Source: Candidatus Brocadia sp. (lineage in GTDB: Bacteria > Planctomycetota > Brocadiia > Brocadiales > Brocadiaceae). From it: a stretch of 64,000 nt of DNA. The notes under the pieces were generated by a model. That model saw only the letters and a list, made by a program, of their open reading frames with translations. It did not search any database and was not told where the DNA came from. Position numbers and translations under genes: made by a program. The stretch spans positions 62,001-126,000 of the forward strand of contig SOEU01000003.1 in assembly GCA_021646415.1 (NCBI GenBank), written 5' to 3'. Within the stretch, counting starts at the first letter, position 1; each line of letters opens with the position of its first letter. Positions 1-64,000 of this stretch are shown one piece after another.

Positions 1-317
1 ACAATGCCAGCCGTCTCGTCAGTCTCAAAGAATCGGATGATCATTATTACTGGATGTATTCTCTGTGTGATAGGTATTTGAGGCCTGTTTCAAGTGTGTT
101 TCATACCGGGCACAGGAGACAGGACTTATCAAATATTTATTCTCTTAACGGGGCGATCTACATGGGGAAAAGGGACATCCTGATGAGAGAAAAAAGCTAC
201 CTGGGACCTGATACCGTAGGATTTGTAATGTCCCGCCAGAAAAGCATCGATATCAACGATATCCTGGATTTCTCCCTTGCTGAAGTTATTTTAGAAAAGG
301 GGCTATTACATGTCTAA
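1..317 (+). CDS. CMP-nonulosonic acid synthetase (NeuA/PtmB-like), 3' end only
   Basis: The reading frame is open from the window edge (first full codon at base 3). It encodes about 104 residues, so only the C-terminal part is present. The stretches LNGAIYMGKRDILM and SIDINDILDFSLAE resemble the C-terminal half of acylneuraminate cytidylyltransferases, which load a sialic, legionaminic or pseudaminic acid onto CMP as the donor for glycosylation. The gene overlaps the next by 8 bp, so the two are probably translated together. The partner is a PtmE-like nucleotidyltransferase and flagellin lies downstream, so a legionaminic-type sugar for flagellin is a reasonable inference. The exact sugar cannot be told from this fragment. 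The catalytic N-terminus is outside the window. Confidence 0.8.
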   Translation, partial: NASRLVSLKESDDHYYWMYSLCDRYLRPVSSVFHTGHRRQDLSNIYSLNGAIYMGKRDILMREKSYLGPDTVGFVMSRQKSIDINDILDFSLAEVILEKGLLHV

Positions 318-1437
318 TGATGGATATTTAAAAGACTTACTATCACCAGCTGATCAGATTATTGTAGGTGAAAACAGTACTTTTAAAGATGCGATAGCTT
401 TAATTAACAATACACACAGCGGAATTGCCCTGGTAGTTGATAAGGAGAAAAGACTGGTAGGGATCGTAACGGATGGAGATATCAGACGGGCCATTCTGAA
501 CGGGATCATGTTGGAAGAACCCGTTAGAAAGATAATGGTCAGAAAACCGGTCACCGTTTCAATGGATTGTACAAAGGGCGAAATAAGCAGGAGTTTTGCA
601 GATAAAAAGATTAGTCATTTACCAGTTGTGGATAAAGAAAACCGTATTTTAGGTATTTTCTATGAAACAAGTTTCAGAAAAGAAGGATTATTAAATATAC
701 CTGTTGTTATCATGGCAGGAGGCTTTGGCAAAAGATTGAGGCCTCTTACGGATAAAATTCCGAAACCCATGTTAAAAATCGGCGAGAAACCAATCCTTCA
801 AATACTAATCGAAAAATTCAGGGATATTGGCGTAAACAATTTTTTTATAACGGTAAATTACCTTGCTGACATTATTGAGAATTACTTTGCTGATGGCAGG
901 GCACTGAAGGTAAATATTACTTGCATCAGAGAAGATAAACCATTAGGAACGGCTGGATCACTCCGATTATTGCCACGGGATATTAACTCGGAATTTTTTC
1001 TTACAAACGCAGATATTGTGACAAATTTAGATTTTAAGGACATGCATAATTTCCACATAAAAAGAAAAGCAGACATCACCGTGTCGGTTAAGCGGCACGA
1101 TCTCCAGGTACCTTATGGTGCAGTAACGATTGCAAACGAAAGGCTGATAGGTCTATTTGAAAAACCCGTGCTTAACATATATGTCAATGCGGGTATTTAT
1201 ATTTTAAATCCTGAACTTATCGATGCTATTCCCAAAGATACGTATTTTGATATGACAGATTTAATTGAGAAATCACTCAAGACAAAGAAAAAGGTCTTTA
1301 GCTATACAATAGATGGGACATGGGTTGATATTGGCTATCCGCAAGATTACGAACAAGCGATAAAAACGTATGATTATCTTGTTAAAGAGGAACAGAGAGG
1401 TCAATCACTGGCAGGCCATGAAATTGGAATATTCTAA
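310..1437 (+). CDS. CBS-domain sugar-1-phosphate nucleotidyltransferase (PtmE-like)
   Basis: This is a 375-residue cytosolic enzyme. Residues about 10-120 form two CBS domains (LVGIVTDGDIRRAIL; ISHLPVVDKENRILGI). Residues about 130-365 form a nucleotidyltransferase with the signature AGGFGKRLRPLT at 136-147 followed by PKPM. It should join a hexose- or hexosamine-1-phosphate to a nucleoside triphosphate. The same CBS plus nucleotidyltransferase architecture is known in PtmE, the GlcN-1-phosphate guanylyltransferase of legionaminic acid synthesis in Campylobacter. Position next to a CMP-nonulosonate synthetase supports that role, although substrate and nucleotide specificity are inferred. The start overlaps the upstream stop by 8 bp, and the 3' end overlaps the next gene by 20 bp. 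Confidence 0.82.
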   Translation: MSNDGYLKDLLSPADQIIVGENSTFKDAIALINNTHSGIALVVDKEKRLVGIVTDGDIRRAILNGIMLEEPVRKIMVRKPVTVSMDCTKGEISRSFADKKISHLPVVDKENRILGIFYETSFRKEGLLNIPVVIMAGGFGKRLRPLTDKIPKPMLKIGEKPILQILIEKFRDIGVNNFFITVNYLADIIENYFADGRALKVNITCIREDKPLGTAGSLRLLPRDINSEFFLTNADIVTNLDFKDMHNFHIKRKADITVSVKRHDLQVPYGAVTIANERLIGLFEKPVLNIYVNAGIYILNPELIDAIPKDTYFDMTDLIEKSLKTKKKVFSYTIDGTWVDIGYPQDYEQAIKTYDYLVKEEQRGQSLAGHEIGIF

Positions 1438-3091
1438 AACAAAAATACTTTTTTACATAGAACCGCGGATAGACTTAGGGAACCCTTATCTGAGAGAATG
1501 GTGGCTGAACCATTTTACCCTGGACATCATCAATACCCTTAAAAAATCTGATAGTGCTGAACGATTTGAATATTGTATAACTATAAATGAACCTTTAGCA
1601 CAAAAATACGGAATAATTGATGATGCAATAATAAAGATACTTCCACAAAAAGAATTGTTTCCTTTATTGATTGGAGATGCTGTTGAATTATCCATAGCGT
1701 GGTATAAGGAGACCTATACCGATGGACAGATGTCATACTACGTAGCTCTCATGAGGAAATATTTTTCCGATTTTGTTCCGGACATAATCATAACCTTTAC
1801 CCCCGCACCATTCCTTAGAAAGGCGTTTCCCGACTCACTAATACTACACCATGAGGTAAGTTTTCTCAGTGAACCACCGTATCCTTGGGTGCCGTACCTC
1901 GACCCCCTGGGAATGTATTTTGGGCATTCATCATTCATGAATAAATTTCGAAATGAAATTAAAGAAATACCATTTACAACAGCACAACTGGATTACCTCA
2001 GTAAATTTAAAGGTACGTGCCAATCTATTATACGAAATAAATCTCCATATGATGGACTCTTAAATCCTCAGAAAGAGAAATTTGATCATCTGGTATTATT
2101 ACCTTTAGTGGGTGTGAACCATTATGGTTTTCATGGACCATGTAAGTTAAATATAAAAAATGAGTATCAGTTCTTAGTACATATTCTGGAACAAATTCCT
2201 CAAAATATTGGTGTGGTAGTAACCTATCCCCCTCAACTCTTAAACCCTTGCAGTAACGAAACAATTGCTTTTCTAGAAAGGCAATATCCTCATTTTATCT
2301 ATCACGAAGATTTTGGAAAATACTTGGGTGTATCACAATATCTACTAGCCTATGTTGATATGGTAGTTGGGTTAGGTTCCAGCATTTGTTTTCAGACCCT
2401 TCTGTGGGATAAGAAATTTTTAGACCTTGGAGACATGGATTTTATCGCAGACGCCTCTGATCTTGATGCAGTAGAAGAAGTACTAAAAAGAGACCGTCAG
2501 AACAAGGACAACATCCTTTACTGGATGCTTACTCGATATACAATTCAAAAAAGCTATCTATATAACCCGGAGTGGCTTTCAAAGTTTTTCATAAACTCAC
2601 TTGATAAGTTTAGAAACGGAGGCATAACCTTTGATTTCTTTGAGCCTATTGATAGCGACGAAAAAATATTTGAAAGCTTCATGAATGGTCTTGACGGAAA
2701 CATACCCCGGCTCAATCCCCTTGTATCATATAGCAGACTAAAAAAGTTCTATGATGATTTTAAGCCAAAATGTGATGGGTTTCATGTTTTTCAATTTCTG
2801 GAAGATATGATAAGCAAGGGTGTGGATGCTGTTGTTGCAGGTAAAAGAAACGAGGGATTTTCCATTTTTTCTGAAATGCTTGAGAGGGTTAATAATATTA
2901 AAGGAACCCTTATGAATAATATGGCAATAATTCACATAAACGAGGGAAGATTGGATGAGGCAGAACAAATTTTCAATGCCCTCATAAATGAAGGATTCAA
3001 CATTGACGCCATAAGGGAGAATCTTCAAAAATTACAGCATCTCAAGAATAAAATAACCCAAACCACTCCATGTGTAGCGGAGAATAAATAA
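1418..3091 (+). CDS. Putative glycosyltransferase-like protein with C-terminal TPR-like helices
   Basis: I do not recognise this family with certainty. The ATG at 1418 (protein begins MKLEYSKTKILFYIEPR) is preferred to a start at 1370, which would overlap the previous gene by 68 bp; a short purine-rich stretch precedes it. The first 430 residues have the look of a GT-B or capsule-synthesis-type enzyme: alternating beta/alpha pattern, a buried VVTYPPQ strand, and a Gly-rich VVGLGSSICFQ turn like the acceptor-side loops of such enzymes. The last about 90 residues (MNNMAIIHINEGRLDEAEQIF) resemble one or two TPR units. It is flanked by nucleotide-sugar genes and CgeB-like glycosyltransferases, and its stop codon shares a base with the next ATG, so it is part of the same operon. 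Confidence 0.6.
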   Translation: MKLEYSKTKILFYIEPRIDLGNPYLREWWLNHFTLDIINTLKKSDSAERFEYCITINEPLAQKYGIIDDAIIKILPQKELFPLLIGDAVELSIAWYKETYTDGQMSYYVALMRKYFSDFVPDIIITFTPAPFLRKAFPDSLILHHEVSFLSEPPYPWVPYLDPLGMYFGHSSFMNKFRNEIKEIPFTTAQLDYLSKFKGTCQSIIRNKSPYDGLLNPQKEKFDHLVLLPLVGVNHYGFHGPCKLNIKNEYQFLVHILEQIPQNIGVVVTYPPQLLNPCSNETIAFLERQYPHFIYHEDFGKYLGVSQYLLAYVDMVVGLGSSICFQTLLWDKKFLDLGDMDFIADASDLDAVEEVLKRDRQNKDNILYWMLTRYTIQKSYLYNPEWLSKFFINSLDKFRNGGITFDFFEPIDSDEKIFESFMNGLDGNIPRLNPLVSYSRLKKFYDDFKPKCDGFHVFQFLEDMISKGVDAVVAGKRNEGFSIFSEMLERVNNIKGTLMNNMAIIHINEGRLDEAEQIFNALINEGFNIDAIRENLQKLQHLKNKITQTTPCVAENK

Positions 3092-5301
3092 TGAAAGTCC
3101 TTCTTTTAGGGTTTGGAAATGCAAAAGGCAGGTTTAATCCACCCTCAACCCACTGTGAAAACTATATTACCCGCAACATGGGAGAGTATGAAATCATAAC
3201 ATTTGGTTATAACGACGGGGTTGATATCCTAATTAATCCGGAAGACGATCTAGAAAAGGTGGTAGAAAGGCTTCCAAATGGATGGATGCCTGATATTTGT
3301 TTGTTGTGGATGGTCGAATGGAATTTATTGCCACGGGGGATTGAACGTGCCCCGTTTCCAACCGTTGCATGCATATTCGACTGGGACTATGACATACCAT
3401 ATTCCAAGACGTGCATTGAGTCTGTTGATCTGACAATAGTAACGGGTGATTATGATAAAGAAGCGGTTAAGGCGCTTGGAGCAAATAATGCAGAGGCATT
3501 CTATTTTGCAGGAATTATGAGAGAATTCATTGATCCCCATCCAAAAAAAATTAGAGATAGAAAATTAGATATCCTTTATACAACCTGGATTGACGACTCT
3601 GTCCAGCCAGGCCGTTCTGCATGGATATACAGGCTATGTTCCCTTTCTGATAAGTACAACATCCATGTTGATAAATCTCTTAGTTACACTGAATACATCA
3701 GTCTCCTACGAGAATCTAAACTTGTTTTATCGTATAACAGGCACGGGTCAATGACGGTTCGAACAACGGATGCAGGCGGACAGGGAACTATTGTCCTTGA
3801 AACTGGCGATGGTGCAGAAAGATATTTTGTTCCTGACGAAGATTATATTTATATAACCGAAAAGGATTTTGCTGAACAAATTGAGCGGTTTCTTAATAAT
3901 GAGAGTGCATTACAGGAAATGTCAGACAAATTTTATGAAAAGATTACTAAAGACTTTGAGGCGAGAAAACGTTTTATCGAAATGCTGACATTTGCAGAAC
4001 GGTATTTGAAAAATAAAAAATCAGAAAGAAAGTTTAATTCATATACTGAGCACGAAAAATGTATCCGAAGAGGTGAAAATTACTACTATGCGTATTTAAG
4101 TGGTTCTTACGGAACTTTTTTTATGAACCCTGGTAGTAAATTCCTGGTGCTCAGTGCCGGAGAATTCAAAAATGCACTTGCAATCAAGACAACCCCGAGA
4201 GTACTGACAAATCTTGCGATTGTTAAAACAACATTCGATTATCTATTTCATAAAAATGAGCTGTTGAAAAATAAGGCGAAAGAGATCATACCTCTTTTAG
4301 AACAAGCCATATCCGCATATCCTTCCTATACCATGTCGTACTTTCACCTGGGAATTGTACATTTAAGAGTCGGTAATTACAGAGAAGCTTTAAATGCGTT
4401 GAGTGATGCACTCAGTTCGTTCAAGGATAAAGAGAGTTATATCGACCCCTGGTGTTTGCAAAATCGTGATTATGATGCATTCAATTTGCTTATAAGAAGT
4501 TCACTGAATGAAAATCTATCTGTAGTAAGCAGCGGGCATGAGAAGTATGCAATGGACAATATAAGAAACCTATATCAATCTTTGATACTCTATTTAATTT
4601 CCACGATTGAAGATCATAAAAGGAATATTTACAAAGGGCTTGAAGCATGCCTGGCATCTTACCAATTATATCCTGCATCGGGTTTAATTGCCTGGAAGGT
4701 GGCTAATAGATTGGCCATGCTCGGTTTCAAAGAAGAGAGTCTTATGATGTATAAAAAGGCGAGCAATTCTTTACCATTAAACATTGACCTCAGAATTGAA
4801 TACATCAAATTATTATACCTGTATCGAAAGGATAAAGAATTAGTTGAAGATGTGAAAGATGTCTTTACGATAACGAAGACAGTCATTGCAACAAGAGAAA
4901 AGTCAAATGAATTTAAGACTATATTTGCCAGTTTTAAGAGGTTTAGTTCTGATACATGTTACTCTCAATATGATGCCCAGGAATTAATACTTAATTTCTG
5001 GGTGGATGCCCTTTTTATCTGTCTGAAAGCAAACCCAAAGGATATAAATCTTATAAAAAGAATTATTGAAATATGGGATGAACTTGGAAGAACAGATAAA
5101 ATTCTAGAAATATTGGAGGATTATACCACCAATCATTACAGAGAACATAAAACAAATGGTTCGATCCAGCAATATATTACCGATATTTGCAATAACCTAA
5201 AAAAAAGGATAGATAGAGACAATAAAGTGTTCTATGAAAAACTCAATGTATTGAATCCATTTGCACATCAAATATTATCACAAAGTAAAGGAGTTTTATA
5301 A
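3091..5301 (+). CDS. CgeB-like glycosyltransferase with TPR repeats, copy 1
   Basis: A 736-residue protein beginning MKVLLLGFGNA. Residues about 1-310 resemble the CgeB / Glyco_trans_1_2 group of GT-B enzymes: an N-terminal Rossmann-like half, then the pattern KLVLSYNRHGSMTVRTTDAGGQG, where such proteins carry the nucleotide-sugar-binding loop. Residues about 340-620 hold TPR-like helical pairs (SYFHLGIVHLRVGNYREALNA). There is no signal peptide, so it should act in the cytosol. The neighbour at 5302 is a clear paralogue of the same length and domain order, starting one base after this stop, which points to tandem duplication. Acceptor and donor are unknown; flagellin or other surface protein is inferred from context. 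Confidence 0.72.
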   Translation: MKVLLLGFGNAKGRFNPPSTHCENYITRNMGEYEIITFGYNDGVDILINPEDDLEKVVERLPNGWMPDICLLWMVEWNLLPRGIERAPFPTVACIFDWDYDIPYSKTCIESVDLTIVTGDYDKEAVKALGANNAEAFYFAGIMREFIDPHPKKIRDRKLDILYTTWIDDSVQPGRSAWIYRLCSLSDKYNIHVDKSLSYTEYISLLRESKLVLSYNRHGSMTVRTTDAGGQGTIVLETGDGAERYFVPDEDYIYITEKDFAEQIERFLNNESALQEMSDKFYEKITKDFEARKRFIEMLTFAERYLKNKKSERKFNSYTEHEKCIRRGENYYYAYLSGSYGTFFMNPGSKFLVLSAGEFKNALAIKTTPRVLTNLAIVKTTFDYLFHKNELLKNKAKEIIPLLEQAISAYPSYTMSYFHLGIVHLRVGNYREALNALSDALSSFKDKESYIDPWCLQNRDYDAFNLLIRSSLNENLSVVSSGHEKYAMDNIRNLYQSLILYLISTIEDHKRNIYKGLEACLASYQLYPASGLIAWKVANRLAMLGFKEESLMMYKKASNSLPLNIDLRIEYIKLLYLYRKDKELVEDVKDVFTITKTVIATREKSNEFKTIFASFKRFSSDTCYSQYDAQELILNFWVDALFICLKANPKDINLIKRIIEIWDELGRTDKILEILEDYTTNHYREHKTNGSIQQYITDICNNLKKRIDRDNKVFYEKLNVLNPFAHQILSQSKGVL

Positions 5302-7488
5302 ATGAGGGTGCTTTTGTTAGGACTCGGAAATGCTCCTCCAAGATTTCATTTCGCCTCTATCCATTGTGAAAACTATATAGAGAGAAATACAGAAGGGCAT
5401 GAAATAATAACCTTTGGGTACAATGAAGGAGTTGATATCCGGATAAACACGGATGACGATTTTGAAAAGGTCGTTGAAAATCTTCCCCATGGCTGGATAC
5501 CTGATTGTTGTATCTTGTGGGAGGTTGACTGGAGTCTTTTACCAAAGGGGATAGAAAATGCCCCATTCCCCACGATTGCCATACCCTGGGATTGGGATTA
5601 TGACATCCCCCTTTCCAAAAATTGTGCAGAATCAACCGATCTTTTGATATCCTTTGGAGATTTTGAACAAGAAGCCCTCCAGACAATGAATACCAGTAAA
5701 GTCGAAAAGTTTTATTCCGTTGGAATAATGGAAAAGTATTTTACTCCTTATCCCAAGAAAATTCAGGATAGAAAGTATGATATCCTTTACACAACGGGAA
5801 TAAGTGACACAGAAAAATTAGATCGTTCTAAATGGGTCCTTAAGCTGTGCGAACTTTCTGATAAGTATAATGTAACTATAGATGAACACAGTCCAGATTT
5901 TGATGGATATATTGATTCACTGCGCGACTCAAAGCTGGTCTTATCACACCACCGGTATGGGTCAATGTCAGGTCGAATTTTAGATGCAGGGGCACAGGGA
6001 ACTGTAACACTTGAAACAGGCTCTGAGGTCGAGAAACATTTTGTTCCGAATAAAGAATATATCCCAGTGAGCGAGGAAAATATTTTTGATCAAATAGACA
6101 AATATCTGGGGAATCAGGCACTTTTGCAGGAGATGTCAGACAGGGTCTACTCTAAAGTAATCAGGGAATATGAGGCAAGAAAACGTTTTGTATGGTTTTT
6201 GGAGTTTTTAGACAAAACACTGAAAAGCAGAAAATCTCTCAAGAAAGTGAATACTTTTACAGAGTATGAGAGGCATATCCGAAGAGGTGAGATATATTTC
6301 TATTCGTTTTTCAGGTCTACAAGTTATTTCATTGTAAATAGCGGTAATAAGCTCATAGAGTCATGCATTGAAGAATTTGAAAAAGCTGTAGCCATTGAAC
6401 CTACCCCCCAGGCTATGACGAACCTGTCAATTGCCCGGATAGCATATGATTTATTGGATAACAGAAGGCAATTTTTAAAAGACAGGATACCAATTGATAT
6501 TGATTTATTGGAAAAAGTTATAGCTTCTCATCCGCTATATGTAATGGCGCATTATAACTTAGGGCTATTACAGATGAGAACCAACGATTACAAAGGAGCA
6601 CGAAATACCTTTTCCGTAGCAGTTAAACTGTTTGAAGACAGTAAAAGCCAGTTAGATCCATGGTGTTTGCATAACCGCGATTTCGATTTATTTAACAACC
6701 TTCTGAGGAAGCCTCTCAACCACAACCTGTTGTTATTTTGTAAAGGCGAAAAAGATTTAGCAATGAATAGTGTGAGAAACTTATATCACGCAGCAACACT
6801 ATTTTTTATCTCTCTGATTGAGGAAAACGAGGGAAATATTTACAAGGTGTTAGAATCACTTCTTAAAGCTCATTCCCTCTATCCCGAATCTGGATTAATT
6901 GCAATGAATGCTGCAAAGAGGTTATACCTCCTCGGATATAGAGAAGAGAGTCTCAAAATGTATGAAAAGGCACTAAGCCTACTACCACTACATATTGACC
7001 TGAGAATTGAATACATTAAAATTTTATATTCGTACCACATGAACACAGAAGGAATGAATGAACTTGAAAATGCATTAAATATTTCTTGCAGAATTACAAT
7101 GTTGAAAGAAAAAACTGCCGCATTAGAGGCATTAAAAGAGGGATATTCAAGTTCAGGATATACATATAATCTCAGTAATGAAAGATTTCTTAATGATGTG
7201 GCAAAAATGCTTTATGCTTTTCTGAACAAAGACCCTCAAAACTTAACCTTAATATCCAGGATTATTGATATCTGGTATGAACTTGGACGTACAGATAAGA
7301 TGTTTGCAATTGTAGAAAATTACTTTTCAAACTATTGTAAGAAGACGACGATGGGCAACATGGATTGCTCCCTAATCAAAGAAATTTTAAGAAAGCTTCA
7401 ACAGTCGAACGATACACGAGGTACGATTTTTCATGACAAATTCAACCACCTGAAAGGACTCATTGAAACGTTAGAAAATGTCACTTAA
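5302..7488 (+). CDS. CgeB-like glycosyltransferase with TPR repeats, copy 2
   Basis: A 728-residue paralogue of the preceding gene: it begins MRVLLLGLGNA, keeps the ITFGYNEGVDI segment and the KLVLSHHRYGSMSGRILDAGAQG loop, and has TPR-like helices from about residue 345. The upstream end carries AAAGGAG, a good ribosome site. The two copies agree throughout but have diverged well beyond recent duplication, so each may have its own donor or acceptor. The stop overlaps the next gene by 11 bp. It is predicted to be a cytosolic glycosyltransferase; function beyond that is inferred. Confidence 0.72.
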   Translation: MRVLLLGLGNAPPRFHFASIHCENYIERNTEGHEIITFGYNEGVDIRINTDDDFEKVVENLPHGWIPDCCILWEVDWSLLPKGIENAPFPTIAIPWDWDYDIPLSKNCAESTDLLISFGDFEQEALQTMNTSKVEKFYSVGIMEKYFTPYPKKIQDRKYDILYTTGISDTEKLDRSKWVLKLCELSDKYNVTIDEHSPDFDGYIDSLRDSKLVLSHHRYGSMSGRILDAGAQGTVTLETGSEVEKHFVPNKEYIPVSEENIFDQIDKYLGNQALLQEMSDRVYSKVIREYEARKRFVWFLEFLDKTLKSRKSLKKVNTFTEYERHIRRGEIYFYSFFRSTSYFIVNSGNKLIESCIEEFEKAVAIEPTPQAMTNLSIARIAYDLLDNRRQFLKDRIPIDIDLLEKVIASHPLYVMAHYNLGLLQMRTNDYKGARNTFSVAVKLFEDSKSQLDPWCLHNRDFDLFNNLLRKPLNHNLLLFCKGEKDLAMNSVRNLYHAATLFFISLIEENEGNIYKVLESLLKAHSLYPESGLIAMNAAKRLYLLGYREESLKMYEKALSLLPLHIDLRIEYIKILYSYHMNTEGMNELENALNISCRITMLKEKTAALEALKEGYSSSGYTYNLSNERFLNDVAKMLYAFLNKDPQNLTLISRIIDIWYELGRTDKMFAIVENYFSNYCKKTTMGNMDCSLIKEILRKLQQSNDTRGTIFHDKFNHLKGLIETLENVT

Positions 7489-9508
7489 TAATACACACGA
7501 GACAAATTTAAACCCTTGCACAAACAAGTTAGTTTCAGTTATCGTTCCAACTTTCAACCGGCCAGATACCTTGAAAAGTGCCCTCGAAAGTATTGCTGCG
7601 CAGACCTACAGGCATATTGAAGCAATTGTGGTTAATGATGCCGGAGGGGATGTTTCAAATATCATTAAGATCTTTCAGAACCAACTCGCTATAAAATATA
7701 TTGTCCATGATGTTAACAGGGACCGTGCTGCTGCGAGAAACACGGCTATTAAGCACGCATCCGGCCAATATATTGCTTATCTCGACGATGACGATATCTT
7801 TTATCCCTGTCATATTGAAACGGCACTTAAAGTACTAACCAATACGAATTACAAAGTAGTTTATACAGATGCCTACAGGACACATCAGATAAAATGTGGT
7901 GATGCATATCAGGTGATCGGCAAAGACATCCCCTACTCCATTGATTACGTTAAAGGTATCTTTTATACGACAAACATTACGCCCATCCTTTGCGTAGTCC
8001 ATAATAGATCCTGTTTCTATGAAGTCGGGATGTTTGATGAATCCCTGCCAGTTCTTGAGGATTGGGATTTGTGGATACAGATGTCAGAAAAATATGATTT
8101 CTACCATATAAAGCAGGCAACGTGCGAATTTAGCTGGAGGGTGGATGGGACATCAACGACAAGCAGCAGACAGGATGAATTTGCACGGGTCCGAAAACTA
8201 ATATATAAAAAGTACCATAAACGGTTCTCAGAAACAGGTATTCAGATATCTCCTTGTTCCCGAAAACTGGTATCTATTATCATCCTTACCTGGAATGCCT
8301 TAGAATATACCAAAAAATGTATCAATTCAATCCGGAATCACACAAATTACCCGCACGAGATCATTTTTGTGGATAATGCATCAACGGATGGAACCATTGA
8401 GTATCTCCAGAAATTAATTAAAGAAAATCAGAATTACAAACTTATTAGAAACTCTATAAATAAGGGTTTTGCAGCAGGTAATAATGAGGGTGTTGCCATA
8501 ACCAGCGGAGAGTACGTCATGCTGCTTAATAATGATGTCCTCGTGTCTGATGGATGGCTGGAAGGCCTGGTAGTGAGTCTGGAAAGGGACGAAAGGATTG
8601 GCATGGTAGGGCCCATCACAAACTCTATCAGTGGCAGACAGATGGTAAGAGAAATTCCCTATACTGATGAAAATGGATTTCATGTCTTTGCACAAGAGGT
8701 GAGAAATACATATTACGGAAGACTAACTCCACGATACCGTATTGCCGGTTTTGCGGTATTGATGAGAAAAGCGCTTTATGAAGAAGTAGGCGGTTTAGAT
8801 AAATCCTTTGGCACAGGAAACTACGAGGATGATGACCTATGTTTAAAAGTCTGCGAAAAGGGTTATGCAATTATGGTAGATGAAAGTGTGTTCATCCATC
8901 ATTACAGAAGCCAGACCTTCATTGAAAATAAAATTGATTACCGGAGCAGCCTGTCTGCCAATGAATCCAGGTTCAGAGAAAAATGGCCCAACGTTGACTA
9001 TGAGCAGCTGCTTGAATTACACAGTAGTTTGGTTGATGAGAATATTGCCCTCGTCACTCAAGGTCAACAGGCACTGGAATCAGGAAATATAGGTGAAGCC
9101 ATCGAACTCTATTCGAGGGTACTGAAAACCAATCCTATTGATGACAATGCTCTGTACGGAATGGGGCTTATCTTTCAAATGAATGGGATAACTGAAGAAG
9201 CCATTAATGCTTTTAAAAAAACCATAAAAACGAATCCGCACTTCATTGATGCTTATCATAGCCTTGCCCTTCTCTATGCAAAGACCGATCAAATAGACAA
9301 TGCCATTTCTACACTCAAAAAGGCAACCAAATTGCAGAAAGGTGAGGCCTCCGCTTATAACAATTTAGGTGTATTATATTTCAAAACAAATATGTATAAT
9401 GATGCCAGAATTTGCTTCGAAAAGGCATTATCAATTGATGCCAATTACCAGGAGGCACAACAAAATCTCAAAAAGATATCCGAAATACTGGGAAAAGATC
9501 ATCTGTAA
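7478..9508 (+). CDS. Double GT2 glycosyltransferase with C-terminal TPRs
   Basis: A 676-residue protein with two family-2 glycosyltransferase domains in tandem. The first (about residues 18-250) begins VSVIVPTFNRPDTLKSAL and has YLDDDDIFYP as its metal-binding DxD region. The second (about 263-500) begins VSIIILTWNALEYTKKCI, with MLLNNDVLVSDGW as the corresponding site. From about residue 528 there are at least four TPR units (AIELYSRVLKTNPIDDNALYGMGLIF and following). Two catalytic GT2 domains in one chain can add two sugars in sequence or build a repeating unit. It overlaps the upstream gene by 11 bp and ends the first operon segment; a 456-bp non-coding gap follows. Confidence 0.85.
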   Translation: MSLNNTHETNLNPCTNKLVSVIVPTFNRPDTLKSALESIAAQTYRHIEAIVVNDAGGDVSNIIKIFQNQLAIKYIVHDVNRDRAAARNTAIKHASGQYIAYLDDDDIFYPCHIETALKVLTNTNYKVVYTDAYRTHQIKCGDAYQVIGKDIPYSIDYVKGIFYTTNITPILCVVHNRSCFYEVGMFDESLPVLEDWDLWIQMSEKYDFYHIKQATCEFSWRVDGTSTTSSRQDEFARVRKLIYKKYHKRFSETGIQISPCSRKLVSIIILTWNALEYTKKCINSIRNHTNYPHEIIFVDNASTDGTIEYLQKLIKENQNYKLIRNSINKGFAAGNNEGVAITSGEYVMLLNNDVLVSDGWLEGLVVSLERDERIGMVGPITNSISGRQMVREIPYTDENGFHVFAQEVRNTYYGRLTPRYRIAGFAVLMRKALYEEVGGLDKSFGTGNYEDDDLCLKVCEKGYAIMVDESVFIHHYRSQTFIENKIDYRSSLSANESRFREKWPNVDYEQLLELHSSLVDENIALVTQGQQALESGNIGEAIELYSRVLKTNPIDDNALYGMGLIFQMNGITEEAINAFKKTIKTNPHFIDAYHSLALLYAKTDQIDNAISTLKKATKLQKGEASAYNNLGVLYFKTNMYNDARICFEKALSIDANYQEAQQNLKKISEILGKDHL

Positions 9509-9964
9509 ATTTAATGTGAATTTATATTCAAAATGATGTTTAAATTTCGAATACCATAAAACCTGGGAACGTTTAATATTTTAACGACTTCATCCATTTT
9601 TCCTACAATTGTTCTTCATCTTTTAAAATCCACCATTATATTTAACCCTTTTAGTATCTCATGAAGGCACGGCAACGTTTTAGGCCACTAGGACGCCAAG
9701 TCACAAAGAAAAACTTCGTGTATTTGTAGCAAATTTGAATTTACTGTTTGGTACAAATATTGCTCATTGCAAATAACAATGATCATATTTCACTGTTCAA
9801 TTTTGCTAACTTTAATTTCTCAATGAGAGATTTTGACATTTTTAGCAAATTAAATGAAAAATGGTAGGGGAGCGGGGTAACCCTGCCCCTACTTTGCAAT
9901 TTATATTTTTCACTTACCATCTTATACTTCCGATTCTTTTAGGTTAGATACTCATTATTGCACT
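9509..9964. other. Non-coding gap with repeat remnants
   Basis: No convincing gene is seen in these 456 bp. The stretch is AT-rich with scattered stops. Near 9664-9715 is a low-copy-looking tract (AAGGCACGGCAACG...AGTCACAAAG), and at 9864-9892 a GC-rich imperfect inverted repeat; both read like remnants of dispersed intergenic repeats. The downstream gene's ATG lacks an obvious Shine-Dalgarno sequence, so this gap probably carries its promoter, but I could not pick one out. Confidence 0.5.
9864..9892. repeat. GC-rich imperfect inverted repeat
   Basis: The arms read GTAGGGGAGCGGGG and CCCTGCCCCTAC, forming a hairpin in an otherwise AT-rich gap. A related fragment (GGTAGGGGTGACGCAT) occurs near 29784. 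It is probably a dispersed intergenic element rather than a terminator, since no T-run follows. Confidence 0.45.
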
Positions 9965-12787
9965 ATGCCAGCATCCCCAGCTCAAAAATATTTTAACCAG
10001 GCACAGACGTTCAAAGAAAGCGGACTTTTGGAAAAGTCCATTGCATCTTATAAAAAGGCCATAGAAATCGATCCCTGTTTTATTAGTGCATACTATATAC
10101 TCGCTCTTCTCTATCATCAAACCCAACAATTAGATAACGCCATTATTCATTTTAAAAAAGTAATAGAATTAGACCCCAATGATGCATCAGCATTCAACAA
10201 TTTAGGTGTTATATTTTTTGTAAACAACCGGCTTAATGAGGCAAAGATGTATTTTGAAAAGGCATTATCACTTGATGCTAATTACAAAGAAGCACGGGAT
10301 AACCTGGTAAAAGTTCAGAAAAAATTACAAAATACTGCCCCGTATACTCCATATCAACAATCTGTTGGGTATTATTGCCGCAAAATCGGATTCGTATCAT
10401 TATGGTATGAACGAGGACAAGCATATGTGACAAAGGCCATCCGGGATGTGTTAGCCAGCGATCATACCACCTTTATCTTTGCAAGAAATGGGGGAACACT
10501 TGATAAGCCTATGCTACAAACTACAGGCGAATGGGATATCCCCAATCTTATTACTCATCCGACATATCAGATACCGCATGCCGTATTGAAAAATTGGATC
10601 ATAAACAACAATCTCGACATAGTTTTTTTTAATGAAGAATACGACCTTGAATTAGTTGCAACAGCAAAAGAATGTGGGGTGAAGACAGTTGGATACTACG
10701 TCTGGGAACTATTTGATCCGCAATTCACCACTGCGTGTAAGCGTCTTTATGACAAAATTATATGCCCCACAAAAGCATGCTACGGGAAATTAAAAAAACT
10801 GGGAATGGATAACGCTGAGTATATCCAATGGGGAGTTGACTTAAACCTATTTAAACCCATTGAGCGACCTGTAAATAAGCGGGTAATATTCTTCCATCCC
10901 GCCGGATGGGGAGGATTACACGCCCGTCGTGGAACTCAATTTGTTATTGATGCATTCCAGAGACTGAACGATCCAAATACGGAGTTGCTGATCCATACGC
11001 AGAACGGCTCAGGCATTCAGGAAAGCAATAACATCAAAATTATCTCTGGAACAGTGCCACGAGAAGAAATAATCCAAATGTATCAGAACTCAGACGTAGC
11101 AATACTTCCATCCAAATGGGAGGGACTGGGCTTAACCTTTCTTGAAGCTATTGGTTGTGGATTACCCATTATTACCGTTGATGCCCCACCCATGACTGAA
11201 TTCGTACAAAACAACAAGACTGGGTTCTTGTGCCGTGTTGCAGAACTGCAGAGCTATCCCGGTATCTTCGTTGAAGGGGTACATGTGGACATCGATGACA
11301 TGGCCGGAAAGATGCGAATGATGCTAAATACAGACCTCCGTTCCACTATGCATGAAAATGTCAAGGCACTTGCCCCAAAATTTTCAATCACGAATTTCAA
11401 AGAAAATATTCTGGGCCTTATTCACGATATAACCAAACGAATTGATGACATACGCCTTAATCTCGGATGTGGAACTGATATAAGACAAGGATATGTTAAC
11501 ATCGATCAACGTTCGATACCGGGGGTGTATCAGTTAGCAGACGTATCAAAACTTCCATACAAGAACGAATCAGTGATCGAAGTGCTGGCAAATGACGTCA
11601 TAGAACATTTCCCCCGTGAACAGACAGAAGCGGTACTTAACGAGTGGATACGGGTATTAAGACCGGATGGGACGCTCAAGGTTCAATGTCCTGATGTCCG
11701 TACACTCGCACATGGCTTAATTTCTAATGTAATACCAGTAAATGAATTCTCCAGGCGGATATATGGTGGCCAGAATTACAGAGGGAACTTCCATTACGCA
11801 GGCTTCGATATTCCGGAAATGAAGCGAATGTTACGACGATTGGGAATGAGGCCGCAGCGGGTCTCCGCTTATAACGGTAATTTTAGTATTACCGCATGCC
11901 GAAGATTTCAGCCGGAGGCGCGAAAACTACGCGTCATTTTAGTGGGTGTGCGTCTCAGTAATTATCCATGGGGTACTGAAAATTTCATTTACAAATCCCT
12001 TTCAGAATCCGGTCACGATGTATTTGATTTTGACTTGAGGCGTGACTGCAATCGGATTGATGAATTTCACAAAATACCGGCTGACCTTGTAATCGCATAC
12101 AAGGGATCCGGCTTAAATCCACGGCTTCTGGAAATGTTAAGCTGTCCAGCAATCCTCTGGTATCCGGATGATGTGCTCACGGTACAGCATGCCCAGGAGG
12201 ATTTGCAAAGTAACGGATATGCATACGATCATGTTTATTACTTTGATCGAGCTGGACTCGAAAAATTACGTCAGATGGGGATTGAACACAGTACTTTTCT
12301 GCCTTTAGCTACAGACCCTACAATCTATAAGTATTTGCCGGGAACAGAAAAGAAGCATGATGTTGCCTTTGTTGGAAACATATATCCAAATCGTCGCGCC
12401 CTCCTCGACCGATTGAAGCAAAAATTCAACGTTTTGGAAGCTAAGGCATTTATGGGAGACATGGTTCGTATATTCAATGAGGCAAAGATTGTTCTGAACC
12501 TGGGAATTGGAAAAACTGGTTATCAATTACGGGTTTTCGAAGCTCTGGGATGCAGATCCTTTCTGCTTACCAATGAAATTAATATGGATGACCGTTTATT
12601 CAAAGACAAAGAGCATCTTGTTTATTTTAATGAAAAGAACATTGAGGATCTTATCAGCTATTATTTGAATCATGACGAGGAAAGGGAAGCAATTGCAGAA
12701 AATGGTTATCGAGAAGTTTGTGCAAAGCATACCTTCAAACATCGCGTAGCTCAAATGCTAGTTGACGCGGGGTTTGTCACCATGTGA
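9965..12787 (+). CDS. Four-part protein: TPR - GT4 glycosyltransferase - methyltransferase - CgeB-like glycosyltransferase
   Basis: A 940-residue fusion. Residues 1-115 are three TPR units. Residues about 140-490 form a GT4-type glycosyltransferase (LPSKWEGLGLTFLEAIGCGLPI near 380, the donor-binding EX7E-like region). Residues about 498-640 are a class I SAM methyltransferase (LNLGCGTDIRQGYVNID as motif I, NDVIEHFPREQ, then VLRPDGTLKV). Residues about 656-940 are a second CgeB/Glyco_trans_1_2 unit (KHDVAFVGNIYPNRRALLDRL; YQLRVFEALGCRSFLLTN). One chain could therefore add a sugar, methylate a residue and add another, though the order and acceptor are unknown. The start has no clear ribosome site. 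It lacks a signal peptide, so it should be cytosolic. Confidence 0.83.
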   Translation: MPASPAQKYFNQAQTFKESGLLEKSIASYKKAIEIDPCFISAYYILALLYHQTQQLDNAIIHFKKVIELDPNDASAFNNLGVIFFVNNRLNEAKMYFEKALSLDANYKEARDNLVKVQKKLQNTAPYTPYQQSVGYYCRKIGFVSLWYERGQAYVTKAIRDVLASDHTTFIFARNGGTLDKPMLQTTGEWDIPNLITHPTYQIPHAVLKNWIINNNLDIVFFNEEYDLELVATAKECGVKTVGYYVWELFDPQFTTACKRLYDKIICPTKACYGKLKKLGMDNAEYIQWGVDLNLFKPIERPVNKRVIFFHPAGWGGLHARRGTQFVIDAFQRLNDPNTELLIHTQNGSGIQESNNIKIISGTVPREEIIQMYQNSDVAILPSKWEGLGLTFLEAIGCGLPIITVDAPPMTEFVQNNKTGFLCRVAELQSYPGIFVEGVHVDIDDMAGKMRMMLNTDLRSTMHENVKALAPKFSITNFKENILGLIHDITKRIDDIRLNLGCGTDIRQGYVNIDQRSIPGVYQLADVSKLPYKNESVIEVLANDVIEHFPREQTEAVLNEWIRVLRPDGTLKVQCPDVRTLAHGLISNVIPVNEFSRRIYGGQNYRGNFHYAGFDIPEMKRMLRRLGMRPQRVSAYNGNFSITACRRFQPEARKLRVILVGVRLSNYPWGTENFIYKSLSESGHDVFDFDLRRDCNRIDEFHKIPADLVIAYKGSGLNPRLLEMLSCPAILWYPDDVLTVQHAQEDLQSNGYAYDHVYYFDRAGLEKLRQMGIEHSTFLPLATDPTIYKYLPGTEKKHDVAFVGNIYPNRRALLDRLKQKFNVLEAKAFMGDMVRIFNEAKIVLNLGIGKTGYQLRVFEALGCRSFLLTNEINMDDRLFKDKEHLVYFNEKNIEDLISYYLNHDEEREAIAENGYREVCAKHTFKHRVAQMLVDAGFVTM

Positions 12788-12875
12788 TATCTTGCAATCT
12801 CATCGACTCATGGGTATAACAACGCTCACAGCAATTAATCTGTGCGTTTAAAAGATTCTGTGATGGAGGATTTTG

Positions 12876-15509
12876 ATGACATCGTATGAAGCAGTAACTA
12901 TTTACATCCCGTGCTATAATGCAGAAAAATACATTTCCCGTTGCCTCGAAGGTGTACTTTCGCAGACTTATCCAGTTAAAGAGGTTCTTGTAATCGATGA
13001 TGGATCTACGGATGGGTCACATGAACTAATTTCCCGATATCCGGTAAAAATTATTCGACACGAGACAAATAAAGGACTTGCTGCCGCCCGAAACACAGCG
13101 ATTAAAAATGCAACTACGGGATATCTGGCCTGTGTAGATTCAGATGTAGTACCTGAGCCAGATTGGCTGGAAAAACTAATGCTAAATTTCAGTGATAAGG
13201 TAGCAGGCGTTGGAGGAAAATTGCTGGAGTTATATTCTGTCTTTTTGCCTGATCAATGGCGTGCCAACCATGCCGTTCAGCACTGGGGTGATGCAAAAAG
13301 GGAAAATCCTGATTTTATCCACGGAGCAAATAACGTTTATCGGAAAGAAGCGTTAGTCCGTGCAGGGCTATACAACGAAAAGTACAGGACTAACGGAGAG
13401 GATTGTGACATGTCCTTTACTCTGCTCAATATGGGTTACACGCTTGTTTATGAACCTCTGGCAATAGCCCGTCATCTCCGCCAGGATACCTTACAATCCG
13501 TGCTAAATACTTATTGGCATTATCATACCCCCTTTCATATAGATACAGATCGTTACGGAAGTTATATGAATCTCAAAAAGCTTTTGCATAAGATTCATCT
13601 AAATTTTAAGATAGGCGAACGTGAAATAAATAAAGATTTCAGCAGGAAAAGATACCATCTCCTTTATCCCAGTTTCCTCTTTCCCCTGCGAAATACCCTC
13701 CAGGATATTCGATTGTGTACAAAACTACACTCTCCGGATGAGGATAAACATCAAATCGAGCGAACATTTGTTGCCGTTTATTTAGGCATTTTTGCATTGT
13801 TAAAAGCAACTCATGCACCGCAAAATCTAGTCAATACAATAATTGAAGATGTGGCTGATTTACGCCTGAGCAAACCGGAGATCGATGTATATTTATCCGA
13901 TACAAACGTGAGAAATATGGCAGTGAATCAGACCTCAGGTTCTCGCAATGTCTTTTTCCCGGCAGAGGACTTTGACAAAGATTTTGCCAGACAGACGCTA
14001 GGAATTATACAGAAGTGGTTAAATGAAATGAATGAAACAGTATATCAGATGATTACCGTTTCTGGGGAACGTGTTCGGGACGAACTTAGGCAGAAGGCAA
14101 ACATAATAAAGAAAACCAAGGTAATGCTTTTGAATCCACCGTGGAGAGAAGGAAACCGTGCAGGAGTGCGAGCGGGGTCCCGATGGCCCTTTACCATGGA
14201 GATCGGAAATGAACCATCTCCTGTATATCTCCCTTTCCCTTTTTTCCTGGCTTATGCCACCGCCATGTTGAAAAAGGATCGCTTTGAAGCAGTGCTTGTA
14301 GATGCGGTAGCCGAGGGTCTTACAGACGAAGAGTTTTTGGAAAGAGTACGGGGATTCAGTCCTGATATTATTCTAATTGAAACCGCAACAGCTTCGATTA
14401 AAGTAGATTTACAATACACCCAACGCATAATCCACGAACTAAAACAAGGCATCAAAGTTATTTTCGCCGGAACCCATGTAAGTGCGTTGGGTGAGGATTT
14501 CCTTAGAGAAAACGGTGAAATTGATGCTATCATATTGGGGGAATATGAAAATATTTTTTTAGAAATTGTCAAAAGACTCGATGGCAACAAATCGTTACGA
14601 GGAATAGAAAATGTAATCTATCGTACGAGTGACGGAAAGATAAACGTCAACGCACGATCCAATAAATTAATTGAGCTCGACACACTCCCCTGGCCTGAAC
14701 GAGATACGCTACCTATGTATGCTTATTATGACCAGTTTGCGAACAGTATGCCGTCACCAAACGTTCAGATCCATGCAAGCCGGGGATGCCCGTATGGTTG
14801 TATCTATTGTGTATGGCCTCAGGTTCTTTACGGTAGTCAGAAATATCGTACACGAAATCCAATTGACGTGGTGGACGAGATCGAATGGCTGATAAAGAAA
14901 TATGGGTTTAAGGCCTTCTATTTTGATGACGACACATTCAATATCGGTAAGGAACGGATTCTGAAGCTTTGTAGTGAATTGAAGAAGCGGGGGTTGCACA
15001 AAATCCCTTGGACTGCTATGTGCAGGGCTGATACTTCCGATCGTGAAACTTTTCTTGCGATGAAAGAGGCCGGCATGGTTGGACTGAAGTTTGGAGTAGA
15101 GTCAGGAGTTCAAAGACTGGTAGATGCGAGTGGGAAAAATCTGGATCTTTCGAAAGTTAAAGATGCAGTAAGGATATGCAAAGAGATAGGATTGAAGACA
15201 CATCTGACATTCACGCTGGGATTGCCTGGAGAGACGCTGGAAACCATCAAGGGAAGTATAGAGTTTGCCAAAATGTTAGATCCCGATACAGTCCAATGGT
15301 CATTGACAACTCCATTCCCGGGTACCAAATATTTTGATCTTGCGAACAAAAATGGTTGGCTTTCCACAAAAGATTGGGCGAAGTACGATGGCGCAATGTA
15401 TACCGTACTAAGATCTGACAATCTTTCCATTGAAGAACTTCAACTGGCATTGCAAGCGACAAACACACAATGGCGAGAATACGTTATAAGCAGACAATGT
15501 AAGGTCTAA
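12876..15509 (+). CDS. GT2 glycosyltransferase fused to a B12-binding radical SAM enzyme
   Basis: An 877-residue fusion. The ATG at 12876 is chosen because GGAGGA lies 5 bp upstream; a TTG at 12873 is the only other nearby start. Residues about 6-300 are a GT2 domain (YIPCYNAEKYISRCL, then CVDSDVVPEPDW as the DxD site). After a helical linker, residues about 413-550 resemble a cobalamin-binding domain (KVMLLNPPWREG; IIFAGTHVSALGEDF-type strand). Residues about 630-850 are radical SAM, with CxxxCxxC at C638, C642, C645 and downstream FGVESG and LGLPGET motifs. Class B enzymes of this type usually methylate unreactive carbons. Here a sugar or glycoprotein substrate is inferred from the fused glycosyltransferase. 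Confidence 0.87.
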   Translation: MTSYEAVTIYIPCYNAEKYISRCLEGVLSQTYPVKEVLVIDDGSTDGSHELISRYPVKIIRHETNKGLAAARNTAIKNATTGYLACVDSDVVPEPDWLEKLMLNFSDKVAGVGGKLLELYSVFLPDQWRANHAVQHWGDAKRENPDFIHGANNVYRKEALVRAGLYNEKYRTNGEDCDMSFTLLNMGYTLVYEPLAIARHLRQDTLQSVLNTYWHYHTPFHIDTDRYGSYMNLKKLLHKIHLNFKIGEREINKDFSRKRYHLLYPSFLFPLRNTLQDIRLCTKLHSPDEDKHQIERTFVAVYLGIFALLKATHAPQNLVNTIIEDVADLRLSKPEIDVYLSDTNVRNMAVNQTSGSRNVFFPAEDFDKDFARQTLGIIQKWLNEMNETVYQMITVSGERVRDELRQKANIIKKTKVMLLNPPWREGNRAGVRAGSRWPFTMEIGNEPSPVYLPFPFFLAYATAMLKKDRFEAVLVDAVAEGLTDEEFLERVRGFSPDIILIETATASIKVDLQYTQRIIHELKQGIKVIFAGTHVSALGEDFLRENGEIDAIILGEYENIFLEIVKRLDGNKSLRGIENVIYRTSDGKINVNARSNKLIELDTLPWPERDTLPMYAYYDQFANSMPSPNVQIHASRGCPYGCIYCVWPQVLYGSQKYRTRNPIDVVDEIEWLIKKYGFKAFYFDDDTFNIGKERILKLCSELKKRGLHKIPWTAMCRADTSDRETFLAMKEAGMVGLKFGVESGVQRLVDASGKNLDLSKVKDAVRICKEIGLKTHLTFTLGLPGETLETIKGSIEFAKMLDPDTVQWSLTTPFPGTKYFDLANKNGWLSTKDWAKYDGAMYTVLRSDNLSIEELQLALQATNTQWREYVISRQCKV

Positions 15510-15530
15510 ACTATTTTGAAATAAATAACC

Positions 15531-17627
15531 ATGATAGGAAAAGAACTATTACAAGAAATGGCAAAAAGTGATTTGGAAGAACTTAAGGGTTTTTTCGATA
15601 GTATTCCCACCCAAAAACTTCCGGCTTTTTTACAACTTTTAAAAGGGATAAATTATGAAAGATTATCCCTGATACCTGAAGCTAATGAAATACTGCTGCA
15701 CCTCTATGAAAAGTGCAACAATGCCGTGCATTATTGGCCAGTAATAAATGATTTTCGGGTTGCACATGGTAGTAAACTACCGAATGGCCGCTCCAAAATT
15801 TTAACAAATATGCAGGGAGGAAGAATTGGACTGGGTCTTATTGCCAATGCTGACACGATTTCCTTTATACCGCACCATAATCTTGGAAGACTAAGTAGTA
15901 GTATAATAGGTTATCGAATTCACATGGATTCGTTTTTAGATATTCTCAACCAATTACCCGAAGGATGGGAACCTGACTATGTATTATTTTTTCTTTCAGA
16001 GGTGTTGTCTTTACCTGACGGATTAGAGAAATCACCCTATCCAGTTATAGGATTACCCGGTGATCCATGGAAATGCAATAAATTATTCTGGGACATGAAA
16101 TTTTTTGATGCAATGATGCCCGCTATGAAACACATGTGCAAACCCTATGAATTGCTGGGAGAGATAAAAACGTTATATACTTCTTGTTCTGGAATACAGG
16201 GTTACGTTCCGTGGTTATTTACCAATGTACCCGAAATACAAGGAGAAAAAGAATACGATGTGGTTTTTACCGGGAGCTTCATAAATCCTTTTCACAAAAA
16301 AAGGCGCCAATATATCTGGAAGTTATTAAAATTAGCCGACCGATACAAAATTTATACGGGCTATACGAATTCAGTAATTGAATGTTATGAAATCATGCGT
16401 AATGCGAAAATCGTTATTCATTGTCCCAACATGCAAGGAGGAGTTAATCTCAGACCATTCGAAGCAATTGCATGTGGTGCCTTGCTTTTGCATGAAGAGG
16501 GTGATCATTCCATTGAGGAATTTTTTGTTTCAGATAAAGAAGTTGTGTTGTTTAACGAAGATAATTTTGAACAAATAATTGAATATTATTTGAATCATGT
16601 TAGAGAGAGGGACCAAATTGTCAAACAAGCCGTTAAGAAGAATCGTGAGTATGCCAATATTGTGTTGCTTATGATGAATGTTATTGAAAAAATCAGGCAA
16701 TCGAAAGTCACAGTGACATCTAGACCAGCAGACAAATTACCTGATGATATGAAACTCAATGCCCTGGGAATTTCGAGCTTTTATGCCAGGGATCTCGATT
16801 TAGCGATTTTACGTTTTTCAAAAGCTATCTTAATAAATGAAAACAATACAAAATATTCTAACAATCTGGCCGTTTGTTTGATGGTACAGACTTTTATAAA
16901 AAACCAGACAAACCCTCTCATTGAATCTTTACTTTTGACAGCTAATCAACCGAGTTCAAGAACAATCGTTTCTCTCTTTAATTTGATTTCTTTTTACCAA
17001 TTTATTAAACCCGATCAAGATAAATTTCTTGAGCTTGCAAATACACTGATAAATTATATAACCAACAATGTCAATAAATTACCGGGATTCTCCAATGATG
17101 AATTATTTTTCTACGTAGAAACATCGGGGAATTATCTCTTAGACAGTCAAATATTTCGCCTGGAAATGGATGCATTAATGATGTCTTTTCCTGAAAGAAA
17201 TGATTACTATCAAGAGTGGATTCGTAAGACGATTTTATGGAGAATTCTTGAGTATAAGGGCGATTATTATGCTGAAGGGGGAGAAAGGGAACGGTCTATT
17301 AAAGAATATGAGTCAGCGTTAGAATATTGCCCTCATAACGAGTTTATATTAGAAAAGTTGAGCAAACTATATTTTGAGGATGAACAGTGGAACAATGCCG
17401 AGTTTTATCTTCGTAAGCTTTTGCAACATTCCCCGCTCCACGAAAACGCCCACCTCTGGCTTTCGAAAATCGAATTGGCAAAGGGGGAAAAAGAAAAGGT
17501 AAAAGAGAGAGTTTCTCCTCTGCTTCATCTCGGCAGCCTTAAATTCAGAAAAGAATTCCAGTATATTGTAGATCAAGTTTCAAACAATGATGTGCCCTTT
17601 CATGATTATGCAGAATTTCGGAAATAA
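15531..17627 (+). CDS. CgeB-like glycosyltransferase with TPR repeats, copy 3
   Basis: A 698-residue protein. About residues 90-390 carry a CgeB / Glyco_trans_1_2 unit: EYDVVFTGSFINPFHKKRR near residue 242, and later MQGGVNLRPFEAIACGALLLHE, the usual nucleotide-sugar-binding loop in this group. Residues about 405-480 and 575-670 hold TPR-like pairs (AEFYLRKLLQHSPLHENAHLWLSKIELAKG). The N-terminal 90 residues are unassigned helices. It lies 21 bp after the radical SAM fusion, on the same strand, and is the last gene of this run before two convergent minus-strand genes. The role is inferred to be protein or polysaccharide glycosylation. Confidence 0.7.
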   Translation: MIGKELLQEMAKSDLEELKGFFDSIPTQKLPAFLQLLKGINYERLSLIPEANEILLHLYEKCNNAVHYWPVINDFRVAHGSKLPNGRSKILTNMQGGRIGLGLIANADTISFIPHHNLGRLSSSIIGYRIHMDSFLDILNQLPEGWEPDYVLFFLSEVLSLPDGLEKSPYPVIGLPGDPWKCNKLFWDMKFFDAMMPAMKHMCKPYELLGEIKTLYTSCSGIQGYVPWLFTNVPEIQGEKEYDVVFTGSFINPFHKKRRQYIWKLLKLADRYKIYTGYTNSVIECYEIMRNAKIVIHCPNMQGGVNLRPFEAIACGALLLHEEGDHSIEEFFVSDKEVVLFNEDNFEQIIEYYLNHVRERDQIVKQAVKKNREYANIVLLMMNVIEKIRQSKVTVTSRPADKLPDDMKLNALGISSFYARDLDLAILRFSKAILINENNTKYSNNLAVCLMVQTFIKNQTNPLIESLLLTANQPSSRTIVSLFNLISFYQFIKPDQDKFLELANTLINYITNNVNKLPGFSNDELFFYVETSGNYLLDSQIFRLEMDALMMSFPERNDYYQEWIRKTILWRILEYKGDYYAEGGERERSIKEYESALEYCPHNEFILEKLSKLYFEDEQWNNAEFYLRKLLQHSPLHENAHLWLSKIELAKGEKEKVKERVSPLLHLGSLKFRKEFQYIVDQVSNNDVPFHDYAEFRK

Positions 17628-17671
17628 AGCCATCGATTGAGATTCGTAATGTAAAAAACCGCACAAATTAT

Positions 17672-18760
17672 TTAGATTAGTAAACTTCGTAAGACATTTT
17701 CATTATTTTTAATCCACAAATACGTATCCTCTAATATCTTTCTGGCATCTCTCCTTGGTTTCCAGTTAATCGCATCAGATATCTTTTGATTATCTGTTAT
17801 ATAAATAGACAAATCGGCAGGTCTTGTCTTTGGTTCTGATAGTATCTCTATTGTATTCCCTGTAATATCCTCGCATAATTCCGTTGTTTCCAGCAAAGAA
17901 AGGTTTACAGCCCTGCCACCACCCAAATTATAAATTTCGCCATTAATACTATCTATTGAGGTAATGAGTAATTCTAATAATTCAAACAGGTCGTCGACAT
18001 GCAAAAGGTCTCTCACCTGCTTCCCCCTGCCTCCAAAACCAATATATCTGAGAGGTTTTCTAAAATAATGCGCCAACATCCATAGGGTAAAAACCCCCTG
18101 ATCAACTCTCCCAAATTGCCAGGGCCCGGCAATTACACCGCACCGGATAATAACGCCCTTCATCCCGTACATTTTAATATACTCCTGCAGTATGATCTCG
18201 GAACAAAGCTTTGTTGCCCCATACATGGATTTAGAGCCCCTAAGGGTAAAATCAACATCTATTCCATTTTTTGACCAACCAGGAAAGCTTGTCTCCTGCT
18301 CTTCACTCCACTCAAATCTTGTCTCTTTTTCGGCAATCTTAATCCTATTGATAACATCATACGGATATATCCTGCTCGTTGAAAGAAATATCACATCAGA
18401 TTTGACCTTTCTGGCAAATTCAAGGCAATTTACCGTTCCAACAAGGTTTGTATTGATAAGATAGGCAGGACTTTCACCATAACCAGCCATAACTGATGGC
18501 TCAGCAGAGCATTCAAACAACAGGTCGATTTTCGTATTAAATTCCAAATCTTCCGGGTTTCTAATATCTCCGTGAACAAATTCAATTCCATACTGTTTAA
18601 GACGTCCTGGATTTAGCTCTGAACCACGTCTTTTCAGGTTATCAAAAGCAATGACTCTTATATTAGGATACTTTCTCTTGAAAGAGATGGCTAAATTACT
18701 CCCTACAAAACCGGCACCACCGGTAATAAGTATTGTCCTGTATCGTAATTGTTTATTCAT
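17672..18760 (-). CDS. NAD-dependent epimerase/dehydratase, CDP-paratose 2-epimerase-like
   Basis: A 362-residue extended short-chain dehydrogenase. The NAD-binding motif GGAGFVG is at residues 14-20, and the catalytic pair is Y180 and K184 (SMYGATK). Segments RRGSELNPGRLKQYGIEFVHGD and ECSAEPSVMAGYG match what I recall of CDP-paratose 2-epimerases (TyvE/RfbE-like), which interconvert nucleotide-activated dideoxyhexoses. It sits 99 bp downstream of a second enzyme of the same subfamily on the same strand, and both flank the glycosyltransferase cluster, so they probably supply activated sugars. The exact substrate cannot be fixed from sequence alone. Confidence 0.8.
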   Translation of the reverse strand: MNKQLRYRTILITGGAGFVGSNLAISFKRKYPNIRVIAFDNLKRRGSELNPGRLKQYGIEFVHGDIRNPEDLEFNTKIDLLFECSAEPSVMAGYGESPAYLINTNLVGTVNCLEFARKVKSDVIFLSTSRIYPYDVINRIKIAEKETRFEWSEEQETSFPGWSKNGIDVDFTLRGSKSMYGATKLCSEIILQEYIKMYGMKGVIIRCGVIAGPWQFGRVDQGVFTLWMLAHYFRKPLRYIGFGGRGKQVRDLLHVDDLFELLELLITSIDSINGEIYNLGGGRAVNLSLLETTELCEDITGNTIEILSEPKTRPADLSIYITDNQKISDAINWKPRRDARKILEDTYLWIKNNENVLRSLLI

Positions 18761-18859
18761 TTATGAGGAAATTATGATCTCAAAATTGTTGCGAAATTTA
18801 TCGCTCATTAGATAAAAAACGCCTATGCATCTGCTCCTGGTCTTGAATCGATTCATACT

Positions 18860-19921
18860 TTAGACAACTATCTCTTTCTGTACTTCATAAATTTCATGTA
18901 AAATGGTTTTTATATCATATTTAAATTCCCAATTTTGGTAATGATCTTTAAATTTAGCAACGCTGCTGATCCACCAGATATGATCACCGGCCCTGTTTTT
19001 ATCAATATACGAATAATCTAATTTTTGAGCTGAGATTTCCTGACACATATCAACCGCTTCTAACACGGAACAATTGTTAAAACGACTCCCTCCTATATTA
19101 TAGATCTCCCCTGCCCGGGGATTGTTATAAAAATGATAAAAAGCATTTATCAGGTCATACGAATGAATGTTATCCCTGACCTGTTTACCTTTATAACCAT
19201 AAATAAAATACTTTTTACCCGAAATGCAACATCTCATCAAATATGACAAAAAGCCATGCAATCTCGTTCCAGAATGAGCGGGTCCAGTCAGGCACCCACA
19301 CCTGAAAGCAACAGTTTTGAGATTAAAATATCTTCCATACTCCTGAACAAGCACATCGGCTGCAATCTTGGAAACGCCGAATAAACTATGCATCGACTGG
19401 TCGATGGACATTGTTTCATCGATACCATTGTACCACTGATGCTGCGAGTCTAATTCATATCGTGTTTCCAATTCTACAAGAGGGAGGATATTTGGTAAAT
19501 CTCCGTATACCTTATTTGTAGAAGTAAAGATAAAAACAGCTTCCGGGCAATATTGTCTGAAATTCTCTAATAAGATCAATGTACCGTTGGCATTAATGGT
19601 AAAATCCATAAATGGATCAGATGCTGCCCAGTCATGAGATGGCTGTGCGGCTGCATGAATAATCAATGAAATATTCTTTCCGTACTTTTTCAGTATTCTG
19701 GCAATACCATCGTTATCTCTAATATCAACATCACTGTGGCTATAATTAGGATACTTCTTTTCTAACTGGCTTTTATTCCAATCTGTACAGGCATCTTTAC
19801 CAAAAAACATCTTTCGAAAATTGTTATCTATTCCGACAACATCAAAATTCCTTTCACAAAAAAATTTTGCCGCTTCAGAACCAATGAGACCGGCTGAACC
19901 TGTAATAATAACTACGGACAC
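18860..19921 (-). CDS. NAD-dependent epimerase/dehydratase with Phe in place of catalytic Tyr
   Basis: A 353-residue extended SDR. The Rossmann motif [14 protein letters not shown] is near residue 8, and the downstream segment [17 protein letters not shown] is typical of CDP-paratose/tyvelose epimerase relatives. The expected YxxxK reads F181-GVS-K185 ([12 protein letters not shown]), so the usual general base is missing; I recall this LFG version in other members of the subfamily, so it may be a normal variant rather than a defect. It should act on nucleotide-activated sugars in the cytosol. It is probably cotranscribed with the epimerase at 17672. Confidence 0.75.
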
Positions 19922-20614
19922 TTTAAGTCTCCTGTTAAAAATAGAGAAAAATGCCCAAAAATGTACGTTTAAAGATACTGTTTCTTTCGGTCTTTATGAT
20001 GTGACCTCCTACTTGATAGTACTCCTCAAATTTCAATAACTATTTTGCTATGGCTATTTCTTTTGTTAGTACTATCCAAAACCACACAAACTATATGCCA
20101 CAATAGAATTCAAAATTACTCTGAATGAGGAAAGGGTAAAAATAAAATAAAAATTGACTTTTTAAAAGAATATCCCTGTATGCCTTGTATTATGGCAAGA
20201 GCGATACATTTTCTCTATAGTGGCAAGGCGCGTCTTGCTACCACAAATCTTAGCCTCATTAGTGATATTTTTTAAAAAACACACCAAAAGACTGGGATGA
20301 GTAAAAAACAGTTCAATTCACTGTATAAATGTTAATCATGCTTGTATAAAGTTATTACATCAATTAACTTGTTTTTTCCCGGGCACGATATTTTGCAAAA
20401 GGGTAAATAGACTATAATTTGTCCATTTGAAGACAGCTTAGCTTAATGAGGTATAGTATTTGCGTGGTTGTATCATGTCTTTTATTAGAAAATAGAACAC
20501 ATTAAATCTTCGGTAACTTTATCTTTTCGGTCTATTGGCCTTAATCCATCCTGAATATTGTGGATGATTTAAATAAGCTGGATCAAACGCAGCAAATCTA
20601 CCGATTGAGACTCA
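19922..20614. other. Divergent intergenic region, promoters expected
   Basis: These 693 bp separate the minus-strand epimerase pair from the plus-strand GT2-TPR genes, so at least two divergent promoters should be here. I found no gene. The region is AT-rich and holds a short inverted repeat at about 20220-20243 (GTGGCAAGGCGCGTCTTGCTAC). A partial match to a sigma-54 site near 20383 has spacing one base too long, so I do not call it. The GT2 gene's ATG lacks a strong ribosome site. Confidence 0.5.
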
Positions 20615-22048
20615 ATGAAAAATTCACAGAAACAAAGAATATCAGCCTGCATGATCGTAAAAAATGAGGAGGAACTTCTCCCTAACTGTTTACACAGCAT
20701 TAAAAATGCCGTTGATGAAATAATTATTGTTGATACTGGATCAACCGATAATACTATAACCATTGCCAAAAATTTTGGGGCAAAGGTCTATCATCACCCG
20801 TGGAATGACAGTTTTAGCGAAGCAAGAAACCGTTGTTTAAATTACGCTTCAGGAGATTGGATTCTCCAGATTGATGCTGATGAAGAGCTGGAGCAGGAGG
20901 ACATCCCAAACCTACAACATGCTATAAATAATCCAGAATATAATGCAATTATTGTAGCCATCCACAGCATTATAAAAGATAACGTCCACAAATTTTATAA
21001 CACACGGGTCTTCAGACTTGGTAAAGGATTCTACAAAGATATTATTCATGAGCAAATCATTACGGAAGGTAAAAGATTACCAACAGAGATAAGGCTTTAT
21101 CATCACGGATATAATCTCGATGAAAAAAAGATGCAGATGAAGTGGCAAAGGACTACCCGCTTGCTAAAAAAACAAGTTGAACAAAACAGGTTTGATAGCT
21201 TTGCATGGTTTAACCTAATACGCAATTATCGTACACAAGACCTGTTTCAGGATGGCATCGATGCAGGAGAGAAGGCACTTGCGATAATTAACCCTGATCC
21301 CTCTTCAAAACCCACAGAAACAAACGTTAATTTGCACCATTATGCGATGATTACTTATGAAACGGCAAATTGCTATCTCCACAAAAATAATTTCTCAAAT
21401 GCGGAAAAATTGTGCCATACCGCCCTATCCAGATTAAAAGAATTGGGAATAATACCAGAAAATATTGACATTATATTTACCCTTGCCTGCATCTATTTAA
21501 AAGATGGTTGTTACCGCAAAGCAATTGCCTACTTTAATCAGTTCCTATCTTTACGAGAATGGTATCTTGAAAATATAAATAAGAATCCTCTTATGATTGA
21601 TACTCTGGGATACGACTACGCAGCTTATCAAGGAATGGGTTATTGCTTTGGAAATTTAGGACAATGGGAAACAGCCATAATACATTTACAAAAATCTATA
21701 TCATATAACCCTAAATATCTTGAAGCTTATAAAAACCTGGCATCGTGCTATTCCAGACTCAACAACCATGTTGAAGCTATTAATACTTTATTGAAAACCG
21801 TTTCAAAATGTATTGCAGATGACGATGTGATATTAAAATTAGGAGAGTTATATATACAACAACATGCTTATGAGGAAGCCACACCATATCTCGAAAAATA
21901 TTTAAAGAAACATCCAGAAGATAGAAGTACCTTACTGAAACTTGCACAATCATACGAGCAGTTAGGTTATTTAGAGGCAGCTCTCGTTGGTTATAGATCG
22001 GCACTGGGAAAAGAATACAGTCTTCAAAGGCATGGAGTTATTAATTAG
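20615..22048 (+). CDS. GT2 glycosyltransferase with TPR domain, tandem copy 1
   Basis: A 477-residue protein. Residues about 8-230 form a GT2 domain of the SunS-like kind (ISACMIVKNEEELLPNCL; IIVDTGSTDNT; WILQIDADEELEQ as the DxD metal site). Residues about 235-470 are TPR pairs (AYQGMGYCFGNLGQWETAIIHL). Enzymes with a GT2 head and TPR tail often sugar-modify proteins, and this is the first of three tandem relatives that end 166 bp before the flagellin, so flagellin is the likeliest acceptor. It shares its N-terminal half with the next two genes but is shorter and more diverged. Confidence 0.83.
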   Translation: MKNSQKQRISACMIVKNEEELLPNCLHSIKNAVDEIIIVDTGSTDNTITIAKNFGAKVYHHPWNDSFSEARNRCLNYASGDWILQIDADEELEQEDIPNLQHAINNPEYNAIIVAIHSIIKDNVHKFYNTRVFRLGKGFYKDIIHEQIITEGKRLPTEIRLYHHGYNLDEKKMQMKWQRTTRLLKKQVEQNRFDSFAWFNLIRNYRTQDLFQDGIDAGEKALAIINPDPSSKPTETNVNLHHYAMITYETANCYLHKNNFSNAEKLCHTALSRLKELGIIPENIDIIFTLACIYLKDGCYRKAIAYFNQFLSLREWYLENINKNPLMIDTLGYDYAAYQGMGYCFGNLGQWETAIIHLQKSISYNPKYLEAYKNLASCYSRLNNHVEAINTLLKTVSKCIADDDVILKLGELYIQQHAYEEATPYLEKYLKKHPEDRSTLLKLAQSYEQLGYLEAALVGYRSALGKEYSLQRHGVIN

Positions 22049-22110
22049 GTTTTCTGTTTTCATTTTCAATAGTTACAATCAATATAATATCTCTATCGAG
22101 GCATGAAACA

Positions 22111-23892
22111 ATGTCAATTACAGGTCATTCGAGGGTATCAAATAATGGCAGGCCTACCCTCTCTGCATGTATGATTGTTAAAAACGAAGAATATTTTTTA
22201 CCTCAGTGTTTAAAGAGCATTAAAGATGCCGTGGATGAAATAATTATTGTCGACACAGGCTCAACAGATAAGACCGTTGATATTGCTCAATCCTTTGGAG
22301 CAAGAGTACACCATCATCCCTGGAAGAACAACTTTAGTGAGGCACGAAATCACTCCCTAGACTACGCAACCGGTGATTGGATTCTTCAAATCGATGCAGA
22401 CGAGGCACTTGAACAGGCCGACATCCCCCTTTTACACAAATTAATAACTGCTGATTCGTACAATGTCATATTTGTAGCCATATATAGTGAACTCCCTGGT
22501 GGTCAGGCAAAACACTACTTCCAAAGAATATTCCGCAGAGGGAAAGCCCACTTTGAGGGAATTGTACACAATCAGCTTATCTTCGAAGGAAAGGCGCTTC
22601 AATCAAAGATAAGGCTATATCACTATGGATATAATTTATCTGAATTTGAAATGCAAAAGAAATATAAAAGGACAGGCGATCTATTACGACAACAACTCGC
22701 AGAGAATCCAAACAATATTTTTGTTATGGCAAATCTGATTCGAAACTACAGAAATGAATATAACTTCGAGAAGGTTATTGAATTAGGAGAAAAAGGACTA
22801 AATATATCCATATCACAAACAGACCTCGTTTCTAAAATTCAAAGGCAAAGAATATCCATCGACCTTACACATGCCCTGTTAAATACAAATCAAGTAGACA
22901 GGGCTGAAGAAGTATGTAAAAAAGCGCTGGAAGAAAACCCGGATTCCTTCGATGTCCTCCTGGTACTTGGAGAAATATTGTTGAAAAAAAGAGCTTTTAG
23001 CAACGCCCTTAATTATTTTAAAAAGTATCTTGTTTTGAAGGAAAAAGAAAATAAGGATCCCTCTTTCAAAGTGCTCTCTGCTGATTTTTACTATTATGAA
23101 CACGGCGCATATAATAATATTGGTGAATGTTACAAACATCTGGGACTTATCTGTGAGGCTGAAATAGCTTATAAAAAGGCGATAGAACTCAACAATAAGG
23201 AACCACTATATTACTCAAACCTTGCCCAACTCTATATCTCTCAAAATCGTTTTGAAGAGGCTGAAAATATAGCTGATACCGCTGTAAAACGGGGTATCGC
23301 TAATCATTTGACATATCTATTACTTGGAAAGGCATATAGTTCACGAAGAAGATACAACGATGCTATCAATGCTTTTAGACAGTCCATTCATATTGACAGT
23401 AAAAACGTAAGTGCACATATATATTTCATTAACTTATTAATACAAACAAATCAGTTTACACAGGCGGAAAAAACGCTAAAAGAAATAATTCCATCTTACC
23501 CTGATAACCTGAGACTTAAATGTCTTTCGGAAAAAATTAAGTATAAACAAGGTAACCGGGAGAGTGCCACTCAATTTATTCAGAATATACTAAAGTCCAA
23601 TATCATAGATAGCGATATTTATCTCGATCTTGGGGACCTTTGTATGGATATGGAGCTATATACCACAGCCATCGAACTATGGGAAAGATATTTTAACATC
23701 TTCCCGGCCGATGCAACCGTCGTTGCCAACATTGCCACCTGTTATGCCCGATTAGGTAAATTAGAATCGGCAAAATTCGGATTCCAGGCAGCACTAAAAA
23801 TAGACCCAGGATGTAATTATGCCATACAAAATCTTGCGGCTTTAAGCAAGTTAGAAAATAAGGGTTATGTCAATATAGGAAATGATGCATAA
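22111..23892 (+). CDS. GT2 glycosyltransferase with TPR domain, tandem copy 2
   Basis: A 593-residue close paralogue of the gene at 24045. The GT2 head spans about residues 16-235 (LSACMIVKNEEYFLPQCL; IIVDTGSTDKTVDIA; WILQIDADEALEQAD). Eight or so TPR units follow to residue about 575 (PLYYSNLAQLYISQNRFEEAENIA). The N-terminal 230 residues are nearly the same as in the neighbour, while the TPR region differs more, as expected if catalysis is conserved and acceptor choice is not. It starts 62 bp after the upstream gene. There is no signal peptide; a cytosolic action on flagellin before export is inferred. Confidence 0.83.
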   Translation: MSITGHSRVSNNGRPTLSACMIVKNEEYFLPQCLKSIKDAVDEIIIVDTGSTDKTVDIAQSFGARVHHHPWKNNFSEARNHSLDYATGDWILQIDADEALEQADIPLLHKLITADSYNVIFVAIYSELPGGQAKHYFQRIFRRGKAHFEGIVHNQLIFEGKALQSKIRLYHYGYNLSEFEMQKKYKRTGDLLRQQLAENPNNIFVMANLIRNYRNEYNFEKVIELGEKGLNISISQTDLVSKIQRQRISIDLTHALLNTNQVDRAEEVCKKALEENPDSFDVLLVLGEILLKKRAFSNALNYFKKYLVLKEKENKDPSFKVLSADFYYYEHGAYNNIGECYKHLGLICEAEIAYKKAIELNNKEPLYYSNLAQLYISQNRFEEAENIADTAVKRGIANHLTYLLLGKAYSSRRRYNDAINAFRQSIHIDSKNVSAHIYFINLLIQTNQFTQAEKTLKEIIPSYPDNLRLKCLSEKIKYKQGNRESATQFIQNILKSNIIDSDIYLDLGDLCMDMELYTTAIELWERYFNIFPADATVVANIATCYARLGKLESAKFGFQAALKIDPGCNYAIQNLAALSKLENKGYVNIGNDA

Positions 23893-23989
23893 CTTGATTG
23901 CATAGGGATTTTCATTTTATTTATGCGTTTTTTCTGGCTATCTGGTAGCTGTATGGATCTAAATAATTTGTGGAAAACCTCCCCTTTAT

Positions 23990-24010
23990 CCCCTCCTTGC
24001 GAAGGAGGGG
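23990..24010. repeat. Perfect GC-rich hairpin between GT2-TPR genes
   Basis: CCCCTCCTTGC followed directly by GAAGGAGGGG gives a strong hairpin, set within a longer run with CCCTTT upstream and GGGTGG downstream. Similar C-rich/G-rich hairpins occur at 33656-33696 and 58255-58279, so this is probably a dispersed intergenic element. It lies between two genes of one strand and may lower read-through. Confidence 0.55.
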
Positions 24011-24044
24011 AATGGGGTGGTTATAAATTTGAGGTAAACAACCA

Positions 24045-25823
24045 ATGACCATTACAGACCTTCATACTACACAAAATAGCGGCATATCCCCTGTCAAAAC
24101 ATCCAGGGACAGACCTATCCTCTCGGCATGTATGATCGTTAAAAACGAACAGAAATTTTTACCACAATGCTTACAGAGCATTAAAGATGCCGTGGATGAA
24201 ATTATTATTGTTGACACAGGCTCAACAGATAAGACCGTTGAAATTGCCCACTCCTTTGGAGCAAGAGTATACCATCATCCCTGGAAGAATAGCTTTAGTG
24301 AGGCACGAAACTACTCCCTGAACCACGCGACAGGTGATTGGATCCTGCAAATCGATGCTGACGAGGCGCTGGAACAGGCCGACATTCCCCTTTTATACAA
24401 ATTAATAACTGCTGATTCGTACAATGCCATATTTGTCGCCATATATAGCGATCTTCCCGGTGGTCGGTCAAAACACTATTATACAAGAGTATTTCGTAGG
24501 GGAAAAGCCCACTTTGAGGGAATTGTACACAATCAGCTCATCTTCGAGGGTAAGGCATTCCAATCGGAAATAAGATTCTATCATTATGGGTACAATTTAT
24601 CTGAATCTGAAATGCAAAAAAAATATAAAAGGACAGGCGATCTATTACGACAACAGCTTGTCGAGAATCCCAACAATATTTTTGTCATGGCAAATCTCAT
24701 CAGAAACTACAGAAATGAATATAACTTTAAGAAAGTTATTGAACTAGGAGAAAAGGGACTAAATATATCCATATCACAAGAAGACTTTAATTCTCAAAGC
24801 CAAAGGCAAAGAATATACATTGACCTTGCATATGCCTTATTAAATATAAATCAAGTGGACAGGGCTGAAGGGATCTGCAAAGAAGCTGTTAAAGAAAATC
24901 CTGATTCACTCGACATTTTATTTCTTTTGGGAGAAATACTGTTAAAAAAGGAGGCCTTCAATGATGCCTTACGTTATTTTAAAAAATATCTTATTATAAA
25001 GGATAAAGAAAACAAAAAACCCACCTTTAATCTATCTATTGTTGATGCCTATTATTATGAAGATAAGGCATATGACAATATCGGGGTATGTTATGAGAGT
25101 CTGGGACTTATTAACGATGCTGAAGTGGCTTACAAAAAGGCAATAGAACTCAACAGCAGGGAACCGCTCTATTACTCAAATCTTGCCAGTTTATATGTTT
25201 CTCAAAATCGCTTAGAAGAGGCTGAGAATATGGCTAACGCCGCCGTAAAATTGGACACAAATAACTATCTGATATACCTCTTGCTGGGAAAGATACAAGC
25301 TATGAGGAAAAAACCTCATGAAGCCATTAATACTGTTAAACAATTGCTCCAAAAAAATGACAAAAATATACATGCACATATATTTTTGATAAATCTATTG
25401 ATAGAAACAAATCGGCTGAAAGAGGCTGAAAAGGCAGTAGAAATGATAAATCCTACCTATCCAGACCATTTAGGACTTAAATGTATTACAGAAAGAATTA
25501 AATACAAAAAAGGCAACAAGAAGAGCGCCATTCAGTTTATCCAGAACATTTTAAACTCCAGTCCATCAAATAATAGCGTATACCACGATCTCGGAAATCT
25601 CTGCATAGAAATAGAGGAATACGAAAAGGCCATTGAACTGCTTGAAATACACCTGAAAACCTCTTCTACCGATGCAACTGTCATTACGAACATCGCTACT
25701 TGTTACGCCAAATTGGGAAAATTAGAATCTGCAATAATTGGACTCCAAGCGGCACTAAAGATAGACCCAGGATGTAACTATGCCTTACAAAATCTTGTAG
25801 TTTTAAAAAAGAAATTTCTTTAA
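24045..25823 (+). CDS. GT2 glycosyltransferase with TPR domain, tandem copy 3
   Basis: A 592-residue paralogue of the gene at 22111, with the same GT2 head (LSACMIVKNEQKFLPQCL; WILQIDADEALEQAD) and TPR tail. Its stop is 7 bp before the flagellin's sigma-28 promoter, so it is the last glycosyltransferase before the filament genes and is transcribed separately from them. A ribosome site is weak (TGAGGTAAA about 10 bp upstream). The near-identical N-terminal half compared with copy 2 suggests recent duplication or gene conversion. Flagellin as acceptor is inferred from position. Confidence 0.83.
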   Translation: MTITDLHTTQNSGISPVKTSRDRPILSACMIVKNEQKFLPQCLQSIKDAVDEIIIVDTGSTDKTVEIAHSFGARVYHHPWKNSFSEARNYSLNHATGDWILQIDADEALEQADIPLLYKLITADSYNAIFVAIYSDLPGGRSKHYYTRVFRRGKAHFEGIVHNQLIFEGKAFQSEIRFYHYGYNLSESEMQKKYKRTGDLLRQQLVENPNNIFVMANLIRNYRNEYNFKKVIELGEKGLNISISQEDFNSQSQRQRIYIDLAYALLNINQVDRAEGICKEAVKENPDSLDILFLLGEILLKKEAFNDALRYFKKYLIIKDKENKKPTFNLSIVDAYYYEDKAYDNIGVCYESLGLINDAEVAYKKAIELNSREPLYYSNLASLYVSQNRLEEAENMANAAVKLDTNNYLIYLLLGKIQAMRKKPHEAINTVKQLLQKNDKNIHAHIFLINLLIETNRLKEAEKAVEMINPTYPDHLGLKCITERIKYKKGNKKSAIQFIQNILNSSPSNNSVYHDLGNLCIEIEEYEKAIELLEIHLKTSSTDATVITNIATCYAKLGKLESAIIGLQAALKIDPGCNYALQNLVVLKKKFL

Positions 25824-25829
25824 ATTTCT

Positions 25830-25856
25830 TAAACTTTTTAAAACTCCTGCCGATAA
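25830..25856 (+). promoter_or_regulatory. Sigma-28 (FliA) promoter of flagellin gene 1
   Basis: The -35 box TAAA (25830-25833) and -10 box GCCGATAA (25849-25856) are both exact matches to the FliA consensus, with the standard 15-bp spacer. The site lies just after the stop of the GT2-TPR gene and about 134 bp before the flagellin ATG, giving a long 5' leader. It indicates late-class flagellar control. Confidence 0.9.
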
Positions 25857-25989
25857 TTTCACCAGGTACCTTGAAATGTTTAAAGACGTAACCGACCGGT
25901 CAAAATGATGTTTGTATATTTAGATAGAATAAACTAGTTTCTTCTCGTTATGGAATACGGGAAAAAACAATAAAACAAGGAGGTTAAGG

Positions 25990-26916
25990 ATGAGTACAAG
26001 AATTAATACAAATATTAATGCGTTAAACGCTCTGAGGTCGCTGTCAGATATCTCTGGTCGTTTGTCTGTTTCTCAATTACGTTTGGCTACAGGCAAAAGG
26101 ATCAATACTTCAGGGGATGATGCAGCTGGTTATACTATTGCGAAAAAGTTTAATGCACGTGCAGAAGGCCTTGGTCAGGCATTAAGTAATATTGGATCGG
26201 CCAAAAATCTTTTGTCAGTTGCAGAAGGTCATTTGAACAATATCGTTGACATCTTGACACAGATGAAGACAAAGGCGACCCAGGCAGCCGATGACTCACT
26301 TGGTACATCAGAACGTACAGCTATTAAGGCTGAACTTGCCGCCTTGGCAACACAAATTAATCTTGAAGTCACGCAGGCCACTTGGAACTCCAAGTCAATA
26401 TTTAGCGGTACCGGTTCTAGCAATGCTACTGCTGGTAACGTACTATTTAAATTTCAAATAGGTGGTGGAAACAGTACCACAAACGACATATTACAATTTA
26501 ACTTGTTAAAGACTGGCAACGTCAGCTTGGAGAGCGGTAATACTGGTTTTAAGGCTACTCAATTAAGGCTTGATGCTAGTGGAGGAACGCGTCTCAGTGG
26601 TAATACCCTTGCAGGTTCATTATTAGGTTCATCAGCATCAGCACAAACATTGATGGGTAGAATAGACAGCGCTGTTGCCGATGTATCAGAGGCGTTGAGC
26701 TATGTTGGTGCCGTGGTGAACAGGCTTAGCTATCAGGAAACAAGCTTGACTGTGGCAAAGACAAATACCGAGGCAGCAAGAAGCCGAATTGAGGATGCAG
26801 ACATGGCGTATGAGCAGTTGAATGCAACAAAGTTACAGATATTACAACAGACTGCCAGCTCAATGCTCGCCCAAGCAAATTCAGGACCGCAGTCCATATT
26901 AAGCCTTTTCAGATAA
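25990..26916 (+). CDS. fliC: Flagellin, copy 1
   Basis: A 308-residue flagellin, short compared with enteric types, so it keeps the D0/D1 core and only a small central domain. The N-terminus (INTNINALNALRSL; RLATGKRINTSGDDAAGYTIAKKF) and C-terminus (RIEDADMAYEQLNATKLQIL...ILSLFR) are the conserved coiled coils that pack the filament. The centre (about 140-215) is rich in Ser, Thr, Asn and Gly and offers possible O-glycosylation sites. AAGGAGG lies 7 bp before the ATG, and an exact sigma-28 promoter lies upstream. A second flagellin at 33748 is about 90% identical. Exported through the flagellar secretion system with FliS as expected chaperone. Confidence 0.96.
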   Translation: MSTRINTNINALNALRSLSDISGRLSVSQLRLATGKRINTSGDDAAGYTIAKKFNARAEGLGQALSNIGSAKNLLSVAEGHLNNIVDILTQMKTKATQAADDSLGTSERTAIKAELAALATQINLEVTQATWNSKSIFSGTGSSNATAGNVLFKFQIGGGNSTTNDILQFNLLKTGNVSLESGNTGFKATQLRLDASGGTRLSGNTLAGSLLGSSASAQTLMGRIDSAVADVSEALSYVGAVVNRLSYQETSLTVAKTNTEAARSRIEDADMAYEQLNATKLQILQQTASSMLAQANSGPQSILSLFR

Positions 26917-26928
26917 AAAGGCTTTCTG

Positions 26929-26967
26929 CTGGGGATGGGTTTTAAAACCCATCCCCAGTTTTATTTT
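26929..26967 (+). terminator. Rho-independent terminator after flagellin 1
   Basis: A perfect 15-bp stem (CTGGGGATGGGTTTT / AAAACCCATCCCCAG, 26929-26958) is followed by TTTTATTTT. It lies 12 bp after the flagellin stop, so flagellin makes its own short mRNA and fliD depends on read-through or another promoter. Confidence 0.9.
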
Positions 26968-27019
26968 GAACATAGTATGCATATGTTTTAGGAAACGCCC
27001 TCCCAGGAGGTTTAAAAAT

Positions 27020-28801
27020 ATGGCCACATCATCATCTATAACATCCGCGTTTGGTGCTAGTTCCAATATCAACTTACTGGTTACTCAGTTTATGGCTTTG
27101 GAACGGAGACCGCTGACATCGCTGAATACAAAAAAAACCAGCCTTAATAGCAGTTTAAATATTTATAGCGATTTAAAATCCAAACTTTCTGATCTTCTAA
27201 CAGCCGCAAGAGATTTGTCTAGTACTAGTACAAGTTCTATATACAATTCAAGAACATCCAGTTCCAGCGACGAAACAAAACTAACAGCATCCGCAGGTAC
27301 TGGCGCAGCTGTGGGAACATTTCAGATTCGTGTTAAACAATTAGCCACCGGCGCTTCAATCCAGAGCACCAGTGAACTAATCAGCAAATCCGCCGCTAAA
27401 AGCACCACAAAGGTAGCTCCAGGTTCTGGTGTTATCGATGTATCGAAAAGTTTTTCTGACGCTGGACTTACAAGCACTCCGGATGGTACGGTAACCATCA
27501 ACGGTCAGACTTTTACTTTATCCGATTACGATACCGTTCAGGCTTTTATGGATGCTGTAAATACTGATGTCACTGCAAATGCAAACATCTATTATAACAA
27601 GACGGAAGATAAGTTTTATATTGAACAAAAGAGCGGAAGCACGGATCTGGTTATATCAGAGACAGGAACAAATCCGTTTTTCACGCAGGCAAAAATAACC
27701 GCAGGTACGTATACCGGTAACGGCAATACAGGTATTCAGAGTGATGTCTTATTAAGTAAGGCCAATTTCGATACGACACTGACCAGTACTACGAGCGGTA
27801 GTTTTAAAATTAATGGCGTAACGATCACATATAATACTGATACGGACACATTAGATAATGTTATCTCCAGAATAAACAGTTCCACAGCCAATGTAAACGC
27901 ATTCTATGATAATTCCCTCGACAAGATGATTATTAAATCTAAAGCAACCGGAAGCACGGATACAATTACCCTATCAGATGTAAGTGGTAACCTTATGAGT
28001 GTACTAAAGTTGTCTGGCGCTACTGCAACAGCAGGTACCGATGCGAATTTTACTATTAATAGTTCTGATGCGGCTGATGAGATAACCAAAAATACAAACA
28101 CCTTTACGATAAATGGCGTTACCTATACCCTCAAAAATACCAATGTCTCAAGCTATACAGATACCACGTATACAACGGTAACAGTGAAGCAGGATACCAG
28201 TGCAATTCAATCCAAGATTACCGGCTTCCTGGATAAATTTAATACAGTAACAGAATATATAAAGGATAAATCGAGCGTAAATACAAGCACAAAGGCACGG
28301 GGACCGCTTGCAGGAAATGCGACCTTTACTTCCCTCAGAAGCCAATTATTTCAAAAAATAACAGAACAGATATCAGGACTTACTGCAGGAAATCCTGACT
28401 ACCTACATGAAATTGGCATTACCGTCAGCAGCAGCTTAAAGGCGAGCCTATCGGATACATCGAAATTTAACAATGCCATTACTTCCAATTCCAGAGCGGT
28501 TGAAGATTTATTTAATTCTACAAATGGTGTCGCGAAGAAACTGGAAACACTTTTAAAGCCTTTTGTAGAGAGTTCCTCATCCATTAGAAGCTCAATAATT
28601 GATGAAACAAAAAACGTTATTAGTAAACAAATAACTGATATTGATACTAGATTAAGCAGAATGGAAACACGTTTAGCGATAAAAGAGAATCAGTATCGCC
28701 AACAATTTTATAAAATGCAGGACTTATTGAATAACCTTGTGCTTCAAGGTAACCAGATAACATCCCTCACACAATCTTTTTATAACCCACAATTCTTTTA
28801 A
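27020..28801 (+). CDS. fliD: Flagellar filament cap protein FliD (HAP2)
   Basis: A 593-residue cap protein. The ATG at 27020 is preferred over a TTG at 26966 because AGGAGG sits 9 bp upstream and the protein then begins MATSSSITSAFGASSNINLLVTQ, as FliD proteins do. The N-terminal coiled coil (residues about 15-95), a large Ser/Thr/Gly-rich middle, and the C-terminal segment (DIDTRLSRMETRLAIKENQYRQQFYKMQDLLN) match the family. It caps the growing filament and promotes flagellin folding there. It is followed after 15 bp by a chaperone-like gene and then fliS, the usual order. Confidence 0.93.
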   Translation: MATSSSITSAFGASSNINLLVTQFMALERRPLTSLNTKKTSLNSSLNIYSDLKSKLSDLLTAARDLSSTSTSSIYNSRTSSSSDETKLTASAGTGAAVGTFQIRVKQLATGASIQSTSELISKSAAKSTTKVAPGSGVIDVSKSFSDAGLTSTPDGTVTINGQTFTLSDYDTVQAFMDAVNTDVTANANIYYNKTEDKFYIEQKSGSTDLVISETGTNPFFTQAKITAGTYTGNGNTGIQSDVLLSKANFDTTLTSTTSGSFKINGVTITYNTDTDTLDNVISRINSSTANVNAFYDNSLDKMIIKSKATGSTDTITLSDVSGNLMSVLKLSGATATAGTDANFTINSSDAADEITKNTNTFTINGVTYTLKNTNVSSYTDTTYTTVTVKQDTSAIQSKITGFLDKFNTVTEYIKDKSSVNTSTKARGPLAGNATFTSLRSQLFQKITEQISGLTAGNPDYLHEIGITVSSSLKASLSDTSKFNNAITSNSRAVEDLFNSTNGVAKKLETLLKPFVESSSSIRSSIIDETKNVISKQITDIDTRLSRMETRLAIKENQYRQQFYKMQDLLNNLVLQGNQITSLTQSFYNPQFF

Positions 28802-28816
28802 GACAATAATCGGAAA

Positions 28817-29290
28817 ATGCACATTACATATGACAAATCCAAACTGTCACAGCAAACAAAAGAACTTGTAGACATACAAGAACTCCTTTTCAGTCAGCTG
28901 GAAGATTACAATTTACTTTTACACTGCACCTGCGAGCTCAAAGAAATGTTAACGCAGGGTTGTGATGAGGATGCTCTGTGGGAAAAAATAAAAGGGAGGG
29001 AGTTACTCATAGAGAAATTAACCGTATCAAAAATACATTTTGATTCTTTTAAAGAATATCATGATATTGCCGGTAATGAATCAAAATTTCAAATAAAAGG
29101 ATTGTTACAAATAATTCGACAGCTACTGGTTGCCACAGTTTCTCTTGATACAGAAAATGTAGCTTTAATGAAACATCGCATTAAAGACATTACTTTCAAT
29201 CTTGAAAAGATCAAGGAAGGTAAATGTTTTGTGAGTAATTTAAAAAAACATAATAACAACACGCCATCATTTGTTGATGTTTGTGGATAA
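28817..29290 (+). CDS. Probable flagellar export chaperone (FliT/FlgN-like)
   Basis: A 157-residue, all-helical, acidic-to-neutral protein with heptad patterns (LVDIQELLFSQLEDYNLLL; IKGLLQIIRQLLVATVSLDTENVALM). It lies 15 bp after fliD and 58 bp before fliS, where a FliT or FlgN chaperone is often found. These chaperones bind late export substrates such as FliD or hook-junction proteins. Sequence identity to either family is low, so the call rests on size, helical pattern and location. Confidence 0.6.
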   Translation: MHITYDKSKLSQQTKELVDIQELLFSQLEDYNLLLHCTCELKEMLTQGCDEDALWEKIKGRELLIEKLTVSKIHFDSFKEYHDIAGNESKFQIKGLLQIIRQLLVATVSLDTENVALMKHRIKDITFNLEKIKEGKCFVSNLKKHNNNTPSFVDVCG

Positions 29291-29348
29291 TAAAACTTTT
29301 AATAATAAAATTCACTGGAAATACTTTTTTAAGGAGGGTTAGATACTT

Positions 29349-29690
29349 ATGATTGCTACAAAAAAGATGAGTAATGCCTATCTAGAACAGGAAATTATGA
29401 CATTAAATCCGGTTCAACTACTGATTAAAGCTTATGATGCGGGAATCGCTGCATGCAACCGCAAAGACGAAACCAAATCATGTGCGGTACTTGCAGAATT
29501 AATTGATTCTCTTAACTTTGATTATGCAGAAATCGCCAATTCTTTGTTCAGATTGTACGAGTATTGTATGCGGGAAATTAAACGGGGTAATTATGAGTCT
29601 ACCTTAAAGATCCTGAAGGAATTACGAGAAACATGGATTCAAGTACAAAACAGCGTTCAAACCGAAACTTTACAATCATGTAGCCTATAA
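29349..29690 (+). CDS. fliS: Flagellin export chaperone FliS
   Basis: A 113-residue FliS: the N-terminal YLEQEIMTLNPVQLLIKAYDAGIAAC matches the conserved start of the family, followed by a helical bundle (LFRLYEYCMREIKRGN). It binds the flagellin C-terminus in the cytosol to prevent early assembly and hands it to the export gate. AAGGAGG lies 12 bp before the ATG. In the filament-assembly run fliD - chaperone - fliS - flaG. Confidence 0.9.
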   Translation: MIATKKMSNAYLEQEIMTLNPVQLLIKAYDAGIAACNRKDETKSCAVLAELIDSLNFDYAEIANSLFRLYEYCMREIKRGNYESTLKILKELRETWIQVQNSVQTETLQSCSL

Positions 29691-29962
29691 GGACAATGCC
29701 TTGTTTACAGCAATTGTCAAAATATTTCAGATTAGATTTATAATAACATTTTAATTTTTTGAAAATATCTATACATTTTAGCATGGTAGGGGTGACGCAT
29801 TTGTCAAAAGGATGAACTTGCCTATACTGATTTAAACAAATACTTCTCCCCTACATTGCAGGAATTTTTCAAAAAACCAAATTAATACAATTTAAATACA
29901 AGCGTATAAACGGGAAATTATTTAAAACAATCCTGATAGTCTATAATTGTAGGAGTGGATGT

Positions 29963-30310
29963 ATGGAAACTCATGATATCCATCCTGTCAGCGTATATAA
30001 ATATCATATCACACTATCCAGTAACAAATATGTGGCTATTAAAAATAGGGTTCCATCTGCGTCATCAAAGATAAATGATCCTCCCCAAAAAATATCTTCG
30101 CCTATCACACACATTAATATTGGGACAAAAGTTGCTTTTTCAATAGAAAAAGATTTACACATCATTGTTACCCGTGTTAAAGATTCAAATACAAACAAGG
30201 TAATAAGACAAATACCACCCGAAGAAACTATCGATAGGTTAAAATTATTAAATAACTATTATAAACAGCCAATTGATAATGTTGTAAAATTTCAGCCTAA
30301 GTACATTTAA
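29963..30310 (+). CDS. flaG: FlaG family flagellar protein
   Basis: A 115-residue protein. The C-terminal half (VAFSIEKDLHIIVTRVKDSNTNKVIRQIPPEETIDRL) contains the FlaG signature VIRQIPPEE. FlaG proteins influence filament length; mechanism is poorly known. A 272-bp gap with a short GC-rich remnant (near 29784) separates it from fliS. AGGAG lies 8 bp before the ATG. Confidence 0.85.
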   Translation: METHDIHPVSVYKYHITLSSNKYVAIKNRVPSASSKINDPPQKISSPITHINIGTKVAFSIEKDLHIIVTRVKDSNTNKVIRQIPPEETIDRLKLLNNYYKQPIDNVVKFQPKYI

Positions 30311-30464
30311 AAGATCTGTAAGGTGTCTGATTGCTCAATACAACCTAGCACAAAACACCCAAAACCAAATAGAGCAATCCATGTCTCCCCTTCACAAATA
30401 GTGGGGAATTCGTCATAGTCAAATAGGAACATGTCATGTCCTCAACTTTAATATATCTGTAATA

Positions 30465-31916
30465 TTATAAACCACGTTTCTTTGTGTCTGTCAGCCTCTT
30501 CAACTCTGCCATCCATTCCTTAGCAATAACAGTCCAATCGTGGAGTAACTCACTGCGATAACGAGCACCCAGACTTAACCTTTGCCACATATCATCATCG
30601 TTCATAAGAGTAACTACAACCTCGATAAAGCGACGTCCAAATTCAGCAGTATGAGGGTTACCGGGAATAAGGTATCCACTTACTCCGTCATGTACCGTTT
30701 CTGACAAAGCCGCTAGAGTGCTCGTAACAACTGGTGTTCCTGATGCCTGTGCTTCAATGGCGGCAATGCATGAAGTTTCTGGCCAGATACAGGGATAAAC
30801 CATTAGACGAGCGAGGGCCATCTCAGCAGCTAAGCCTGCTTTGGGTAAGCTTCCATGCATGTAAACCCCGGGCTGTTGTGTTTTCCGGCAGATGCATTCG
30901 TCCATGCTATCGCCTGGCAGTTGATATGAATAGATATGCAACTCAGCACCTGGGACTCTCTGCCGGATGTACGGAAACAGTTCCAGCAGAACATCCAAAC
31001 CCCGATCCGGGCGGCTAACATAAATAAGGCGACGGCGACTCCTTTTTTCGGCCGGTCGAAACATGGTTAAATCCACACCATTGCGTGTTATAAAGAAACG
31101 TTCGATAGGAACACCAAAATGACGTGACCATTCATCCCTCTGCCAATGACTAATTGCAAAGATGCAATCCATCGGTATGTGGGCTGGATCTTCGCCTTCC
31201 AGGAAAGGCACATTAACTGCATCGTGTATCCAGAGAATGCGCACCTGTGACTGCATTGCTACCTTGAACGGACGTAAAGAACGCGACGAAATCATCACTG
31301 GCAACGAGTACTGTTTACGGTAGATATGAAAGTCGACGAGATTGCCGTAACGTACACCATCATATTCACCGGGTTGATCACAATTACAAAAAACATGAAC
31401 CCGCTTTCCATTTGCGGCCAAAGAACGAGCTATATAGATAAGGGCACTCTCACTTCCCCCCAGACCCTTTTCTTCTATTGTCCTCCCATGAAACGGGTGA
31501 CCGCCAGTGTAAAATACAATGTCCGCCTTGTCCATCATCGCAAATTGACCCATAGCAGATGATGCTATTCGTATCCCCTCGTAAGCAGGAACGAATTCTA
31601 CATCGCGAGCAATTGCATCACGAAATGCACAATATGCTTCAGAATAGCGTCGTGCTTGCAGGTACAATCTACCCATGTAATAGTGTGGATTAGCGAAAGC
31701 TGGATCAGCATCCATACTCCGATGTAACAACGACAATGCGTTTTCCCGTTGCCCTAGTTGATCAAGGACTACAGCAATGTTAAATAGTACTTGGGGATCT
31801 TCGGGATGAACATTTAGAATCTTTTCAAAAAGTGCAAGGGCATGATGCAACATACCTTGTTTGACAAATTCAATTCCCTGTTGCAGGTATCTTTCAACGG
31901 TCACCTTTTGTTCCAT
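30465..31916 (-). CDS. TPR-GT4 glycosyltransferase
   Basis: A 483-residue protein: residues about 5-115 are TPR units (ALALFEKILNVHPEDPQVLFNIAVVL), and about 125-470 a GT4-type GT-B enzyme (GGHPFHGRTIEEKGLGGSESALIYIARSLAANGKRVHVFC; RLIYVSRPDRGLDVLLELFPYI; CIAAIEAQASGTPVVTS as the donor-binding EX7E-like region). Probably cotranscribed with the GT2-TPR gene 152 bp upstream and the second flagellin. GC content is somewhat higher than in the tandem plus-strand GT2 genes. Acceptor unknown; flagellin is inferred. Confidence 0.83.
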   Translation of the reverse strand: MEQKVTVERYLQQGIEFVKQGMLHHALALFEKILNVHPEDPQVLFNIAVVLDQLGQRENALSLLHRSMDADPAFANPHYYMGRLYLQARRYSEAYCAFRDAIARDVEFVPAYEGIRIASSAMGQFAMMDKADIVFYTGGHPFHGRTIEEKGLGGSESALIYIARSLAANGKRVHVFCNCDQPGEYDGVRYGNLVDFHIYRKQYSLPVMISSRSLRPFKVAMQSQVRILWIHDAVNVPFLEGEDPAHIPMDCIFAISHWQRDEWSRHFGVPIERFFITRNGVDLTMFRPAEKRSRRRLIYVSRPDRGLDVLLELFPYIRQRVPGAELHIYSYQLPGDSMDECICRKTQQPGVYMHGSLPKAGLAAEMALARLMVYPCIWPETSCIAAIEAQASGTPVVTSTLAALSETVHDGVSGYLIPGNPHTAEFGRRFIEVVVTLMNDDDMWQRLSLGARYRSELLHDWTVIAKEWMAELKRLTDTKKRGL

Positions 31917-32068
31917 AACTATTTAAGTTTTTATAAAACAATTTTAACATTTTCTGCAAATAAATTAGTATCGCTCCTTGTGTAACGCGAACTTCAGCTC
32001 ATAGGATAGCACCATAAATGCACTCTATATGATCTGAATCGATCGAATTGTGAATCATAAATTTATTG

Positions 32069-33271
32069 CTATTCATTCGGATGGCACATTGCAAGACCTT
32101 GACGGGCATTTTCCAGTAATGGATTCAGAGACAGGGCGCGTTTGAACATCTCGCTGGCACCTGCCAGATCCCCACGCATGAAACGGCAGTTCCCGAGCAA
32201 AAGAAAAGGCATTGCAACTGAAGGATCAAGATTTATAGAGCAGACAAAGTCATGTTCCGCATTTAAGAAATCACCTGCCGCACACCTGCAGCTACCTAAT
32301 TCCAAATAGATCTGAGCAAGGTTTAATTCTACATTTGAAAACATACCTGCCTTCCCTTTGGCTATACATAATGCTTTCTCGAGATGAAAGATTGCCTTTT
32401 TAAATTGCTCTTTTCCAACAGCAAGTGTCGCACGTATATAATCGGGTAGTGGGTTTACAGGATCAAATGCGGCAACCATCTGAGCATGACGTTCAGAACT
32501 TATACCGTCTCCGGATTCTAAATATATTTTGGCAAGATTCAGGTGTGCCTGGCCCAAAAGTTCGCGCTTGATACGGCCATCATCCCAGGCAAGTGCCAAA
32601 TGAAATGAACGAATCGCCGCATCCCGTTGCCCAAGCTCCCGGTAAGTCATCCCCAAATTAAAGTACAAAAACGGATCATCCTGAACCCTATCCAATTCTG
32701 TTAATAAATAACGGAGGTTTCGTTCTGCCCTGCGATATTTTTTTTCTTCACTTGCAGCATATGCCCAATGATGAATCACAATGTCTGTACATAACACCTT
32801 GCCACCTTGCCTCTCGATGGCAGGAAGGATCTGCTCATGTATTTTACCCTCAAACCGTATAGCAGGATGACGACGAAAGAGACGACAGTATTCGCTATAA
32901 AGGGCAGTGGCAACGTTGCCAGCTTGCTGGGGAATACACTGACGAACGGTGACAGCCGTAATATCTTTACGTATAATTACCTGCCGAATCTTAGCAGCAT
33001 TTACTGCATCAATGGTTTCATCTGCATCAATATAAAGGATCCAATCGCCTTTGGCATGGCACAGCGATTCATTGCGGGCTGCTGAAAAATCATCTATCCA
33101 GGCATAGTGATACACCAGTGCGCCATGGTTACGGGCAATCTCCACGGTACCATCATTCGAGCCGGTATCCACAACGATAATTTCATCCACAAATGAACGG
33201 ATACTTTCAAGACAACGGGATAGAAGCGTTGCTTCATTTTTGACAATAAGGCAGGCAGAAAGTTGGGTCAT
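32069..33271 (-). CDS. GT2 glycosyltransferase with TPR domain, fourth copy
   Basis: A 400-residue relative of the three tandem genes at 20.6-25.8 kb: GT2 head at about residues 4-215 (LSACLIVKNEATLLSRCL; IIVVDTGSNDGTVEIA; WILYIDADETID as the DxD site) and TPR units to the end (MPFLLLGNCRFMRGDLAGASEMF). It lies downstream of flagellin copy 2 in the same direction, mirroring the GT2-TPR/flagellin pairing on the plus strand. A 476-bp gap with two inverted repeats separates it from the flagellin, so it probably has its own promoter. Confidence 0.83.
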   Translation of the reverse strand: MTQLSACLIVKNEATLLSRCLESIRSFVDEIIVVDTGSNDGTVEIARNHGALVYHYAWIDDFSAARNESLCHAKGDWILYIDADETIDAVNAAKIRQVIIRKDITAVTVRQCIPQQAGNVATALYSEYCRLFRRHPAIRFEGKIHEQILPAIERQGGKVLCTDIVIHHWAYAASEEKKYRRAERNLRYLLTELDRVQDDPFLYFNLGMTYRELGQRDAAIRSFHLALAWDDGRIKRELLGQAHLNLAKIYLESGDGISSERHAQMVAAFDPVNPLPDYIRATLAVGKEQFKKAIFHLEKALCIAKGKAGMFSNVELNLAQIYLELGSCRCAAGDFLNAEHDFVCSINLDPSVAMPFLLLGNCRFMRGDLAGASEMFKRALSLNPLLENARQGLAMCHPNE

Positions 33272-33505
33272 GCAATTATCCGTTTTGTAACAGTTCAGCC
33301 CCGGCCAGGAAAATTCATAGTAATAAGTTCGTACAACCAGAAATTTTCATATTATAGTGAACGGCTTAAATTAGGTTGGGTTTTAAAAGACAAAAACCCA
33401 ACGACTTGCTTGTCACTCCGAACGAATATGAGGAATTTTGACATCGTAAGATTTCTTTTTGCAATGATAACTGGCAAGGATGCCTGTCCCACGAGAACAG
33501 CTTGG

Positions 33506-33568
33506 GTAGGGTGCGTCCTGCGCACCAAAACAATCCAACGTATGGATGGTGCGCAGGACGCACCCTAC
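33506..33568. repeat. Perfect 22-bp inverted repeat
   Basis: The arms 33506-33527 and 33547-33568 are exact reverse complements (left arm begins GTAGGGTGCGTCCTGCGCAC), with a 19-bp spacer. There is no open frame inside. It looks like a dispersed, mobile-like hairpin (REP- or MITE-type) and lies in the 476-bp gap 33272-33747, in which I see no gene. Confidence 0.75.
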
Positions 33569-33655
33569 TATGGCTTTTCATCTGTAGAGCAACGTGCCTC
33601 GTCGCTCTACAGTCGTTGCTTTGAAATTTCTTAGCATTAAATCAAGCCTTCGGCT

Positions 33656-33703
33656 TCCCCCCTCAATCCCCCCGTAAACGGGGGGATTGAGGGGGATTTT
33701 TTT
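33656..33703. repeat. Strong C-rich/G-rich hairpin with T-run
   Basis: The arms 33656-33673 and 33680-33696 pair almost perfectly (CCCTCAATCCCCCC with GGGGGGATTGAGGG), followed by seven T on the plus strand. As a terminator it would act on plus-strand transcripts, but both flanking genes are on the minus strand. Related hairpins at 58255-58279 and 23990-24010 suggest a dispersed element. Confidence 0.6.
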
Positions 33704-33747
33704 CCTTATTAATTATTGTCGCTGGTTATAGTAGACAGCTACACTAT

Positions 33748-34674
33748 TTATTTAAACAGACTCAGTATTGCCTGAGGTCCTGTATTTGCCTGTGCAAGCA
33801 TTGCACTAGCCGTCTGTTGCAATATCTGCAACTTCGTTGCCTCTAACTGCTCATATGCCATATCTGCATCCTCAATTCGGCTCCTTGCCGCTTCAGTATT
33901 CGTCTTCGCCACAGTCAGGCTTGTTTCCTGATAGGTAAGTCGGTTCACTACAGACCCAATATAGCTCAGTGCCTCTGATACATCAGCAACAGCGTAATCT
34001 ATCCTTCCCATCAATGCCTGTGCAGATGCTGATGAACCTAATAATGAACCTGCAAGAGTATTACCACTGAGACGCGTTCCTCCACTAGCATCAAGCCTTA
34101 ACTGAGTAGCCTTAAACCCCGTATTACCACTTTCCAAGCTGACATTACCGGTCTTCAGCAAGTTAAACTGCAGTAAATCGTTGGTAGTACTGTTTCCCGC
34201 ACCAATCTGAAATCTGAACAGTACATTACCAGCAGTGGCATTACTTGAACCGGTACCGCTGAATATTGCTTTGGAGTTCCATGTAGCCTGTGTGACTTCA
34301 AGACTAACTTGTGTTGCCAATGCAGCAAGTTCTGCTTTAATAGCCGTACGCTCCGACGTACCAAGCGAGTCATCAGCTGCCTGGGTCGCCTTTGTCTTCA
34401 TCTGCGTCAAGATGTCAACTATATTGTTCAAATGGCCTTCTGCAACTGATAACAGGTTTTTGGCTGATCCAATGTTGTTTAACGCCTGGCCGAGACCTTG
34501 TGCACGGACATTAAACTTTTTTGCAATAGAGTAACCAGCTGCATCATCAGCCGCGGTATTAATCCTTCTACCTGTAGCCAAACGTAATTGGGCAACGGAC
34601 ATTCGATTCGTAATATCATTCAACGACTTCAGGGCGTTCAAAGCGCCAATATTGGTATTTATTCTTGTACTCAT
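33748..34674 (-). CDS. fliC: Flagellin, copy 2
   Basis: A 308-residue flagellin, about 90% identical to copy 1 over its whole length and of equal length, with differences concentrated in the first 65 residues and scattered near the C-terminus. The central stretch (GNVSLESGNTGFKATQLRLD and after) is unchanged. AAGGAGG is 7 bp upstream of the ATG. The rest of the upstream region has been taken over by an insertion sequence whose end lies 31 bp before the ATG, and no sigma-28 box is visible there or on the far side. Its expression is therefore in doubt unless the element supplies a promoter. Confidence 0.95.
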   Translation of the reverse strand: MSTRINTNIGALNALKSLNDITNRMSVAQLRLATGRRINTAADDAAGYSIAKKFNVRAQGLGQALNNIGSAKNLLSVAEGHLNNIVDILTQMKTKATQAADDSLGTSERTAIKAELAALATQVSLEVTQATWNSKAIFSGTGSSNATAGNVLFRFQIGAGNSTTNDLLQFNLLKTGNVSLESGNTGFKATQLRLDASGGTRLSGNTLAGSLLGSSASAQALMGRIDYAVADVSEALSYIGSVVNRLTYQETSLTVAKTNTEAARSRIEDADMAYEQLEATKLQILQQTASAMLAQANTGPQAILSLFK

Positions 34675-34923
34675 ACTTAAACCTCCTTGCCAACAATTTA
34701 TTTAACAGGGATTATCACGGGAACTAAAAAATACTAAATACGTGACGTTTTATGAACTGCCACAATAAGTATAACTATTTGAATTCAAAGGAATAATGGC
34801 AAGCAAACGATTTTGCCCACAACGAGACAATAGTATTTATTGTTATCAATATATGAAATAAGCAAAAATGATAAAAATACATCTATATCCTAAAAAACAC
34901 CTGTAAATTCAACGTTATTTATA

Positions 34924-34952
34924 TTGACAAGCCAATTATAACAATATACATT
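34924..34952 (+). promoter_or_regulatory. Predicted sigma-70 promoter of the transposase
   Basis: TTGACA (34924-34929) is an exact -35 box; after 17 bp comes TACATT (34947-34952), matching four of six -10 bases. It lies inside the element, 82 bp before the transposase ATG, reading away from the flagellin. Confidence 0.6.
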
Positions 34953-35033
34953 ATTGCTATAGTTTACCTAATTAATACTATTAAGAGGGCGCGCACTATA
35001 TCAAAAGACTTCTTTCTCCATCCATCCGATCCG

Positions 35034-36716
35034 ATGCAAAAACGATACGAAGCACTGAGGACTTCCTTCGTAGACGAATTGGGCGCGAAAGAAGTTGCTC
35101 AGAGGTTCGGTTGCTCTGTTCATACCATCAATGCATTACGAAGAGATTTTCTATCCGGTTCTTTACCACCGTTTTTTCTCCCCCTTATGAAAGGGCCAAA
35201 ACAACCACGACCTGCTACCCTCAAATGCAAGGGACGAATCATTGAGTTGAGAAAACAAAACTACTCTATCGATGAGATCGAAGAAGTCCTCTTGCGTGAA
35301 GGTGTTACCATTACTTCCAAAACCATACATCAGGTACTTCAGGCAGAAGGCTTTGCAAAACTCTTTCGCAGAACACATGCAGAAAGACGGGCTGCTTTGC
35401 AAAGGGCTAAGGAGCCATCAGAGATAGCCAATGTAAAGGACTTTGCTGCCCATAGTCTTGTAAGGACCTCCTATGGAGGCATCTTTCTCTTTATCCCGTT
35501 AATCTTAGAGATGAAACTCGATTCTATCTTTCGCGAAACGGGTTTTTATGGTTCTGGGCAGATACCCAGGATCAACTATCTCATGAGCTTTGTTGCCTTA
35601 AAACTTATCGGAAAAGAGAGACTCTCTCATGTGGCAGACCTTAACTTTGATTACGGCCTGGGTACCTTTGCAGGACTCAATATCCTGCCTAAAGTTGCAG
35701 CTATAACCCAGTACTCATATCGCAATCCCCATCAGTTTGTGGTCACACTCCTCAAAAAATGGAATACCGTGCTCAAGGGCAAGGGCTATATCGAGGGCAG
35801 GCACATTAATCTGGACTTCCACGCGATTCCTCACTGGGGAGAAGAAAGCCAGTTGGAAAATCACTGGGTACCTACTCGTGGGAAAGCCATGAAAAGCGTG
35901 CTGTGTTTCTTTGCCCAAGACCTTGACACGACTTATCTTTGTTACTCGAATGGCCAACTCTCAAGGGAAGAAGCGCCTGATGAAATTCTTAACTTTGTCT
36001 CATTTTATCATAAAAGCCACGGCACATTCCCTGGATGTCTGGTATTTGATTCAAAGTTGACAACCTATAAAAACCTCGATGTACTCGACAAAGACTTTCG
36101 CATCAAGTTTATAACTCTCAAGAGGCGTGGCAAGAACGTACTTCAAGACATCGGCACTGACAAGGAATGGAAACACATCAAACTTACCATTCCCTCTCGT
36201 AAATACCAGCTCTTAAAAATCCATGAAACGCCTATTGTCATGAAAGACTATGGAGGCAACCTTCGGCAAATTATCGTTACTGGCACAGGCCGGGAACTCC
36301 CCATGCTCATCATCACGAATGATTTTGAAACAAGCGCAAAAGAGATCATTGAAACCTATGCCCTTCGCTGGCTCATTGAAAACAATATCCAGGAAAACAT
36401 TGATTTCTTTAGCCTCAATGCCCTTTCTTCTCCAGTAATCGTAAAGGTTGATTTTGATATTGCAATGACCTTGATTGCCAATACCCTTTATAAGGCACTA
36501 TCTGGCAAGTTTAAATTATTTGAAAGAGCAAAACCAAAGACTACCTATAGAAGCTTCATTGAGGGTGATGCAAAAATTACTATTGCTCCTGATACCGTTC
36601 AAGTAAAATTCGGTAAAAAATCTTTTAACCCAATGATTATGGACTTTGTTAACTCATTACCGAAGATTAAAGTCCCTTGGATGAACAACAGGACTATTGA
36701 ATATGCATTTGAATAA
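35034..36716 (+). CDS. DDE transposase, IS4-like
   Basis: A 560-residue transposase. Residues about 1-40 form a helix-turn-helix (ELGAKEVAQRFGCSVHTINALRR), a second DNA-binding helix pair follows at about 66-110, and the RNaseH-like catalytic core runs from about 255 to 500. Candidate acidic residues are D261 (INLDFHAIPHW), the Asp in LVFDSKLTTYKNL, and the Glu in YALRWLIENNIQENIDFF, which resembles the Y-R-E signature of IS4-type enzymes. In-frame codons upstream of the ATG (to 34983: KDFFLHPSDP) look like coding sequence and resemble the start of relatives, so translation may begin earlier at a non-ATG codon. No frameshift is seen. Confidence 0.88.
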   Translation: MQKRYEALRTSFVDELGAKEVAQRFGCSVHTINALRRDFLSGSLPPFFLPLMKGPKQPRPATLKCKGRIIELRKQNYSIDEIEEVLLREGVTITSKTIHQVLQAEGFAKLFRRTHAERRAALQRAKEPSEIANVKDFAAHSLVRTSYGGIFLFIPLILEMKLDSIFRETGFYGSGQIPRINYLMSFVALKLIGKERLSHVADLNFDYGLGTFAGLNILPKVAAITQYSYRNPHQFVVTLLKKWNTVLKGKGYIEGRHINLDFHAIPHWGEESQLENHWVPTRGKAMKSVLCFFAQDLDTTYLCYSNGQLSREEAPDEILNFVSFYHKSHGTFPGCLVFDSKLTTYKNLDVLDKDFRIKFITLKRRGKNVLQDIGTDKEWKHIKLTIPSRKYQLLKIHETPIVMKDYGGNLRQIIVTGTGRELPMLIITNDFETSAKEIIETYALRWLIENNIQENIDFFSLNALSSPVIVKVDFDIAMTLIANTLYKALSGKFKLFERAKPKTTYRSFIEGDAKITIAPDTVQVKFGKKSFNPMIMDFVNSLPKIKVPWMNNRTIEYAFE

Positions 36717-36793
36717 ATTTAGTATTTTTTAGTTCCCGTGATAATCCCTGTTTAAAATTCTTTTTGCCCAATTAACAGGCGGTACCCATCCAA

Positions 36794-38615
36794 TCAAATC
36801 AATTTCTTTGATATTCGCTTCAGCGGTGTAGGGTCGCCCAATTTACCGTTTACCATTACACACCATTGTTTTCCATATATGATGTCCACTTTTTTACAAA
36901 GACTTGATAATATCGATTCTTCATGTGCACCTTTCGAAACTTTTCTTGAAAATTCCCTACGCTCTATCTCGAAAGAATTTTTTAATTCTGGGAATATAAA
37001 GCTTATTGCTGATGATTGACTTATATTTTCTAGTTTTTTAAAGTACTGTTCTGCTGATTCTATGATTTCTTTAATAAGATTAGAGGGAGTATTGATCTTT
37101 TTCCAATTATTAAGACATTTCCCCGGATAATTGATTGCTTGTGTTATCATTTCATCTTTGAATTCGTTTTTTAATTCAGCACTGATGTTCTGTAAATAAG
37201 GCTCTAGCATAATAATAAATCTGGATATATCTTCGCCCGAAAAGAGATTTCGAATAGATTCTAGAAGGAGCAAATGCAACTGTATTACTTGTGCTTTTTT
37301 TAAAGTGTTTTCATCAAAAGAGGATATTTTAATTTTTTGAAAAAGGAGAAAGCCAAACAACCTTTTTTTTATTATCAAAAGAAATCATCAAATCGGTTAT
37401 GAAACTACCTATATCAGATTCTTTTATCTTAGATAAAAGGTACTCAAATTTGTTATTTTTGATTTGCCAAGATAAACCTTCGAAATTTGCCGCTAACAGT
37501 TTGATTAAAATGTTATAAAATGACTCTTTATCTGCATTGAATAAATCAACTAAATAATGTTCAATATCTTCCCATATCCCAGTATTGCCATGTGATACAG
37601 GTTGTATTTTAACAATTAAATTATTTGCATCATTTACATAGTCAGGTTTATTCTTTATTTCACTGCTTGACATAAATATTGAATGCGTAACATAGTACTT
37701 TGCAAGATCTGGTATTCTATTAGAAACATTTTTATTCAACCACTGAAGAGAATATTTTAGAAAATTTTCATCTTTTAAGTTACTAAGTAGACATTTATGC
37801 AAAACACTGAAAGCTTCTGTTTTTTCTTCTTGAGAACCTTCCATCATGAGTGTTAGCTTTGTATTTAATTGTTCAATAGAAACTAACTTTCTGAAAAATG
37901 GTATTAGCCAAGACCTGTGGTAACAAATTCTCATTTCTTTATGTGAGTTATTTACAAGCTTGTTATCCCATTTTTCTAATGTTTCTTTTTGAACACGATC
38001 TGTTTCTGAAGCGGCTCTAAGTGAGCCAAGAATTATTGCTGAAAGATGAAGCCTGTTTTCGTCTAATTCGTCGGAAATATACTTCTCGAATACTTTTAAT
38101 CCAGAAACAGAAAAATTAAAAGCGTAGTTCTCAACTGCTTGATAAACCCCGTTACTTGCAAAACCTCTTCCTACTTTTTTTACAAAAGAATAAAACCAAT
38201 AAGATGCAAAATCTGGAGACAGTTCTATTTCAGACAGAAAGACTGGAAGAGAATGTATTACACTAAATATATTGATACTTTTATTATCAATTAGAAGTCG
38301 TAGCAATTCCTTTGCGCTAGGTTGAGGCAATAACTTATAAGCCTCCACCCACAAAAATCCTGTTAGCAGGTATGCCTTTGGTTTAAATTTAAGGTAGTGT
38401 TGAATATCTGATAGTTTTTTATAAAATTCTGAATTTAAATACTTTCCATCTGGAAACACTATATGCAACATCTCAATTGCTTTGCTTCTATCCTCAAATA
38501 AAAAGTTTATTTCCTTCTCAACTTCAGAATAAGTTTGGTCGATATTTATCATGAGTTCTTTGTCGCGTGGTCCTTGTGCAATTATTTCAGCAATTTCAAA
38601 GAGATATTTAGTCAC
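36794..38615 (-). pseudogene. Unknown helical protein in the R-M operon, frameshifted
   Basis: Two overlapping frames form one gene: 428 residues from a GTG at 38615 that end at 37329, then a frame that continues to 36794. Removing one A from the A8 run (minus strand, about 37364-37371) joins SFDNKK to RLFGFLLFQK without a break, giving about 600 residues. A second shift is possible near 36837: the alternative frame reads GRPYTAEANIKEIDLIGWVPPVNWAKR past the annotated stop. The protein is mostly helical with no motif I recognise. Its GTG overlaps the TGA of the restriction gene (GTGA), so the two were translationally coupled and it may be an accessory component of that system. Confidence 0.6.
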
Positions 38616-39537
38616 GTTCTAATCCTCTTAAAATGCACAATATTGTTCGGCTCATCCTCAATCCGCACACTGCTTCCCCATGCAATCTCTTCGGCAAATC
38701 TCCTGAATATAGCACGGGAAGGAAAAGCGGTAACGTAGCTAATTTTGTGGCCCAATTTATCTGGTCCTTTCGTAAACTTCTGTAATTGCTCAAGGCGTAT
38801 GGGATTTATAGGACCACTGCTTGTTACTGCTTCAACAATTACAAGATATTTTTCATGTTCAGAAAAAGAATAACGTCTGGCAATGATTCAGCAGTATCAA
38901 TGGGAAGATTCAAACGTCTCATTAATACACGATTTTGATAACCTTTTCTTGGTGCTGTATCTCCAAGATATACTACTTGTGGTTTAATTAAAAAAGCATG
39001 GCCAAATACTTCAATAATAGCCTTTTCAAGAATATTATGCGTGCCAGGACTAAGAGAAAAGATATTCTCGCTGTTTATTTGTACATTAACATCACTAAGT
39101 TGAGATATTATGCGTTTAGGCCTCTCTCTTAATTTTGTTGATTTAATTCGTAACTCGGAAATAAGCTTTTGTTGTTTTTTAGTATTCTTCTCTGAAAATA
39201 AAGATTCAAAATCCGGATGAAGTCTATGGTATGTATTTGGGTCATTAGTACTGAGTTGATGTCTAACCACTAAGCCATAATTCATGAGAGGCGCAAGAGA
39301 GGTCTTTCTGTATGCTTCTCGTGTATTTTCCGCAACTTGTTTTCCCAATTCCTCTCTAGCAAAATTCAGAATGTCATGGATTCTGGCTCCTTCGCTCAAG
39401 CTTTTATGATCCGGTAACAATTCCTTTCTTTCAGTTTTATCAGTCAACGCCATTATACATACAACTGTTTGCTCAGAAACGAATCGTTGGGGAAAATTTA
39501 ATTTTTCAAGAATAGTTTTAATTTCCTGAATTGTCAT
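38612..39537 (-). pseudogene. BsuBI/PstI-type restriction endonuclease, frameshifted
   Basis: The first 232 residues match the BsuBI/PstI endonuclease family: an N-terminal winged-helix-like half, then a C-terminal nuclease half from about residue 165. The frame stops at 38839 just after SLPDVILF. Adding one T to the T5 run (minus strand, 38863-38867) restores PDVILFSEHEKYLVIVEAVTSSGPI, the expected catalytic region, and the frame continues to TGA at 38612 ending IVHFKRIRT. So the nuclease is cut off inside its active site and is probably inactive. It overlaps the methyltransferase stop by 20 bp and the next gene's start by 4 bp. Confidence 0.8.
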
Positions 39538-40968
39538 ATTCCCTTTCGTTGAGGTGTCTCTTTATAAAGCTGCGTTCATTCGTATTTAAGTCATAAGCTT
39601 TAGCCACTAAAACATTCAATTCTTTAAGCAGTTTTTCTCTCTTTGCTTCTTCTGTTGTTTGAATTTCTTTTGCAATATCTGCAATTTTATAATTATATTT
39701 ACCCGTTGGCATAGGAAGAAGATTTAACTCTGTCGCCGAAACCTGAGTATTGCCATTCATGGCACGAAAAAAGAACTCAACAACCTCTGAGTTTAGAATA
39801 CCGAGAATAAAGTAAATGTCTGTTTCAGAATTTTTTATTACGAGTTGAATAACATTCAAATGGTTTTCAACAAAATATCCATTGCGCTCTATTTTGCAAA
39901 ATTCCTCAGGTATACAGGCTACAATGCGTGAAGGCTGCTCGTCCGCAGTGACATGTTGAACAAGAATACATGGGCCTTTAACAACAAGGCATTCTGTTTT
40001 TGAATTGAGTTTCAAAAAACAAGGTCTTGCCATTCCCATTCTGTTAAAAGAGAAGCTGAACTTTCCGACATCTGTTGCCCATACCAATGGTAAAGTACCA
40101 GACTTTTCTGTTGTTGCCAGTAATGGCTTAACTCTGTTCCAGACAATTTGTCCTGTTTTTGCACGGCAGTTAATTTCATGACCTGACAACAGTGGATGTT
40201 CCTTAATTATTCGGTCGATGATGACATATGTCTCTGAAGTGTTGGCAACAAACCATACGGTTGTGCCATTAAGCCGCTGGATTACTCTGTCTCTATCGAC
40301 ACTAATTTCTGCATGACGATTTTCCATATCTTTCAGTGATTTGATGAAAGAGATCATAACTTTTTCTCTACTCTGCTTATCTCGTTTCAGTGATAGAATC
40401 ATTGTGCCATGCAATACATTATCAAATACTTTTTTCCGATCGGAGATGTAAACCACTTCCTTAATTGATGTGTTTCTTTCTATGAATTCCCTAAGATTTT
40501 TAAAGTAAAGTCCTGAAAGCATGGAACGGGGAATTATGAAACCTAATCTCCCATTTGCCTTCAACATCTCAATTCCTGCATGAATGAAAGGGCCATAGGC
40601 ATTGGGATGTCCGTAAATAGATTCTGCAAAAGCATTTTTTATGCCTTGATCGAGTTTCCTTATTTTGTAATAAGGCGGGTTGCCTACAACAAAATCGAAT
40701 TGGCATTCCAAAGATATATTCAATCCGTCATAAAACTGTGGAGTGTCTTTTCCTTTTAAAGCCATTAACCGCAAAGTATCGGCACAATAAACAGGCAATG
40801 GTTTTAATCTGGAAATGCCGTTTATCGAAACAAAATCAAGGATCGGTGGGGCAAGCAGCATTGCGAGATTTAGCCGGGCAAAAAACACGCTTTTGGGTCA
40901 ACATCTATCCCCTTATAGCCGAAATGACCATCGAGAGCAAGGCATTTCGATAGTTTGAGTCTTCTCAT
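39518..40968 (-). pseudogene. BsuBI/PstI-type DNA adenine methyltransferase, N-terminally short and frameshifted
   Basis: The main frame (40888-39518, 456 residues) contains the N6-adenine methyltransferase motif NPPY (FDFVVGNPPYYKIRKL) and a long target-recognition half. It lacks a proper start. In the -1 frame an ATG at 40968 encodes GHFGYKGIDVDPKAC, the SAM-binding motif I region, and one extra T in the T6 run (40880-40885) would join PKAC to FFARLNLAMLL. Even when joined, the N-terminus is shorter than expected for the family (about 30 residues before motif I). So the methylase is probably dead, matching the broken nuclease. Confidence 0.78.
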
Positions 40969-41141
40969 TACAACACTGCTTTGTTATTCCACGGAATCAG
41001 TCCTTTTATCCTCTGGGTTCTTGTGAAATCAGGAATGGCATTTTCATCTCCCCTTGTGCAGATTGGACAACATGTGTGTTTCGTTTTTTCTCAATGAACG
41101 CAAATTATTTATCCGTATCCTCCCTGCAAACCGGTAGCAGT

Positions 41142-42365
41142 TTAGTATTGCCGGGTTGCCTCGGTTTCTTTTATGGGGCGCTGGAATTGATCGCTCCCAA
41201 GTTCAGCAGAAAAGCGCACATCGCCGGATGCAATGGATTTGACAACAATTTGCCATTTGGCTGTGTCCTTCGGGGATAGCGTGGCCAGTGGATCAGTCGT
41301 AATGGTATTTCCGTTCGCCTGGCCATTCGTAGCGCCGCCGCACGATACGAATTGCTGGCTGGGTTCGAGTGTGCAAACGATTTTTACGTTGGTGAGCGTG
41401 GTCGAACCCTGATTAATCACGCGAAGTTCGTAGGTGTCTTGCTGGCCGACTTCAATGGGGTCCTCAAGGTCAATAACTTCAAAAAGAACCGCCGGTATGC
41501 CGGAGACGCGGGTGTTGCACCATGTTTCCACCGGCTGGGCGACAACGCCACGCGCGGAGGATTCAAACGTCAGGGAACCGGATTGCTGCACATTGAAGTT
41601 TGCGCAGAGTTGTTTGCTCGACCCGGGGGGAAGGTTTGAGATGCGCCAGACCACGCGGCGCGCGGCTGCGTTGGTTTCGCCGGTTGATCTGACAAATATC
41701 GCACCAGTGGGAACCGGCAGCTTAACGGTGACTAACTCGTCCGGTGCATCACCGATATTCTTTACCGTCAGACAAACTTTTACCGGACGGCTAACAGAAA
41801 CAGCGTCCGGTGCGTTGCACTCGATTGTCAGGACTGGAGCGCGCGGGTCCGGGCCAAGGTCTTCGACCCAGAAATTGCAACAGAGCTTAGGCGTTACACA
41901 ACGGTAAAGACGGCCTTTTGAATAAAAAGAGAATTCATATGCGTCGATTGGCTCATTGCCCATCCATAGTACGTCACGGTGCAGAATTAATTTGCCGTTC
42001 TTGCGGGCAGACATAGCAGGCAAACGGGCACCGATGGGTATCTGCAACGGCGTAATCGGCGCGGTTGCTGCAGCACGGTAAAAATCCTCAATGTCACCCT
42101 GCCAGCCGTCACATAGGTTTACAATAACGGCAACATCGGCCTTGAGCTCTTCCGAGGAAAACCGGTCACGCAGGTCCTCCGGGGTGTGGATTGGGTCGGC
42201 AAAACGTGTGGTGGGATGTCCCAATCGGCGCGCAATGTGTTGAGCATAAAGTGACGAGGATAACACTATAATCAACACTATCAATGAGAAAATGTATATG
42301 AACAGCTTCTTGAGCAGAAAAATCTGCTGTTGACTTGGGTGCATTCCCAATTTTTTGCAAATCAT
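41142..42365 (-). CDS. Secreted protein with DUF11-like repeat domains
   Basis: A 407-residue protein. Residues about 15-42 form a signal peptide or anchor (FIYIFSLIVLIIVLSSSLYAQ). Residues about 170-290 and 290-400 are two immunoglobulin-like repeats (VSVSRPVKVCLTVKNIGDAPDELVTVKLPVPTGAIF; IEVGQQDTYELRVINQGSTTLTNVKIVC) of the DUF11 / OmcB-like conserved-repeat type found in cell-envelope proteins. Several Cys residues could pair outside the cytoplasm. The coding sequence is clearly richer in G+C than its neighbours. No partner gene is obvious. The long frame on the opposite strand at 41434-41907 is a shadow of this composition. Confidence 0.7.
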   Translation of the reverse strand: MICKKLGMHPSQQQIFLLKKLFIYIFSLIVLIIVLSSSLYAQHIARRLGHPTTRFADPIHTPEDLRDRFSSEELKADVAVIVNLCDGWQGDIEDFYRAAATAPITPLQIPIGARLPAMSARKNGKLILHRDVLWMGNEPIDAYEFSFYSKGRLYRCVTPKLCCNFWVEDLGPDPRAPVLTIECNAPDAVSVSRPVKVCLTVKNIGDAPDELVTVKLPVPTGAIFVRSTGETNAAARRVVWRISNLPPGSSKQLCANFNVQQSGSLTFESSARGVVAQPVETWCNTRVSGIPAVLFEVIDLEDPIEVGQQDTYELRVINQGSTTLTNVKIVCTLEPSQQFVSCGGATNGQANGNTITTDPLATLSPKDTAKWQIVVKSIASGDVRFSAELGSDQFQRPIKETEATRQY

Positions 42366-42498
42366 AATTTAGAGTGATTTTATCTGAATGGTTTGGGTAT
42401 TGTTATGTGTCCCTTTTTCGTTATCGTTGCCATAATCTTATCTCTGTAGTTAGTATTACCTGAATTATAGTTTTACTTATCGAAAAGTCAACCATCAG

Positions 42499-43368
42499 TT
42501 ACATTTCCGGCAGGAGGATGCTGATCTGGGCACCGGGGAAATGCGTGAGATTGAGTTCTTTCTCTTTCCCCCATGCCCATTGAGGAATTATGGAGAGTCT
42601 TGCAGTTCCTGAGCGGATGGAGAGTTTGCCGTCCCACTGGTTGATAAAACGCCTTACAGCGGCAAGGCCGTGACCTCTTCCTTTTTCTGCGTGTCGTGAT
42701 GCGCCATGAAGCAAGGCCTTTCCAATGGCACCAAGGTCATCTTTTAATGAAAACCTCTCAGACAGGGACATCCGAAAGCCTACCCCAAGGTCCATAACGG
42801 CAATTTTTACCACATTCTTATTGATATTCTGGAAATGATACTTCTGGATACCCACAAACCCTTTATTTTCACTATGCTCAATGATATTCTGACACACCTC
42901 AGAAAGAGCAACGATGAAGCCATTTATTGCCCTTTCATCATAGTGGAGATGTCTGGCAAGGATTGCATGAGCTCGGTCTTTCACCTTCCCAACGATGAAA
43001 TGAATGTCGTCTGACTTTTTTATGGGTGTGATTTCAAGGAGGACATCAGTGTAAGAACTTCTCAGGTATTTTTCTGATATCTGCGGTTTAGACGGCTTAA
43101 GCGTGAAATAATCACCAGCAAATCTGAAGAAATCCATCCGTTCAAGGTATTTGATGACTTCTTCTGATTTTGGAAGACGCAAGATTTTTTGAATACTATC
43201 TCTTTTGAGAAGTTCTCCCAACTCGAGAAGGCCAACCATACCGTAGGGATCTATAAAGGTTACTTCCTGAAGGTCGATTTCCTGCGATTCATCAATACTA
43301 TGCAGAGCCTGTTCGAAGGTATCTTCTGTTATGAGTGACAAGGGTAGAGAGGTATTTATCTGCCTCAT
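42499..43368 (-). CDS. STAS-like / histidine-kinase-type ATPase regulator
   Basis: A 289-residue soluble protein. Residues about 1-95 resemble a STAS-like fold (EIDLQEVTFIDPYGMVGLLELGELL). Residues about 140-285 form a GHKL ATPase of the anti-sigma type: N-box VALSEVCQNIIEHSENKG, G1 box VMDLGVGFRMSL, G2 box GRGHGLAAVRRF. Such fusions act in partner-switching control of sigma factors or of signalling enzymes. No phosphatase or sigma factor is nearby, so the target is unknown. It lies 28 bp downstream of tatC in the same direction. Confidence 0.8.
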   Translation of the reverse strand: MRQINTSLPLSLITEDTFEQALHSIDESQEIDLQEVTFIDPYGMVGLLELGELLKRDSIQKILRLPKSEEVIKYLERMDFFRFAGDYFTLKPSKPQISEKYLRSSYTDVLLEITPIKKSDDIHFIVGKVKDRAHAILARHLHYDERAINGFIVALSEVCQNIIEHSENKGFVGIQKYHFQNINKNVVKIAVMDLGVGFRMSLSERFSLKDDLGAIGKALLHGASRHAEKGRGHGLAAVRRFINQWDGKLSIRSGTARLSIIPQWAWGKEKELNLTHFPGAQISILLPEM

Positions 43369-43396
43369 TATCGTAAATCTTTAAAGCTGACAGACA

Positions 43397-44743
43397 CTAC
43401 TTCATTTCTTTCGATTCGATCAATACACCTTCGGACCAATTGATGATAGCCCCGATGTCAACGGGTTCTCCACCTATAGTCATCTTGTGTTGTCGTCCTT
43501 CCAACAACTTTTTCTCTTCGCCCTCTAATAATAATGTAGCATCACCCTTTACAGCCGTCACGATGGTAACAAAATCCCTTGCCTGGATATTCAAAGTACC
43601 TTTATTTGTTCTAATCCGTCCATTCGGGGTGTCAATTTCTAATGGCACTTCTGATTCCTTTACAGAGATGAGGACCTGACCGGATTTCAGCTGTATCTTC
43701 AACGGATCGATAAAATGCACTTCGGTATTTGAGTCCATACCCAGATCGATACCTTTCTTTGTGGATAAGGCAGTCCTTCCTTCGCTGCCGGTTTTTAGGG
43801 TAATACCACTCCGGAAAATGGTATGGTTTGATACTTTATTCCATTCCTTACTTTCCGGATACAGAAATTGAATTTCGCCATGCGTTTGTACCAGATTGAT
43901 TTCTCCGCCCTTATGCGTCAAATAAAAAAATACTACAACTACGAGTAACAATCCACACCCAACAATCGAACCTAAATAGATAAATCCCTTCCGTGTGGGT
44001 CTGGCAATAAGTATTCCCAATTCATAGAGAACGATCATGGGAACAGCGGTCATACTTTGGGTAAAAGGGTCTGGCGGCGTGACAATGGCGGCAATAATAA
44101 ATATTACCAGAATGGCATACTTTCGCCACTTTATAAACTTATCCGGCGTAATAAATCCGATCTTGGAAAGGAGCAGCATAACGAGCGGTAACTGGAATAC
44201 CAATCCCAACGCCACGGTCAGCAGGAAAACAAATGAGACGTAATCCTTCATGGTGATGATGGGTTGAATACCCGGACCAAGGATACCGATCAGGAATTGC
44301 AGACCAAAAGGGATGAGCAAAAAATACCCGAAGAGCCCCCCAACCACAAATGCCACATACGAGACAGGGAGAAATAAAAGCACATACCTCTGCTCTTTTT
44401 TATAGAGTCCTACGCTCACAAATTTCCATATCTGGTAAATAACAAAAGGATAGGCCAGGAAAACTGATGTTATAAAACACAGTTTCATGTAGGCATAGAA
44501 ACCCTCCTGGTAACTCAGTACCTGCAACTCAGTTGACAAACCGACCTTTTCCATGGCAAACTTATGGGGTCTTTTCGCCATATCCAGTATCTGTACCTTG
44601 AAAAACCAGCACAAGATGAAACAAAGAACAATGGCGATAATGGAATAGACAACCCGCCGCCGCAACTCTTCCAGATGTGCACCTAATGACATCCGGATAT
44701 TTTCAATTTCACTTGTTACTTCGTCTGTCTCTGTCTTTTCCAC
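43397..44743 (-). CDS. tatC: TatC translocase subunit with C-terminal FecR-like domain
   Basis: A 448-residue membrane protein. Residues about 18-265 are TatC: the start SLGAHLEELRRRVVYSI is the conserved signal-binding region, followed by six membrane segments, including AYPFVIYQIWKFVSVGL and VTPPDPFTQSMTAVPMIVLYELGI. TatC proteins usually stop at about 250 residues. Here an extra membrane segment (about 255-275) leads to a FecR-like domain (about 280-400: IFRSGITLKTGSEGRTALST; VPLEIDTPNGRIRTNKGTLNIQ). With the expected topology that domain would lie outside the cytoplasm. TatC forms the Tat receptor for folded proteins; the added domain could sense a ligand or envelope state. The integrated element sits 95 bp upstream. 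Confidence 0.9.
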   Translation of the reverse strand: MEKTETDEVTSEIENIRMSLGAHLEELRRRVVYSIIAIVLCFILCWFFKVQILDMAKRPHKFAMEKVGLSTELQVLSYQEGFYAYMKLCFITSVFLAYPFVIYQIWKFVSVGLYKKEQRYVLLFLPVSYVAFVVGGLFGYFLLIPFGLQFLIGILGPGIQPIITMKDYVSFVFLLTVALGLVFQLPLVMLLLSKIGFITPDKFIKWRKYAILVIFIIAAIVTPPDPFTQSMTAVPMIVLYELGILIARPTRKGFIYLGSIVGCGLLLVVVVFFYLTHKGGEINLVQTHGEIQFLYPESKEWNKVSNHTIFRSGITLKTGSEGRTALSTKKGIDLGMDSNTEVHFIDPLKIQLKSGQVLISVKESEVPLEIDTPNGRIRTNKGTLNIQARDFVTIVTAVKGDATLLLEGEEKKLLEGRQHKMTIGGEPVDIGAIINWSEGVLIESKEMK

Positions 44744-44837
44744 ACCAGGTCCTCATTGGATTTTATCGATTTCACACTTATTATCTTTGATAACCACGAC
44801 AAAAAATAAAGATTTTATAATACAACCCTCTCCTTGA

Positions 44838-44858
44838 AATTACAAGAAACAATTCATC
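44838..44858 (+). repeat. Left attachment repeat (attL)
   Basis: These 21 bp (ATTACAAGAAACAATTCATC preceded by A) recur exactly at 55672-55692 in the same orientation. Sequence outside the pair is unrelated. It lies 104 bp from the integrase stop and 95 bp from the tatC start. Confidence 0.85.
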
Positions 44859-44937
44859 CATTTTGCCCATATACGCCTTGCAACCCTTAAATATACTGGC
44901 AATACAAGGGTATTGAGTAACACAGTAAAAACCAATT

Positions 44938-44957
44938 GCCGTACTCCTGACCGTACC
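44938..44957 (+). repeat. CGTAC-rich arm site, left end
   Basis: GCCGTACTCCTGACCGTACC, about 80 bp inside attL. A copy with 18 of 20 matching bases is 125 bp inside attR at 55528-55547. Each contains two CCGTAC units 11 bp apart. Likely binding site for integrase or excisionase. Confidence 0.6.
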
Positions 44958-44961
44958 TTTT

Positions 44962-46116
44962 TCATTGTGCTATAGCCAAGACATGGTCTGTCAATGCCTG
45001 GATAGCCTGTTGCTTGTTGCTTAGGCCTGTATGTGAATACTTCTGCAACATCGACAAGCTTGAATGTCCCGTCATTCCTTGCACTACTACTGCACCAATA
45101 CCAAGTTCGCCTTGAAGTAGACTGGCAAAGGTGTGTCTTAGGTTATGGAAGGTGAAGCCTTGAATGCCTAAGCTTTTAAACAGCTTACTGAAATGGTCAC
45201 TATGTTCAGCGGTAACAGCATGGGTTAACGTCCTGCACTCAAATACCTTGTCATTATCCGAATTGTTTTCCTTCCATTGCAACAACTCCCCTGACAGATA
45301 TTCCGACATGGGTATTGACACAAGTTTGCCGGTCTTATGACTGGAAGTTATCAACCCTTTGCCAAAGTCTATATCCTGCCATGACAAGCTTAATACCCCG
45401 CCCAGGCGTAACCCGGTAAGGAGTCCCACCAGCACCATGAGACGATCTTTACCTTGCAGTTTGTCAAGCAATAAGGCTATTTCCCCGGAAGTTAACACCC
45501 GGTCTTTAGTCTGTGTCACCTTCAACCGTTTAATACCCTGGCATGGGTTCTGATCAACAATGCCAGCGCTTATGGCAGTATTGAAAACATGTCCTAAAAT
45601 AGCAATATCCACATTGATACTACTGTCTTTAACGCCGCCCCTTTCTTTGCGGTTAATCCTGTATTTCTCGATAATAAACGGTGTAATCTTATCCAGTGGG
45701 TAATCCCCTAAGAATTTCACCAAAGCATTTACTGCCCTTTGCTTCATTGCCAGTGTGTTGCCCTTTGCCTCTTTGTATAACTCCAGGTATGTTTTGGAAT
45801 ATACCTTTAGACTGGGAATCTGTTTCTTTCTTGGTAATTGCAATTTGCCCCTCTCCCTATCACCGATAAGCAGCATCAGCCTTTTCATGGCATCTTTCCG
45901 ACTTCTAATGTCCCGAAAGCTAACTGACACCCACCGTTTTCTGTCATCAAACAGTTCTATTAACCACCGCCCGCACTTCGGAGTATCTCCGTTTTTCTTT
46001 GCGGGTAAATCTGTTGGGCAATAATCTCCACGCTTGCCGTCACAGGAAATTTCTTTACCCCCGGCATCCTGGATTTTACACTTATCCGGATAATACTTTT
46101 TCCACCTTACCGCCAT
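44962..46116 (-). CDS. Tyrosine-type site-specific integrase
   Basis: A 384-residue recombinase from an ATG at 46116 (MAVRWKKYY), chosen because AAGGACGG lies about 10 bp upstream; a start at 46155 would add 13 residues. The N-terminal region has a Cys-containing arm-binding segment, then a core-binding domain (about 110-195) and a catalytic domain with the Arg in TGLRLGG, Lys in SSHKTGK, the HxxR box HNLRHTFASLL, a His in GHSSLSMLQKYSH, and the nucleophile Tyr in that last motif. It sits at the left end of the element, directly inside the attachment repeat, and should drive integration and, with the small DNA-binding protein at 48150, excision. Confidence 0.93.
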   Translation of the reverse strand: MAVRWKKYYPDKCKIQDAGGKEISCDGKRGDYCPTDLPAKKNGDTPKCGRWLIELFDDRKRWVSVSFRDIRSRKDAMKRLMLLIGDRERGKLQLPRKKQIPSLKVYSKTYLELYKEAKGNTLAMKQRAVNALVKFLGDYPLDKITPFIIEKYRINRKERGGVKDSSINVDIAILGHVFNTAISAGIVDQNPCQGIKRLKVTQTKDRVLTSGEIALLLDKLQGKDRLMVLVGLLTGLRLGGVLSLSWQDIDFGKGLITSSHKTGKLVSIPMSEYLSGELLQWKENNSDNDKVFECRTLTHAVTAEHSDHFSKLFKSLGIQGFTFHNLRHTFASLLQGELGIGAVVVQGMTGHSSLSMLQKYSHTGLSNKQQAIQALTDHVLAIAQ

Positions 46117-46251
46117 TTCCGCCGTCCTTTCAGAAATAACAAAGGCAACAAACACCCTGTAGGACGGTACAGGATGCCGTTGCCTTTGATTGCCTGAGTC
46201 TCCCCAAGCAAATATTATTTTGCGTTCCGTCCAACGCCTCTTAAAGAATCT

Positions 46252-46473
46252 TTATTGTGTTGCGCCTTCGGATGCCATTATGCTAGCTACTTTCTCTGCT
46301 ACTTCAGAAACATTCATGTCTTTTATTGCGTCTTCCATTGCGGTTCGGGTTATAATGATACTACCACCACACCTATTCTTACATTTACGCACAAGAATCG
46401 CATCAGCCAATACCGAATAATCCAAATCTCCATAGCACACACTACACTTTACCGCATTACTTGCCTCTAGCAT
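46252..46473 (-). CDS. Small protein with Cys-pair zinc-ribbon-like pattern
   Basis: A 73-residue protein with CSVC near the start and CKNRC about 20 residues later, a spacing that could bind one zinc ion. The C-terminal half is a helix (AMEDAIKDMNVSEVAEKVASIMA). Its ATG overlaps the upstream gene's stop by 7 bp, so the two are coupled. I do not recognise the family. Zinc-ribbon proteins of this size in phage-like elements often regulate transcription, but that is only inference. Confidence 0.6.
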   Translation of the reverse strand: MLEASNAVKCSVCYGDLDYSVLADAILVRKCKNRCGGSIIITRTAMEDAIKDMNVSEVAEKVASIMASEGATQ

Positions 46474-46931
46474 ACAGCACCATCCCTTCTTGGCGCCGTA
46501 GCGAATCTTGGGACCTGATCACTATTCACAAACTCCTTGTCGTCGATAATGTCGCCGATCTCATTAACCTTCCGTAGTGCGTCAGTAAGAAGCCATTCAC
46601 AACCATCCGAGTATTGGTCAATCCTTAACAAGAGAAGGATAAGCTCCCTAAGACATCCAATCCTTGCCCTTACCTCGTCTACTCCATCTCTCACCACACA
46701 ACACCCCTTTCTAAACAAAGAAGGCAACAAATTAACATGTGACAGCATGCTAACTGTTGCCTCCCGTGTGCCCGATTTCTCAGGCATATACCTGTAGGCG
46801 TCTGTCACCGCTACTTTCAACGGCACGTACGGTATCGTACCTTCGGAATCGTTGTCAAGTACTTTTTTTGTTTTCACTGTTTCTTTTTGCTCGTCTGTGG
46901 TATAATATTTTCGCGTATGAATGAGAAACAA
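46467..46931 (-). CDS. Hypothetical protein, start uncertain
   Basis: A 154-residue frame with no recognised motif. Its N-terminal 48 codons overlap a likely promoter region and the divergent gene at 46917, so translation may start at the ATG at 46787 (MPEKSGTREAT), giving 106 residues. The rest is mainly helical (VDEVRARIGCLRELILLLLRIDQYSDGCEWLLTDALRKVNEIGDIIDD). Overlaps the next gene by 7 bp. It is the first gene of a small leftward run that leads towards the integrase. Confidence 0.5.
   Translation of the reverse strand: MFLIHTRKYYTTDEQKETVKTKKVLDNDSEGTIPYVPLKVAVTDAYRYMPEKSGTREATVSMLSHVNLLPSLFRKGCCVVRDGVDEVRARIGCLRELILLLLRIDQYSDGCEWLLTDALRKVNEIGDIIDDKEFVNSDQVPRFATAPRRDGAVC
46827..46858 (-). 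promoter_or_regulatory. Possible leftward promoter with palindromic operator
   Basis: On the minus strand TTGACA (46858-46853) is an exact -35 box; 17-18 bp later a weak -10 overlaps the perfect palindrome GTACG-GTAT-CGTAC (46827-46840). The palindrome shares the CGTAC core with the arm sites near both attachment repeats. This would suit a repressor or excisionase controlling the leftward genes. Confidence 0.4.
46901..46906 (+). promoter_or_regulatory. -10 box for the small rightward genes
   Basis: An exact TATAAT lies 10 bp before the ATG at 46917. The -35 region is poor. With so short a distance the transcript would be almost leaderless. Confidence 0.4.
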
Positions 46932-47099
46932 AGAGAAGATGTTGTTAAATTTCTGTACGACTTAGCAAAGCTTACTTACACAGGTCTTATTATTGGTGGT
47001 ATAATTTCACCAAAAGGACTTCTCTGGTTTCATATACTCTTTGGTGTCTGTGCATCGATAATCTTTTTTGTTGTAGCTTACAAACTTAGAAAGGAATAA
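46917..47099 (+). CDS. Small two-helix membrane protein
   Basis: The frame from ATG 46917 gives 60 residues, MNEKQREDVVKFLYDLAKL followed by two hydrophobic segments (YTGLIIGGIISP; LLWFHILFGVCASIIFFVVAY). A start at 46887 would place the first codons before the TATAAT box, so the internal ATG is chosen. A similar small-membrane-protein family (DUF6722-like) is my best guess. It is on the opposite strand to most of the element's genes, and a second tiny membrane protein follows after 4 bp. Confidence 0.55.
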   Translation: MNEKQREDVVKFLYDLAKLTYTGLIIGGIISPKGLLWFHILFGVCASIIFFVVAYKLRKE

Positions 47100-47103
47100 C
47101 GCT

Positions 47104-47205
47104 ATGGATTCACTTAGCTTACTCTTCATACTGGCAATCGTAATAACGCTTATCGGCTTTGGCATTTATTATTTCCAGGAACGAAAGAAAAAGCATACTC
47201 ATTGA
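47104..47205 (+). CDS. Very small single-pass membrane protein
   Basis: A 33-residue frame, MDSLSLLFILAIVITLIGFG and then YYFQERKKKHTH: one membrane helix followed by a basic tail. AAGGA lies 7 bp before the ATG, and the gene follows the preceding membrane protein after 4 bp. The 100 bp after it hold no further gene. Function unknown; tiny membrane proteins of phages and satellites include holin-like and exclusion proteins, but nothing here proves that. Confidence 0.5.
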   Translation: MDSLSLLFILAIVITLIGFGIYYFQERKKKHTH

Positions 47206-47305
47206 TGCTACCATTGCGCTGATGTCCGCATCATCCAGCATACTGCCCTAATTGCCTCGAAGCCTATTGACCAGATAATGAAATCCGTATATGGGAACAA
47301 CCTCA

Positions 47306-48139
47306 TTAGTTTGCCTCCGAAAAGTTTAGCGTTCTTATGGGTTCGAAATTCGTCCAAAGACATTCGACTGTCTTTGGCTTCGATTCACCTGTTGATTTGT
47401 AGCTACTCTTGAAGCTTGAATACTCATACCGATGCCAGCCCTTATACAATTCATCGTATAAGCCATTCTGGTAGTGTGAGACCATCACTTTGGCTTTTAC
47501 CCCGCTCAAGAGGTTTGCAAGGGTACGGTGGTCTTCCTGGCTAAAGGAATCCTTGCCGTAGTAGTGTTCTGCATTCAAATAGGGAGGATCGCAATAAAAC
47601 AAGGTGGTCTCTGAATCATACCGCTTGATACATTCTGCATAGTCTAAGGACTCGATACAAACATTTCTAAGACGTTCCGCAACCATGCCGAAGGTTTCAA
47701 TTGTATTCCTAAAGCTTATTACTGGATTCCTTCCAGTGGTAGAAGGCATAGCAAACCCACCCCTTAACTGATCGCCACCAAAGCACGTTCGATTAAGATA
47801 AAACCACCACGATGCTTTTTCGGTCTCATCTTCAGGCAAATGCCCTTCCTTCCAGCCTGTTCTTATCTCCCGCCAAAGGCTCCTGGAATATGGCATATGG
47901 TCAAGTATGTCGATAAGACGCTCCCTTGTCTCTGCATTCCGAATAACCTTAAAGAAGCCTACCAAGTGGTTATCAATATCGTTTATAGCCTCAACCCTAC
48001 TTGGTGGCTTGTTAAAGAGTAGATGCCCTGCACCACAAAAGGGTTCAATATAGCAAACATGCTCCGGTATTATCTTGGATAGCCAACCAGCCAGGTATCT
48101 CTTGCCACCCATTCTATTAACACAACTCTTGACTTGCAT
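47306..48139 (-). CDS. D12-class DNA adenine methylase (Dam-like)
   Basis: A 277-residue N6-adenine methyltransferase. The N-terminal SAM-binding region reads NRMGGKRYLAGWLSKIIPEH...YIEPFCGAGHLLFNK; the catalytic motif is TLFYCDPPYLNAEHY (DPPY). Dam-like enzymes of phages methylate a short site to protect from host nucleases or to time replication or packaging. It sits in the leftward run of the element with no cognate endonuclease nearby, so it is an orphan methylase. It lies 10 bp downstream of the AlpA-like gene and should be cotranscribed. Confidence 0.92.
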   Translation of the reverse strand: MQVKSCVNRMGGKRYLAGWLSKIIPEHVCYIEPFCGAGHLLFNKPPSRVEAINDIDNHLVGFFKVIRNAETRERLIDILDHMPYSRSLWREIRTGWKEGHLPEDETEKASWWFYLNRTCFGGDQLRGGFAMPSTTGRNPVISFRNTIETFGMVAERLRNVCIESLDYAECIKRYDSETTLFYCDPPYLNAEHYYGKDSFSQEDHRTLANLLSGVKAKVMVSHYQNGLYDELYKGWHRYEYSSFKSSYKSTGESKPKTVECLWTNFEPIRTLNFSEAN

Positions 48140-48149
48140 TCATACCCCC

Positions 48150-48383
48150 TTAAATACTTTCAACGCTATAAGGTGTTTGCGCTCCAACGGTATGCTCCTG
48201 GACATAATCCCGCAACATCTCCGTCGAAAAACGAGTGAGTCTCCCAATCTTGATATGTGGGATCGTCTTCCTCATGACCATTGCATAGAGGCTTGATTTT
48301 TTGATTCCTAAGAACTCTGCTGCCTTATCCATATCCAACAATCTGCCGCCTAACTCGTCCACCAATTTTAACTTGTCACTCAC
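48150..48383 (-). CDS. AlpA/excisionase-like helix-turn-helix protein
   Basis: A 77-residue protein with one MerR-type winged-helix motif (LLDMDKAAEFLGIKKSSLYAMVMRKTIPHIKIGRLTRFSTEMLRDYV), the pattern of AlpA-like regulators and excisionases. In satellites and prophages such proteins bind near att sites to direct excision, or activate the integrase gene. A good ribosome site (GGAGG) precedes the ATG. The CGTAC palindrome and arm sites are candidate binding sites. Confidence 0.8.
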   Translation of the reverse strand: MSDKLKLVDELGGRLLDMDKAAEFLGIKKSSLYAMVMRKTIPHIKIGRLTRFSTEMLRDYVQEHTVGAQTPYSVESI

Positions 48384-48441
48384 GTCTTTACCTCCTACGG
48401 TCTAATGATATATAATGCTATAGTATCCTTTTTTAATTTGC

Positions 48442-48912
48442 TTAGCTTAAGTAAGCCTTGATGCGCTCCCAATAATCCCGCTGCTTTTGTAAAAATTGAT
48501 ACAGAAGGCCTTCTACTGTCAAAGCCGTAATCTCCCTATCACATGCAAAAAGAACATGCACACCATACTTTGCACTCAGTGCTTGCAGTGACCCGACAAC
48601 CGATGCTACCGATATATCATTCCTCCAAGCTCCCCTGTAGATGTCTGCAAGTGACGACTCAATAATAATAGCTGCATACTCGTAGGCTCGCATCCTTTGC
48701 ACCTCTGCCATGAACCGCTTCCGTTCACCACTCAATGATCCCAGGAGGTCAGGAAGGGATTTGCGCTCAATCGTTATCCTGTCCGCAAAGTGTTCCAGGC
48801 TGTAATCGCCTGTCTGAAGGCTAGCTTCCTTTGTCCTTGCATGGTGAAATGTCAGAGGTTTTTTCTCTCTGGTATCCACTAAGATCGTCATATCTGACTT
48901 CTTTATCCCCAT
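48442..48912 (-). CDS. ERCC4-domain (XPF/Mus81-type) nuclease
   Basis: A 156-residue protein consisting mainly of one ERCC4 nuclease domain: VDTREKKPLTF near the start, GDYSLE, and the catalytic IERKSLPDLLGSL (ERKxxxD). These enzymes cut branched or flap DNA. Small single-domain versions occur in phages, where they act in recombination or resolve replication intermediates. Here it lies in the leftward replication run of the element; its ATG overlaps the upstream stop by 10 bp. The typical helix-hairpin-helix DNA-binding tail is absent. Confidence 0.85.
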   Translation of the reverse strand: MGIKKSDMTILVDTREKKPLTFHHARTKEASLQTGDYSLEHFADRITIERKSLPDLLGSLSGERKRFMAEVQRMRAYEYAAIIIESSLADIYRGAWRNDISVASVVGSLQALSAKYGVHVLFACDREITALTVEGLLYQFLQKQRDYWERIKAYLS

Positions 48913-49157
48913 TGCTCTTTACTCCATTTCTCTTGACGATACCTCATAGTCTCGCTATCTGAATAGAAAGACCACTCCGACATATCCCCGATTCCGACCA
49001 ACCTCATTTCGTCTGTACTGCCGTCAGACCAATCAAAGAACTCTATAAGGTATCGATCGTCTGACTCCTGGGAAATGATTTGCCCTTGTCGACACAGCTT
49101 GTCATCCTCGAATATGTGAAAATACTTTCCTACCAATAATGATTTACTATTCTCCAT
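48903..49157 (-). CDS. Hypothetical small protein
   Basis: An 84-residue protein from an ATG at 49157 (MENSKSLLVGKYFHIF), preceded by GGCGGGGAG. An upstream start at 49244 would overlap the neighbouring gene. It looks like a small beta-rich fold (LCRQGQIISQESDDRYLIEFFDWSDGSTDEMRLVG), SH3- or Tudor-like, which is a guess. Acidic. Coupled to the ERCC4 nuclease by a 10-bp overlap, so it may work with it. Confidence 0.6.
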   Translation of the reverse strand: MENSKSLLVGKYFHIFEDDKLCRQGQIISQESDDRYLIEFFDWSDGSTDEMRLVGIGDMSEWSFYSDSETMRYRQEKWSKEQWG

Positions 49158-49170
49158 ACTCCCCGCCTTC

Positions 49171-49443
49171 CTATCTCCTAAACACACGAACTTTGTCACC
49201 ACGACTATTGTAAACATCCACGATTGCTCGACCATAATTAGCAATCACAAAACCCTTTGCCTGATCACCGTCTAAAACAAATACCCGAACCTTATCAGCC
49301 TTACCACCATCTAAAGAAAAAGTGGCCTCGTGCCAAATGTATTCCGGCTTCCATCTGCGTTCAAGCAATGCCTTGCCCTTCCGAATTAAATCGTCCATAG
49401 CTACCACCCGCATCCCTGCGCCCAACTCGTTCGCATCTCCCAT
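49171..49443 (-). CDS. Hypothetical small protein
   Basis: A 90-residue protein with no recognised motif. It has a helical N-terminus (MDDLIRKGKALLERRW) and a beta-rich C-terminus (KVRVFVLDGDQAKGFVIANYGRAIVDVYN). Placed between the primase operon and the ERCC4 nuclease in the same direction; a GGGGGAGAAAG-like sequence precedes the first ATG. The internal ATG at 49413 is an alternative start. Confidence 0.55.
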   Translation of the reverse strand: MGDANELGAGMRVVAMDDLIRKGKALLERRWKPEYIWHEATFSLDGGKADKVRVFVLDGDQAKGFVIANYGRAIVDVYNSRGDKVRVFRR

Positions 49444-49543
49444 CTTTCTCCCCCTTCCTTTAAGATAATCGTTTCTCCGATATTCCCGCCAACCATATGC
49501 TAACTCTTTTGTTTAAGCTAGTTTATGACTATTGCACCCCCTC

Positions 49544-49921
49544 TTAGTTAGGAAAATCCCTTCTGTATTTATGAATCAAATCACATCTGCCAAGCTCTTT
49601 TAGGGTATCACATACCGATTGCCCACCATTTTTCCAGTAGTGGTATCTCCTATCGCTGTTGAAGGGGATAACCAAAACCCCCGAATCAGCGACATACGGT
49701 TTAACCCGGTCTGGTTCACAGTTTTCACCCATGATTGCCATACGCTCAGATAACTCATAACCTACTGTTTGTGGTTCCTCTGGCATCGGCTCAAGCTTCC
49801 CTTGCTGGACAAACATTTGTGCCGCCTTTTCGGGTAACTTCACAATGCTTCCTGCATGAAATATTTTGACAACCCCCTGCACTTTGACCTTGAGGTCTTG
49901 AATAACCTTATACACTGGCAA
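49544..49921 (-). CDS. Hypothetical protein coupled to the primase
   Basis: A 125-residue protein starting 14 bp inside the primase-helicase gene's end, so it is translationally coupled. The first 50 residues look like a small beta domain (YKVIQDLKVKVQGVVKIFHAGSIVKLPEKAAQMFVQQGKLEPM), similar to short phage head or tail accessory proteins but not diagnostic. The C-terminus (YHYWKNGGQSVCDTLKELGRCDLIHKY) is helical. Function unknown. Confidence 0.6.
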   Translation of the reverse strand: MPVYKVIQDLKVKVQGVVKIFHAGSIVKLPEKAAQMFVQQGKLEPMPEEPQTVGYELSERMAIMGENCEPDRVKPYVADSGVLVIPFNSDRRYHYWKNGGQSVCDTLKELGRCDLIHKYRRDFPN

Positions 49922-52652
49922 CCTCCTCTATGAATTCTAACTCCGGGATTGATTCTGTCTCAGTGTTTAATTTTTCAACACTTTTTATGGGTTCAGAATT
50001 TTTTTCTTCAGAAGTATGTATTTTCAATGGCATGTATGGCATGGCTTCTGTAACTACTGCACCTGTAGGCACTTCTGACATGCCATAGGATTTTTGCCCT
50101 ATGGCATCCCTATGGCAGGGTATGGCATATGGTATTAGCTCCGAAGGTGTTATTGTCTGCGATACTGCCATAGGCTGCGATAGGGGATTTTCCCTATGGC
50201 AGCCTGGATTCCCTTGATTTTGCTGGCCTCCTGCTATAGAGCCATAGAAACCACTGGTTTGCGCCATATATTTATTTTTTGTATTTTTTACATGGTTGAT
50301 GTCAAAAAGATATGGCGTCTTATTGTTTGATCGTGGTAACTTTTGGGTATATAGCTTAAGCAATCCCAATGTTTTGCCTGTCCATATCTGCTTCGCTTTT
50401 ATACTCATACCCTCATCGCGGCACAGCCTCGCCGCAATCTCGTCAGACGTAAAAATGTGCTTGCCTGACTCTGATATCATCTCCAACAAGGTATCAATCA
50501 ACTCTAACTCGTAGTCAGAAAGATTGGTTTGAGTCTCTTGCATCGAATCGAGAAACGCCTGCTTAATATCCTGCATTTCTTTCTGAGGCACTTCTTCAAG
50601 CTTCAGTATTGTTTCAATAGGTCTCCATAACTCACGGACTCTATGACTGACACCTTCGCCGGTGGTTTGATATATTTCCCTGACGTCTTTCCATCTGGTA
50701 AGAAGTAACTTGTATAACTCGCCTCTGAGGGTTTTCCATATAGGTAAATGTGCATCGGGTTCAGGGTATTCCCTTGAAGCCCTTACCATTGTTAGCATGA
50801 TACATCTGTCTTTTATGTCGGTGTCAATCTCTTTTATAGATGCGAATGCCTTTGGCGAATATGTCTCGAACTCTAGGACACGCCTTACGCCGTTTACGAT
50901 TTGGACTACACGCCGTTTACCACCATCAACGGTATAGGAGTCTGCAATCAAACCGTTTATTTCCAGGTTCTTTGGGTCACTAAGTGATTCAGCTTGATCG
51001 ATTAACAATGTCCCGCGGACGCCGTCAACGGTATCGCCTAAACTTGCCACAGTAATCCCTTTAGTTTTGATTGCATTAAAAGAAAGCCTCTCTACTAAAA
51101 CCAAAGTCCTCGACTTCCCGCAGCCCTTCTTTCCATAGACGAACAAAAACGGCATAGCATGAAAACACCTATGAAAGTAAGTAGCTATAATCCACGCCGA
51201 CAATAACCCATAATGCGATTCCTCTTGAAACTCAGTATAACTCTTGAGGACTTGCTTTACTTTAAGGTATATCCCCCTCGGTGTTTCTTGCTTTTTTATG
51301 AATGCAAGAACGTCTGATTTGCACCAGTTGTCGTTTACGGGTTCAAGCATTCTCCCTCTAACGTCAAATATTACCTTGCATCCGTCTTGACGATAGAATA
51401 TAGCATCCTCACACAAATCGTATCCACTCCCTGTAAACAAAATAAACATATTCCTGTCCTTCGGAGTATTACCCTCAATGACAGTTTCCCGAAACCCCAA
51501 ACTCATGAAATCGTCATTAACTTCATAGCTTGGATGCACCACAACAATATTCTCAGAAGCCGTTTCATTGACTCCCACTTTTGCCGAAAGGCTTTTCATA
51601 TCCCCTTTTAAAGCCCCTTTAGCTATCCCTGTTCTTTTAGAAAGGTCTTGGATATACCTTAACCGCTCAGACTCAAATCCAACTCTCGCAATCTGTTTTA
51701 GAATTTCCTTTATTTCGTCAAAAGGTGTTTGTGTGTTTACATTCTCAAGCATCCCTTGTATTGTCTTTGGAGACAAATCAATCCCCGCTTCTTTTGCCCG
51801 GTGAACAATCGTTGCAAAGCTAAATGCGCCTTTATTCGTCCGAATGCAGTTATTGTATTTCACGTCACAGTCTGATTCATCGTATTTTGACGAAGCCCTA
51901 CTCAACTCATGAAAGTATTCACGTCCAGCCTCACCAAAGGTATTAGCTATGGCGAATCCTACGTCCAGCCAACTGCTGTAATCGTCAATGCCAGGCAAAG
52001 GTTTACCGCTAGCGATGATTGCTTGCATGATTCGATGGTCATCGTCACTTGCATCAGAAATGCAGGAAGGCTGTGCTTGCTCTGGTATAGTCTCCGGAAC
52101 AATAAATGCCTCTGAGTTCTCATTCATATATATTTGCGGGTCATGCGAAACAAACCTCAGCCGGGAAACATCCTTGCATCCTGAGTCCACAACCAGTCCG
52201 TAGACTTCCTTGTAATATCGCTCCAATGCCTGAAAGCTTTCTGCATGACGACCTTTGTCGATCTTCACACCCACTGCAAGCCCTTTGCCTCTGCATGAAG
52301 TGAACAGGAAGGCAGTATGTTTATCCCCGACCAGCCTTTGCCGTATCCTGTCTCCCTGTTCAGACAATGCAGGATTATCTTTACCATCAATGTCCAAGAG
52401 GATAAAACCGCTATGCGCAACCAACCCATCGACAGACCTCTTTGTGAAGAATCCTGAAGCTGTAAAGCAGGGGAGTTCACTCTTGCACCTTTTTCGCTCC
52501 GACTCGTCTTGCGTGTTTCGCAGCTTCTCAATCGCAGGAATCCACTTTCCTCCGTTCCCTGTTCTAACCCCCTCTAAAATCCTTGCAAGCGTAACTAGTT
52601 GCCCAGCAACATCTTGCACGTTTCTATAATAACTTACCTTTGTGTTTTGCAT
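49908..52652 (-). CDS. VirE_N-type primase fused to a P-loop helicase
   Basis: A 914-residue replication protein. Residues about 60-190 match the BT4734/VirE N-terminal domain, a primase-like fold (SGFILLDIDGKDN; TAFLFTSCRGKGLAVGVKI; RLRFVSHDPQIYMN). Residues about 220-290 look like a PriCT-type domain (SSWLDVGFAIANTFGEAGREYFHELS). Residues about 480-650 form a P-loop ATPase with Walker A GKKGCGKSRT and Walker B GTLLIDQAES. The C-terminal part has a winged-helix-like segment. This combination starts replication of phages, satellites and plasmids. It probably acts on the AT-rich repeat region at 53830-55004. Confidence 0.83.
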   Translation of the reverse strand: MQNTKVSYYRNVQDVAGQLVTLARILEGVRTGNGGKWIPAIEKLRNTQDESERKRCKSELPCFTASGFFTKRSVDGLVAHSGFILLDIDGKDNPALSEQGDRIRQRLVGDKHTAFLFTSCRGKGLAVGVKIDKGRHAESFQALERYYKEVYGLVVDSGCKDVSRLRFVSHDPQIYMNENSEAFIVPETIPEQAQPSCISDASDDDHRIMQAIIASGKPLPGIDDYSSWLDVGFAIANTFGEAGREYFHELSRASSKYDESDCDVKYNNCIRTNKGAFSFATIVHRAKEAGIDLSPKTIQGMLENVNTQTPFDEIKEILKQIARVGFESERLRYIQDLSKRTGIAKGALKGDMKSLSAKVGVNETASENIVVVHPSYEVNDDFMSLGFRETVIEGNTPKDRNMFILFTGSGYDLCEDAIFYRQDGCKVIFDVRGRMLEPVNDNWCKSDVLAFIKKQETPRGIYLKVKQVLKSYTEFQEESHYGLLSAWIIATYFHRCFHAMPFLFVYGKKGCGKSRTLVLVERLSFNAIKTKGITVASLGDTVDGVRGTLLIDQAESLSDPKNLEINGLIADSYTVDGGKRRVVQIVNGVRRVLEFETYSPKAFASIKEIDTDIKDRCIMLTMVRASREYPEPDAHLPIWKTLRGELYKLLLTRWKDVREIYQTTGEGVSHRVRELWRPIETILKLEEVPQKEMQDIKQAFLDSMQETQTNLSDYELELIDTLLEMISESGKHIFTSDEIAARLCRDEGMSIKAKQIWTGKTLGLLKLYTQKLPRSNNKTPYLFDINHVKNTKNKYMAQTSGFYGSIAGGQQNQGNPGCHRENPLSQPMAVSQTITPSELIPYAIPCHRDAIGQKSYGMSEVPTGAVVTEAMPYMPLKIHTSEEKNSEPIKSVEKLNTETESIPELEFIEEVASV

Positions 52653-52698
52653 TAAAGCACCTTTTCTTTTCTGGTCTAATGTTCCAAAACCTAGCGAT

Positions 52699-53061
52699 TT
52701 ATATCCTTTTCTGAGAGGCTAATTGCCCACCTGACAAGAGCGCCCGAACAGAGTTCCTGAATGACTTCGACCCGATGCTTTGGGAAAGCACCCACCTGAC
52801 GTATCGGGGATCACTCTGCAATATGTCTCTGACGAGACGACCTTTGTATTTCCCGAACCAGAATGTTGGTTCCTCATGCCGAAGGAATTTGATGGGCGCC
52901 TTGCACGCTGAACAGATAGTCTTATAATGGGATGCGCCGTCTTTCAGTGGTATGACTTTGATATGAAGTTTTGACGTCTCGTGAATAACCCCGCATCTCT
53001 TACAAGTAATTGTTGCGGGTGTTTTTTTTGTGTTGCGTTCTAATACGCTCTTTGTTATCAT
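52699..53061 (-). CDS. Zinc-ribbon protein with ExoX-like C-terminal segment
   Basis: A 120-residue protein from the ATG at 53061 (AGGAG lies 6 bp upstream); an earlier start at 53130 lacks a ribosome site. Two Cys pairs (CKRC, CSAC) about 35 residues apart suggest a zinc ribbon. The following FWFGKYKGRLVRDILQSDPRYVRWVLSQ resembles the C-terminal module of exodeoxyribonuclease X and related DNA-processing proteins. The nuclease domain itself is absent. Possibly a DNA-binding accessory for replication; located 46 bp upstream of the primase gene. Confidence 0.6.
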   Translation of the reverse strand: MITKSVLERNTKKTPATITCKRCGVIHETSKLHIKVIPLKDGASHYKTICSACKAPIKFLRHEEPTFWFGKYKGRLVRDILQSDPRYVRWVLSQSIGSKSFRNSVRALLSGGQLASQKRI

Positions 53062-53151
53062 GTAGTCTCCTAGTGTTAGACAAAATGGCCGTGTACCCCT
53101 GCCAGGATATACGGCCTGTTTTATTTGCATAAGTTATGACAAAACAATGAG

Positions 53152-53829
53152 TTAAGTCATACTCACAGCCCCCTGCAACGCATCCTTTTCAAGTAAATCC
53201 AATGCTTCTACCGTGCGCATCTCATCGAGGGTGAGGTTGTGCTCTTTTAGCGAAAGCACTGTTTTAACCTCTCCTAAGAGAATGGCAGTCGCCCTGGCTT
53301 TTAATTCAGGTGAAAAGCTCCACAATTGGTTTGCATATCGCCTGGCTTCATCTGGACTAACGCCATCCGATAAATGCCAGTAGTAATCAAGGGTATAGCC
53401 AGACTTCCAAAGGGAACGCATCTGGCTGAAGTTACGGCTATCAATTACCTGTTGTAGAGTCTTATTAAATTCCACCTTAATCGCCTCTCGCAATCCGTGA
53501 CTGTAGTTGCCTGCATCTGAAAAACAAGAGTAATCGTCAAAAAGAATCCAAGTTACCCGTATAATGGCATCTGCAAATTCCTCCTGGAGACTCTCAACCA
53601 CCCTCTTGAAGTCATATTCCGATTTCCACTTTCTGACAAGACCGTAACCAACCCCCAAGTGAACGGCTATGTCCTTCTGTTTCGCCCTTGTTAAGCCAAC
53701 TAAAAGGGCTGTATGATATTTGACTTTCGGGAAGCCAATCTTGTTTCCCCTCGGTGTCCCCAGTCGTTGCGGTTCTATGTGTTTACTCAATTTATCCGAT
53801 ATAAAAGATTTCAGATAAGTGTCTGACAT
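53152..53829 (-). CDS. Hypothetical DNA-binding protein (helix-turn-helix)
   Basis: A 225-residue protein. A helix-turn-helix at about residues 48-72 (AKQKDIAVHLGVGYGLVRKWKSEYDF) resembles those of phage regulators and terminase small subunits. The rest is helical without known motif. GGAGG lies 7 bp before the ATG. It is the first gene of the leftward replication run, next to the AT-rich repeat region, so an origin-binding or regulatory role is plausible. Confidence 0.6.
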   Translation of the reverse strand: MSDTYLKSFISDKLSKHIEPQRLGTPRGNKIGFPKVKYHTALLVGLTRAKQKDIAVHLGVGYGLVRKWKSEYDFKRVVESLQEEFADAIIRVTWILFDDYSCFSDAGNYSHGLREAIKVEFNKTLQQVIDSRNFSQMRSLWKSGYTLDYYWHLSDGVSPDEARRYANQLWSFSPELKARATAILLGEVKTVLSLKEHNLTLDEMRTVEALDLLEKDALQGAVSMT

Positions 53830-54169
53830 ACCAGTTACCTCCTATGAAAAAAGTTTATCACTAACGATAAAAGTACAACGCTACCTATATAAGTAAAAAA
53901 TTTTGATGGGTCAACACCCACCAGAATACTAATCCCTCTATATATATTAAACGTATGTTTTCCGAATTTTCGGAGTAAAAAATAAAATATATTTAATGAT
54001 TGGTATAAATATTGCTACGTACATCTATACAAATACTCCCCCACCACAAATTATAATATCATGTATACAATTCGTTTGTATGCAGACAAAATAAAAAAAT
54101 TTAGTTAATTGTGAAAAATAGACATCTATATGACTATCTATAGATAGACCCCCATCAGGGGGCAACTAT

Positions 54170-54276
54170 TGATATGTTATGTATTGCGCTCTATAAATTA
54201 TAGATATTAGTTACTATATGCTATATATAGTATGTAATACACAGTATATTAAGTTTGATATGTTATATATTGCGCT
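54170..54276 (+). repeat. Iteron-like direct repeat, set A
   Basis: TGATATGTTATGTATTGCGC at 54170 and TGATATGTTATATATTGCGC at 54256 differ at one base; with the following T each unit is 21 bp, and starts are 86 bp apart. Candidate binding sites for a replication initiator. Confidence 0.65.
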
Positions 54277-54577
54277 TGTGCTATATTTAACATATTATAT
54301 TAGTTGTTATTATCGTTTGACAGCGTGGCTTATATATGCTTACATGTGTGATTGTTAAGCATTATTGCAAGAGCAGTTATGGTGTGTGAGGACACACATC
54401 TATTGTGTATTTAGTTGTGAGCTACTAGCAGGTTATGCGCTAGTAGAATAGGAATCTCTATACTTATAGAACTTTTATCACACTTTTTACAGAGATTTAA
54501 ACAAAAAAAATAAAATAAGTTGTATGTGCTATATAATACATATGCTTACAACACGCCCAAATTCAAATCTAAACTGT

Positions 54578-54655
54578 AATCATTACAGATTAGGCTGCCA
54601 TTATGGCAGTTCTACTAGTTGTAATTATTGCTAAATAACAATCATTACAGATTAG
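54578..54655 (+). repeat. Iteron-like direct repeat, set B, with palindrome
   Basis: AATCATTACAGATTAG occurs exactly at 54578-54593 and 54640-54655. The first copy is part of the palindrome CTGTAAT-C-ATTACAG (54574-54588); the second lacks the left arm. Between them is a small hairpin (TGCCATTATGGCA). Confidence 0.65.
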
Positions 54656-55004
54656 CAAATCAATATATAGCACACTGTGCGCTGTTGGGGGTGGTTTCAA
54701 AAAAATTTGTAGCGACCTAGAAACAGGTCTGATTTATCCCCGAAGCCCGGAGGCACATATAGGGGGTGGGGGTCTTGCCCTGCCCCCTGTGAATCGGTGG
54801 TAGTGGGGAAGGTTTCCTATACTTCCGGAAAACACTCCCCCCATTCAACATGCAAGAAATACGCTAAGTGATTTGTAATTCCACACTTAAAACCACATTA
54901 CAACATAATTGATATTATCGGACGTACTATCCTAAGTATCAATTATGCTGACTCTTACAAACTCTCCCCACTTTAGACAGATAACAAACCCTGAATTTTT
55001 ACAC

Positions 55005-55487
55005 CTAAGAGGATTGATTTTCCTCTGGTTTTTGCTCCGTAAATTCAGCACTTATGACTTCCTCTGTAGAATCTTCCCCACTTCCCAAGTCTCGGTATGC
55101 GCTCAGATCGACTAGCTCTTGCATATTGCTTGCGCCGACGTTCAGATTAATGTTGCGATTAATGACTGGTGTTTCTCTCTTTTGTTGTTCTAAGTATATG
55201 TCATGAGACTTCTTAAGACAAATTTCTTCCTTTGCCGTTAAGTCTTGTTTGCCTTTGTCCTTGAGTGTTTTCTTTGCAATCTTTAAAGTTAGGTATGCTA
55301 CCTCTCCACCAAGTTCTAACATCTTGGGGTCAACCAAGTTACGGCTCCTAATTCTTTTTTCCAGCTGATATGCCGATGAACTGTCCGGCTTTGCTTTATA
55401 CCCTGCTAAATCAAAAGCAGTCTTCACATCTTTACCCGACTCTCGCAACGCCTTATATATCTCTTGTTTTTTATTCAGTTTTCTCAT
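55005..55487 (-). CDS. Terminase small subunit-like protein
   Basis: A 160-residue protein. The N-terminal segment LNKKQEIYKALRESGKDVKTAFDLAGYK has the spacing of the helix-turn-helix of phage terminase small subunits (KQ...A...AGY), and the C-terminal part is an acidic, Glu/Ser-rich tail as in many of them. Such proteins pick the genome to be packaged. No large subunit is nearby. In phage satellites a lone small terminase can redirect a helper's packaging. The match is by pattern only, so confidence is moderate. Confidence 0.45.
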   Translation of the reverse strand: MRKLNKKQEIYKALRESGKDVKTAFDLAGYKAKPDSSSAYQLEKRIRSRNLVDPKMLELGGEVAYLTLKIAKKTLKDKGKQDLTAKEEICLKKSHDIYLEQQKRETPVINRNINLNVGASNMQELVDLSAYRDLGSGEDSTEEVISAEFTEQKPEENQSS

Positions 55488-55527
55488 TGGTTACCTCTCC
55501 CTCTCTATTGGAAACAACAAAAAATTA

Positions 55528-55547
55528 GCCGTACTTTTGACCGTACC
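55528..55547 (+). repeat. CGTAC-rich arm site, right end
   Basis: GCCGTACTTTTGACCGTACC, 18 of 20 bases the same as the left arm site at 44938-44957 and in the same orientation, 125 bp inside attR. The remaining sequence from 55548 to 55847 holds no clear gene apart from a 29-codon frame at about 55704-55790 without support. Confidence 0.6.
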
Positions 55548-55671
55548 TAATCGCAAAAACACATCAAAACTCTGCTACTTAAAGCTACGATGATTTACCT
55601 CCAATCCCTTGAAAATACTGAGGAAATAGAAGTATAGACAAATACATCAAAATAGGCGAAAAAGCCTCCAG

Positions 55672-55692
55672 AATTACAAGAAACAATTCATC
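55672..55692 (+). repeat. Right attachment repeat (attR)
   Basis: Exact 21-bp copy of attL. Joining the outer flanks gives a plausible undisturbed site upstream of tatC with no gene interrupted. Confidence 0.85.
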
Positions 55693-55847
55693 GGGTGATA
55701 AAATGGACGAGACTGTACTATCTTACAAATATTACTATCACGCAATTGTTGAAACTGTAAAGAGGAATATAGCAGAGGTATGTGAGAGTTAAGCGGGGGA
55801 TATACAGAACGTTCAGTAAAGAATTGAAAGGGGATTTTTCGTGTGTG

Positions 55848-58085
55848 TTAAAACTGGTAACTTAATCCAACAAAAAATGTCCGTCCAGGTCTAGGGAGAT
55901 CGTCTGGTATGGAAATAGGGCCGGGATCACTGTAATCCTTGTCAAGAATATTGAATACCGTACCTTGTATCTCCATAGTCTTAAAGAATTCCTTTGCAAT
56001 AATCGAGAGATTAAGCAGTGCATAAGCCGGCAAGTCGTCCCTGGGGTCATTATCTTCCCGCGAACGAGTCCCACTAATAAAGGTGCTCAGATTGGTATTG
56101 ATATATTTCGGATAGTGTACGTTCACACCGAAGTTGCCCTTATGTTGTGCAACAAATGGCAGCTCATTTCCACGATTATCTTCTGGATTTTGAAAGGTAT
56201 AGTTCATAAAGACGTAATTATCCTTAACAATATCAACCCTTGTTTCCATTTCGATACCCTGGACATGAGCATCCCCAAAATTTTCAAAATGTGAAGTGCC
56301 CTGGGCGGTTGGCAGTGCACGCAGGACAATAAGGTCCTCGATGTCATTATAGAAATAATTAATACTGCTGGTAACGTGTTTGTTAAACTGGTAACTTAAT
56401 CCAACTTCGTACGTTCTAATCGTTTCAGGGTCTAAATCCTCGTTTCCCTCAATAGCAGGCTGATTGATGGTAAACATCTCTTGAAAATTAGGTGGACGAA
56501 AGGCCTCTCCATAAAGCAGTTTTAGTGATGCATTCTTCATAAATGCCCATGTTAAGCCTGATCGTGGACTGGTAGCGCCTCCAAAATCGCTGTATTGATC
56601 ATGCCTTGCCCCAAGGGTGAGGTGTAAGGTATCAGTAATGTCCCAGGTATCCTGTAAATAAACTGACCATATCCTTCGTGTGGCTTCTTCCAAAAAGGGA
56701 TAAGTATCCGAAAAATCCTGGATAGAGCCCAGAGGCTCCAGTGTTCTGGGATGAAAGTTGCTCAAAAAATGGACATTGGTTTGATTGATCAAACGGTATT
56801 CCAGTCCCAGGGTAATGATATTTCCATCAAACAATTGATAATCAAAGGGAATCTCTGTACCGACAATCTTCTCAATCACCTTGCCGTTACCAATAAGCCC
56901 GTCGGGATAACGAGTATCGGGGAATCCGTCACCATTTCTATCCAGAGTTCCACCCTCCGGTAAGGATTCAATGAAAATATTATCATCAAATTGGTCATAA
57001 TAGACCCTGGGTCTTATGGTAAATCTTTCATCAAAGGTTTTCTTGTACCCAGCATCAACAAAGACATAGTTGGTTTCCACATCAGACTCGTCATTCAAAG
57101 CAGATTGAGGACCAATAAAAGGTTCCTTATTTTTATTAATGTATAACCCCTCAACATAGAAATCATTGTATGCAACTCTTAGGTTCAGGCCAAATTCCTG
57201 CCTCCCATCGTGCACCTTTCCCGGGGCTTGGGAGGCTGCCGGGAAATTGAATGGAGGAGGTAAAGAAGAACTGATGTTATCATTTTTTGTTTGTCTATCC
57301 CTTTCGACAATACCATCAAAACCATTGGTCTGCCTGTAATAGGCCATCCCGGAGATGCCGACCTTGCCGCATGTCTTACCAAACACAACATTTTCCTCAT
57401 AAGTATCGAAACTCCCATAACCACTACTCAGCTTTACGCCATCAATATCTTTTGCATCTATAGTAATAATATTTACAACCGCCAAAAACGCATTTTCACC
57501 ATATACAGCAGAACCCGGACCCCGGATGATTTCTATCTTTTTTATATTTTCTAAGGGGAAATCGTCAAATAAAGTAAAGGCCCCCCCGCTGAAAGGATTA
57601 TTTACGAGATGTCCATTGAGCATCACCCGTATTTTCTCTGAACCTATTAGTCCCCGTACGTTAGGGACTACAGCCCCAAAGGAATCATCCTTTAAAATTT
57701 CAAACCCTGGTACCGTCCTTAAAATTTCCGCAAAGGTGCGATACCCTAAATTCTTAATATCCCCGGCTGTAATCACGGTGACAATGCTGGGAGCCTTGCC
57801 GACGGGGCTTTCGTGTCTTGTAGCTATTGCCACTTCCTCCCCAAATCCAAACCAAATGGCTTCGGTTACGAGTTCTTCTGCAACGGCAGCCTCCACATCA
57901 CGTGTATGTTCCTCTTTTTTACTGGACGTGGTCCCGGTTGGCCGGGTTGTTTCCGCTATCAAAGTTGAGGACGTGTCTGTGTCTTCGGCGAGAATTTCGA
58001 ATGAAATAAAAGGAATAATGCTTAGGAGCAAAATACCTGGTGACAAGAAAGACGGAAACAAACCATTTGTTGTCCACATGGTCAT
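55848..58085 (-). CDS. TonB-dependent outer-membrane receptor
   Basis: A 745-residue receptor. Residues about 10-35 form a signal peptide; about 85-215 the plug domain (APSIVTVITAGDIKNLGYRTFAEILRTVPGFEI; ENIKKIEIIRGPGSAVYGENAFLAVVNIIT); the rest is a 22-strand barrel ending in FFVGLSYQF, with Phe as last residue. It takes up a scarce ligand such as a metal chelate or cofactor across the outer membrane using TonB energy; the ligand is unknown. It lies downstream of the oxidase-cytochrome/encapsulin operon on the same strand but 487 bp away, so it probably has its own promoter. Confidence 0.92.
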   Translation of the reverse strand: MTMWTTNGLFPSFLSPGILLLSIIPFISFEILAEDTDTSSTLIAETTRPTGTTSSKKEEHTRDVEAAVAEELVTEAIWFGFGEEVAIATRHESPVGKAPSIVTVITAGDIKNLGYRTFAEILRTVPGFEILKDDSFGAVVPNVRGLIGSEKIRVMLNGHLVNNPFSGGAFTLFDDFPLENIKKIEIIRGPGSAVYGENAFLAVVNIITIDAKDIDGVKLSSGYGSFDTYEENVVFGKTCGKVGISGMAYYRQTNGFDGIVERDRQTKNDNISSSLPPPFNFPAASQAPGKVHDGRQEFGLNLRVAYNDFYVEGLYINKNKEPFIGPQSALNDESDVETNYVFVDAGYKKTFDERFTIRPRVYYDQFDDNIFIESLPEGGTLDRNGDGFPDTRYPDGLIGNGKVIEKIVGTEIPFDYQLFDGNIITLGLEYRLINQTNVHFLSNFHPRTLEPLGSIQDFSDTYPFLEEATRRIWSVYLQDTWDITDTLHLTLGARHDQYSDFGGATSPRSGLTWAFMKNASLKLLYGEAFRPPNFQEMFTINQPAIEGNEDLDPETIRTYEVGLSYQFNKHVTSSINYFYNDIEDLIVLRALPTAQGTSHFENFGDAHVQGIEMETRVDIVKDNYVFMNYTFQNPEDNRGNELPFVAQHKGNFGVNVHYPKYINTNLSTFISGTRSREDNDPRDDLPAYALLNLSIIAKEFFKTMEIQGTVFNILDKDYSDPGPISIPDDLPRPGRTFFVGLSYQF

Positions 58086-58572
58086 AAGACATGCTCCCTA
58101 AGACAATATTGATGGGTTCGCTCTAACCCATCTTATCACGTGCAGAAACCATTTTTCCGCCTCCGCTCTTGTTTTCCAATAATAAACCTCACGATAAATG
58201 ATGTCAAACGAAAATCTTTGCCCGATCCGGAATTTTCACTCATGCCATTCCACCCCCTCAATCCCCCGCCAGCGGGGGACAATGGCTTGCACATCCCAGC
58301 AGTTTTCATTCCCTTGAGAGTCACAAGCAGGCACTGAAAGCAAGGTTTGTCCATGCACCCCAAATCGCTTAACTTAACCCCTATCCCGAACGAGTCGAAA
58401 AGACAAAATCCGAAGCACGAAATTTGTGAGTTAACCCTGTCAGGGTTAGTTTATTCATTATTTTTGCTAAAAAGGTAAAAATTTTTTTATAAGATACTAT
58501 GGATTCATGGGGTTGTTACTATTTTTAAGTGAGATTTGACTGTGGCTATGCTGTGCCAGGTGATGCAGTGGT
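58086..58572. other. Intergenic region before the TonB receptor
   Basis: No gene in 487 bp. It contains a hairpin at 58111-58132, a C/G-rich hairpin at 58255-58279 of the dispersed kind, and a short stem (AACCCTGTCAGGGTT, about 58433-58447) that could end transcription of the oxidase operon. A promoter for the receptor should be here on the minus strand; I could not identify one. Confidence 0.5.
58111..58132 (-). repeat. Hairpin in the TonB receptor leader
   Basis: GATGGGTT and AACCCATC pair around a 6-base loop, 26 bp before the receptor ATG. It may be regulatory or a dispersed intergenic repeat. Confidence 0.45.
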
Positions 58573-61200
58573 TTATTTTTTTACTGCCTCCTCAAGGCTC
58601 TTTAAACGCCGTAATTTCACTGCCTCATCCTGCATGCGAGTCATTTTACCCATGCTCTGGGCAGTGCCCCACCACCAGCTGATGTCCTGCTGGGCATGGG
58701 CGGTGCCCTTGTATCCCTGCAGGTGGTTCCAGAACCACATCTCCACATACTCCCGTTCTATACCACTTGGATTCCCGTCGTTCTGGGTAAATATGGCATA
58801 GGCACCAAGGACGGGACCAATAACCGGCAAATGTCCACTGGTCTTTTTGAAAAGGCTATAAACTTCCGGTCCCAATGTCTCAGGCCCAAGCACCTTGATA
58901 ATTAAATCACTTAAGGGGAACGGTGGTCTATCTTCAGGGGATGGTTTAACCTGGCCTTTGGCAAAGAGGTCTTCCAAAATGAGCTGTGCTTCATCGATGC
59001 GACGCCATGATTCAAACATATATTGATCCAGGGAATCAAGCCACATATCAGAAAATCTGGCGCTATGACACCTTGCACACATTTCTACCCACTGGCGGCG
59101 TTTCTCCTTACTTTCCACAGAATAAATTTCAAGTTTCTTGTCCATGGGTGGTATTTTTATGCCGTACGGAAAATCCTTCAGCCCGGATTTAAACTCTACT
59201 TCTTTGGGAGGAATGACACCCATACGCCATATGCCTTTGGTTTCTACATTCATCTCCCACCGTCCATCACCCACATACATATGGCAGTACTGGCAGGTCG
59301 GGGCAAGGTAATCTTTCCCGGGAATCACATCAGAGAGGCTCTTTTCCCAATCCCACAGTTCTCCGGTCGTATGATATATCACGCCCCATTTGGAGTGTTC
59401 GTAACTCTCCCAGTCAGGGTGGTCTGGCCCCATGTGACAGCCTGAACATGCCTCTGGATGGCGTGCCTCAGCGGCCGAAAAGCGATGCCGGCTGTGGCAG
59501 TCGTCGCATGATGACATATTCTGGTGGCACTGGTCACACCCCACCAGAGAGTACTCTTCACCACGTCTATACAGTTCAACATACCACGGGACGGATACAC
59601 TACCCTCCCAGCTGTGGGGATGGCTCGGTTTACCATACTCCCTCCCTTTTGCAAACTCCTGTGCCTGTTTCGGATGACATGCGCCACATGAATTATCTAC
59701 CGTTGGCATAAAGAGATTGTCATGATCATCACCATGACAATAGGAGCAGTAAACACCATCCTTTGTCCCCGGCTTCCAGTTATTCAGCTCCTTACCAATC
59801 AGTTCCTCGATTTCCTGAGTCTCCGCGGCGACCTCCGGGTTCTTTTTGGGATTGGCATGATTGGACGCCTTCCACTCATTCACAATGCCAGGCGAGGACT
59901 CCTCGTGGCATTCAACACACTGGTCAGGCCTGTACTTTTCCCGGAGCCTTTTATAATCCTGGCTATCAGGCGGAAGATAATGTCTGGCTGGATTAAAATA
60001 GGTGTACAAAGGGATCGGTTTATAAAATTCGCCCCAGGGACCGTCACCCTGGCTTAGTCCGACAAACTCTTCATACAGGCTTTTCAGCAAGGGATCCGGG
60101 TACGTCAAAGACTCCAGTAATGTTTCAAGGGTAGGAGGGGGGACTTCAGAAGAAGGCGCTTGAGATGCGATTCCACTCCCCGTCTCAACGGGCGGGATGG
60201 GGAACTCAGGAAGTGATTGCGTCCGGGGGATATTCTTAGCCCCCCCTGAAGGGGGAGACATTCCTTTCATTGTTATTTTTGGTTCTCCCTTTTCCACCAC
60301 GAAAATCCCAAACATACCATTCATCATGTGCTCATGGAAGTGACAGTGAAACGCCCAATTGCCTGGTCCGACATCTTCACCGGCAATAAAATCCAGGACA
60401 TAAGAAGTAAATGGTACCAGACCGATGTTATCAATAAGCTGCCCGCTGGCCCTATCTACCCAGCGGTGGCCGTGGGTGTGAAAGGTATGCTCCTCCTCTG
60501 CAGAATTTATGAGATGAAACCGCACCTTCTCTCCCATCTTTGCCTTCCAGACCAAACCAGGGAAGGCGGAACTGTCCCCTTTCATAAACTCCATATCACC
60601 TGATTTGTCATTAAAGGTTTCATATTCCTGCCCATTGACATGAAATGTATGCATGAAGACAACAAACTCTTTGTCTGGCGGGTTAGGGTCACCCCCTTTC
60701 GGTTCTACAATGAGTGCACCCCACAATCCCCTGTACAATCCTTCTTCGCCACCCTTCTCAAACGCGTGGGTGTGATAAAACCAGGTACCCGGTGTACCTG
60801 TGGTGTCCCACTCAAAAATCCTGGAATTCCCCGGCTCCACGATACTCGTGGGATTTCCTGCAATATGGGCGCCATCATTGGCTACGGTATATTTTACCCC
60901 ATGGGGATGCACAGAGGCAGGAACGGTTAGCTTATTGGTGAGATGGATTCTGATCTTTGTCCCCTCTCTCACCTTTATGGTGGGACCCGGTACGGTAGGT
61001 TTTTCTCCCTTCAGACAATACCCCCAGGCATCAAAGAATATCCCGGGTCTGGGTTCTATCGCTACAGGCCTGGCCTCCATCTCCAGATCGACAATTCCAT
61101 CCTTTCCGATAAGGCAGGAAATATCAGCGTATCCATATCGAAACCAGAGGGAAAGGAGTGCAAGCACTACTATTAAGTAAGTCCCTAGCTTAACAAACAT
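58573..61200 (-). CDS. Multicopper oxidase - octaheme hydroxylamine oxidoreductase-like fusion
   Basis: An 875-residue exported protein (signal peptide about residues 1-25). Residues about 45-305 are a two-domain multicopper oxidase/nitrite-reductase-like unit with copper ligands H98/H100, H143/H145, H241/H243 and the H285-C286-H287...H291...M296 cluster. After a Pro-rich linker (about 320-365), residues 425-750 hold exactly eight CxxCH haem sites (Cys 428, 485, 505, 555, 565, 584, 636, 708), as in hydroxylamine oxidoreductase, and LDQYMF (Tyr 727), which I believe aligns with the haem-crosslinking Tyr. It should convert nitrogen oxides or hydroxylamine. It follows the encapsulin by 3 bp and is its likely cargo. 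Confidence 0.93.
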   Translation of the reverse strand: MFVKLGTYLIVVLALLSLWFRYGYADISCLIGKDGIVDLEMEARPVAIEPRPGIFFDAWGYCLKGEKPTVPGPTIKVREGTKIRIHLTNKLTVPASVHPHGVKYTVANDGAHIAGNPTSIVEPGNSRIFEWDTTGTPGTWFYHTHAFEKGGEEGLYRGLWGALIVEPKGGDPNPPDKEFVVFMHTFHVNGQEYETFNDKSGDMEFMKGDSSAFPGLVWKAKMGEKVRFHLINSAEEEHTFHTHGHRWVDRASGQLIDNIGLVPFTSYVLDFIAGEDVGPGNWAFHCHFHEHMMNGMFGIFVVEKGEPKITMKGMSPPSGGAKNIPRTQSLPEFPIPPVETGSGIASQAPSSEVPPPTLETLLESLTYPDPLLKSLYEEFVGLSQGDGPWGEFYKPIPLYTYFNPARHYLPPDSQDYKRLREKYRPDQCVECHEESSPGIVNEWKASNHANPKKNPEVAAETQEIEELIGKELNNWKPGTKDGVYCSYCHGDDHDNLFMPTVDNSCGACHPKQAQEFAKGREYGKPSHPHSWEGSVSVPWYVELYRRGEEYSLVGCDQCHQNMSSCDDCHSRHRFSAAEARHPEACSGCHMGPDHPDWESYEHSKWGVIYHTTGELWDWEKSLSDVIPGKDYLAPTCQYCHMYVGDGRWEMNVETKGIWRMGVIPPKEVEFKSGLKDFPYGIKIPPMDKKLEIYSVESKEKRRQWVEMCARCHSARFSDMWLDSLDQYMFESWRRIDEAQLILEDLFAKGQVKPSPEDRPPFPLSDLIIKVLGPETLGPEVYSLFKKTSGHLPVIGPVLGAYAIFTQNDGNPSGIEREYVEMWFWNHLQGYKGTAHAQQDISWWWGTAQSMGKMTRMQDEAVKLRRLKSLEEAVKK

Positions 61201-61203
61201 GAC

Positions 61204-62337
61204 CTACTCCACCGTGCAGATGGCTTGAGGACATTTAATTCTAAGCACCGAACTCCCTACAACCCTGAATCGGTGATTCAAATCCTGGGGACCCCAGTAC
61301 TCTACCTTAAAATCTGTTCCTACAGCCAGATCCAGATTTTGCCTGCCCATTGCCACTACCAGTGCAACGTCCTTTTTGAACACCGGACTCTGGAACACGC
61401 CTCCCTTTACCAACTCCTTTACCCCGTCTATTTCCAATTTTCCTGTACGTTCATAAACCTTATGGAGGAGGGCATAAAGCCTTGGACTTACCACAAGGGC
61501 ATAAGGAGGGACAAAACCAGCACTTCTCAGTTTCTCCACAGCCGATACGACATCCTGAAAACCATTCCCTATCACCGCCCAGTCGCTGAGCTTCTGGGTG
61601 TTTCTCCCATTAGCATTCAACAACCCTGTCATACCCATCTCTTGCATACCATTGAATATAAGATCATCCTCCCTGGCGGCAACTGCCACAGCCGCACCCA
61701 CTGCAGCACTTATATCAAGCGGCGTCTCGCATTTTTTGCTGGCCTCTATATCCCTCCAGAAGAGCCAAAAGTCTTTGTAAATAAGAGGTATATGGGCAAT
61801 ATCTCTCTTTAGTGAATGTATGGCCTCATCACCCTCACCGAGCATATCAACATTGGCCCAGGAAGGAATACCGTAGGTATCCAAAGGAACACATTGGGCT
61901 CCCGTCCCAAGGGGGCCGTAAACCCCGATAAACTTCCTCCCCACAAGATGATTCTCAATTGTCTCATGGACCGCACGTCGCATCTTCTCCCAATCTTCAT
62001 GCCCAAGATGCACTTCCGAAGTAATTCCCGCAAACCCTTGCCCCTTCATCCCTGAGCGCATATCTCCTTGTGGACACGCACCAGGTGCTTCTCCCCCCTT
62101 TCTATAATCAGGCGGAGCCACTGGCGTTGTATGGCACACAAGACAGCCTTGCTTCAAATATTCACAATTCTTATGTTCCTTTCTCAATTCCTCTGAAGTG
62201 TGGCATGAAAGGCAATCGTCTTCCTTCGCACACGCTGCAAAAACAGACGAATCCACTTGTGGAAGACAAAACATCGCGAGCAATACAATAACCCCTGCCA
62301 AACCATGACATATTTTAAATGTATTTGCCGCCCCCAT
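61204..62337 (-). CDS. Encapsulin shell protein with N-terminal diheme cytochrome c
   Basis: A 377-residue protein. Residues 1-34 form a signal peptide; two CxxCH haem sites lie at 42-46 and 65-69; residues about 105-377 are a family-1 encapsulin of the HK97 fold (GRKFIGVYGPLGTG; LDISAAVGAAVAVAAREDDLIFNG; DLAVGTDFKVEYWGPQDLNHRFRV). Most encapsulins are cytosolic and about 265-285 residues long; an exported, haem-bearing shell is typical of anammox bacteria. The shell should assemble outside the cytoplasm, perhaps in the anammoxosome, around the oxidase-cytochrome encoded next. AAGGAGG lies 7 bp before the ATG. Haem in the shell could carry electrons across the wall; that is inference. Confidence 0.94.
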   Translation of the reverse strand: MGAANTFKICHGLAGVIVLLAMFCLPQVDSSVFAACAKEDDCLSCHTSEELRKEHKNCEYLKQGCLVCHTTPVAPPDYRKGGEAPGACPQGDMRSGMKGQGFAGITSEVHLGHEDWEKMRRAVHETIENHLVGRKFIGVYGPLGTGAQCVPLDTYGIPSWANVDMLGEGDEAIHSLKRDIAHIPLIYKDFWLFWRDIEASKKCETPLDISAAVGAAVAVAAREDDLIFNGMQEMGMTGLLNANGRNTQKLSDWAVIGNGFQDVVSAVEKLRSAGFVPPYALVVSPRLYALLHKVYERTGKLEIDGVKELVKGGVFQSPVFKKDVALVVAMGRQNLDLAVGTDFKVEYWGPQDLNHRFRVVGSSVLRIKCPQAICTVE

Positions 62338-62644
62338 AATCTTTCCTCCTTTTTAGAATTTTTATCCAGGATATTAGACAAGTTGTTATACTTCCAGATC
62401 AGTTTTAATTTTATTAAATCGCAAACTTTATATTATTTAAGGTGTGTAACTGAATGATTTGCCACTAATTGCGACAATTTTTGATAATCAATTCATCGCT
62501 TATTTGTATCCGCGTGAAGAATAACTCTTTACAAATCGCTTAAAAAGCAATAGAAATGCCAATGGATAGCACTAAAAATTAATATGAAATGAATGTCCTT
62601 TGAATGAATTTAAAGTGTCAAAGTTTTTCTTAAATGAACATGAC
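62338..62644. other. Leader of the encapsulin operon
   Basis: This 307-bp AT-rich gap lies upstream of the encapsulin and downstream of the broken second copy. No gene was found; the promoter of the encapsulin operon should be here, but no clear -35/-10 pair could be chosen. Confidence 0.5.
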
Positions 62645-63142
62645 TTACTCCAGTGTGCATATAGCCTGAGGGCATTTGATCCTGAGCGCCGAGCTTCCTA
62701 CCACCCTGAACCGGTGGTTCAGATCCCTGGGCCCCCAGTACTCTACCTTGAAATTAGTGTCCACTGCCAAATCCAGGTTTTGCCTGCCCATTGCTACAAT
62801 AAGGGCAACATCCTTTTTGAACACAGGACTCTGGAACACGCCTCCCTTTACCAACTCTTTTACCCCGTCTATTTCTAATTTTCCTGTACGTTCATATACC
62901 TTATGGAGAAGGGCATAGAATTTCGGACTTACCACCAGCGCATAAGGAGGGAAAAAACCTAAACTCCTTAATTTTTCTACGGTGACTACTACATCCTGAA
63001 AACCATTCCCTATCACCGCCCAGTCGCTGATCTTCAGGATATTCCTTCCACTAGCATTCAAAAGGCCTGACATCCCCATTTCTGACATACCATTAAAAAT
63101 AAGGTCATCCTCTCTGGCAGCGGCAGCTATTGCAGCGCTAAT
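62645..63142 (-). pseudogene. 3' fragment of a second encapsulin
   Basis: The frame begins right after the stop of the TlpA-like gene and matches the intact encapsulin from ISAA...AREDDLIFNG to the end (166 residues), with about 18 differences over the last 148. Signal peptide, haem sites and the first half of the shell fold are missing, and no start codon lies at the junction; the first ATG is at 63088. It is a remnant of a duplicated gene, old enough to have diverged yet free of stops, which might mean the fragment is still translated or was lost recently. Confidence 0.85.
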
Positions 63143-63148
63143 TACACT

Positions 63149-63673
63149 CTATTTTGATTTTAAAGTTGACTCTTTGAGGGGAGGCTTGGTACTTTCCAAA
63201 CAACTACGCAGATCCTCTTCGATATGCTCAGGATCGGTATAGCCTTCCTCTACATGTTCCAGTTCCCCATTTTTATAATAGTATATAATAGGGATTTTCC
63301 TGACATTGTAAACATAACTCATCTCTTCTTTATCCTTAGCCCGGAACATAGGAAAGGTAATCCCTTTTTTTTCAACAAAGTCTTTAACTTCTTTCACTTT
63401 ATCATCCAGAGATACCCCTATTATTTCTACCCCCTTCTCTTTATATTTTTCATAGAGGGTGCTGAGTTCAGGCAGATGTTCTTTACAGGCCTCGCACCAC
63501 GTTGCCCAGAATGTTACCGCTACTACCTTATCTTTTTTCGCCCGGATGATCTCCTTTAAATCTGTAGAGGTAACGTCTTTAACATCCACCGCATGAGAAG
63601 CACTGGGTAAAAACATGACTACAAACAAACCTAAAAATAGTAATACACTTCTCAAATGAAAAATGCGGGGCAT
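63149..63673 (-). CDS. TlpA/ResA-like thioredoxin
   Basis: A 174-residue exported protein. The ATG at 63673 is preferred because AAGGAGGG lies just upstream; a start at 63694 would include that site. Residues about 5-28 are a signal peptide. The redoxin fold follows with active site WATWCEACKEHLPEL (CxxC) and a cis-Pro region RKIPIIYYY. Such proteins keep apo-cytochrome haem-binding Cys pairs or other partners reduced outside the cytoplasm, which suits a locus with ten haem sites in two cytochromes. It abuts the encapsulin fragment. Confidence 0.88.
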   Translation of the reverse strand: MPRIFHLRSVLLFLGLFVVMFLPSASHAVDVKDVTSTDLKEIIRAKKDKVVAVTFWATWCEACKEHLPELSTLYEKYKEKGVEIIGVSLDDKVKEVKDFVEKKGITFPMFRAKDKEEMSYVYNVRKIPIIYYYKNGELEHVEEGYTDPEHIEEDLRSCLESTKPPLKESTLKSK

Positions 63674-63721
63674 AATACCCTCCTTTCTTCTCACTGCATG
63701 AAAAAACTCAAATTTTTGTCC

Positions 63722-64000
63722 TCACGGACTAAAGGGACAACCTGAACCCTTACCATACTTAAAAATCTTTTCTTCTCCTTTTACGAATCTTTCGCCAATT
63801 CCTGAGGATACGCGAAATTCTAAAAGAAGCAGCCACCCCGAGTTTGGGAAAACCATAGAGAGTCCCTGCACACCTTCCGACCATTTAATAAACAGGACTG
63901 TTGCCAGGACCCCCGCCTCTTCTGCTGTAGCAGCAATCGCCGTAGTGGCAAGAATTTCCTTCCCGACAGGTCTTCCTTCCCCTGGATTAATCAGATGGAT
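63722..64000 (-). CDS. apbE: FAD:protein FMN transferase (ApbE), C-terminal part
   Basis: The frame is open from the right edge of the window to a TGA at 63722 (92 residues). HLINPGEGRPVGKE and ATTAIAATAEEAGVLATVLFI match the ApbE motif H-x2-N/D-P-x-T/E-G-x-P and the following helix. ApbE transfers FMN from FAD to a Thr in a target protein outside the cytoplasm. The rest lies beyond the window. It is in the same direction as, and 48 bp upstream of, the TlpA-like gene. Confidence 0.82.
   Translation of the reverse strand: MHLINPGEGRPVGKEILATTAIAATAEEAGVLATVLFIKWSEGVQGLSMVFPNSGWLLLLEFRVSSGIGERFVKGEEKIFKYGKGSGCPFSP

Follow-up and report, generated by a model that had tools for sequence, protein, structure and literature searches.

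A candidate PICI-like phage satellite at the tatC promoter of an anammox planctomycete and its relatives in Brocadiaceae

We have found a 10,834-bp element next to tatC on a Brocadia-genus chromosome that we consider, with a probability of roughly three in four, to be an intact PICI-like phage satellite, not a proven PICI, and one of a family in Brocadiaceae. Its satellite-like nature is well supported by sequence, mainly because of its sister elements, the Nu1-type small terminases (TerS) found in some of these without a large terminase (TerL), homologues of phage ejection proteins, and an empty attachment site in a congener. Its arm sites, an ERCC4 nuclease in common with a prophage and a repeat-rich candidate origin count on the same side. 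On the other side are the weakness of its own TerS candidates, an uninformative fold comparison for the 160-aa candidate, a dif-like site of a kind that plasmids also carry, a host genome with no resident helper of the types sought, and a search of viral contigs that gave no direct sign of packaging. The initial annotation of the window (the whole 64,000-nucleotide stretch analysed) had proposed a phage satellite; the satellite-like nature stands on the sisters and the empty site, while the specific terminase call on 55005–55487 is unproven.

Anammox bacteria are responsible for a large part of the nitrogen that is lost or that is removed from wastewater. The family is apparently undescribed so far, and in the open-access literature no paper was found joining phage satellites with anammox bacteria or planctomycetes. 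A satellite family in many anammox genomes would mean that these slow growers are repeatedly preyed on by phages and transfer genes through them. Its att sites and junctions provide concrete handles for finding satellites in reactor metagenomes. Satellites equipped with ejection proteins, or with a dif site private to them, would widen the range of known satellite borrowings.

Site-specific insertion at the tatC promoter

The element has inserted at the tatC promoter by site-specific recombination, with no loss of host sequence. The 21-bp direct repeats at its ends (Table 1) are identical, as first described, and form the sole pair in the 3.8-Mb assembly even with two mismatches permitted, which disposes of the possibility of a multicopy repeat; the chance expectation of such repeats around an integrase is ~3e-6. 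The empty attB upstream of tatC that the initial annotation had suggested looking for is found in a congener (G005, locus L035), where the left flank (95.0%), a single core and the right flank (87.8%) are contiguous. The promoter at the core reads TTGTAA-N17-TATTAT on the minus strand and is kept in congeners, and its −35-like element is preserved by the core after insertion. Searched against Rfam, the att site shows no RNA gene. The tyrosine integrase, confirmed by Pfam, adjoins the tatC-side repeat; its residues R, H-x-x-R, H and Y are invariant in our alignment (A4) and its conserved start is probably M14 (about 46116). In most sister elements a paired GTACY box lies 75–154 bp inside the left end, and the arm-site positions inside both ends are similar across the family.

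Table 1 Features of the element (positions in the window; a dot denotes no strand)
Feature	Position	Strand	Evidence or remark
att core, tatC side	44838–44858	.	21 bp, exact repeat; spans −35-like TTGTAA of tatC promoter
Integrase arm-type site, left	44929–44958	+	GTACTCCTGACCGTACC; 80% identical to 55519–55548
Tyrosine recombinase (integrase), 397 aa	44962–46155	-	PF00589 1.2e-22; PHROG integrase 1.7e-59
73-aa small protein with Cys pairs	46252–46473	-	37–39% identity in L015 and L017; no family above cut-off
154-aa protein, function not assigned	46467–46931	-	ORF; partial homologue in L017
DUF6722 small membrane protein	46917–47099	+	PF20482 1.2e-13
Dam-type N6-adenine methyltransferase (orphan)	47306–48139	-	PF02086 (MethyltransfD12) 2e-28; phrog_56 1.1e-73
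AlpA/excisionase-like HTH_17 putative regulator	48150–48383	-	PF12728 2.9e-11; phrog_66 excisionase/regulator 4.8e-5
ERCC4-type nuclease	48442–48912	-	PF02732 2.4e-12; phrog_3490 4.6e-19
113-aa protein	48903–49244	-	conserved in L015 and L017
90-aa protein	49171–49443	-	homologues on other satellite-like loci (L221, L222)
125-aa protein, conserved core	49544–49921	-	homologues of 51–77% identity in many sister elements
Primase-helicase, 914 aa	49908–52652	-	BT4734_N PF08800 1.7e-17; PriCT_2 PF08707 6.5e-14
ExoX-C-like protein with Cys pairs, 143 aa	52699–53130	-	PF20600 2.1e-8
225-aa HTH protein, candidate small terminase	53152–53829	-	phrog_1889 TerS 0.005 (weak)
AT-rich noncoding region with repeats, candidate origin of replication	53830–55004	.	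33.5% GC
dif-like XerCD site	54898–54925	-	ACGTCCGATAA-TATCAA-TTATGTTGTAA
160-aa HTH and helical-hairpin protein	55005–55487	-	at distal end; may be small terminase or packaging adaptor
Integrase arm-type site, right	55519–55548	+	GTACTTTTGACCGTACC; partner of left arm site
att core, distal side	55672–55692	.	21 bp, exact repeat of tatC-side core

Integration, regulatory and replication modules are present in the element, and recognisable virion or conjugation genes are absent. The AlpA-like protein, primase-helicase, orphan Dam methylase and ERCC4 nuclease named at the outset are each confirmed by Pfam (HTH_17, BT4734/PriCT_2, MethyltransfD12 and ERCC4). Capsid, portal, tail, large-terminase and conjugation genes had been reported missing, and Pfam and PHROG searches of the element's ORFs, in which overlooked capsid or tail genes might have turned up, found none of these and no structural or relaxase families. 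The primase-helicase has a Walker A/B ATPase, its Walker A motif reading GKKGCGKS. The sole plus-strand gene encodes the DUF6722 protein, a 98% identical copy of which is present on a sister element of G005 (L098).

Sister elements and phage packaging genes

At least 17 related elements, the tatC element included, are found in Brocadiaceae. They measure 8.7–12.0 kb, a range that omits L031 and L100, whose bounds are only approximate because the repeat found there is the arm-type box and not the core. A first scan of genome contigs with the primase gave no relatives. The same type of element is present at other sites in related genomes, a check also proposed initially: the sisters sit at different chromosomal positions, each between terminal repeats of its own, share the int/AlpA/Dam core and keep the order of int, AlpA-like HTH_17 and primase-helicase genes, with the replication modules swapped among BT4734, D5/PrimPol, CHC2 and DnaB types.

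Four sisters carry a full-length lambda-Nu1-type TerS (phrog_57, 7e-27 to 5e-32) and no large terminase. The profile of these proteins matches solved cos-type terminases (4e-7) and the PICI protein RppC (0.003). In G025, G053, G055 and G036, four further genomes from the order, the same TerS family adjoins a GpA TerL, and in G000, G005, G001, G024 and G030 it is present and GpA TerL is absent. Two homologues of phage DNA-ejection proteins (phrog_4287, 2.6e-10 and 0.013) are encoded by the closest sister; in phage MW202462 the homologue follows the phage-stabilisation gene. The lambda-like prophage of G025 (contig C25) has an ERCC4 nuclease (8.6e-30) and a distantly related integrase in common with the tatC element, and the Nu1-type TerS in common with sister satellites, but its GpA TerL is followed by genes reading as portal, capsid and tape measure, which the satellites lack. 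The host genome contains no P22-type portal and no GpA or Terminase_6N large terminase, and therefore no resident helper of those types. Among IMG/VR viral contigs we found no relatives of six proteins (the 160-aa protein, Dam, primase, integrase, 125-aa protein and the sister ejection protein), which is weak negative evidence since the scan reaches close relatives only.

Candidate origin, dif-like site and alternative readings

The candidate origin holds 8 pairs of repeated 12-mers, where shuffled sequence gives 0.22 and none of 300 shuffles reaches 8, and a motif in it is also present in the corresponding gap of L015. The arms of the dif-like site match those of the dif-like site of nearly every genome in the order, whereas the central hexamer differs from that of the host dif. 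In having a dif-like site with host-like arms the element is similar to plasmids with resolution sites (cer/psi) and to elements that use XerCD (IMEX); it differs in the altered hexamer and in that a tyrosine recombinase of its own integrates it at tatC and not at dif. At G000:C7 a candidate match to a CRISPR spacer was rejected, the position holding a dif-like site and no array.

The 160-aa protein, called terminase-small-subunit-like at first, has no direct Pfam or PHROG match, and some of its homologues match TerS profiles weakly (phrog_1595, 1.7e-4; phrog_641, 0.0048), so that a terminase homology is not cleanly established. The best match of its profile in the PDB is the small terminase Pam5 TerS, at E only 0.11, and comparison with P22-type prophage TerS by hhalign is not significant. 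Its AF2 model, of moderate confidence, matches generic helical hairpins by Foldseek and VIA-align, with two small terminases at an uninformative E of 2.8–4.5. For the 225-aa protein the model is of low confidence, and its homologue in L015 matches phrog_7344 TerS weakly (4.6e-5). Neither candidate matches the TerS of the anammox prophages sampled. None of the small number of elements tabulated has both the 160-aa protein and a Nu1 TerS.

Rather than a terminase subunit, the 160-aa protein may possibly be a DNA-binding accessory of the neighbouring dif-like site, or a regulator, an idea we do not favour. Its gene ends ~80 bp from that site and is near it in L015 too; next to the dif-like site at G005:309827 is a broken copy, and near G000:C7:26122 a very weak match. 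Its homologues, however, match TerS profiles in several cases and a recombination factor in none, its best PDB match is a small terminase for all its poor E value, and in sister L026 the corresponding end holds another TerS-like protein.

For the element as a whole, a self-replicating integrative plasmid, or a mobilisable element lacking transfer genes, seems unlikely. It would integrate by the tyrosine recombinase, copy itself by the primase-helicase, resolve dimers at the dif-like site and spread, outside virions, through natural transformation or conjugation machinery acting in trans. The dif-like site, toxin-antitoxin genes in some sisters and the absence of viral-contig matches are consistent with this, as is the primase N-terminus, which has relatives on Bacteroidota plasmids but on phages as well. 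Against it, no Pfam family of a relaxase or other mobilisation protein, as expected of an IME or ICE, is found in the element's ORFs, nor does a relaxase figure in the 25 commonest Pfam families across 128 proteins of the sisters; moreover the TerS of four sisters and the ejection-protein homologues argue otherwise, since a plasmid would need neither. A shrunken prophage, inert after losing its virion genes, is very improbable: despite the nuclease and integrase in common with the G025 prophage (and TerS via the sisters) and the truly decayed copies known at L063, L070/L071, L065 and L272, the core genes, att cores and arm sites are intact, none of the capsid, portal, large terminase or tail genes of a prophage is present, and the same small size and layout recur in many species at different sites with swapped modules, a constancy which, with one gene 98% identical between the elements of two species, indicates that the form itself is moving.

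Taking the element to be a phage satellite, we infer helper dependence and packaging. On infection by, or induction of, a helper phage the AlpA-like protein would turn the element on, the integrase would excise it as a 10,834-bp circle and the primase-helicase would replicate this from the candidate origin, with host XerCD perhaps using the dif-like site to resolve multimers. The helper's large terminase would then be steered by a small terminase or packaging adaptor, which may be the 225-aa and/or 160-aa HTH protein here and the Nu1-type TerS in sisters, so that satellite DNA enters the capsids of the helper. Protecting or processing the DNA, or interfering with the helper, may be the role of the Dam methylase and ERCC4 nuclease.

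Comparison with known satellites

PICIs are defined by an integrase, replication module and master regulator in conserved order, a unique att site never taken by prophages, a size typically of 12–15 kb, genes orthologous to PICI genes, and phage-dependent induction and packaging into phage-like particles (PMC6092414). In the tatC element int, the AlpA-like HTH_17 (putative regulator) and the primase-helicase are in conserved order. Its core is unique in the genome and unoccupied in G005, the known anammox prophages being too few to judge prophage use, and the sizes of element and family fall under the typical range. A packaging module (TerS, pac/cos or capsid redirection) without TerL or capsid, expected of phage satellites in general, is seen in sisters (phrog_57 TerS), and weak TerS-like HTH proteins in the tatC element. 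Like Gram-negative PICIs of the EcCICFT073 type (PMC6092414), it has a terminal integrase, AlpA-like regulator, att repeats and a replication module built on a primase, with a candidate origin behind it, but no structural or lytic genes, and some family members have TerS. Unlike these, it is 10.8 kb long with all genes but one in one direction, has Dam and ERCC4 in its core, belongs to a family with several unrelated primase families, and resides in an anammox planctomycete.

P4-type satellites are ~11 kb long, have an AlpA/Vis-like protein, a primase-helicase and an integrase, and rely on a helper virion. The element is comparable to P4 (also discussed in PMC6092414) in length and in these three proteins, and presumably in helper reliance, but Pfam and PHROGs name no P4 capsid-size or transactivation gene in it, and its site is a promoter in a window without a tRNA gene. 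By description it also resembles PICMI, the minimal satellites of Vibrionaceae (PMC10803314), in being small, with few genes and no capsid-remodelling genes, and differs in host clade. We tentatively suggest, as a possibility short of an even chance, that anammox bacteria host a large phage-satellite radiation of their own, apart from PICI and P4, parasitic on lambda-like and P22-like phages of these bacteria and trading modules for replication and packaging (Nu1 TerS, other TerS, ejection proteins), some members having a private dif whose altered central hexamer would let host XerCD resolve satellite multimers without recombination with the chromosomal dif.

Boundaries and insertion site

Identical copies of a 21-bp sequence lie at the two ends of the element and occur nowhere else in the assembly; they are the direct repeats described in the initial annotation. 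An empty attB, which that annotation had proposed to look for in relatives, is present in the congener G005, where the uninterrupted site keeps a single core between the same two flanks; the element is therefore 10,834 bp long and its insertion cost no host sequence. The tatC promoter, TTGTAA-N17-TATTAT, is conserved, and its -35-like hexamer, overlapped by the att core, is left whole in the tatC-side copy. Paired GTACY boxes just within the ends, found at comparable distances in most sister elements, are best read as putative integrase arm sites. TatC itself (43397-44743) is unusual in being fused at its C-terminus to a FecR-like domain (PF04773, 3.6e-6), and its match to congeners spans the full length. 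Close by, outside the element, an exact 21-bp repeat (55851-55871 and 56385-56405) lies near the 3' end of a TonB-dependent receptor gene.

Gene content and sister elements

Pfam and PHROGs name the integrase, AlpA-like protein (HTH_17), primase (BT4734/PriCT_2), Dam methylase and ERCC4 nuclease, all five as first assigned, together with an ExoX-C-like protein and DUF6722; a Walker A motif can be read by eye in the primase. The same searches of the element found no structural, lytic or conjugative genes, in agreement with the reported absence of capsid, tail and conjugation genes. The 225-aa and 160-aa genes (53152-53829 and 55005-55487) are separated by 1.17 kb of noncoding DNA (33.5% GC), in which repeated 12-mers are far commoner than in shuffled sequence. 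This repeat-rich gap, partly common to the corresponding gap of the G005 sister L015, is a candidate origin.

The integrase–AlpA–Dam core recurs in many relatives in both protein and DNA searches, and all integrases of more than 50% identity belong to records of Brocadia, Kuenenia, Loosdrechtia and other Planctomycetota. Sister elements span 8.7-12.0 kb, measured on the 16 whose terminal repeats resemble att cores; L031 and L100, where arm boxes alone were located, have approximate bounds and fall outside these 16. At least four elements are present in G005 alone, and L015 has eleven proteins in common with the window element. Replication modules vary across the sisters (BT4734 primase, D5/PrimPol, CHC2 primase, DnaB). 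DUF6722 is 98% identical between the window element and one G005 element, which points to recent exchange. The speE gene is an integration hotspot, adjoined by elements of four species (L027, L070, L096, L103), in two of which the att core, AACACTATCCYGGTATTTC, is nearly the same. A second, smaller recurrent cassette (L016, L018-L024, L030) encodes 363-aa, AlpA-like, helicase and 167-172-aa proteins with a different integrase; its helicase and the C-terminal part of the window primase share ~53% identity.

Sites resembling dif

The site ACGTCTGATAA-TRTATA-TTATGTTA is conserved across the order, usually as one strong match per genome, and is read as dif. The order-wide consensus, ACGTCTGATAATRTATATTATGTTA, is found at G000:C11:81459 in the host and at a single site in almost all genomes of the order, and is very probably the chromosomal dif of anammox bacteria and their relatives. 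At the place matching the window element's own site, L015 carries ACGTCTGATAA-TGTTGG-TTATGTTG; both retain the dif arms and have a changed central hexamer. Most of the tabulated sites with altered hexamers adjoin the 160-aa gene or its remnants. Since XerCD recombination requires matching central regions, such a site could allow element multimers to be resolved while the chromosome's dif is left untouched.

Features of the window element, the host genome (G000) and the congener G005
Feature	Location	Strand	Details
Paired GTACY boxes	44929-44958 and 55519-55548		just within element ends
dif-like site	54898-54925	minus	window element; ACGTCCGATAA-TATCAA-TTATGTTG
Other dif-like XerCD sites	G000:C7:26122; G005:C1:95702 and 309827		host-like arms, differing central hexamers
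Further satellite-like locus, L095	G000:C12:6001-26000		10,063 bp, 34-bp repeats
Further satellite-like locus, L220	G000:C5:152001-172000		Nu1-type TerS (phrog_57, 2.3e-29)

Candidate packaging genes, phage links and known satellites

The 160-aa protein had been proposed as a small terminase (TerS). In a structure model its N-terminal helices resemble a helix-turn-helix and are accompanied by a helical hairpin, and some homologues match TerS profiles weakly, but the protein itself has no match among the TerS proteins of the anammox prophages sampled. In the 225-aa protein, TerS likeness is confined to the helix-turn-helix. Both are candidates for the element's packaging gene.

Full-length Nu1-type TerS genes are carried by loci L096, L099, L101 and L106 (phrog_57: 1.1e-30, 7.5e-28, 4.7e-32 and 7.1e-27), and a profile of the sister proteins matches solved cos-type TerS domains at 4e-7; its match to RppC, a packaging protein of PICIs, is at 0.003. 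The phrog_57 family lies directly upstream of a GpA large terminase in G025, G053, G055 and G036; GpA was not found in G000, G005, G001, G024 or G030, though phrog_57 TerS is present in each. An apparently complete lambda-like prophage of the Brocadiaceae genome G025 (L225-L226, G025:C25:30001-70000) has Nu1 TerS, GpA and an ERCC4 nuclease related to that of the window element (8.6e-30); further large genes at the locus look like portal, capsid and tape measure genes when their order and sequence are inspected. This prophage represents a plausible helper type. Inside the L015 satellite are two neighbouring relatives of phage DNA-ejection proteins (L015:3428-5286; 2.6e-10 and 0.013), whose homologue in phage MW202462 comes after a phage-stabilisation gene, as in P22-like operons; P22-type portals are present in Brocadiaceae. 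Ejection-protein homologues are unusual satellite cargo. Six protein queries, in scans that reach close relatives only, found no relatives among IMG/VR viral contigs. The TerS, GpA, ERCC4, ejection-protein and portal observations favour transfer by phage over life as a plasmid.

No open-access text was found connecting phage satellites with anammox bacteria or planctomycetes. Two of the published PICI criteria (PMC6092414) are seen in the window element, for which we do not claim PICI membership; its layout would work like that of PICI and P4 satellites.
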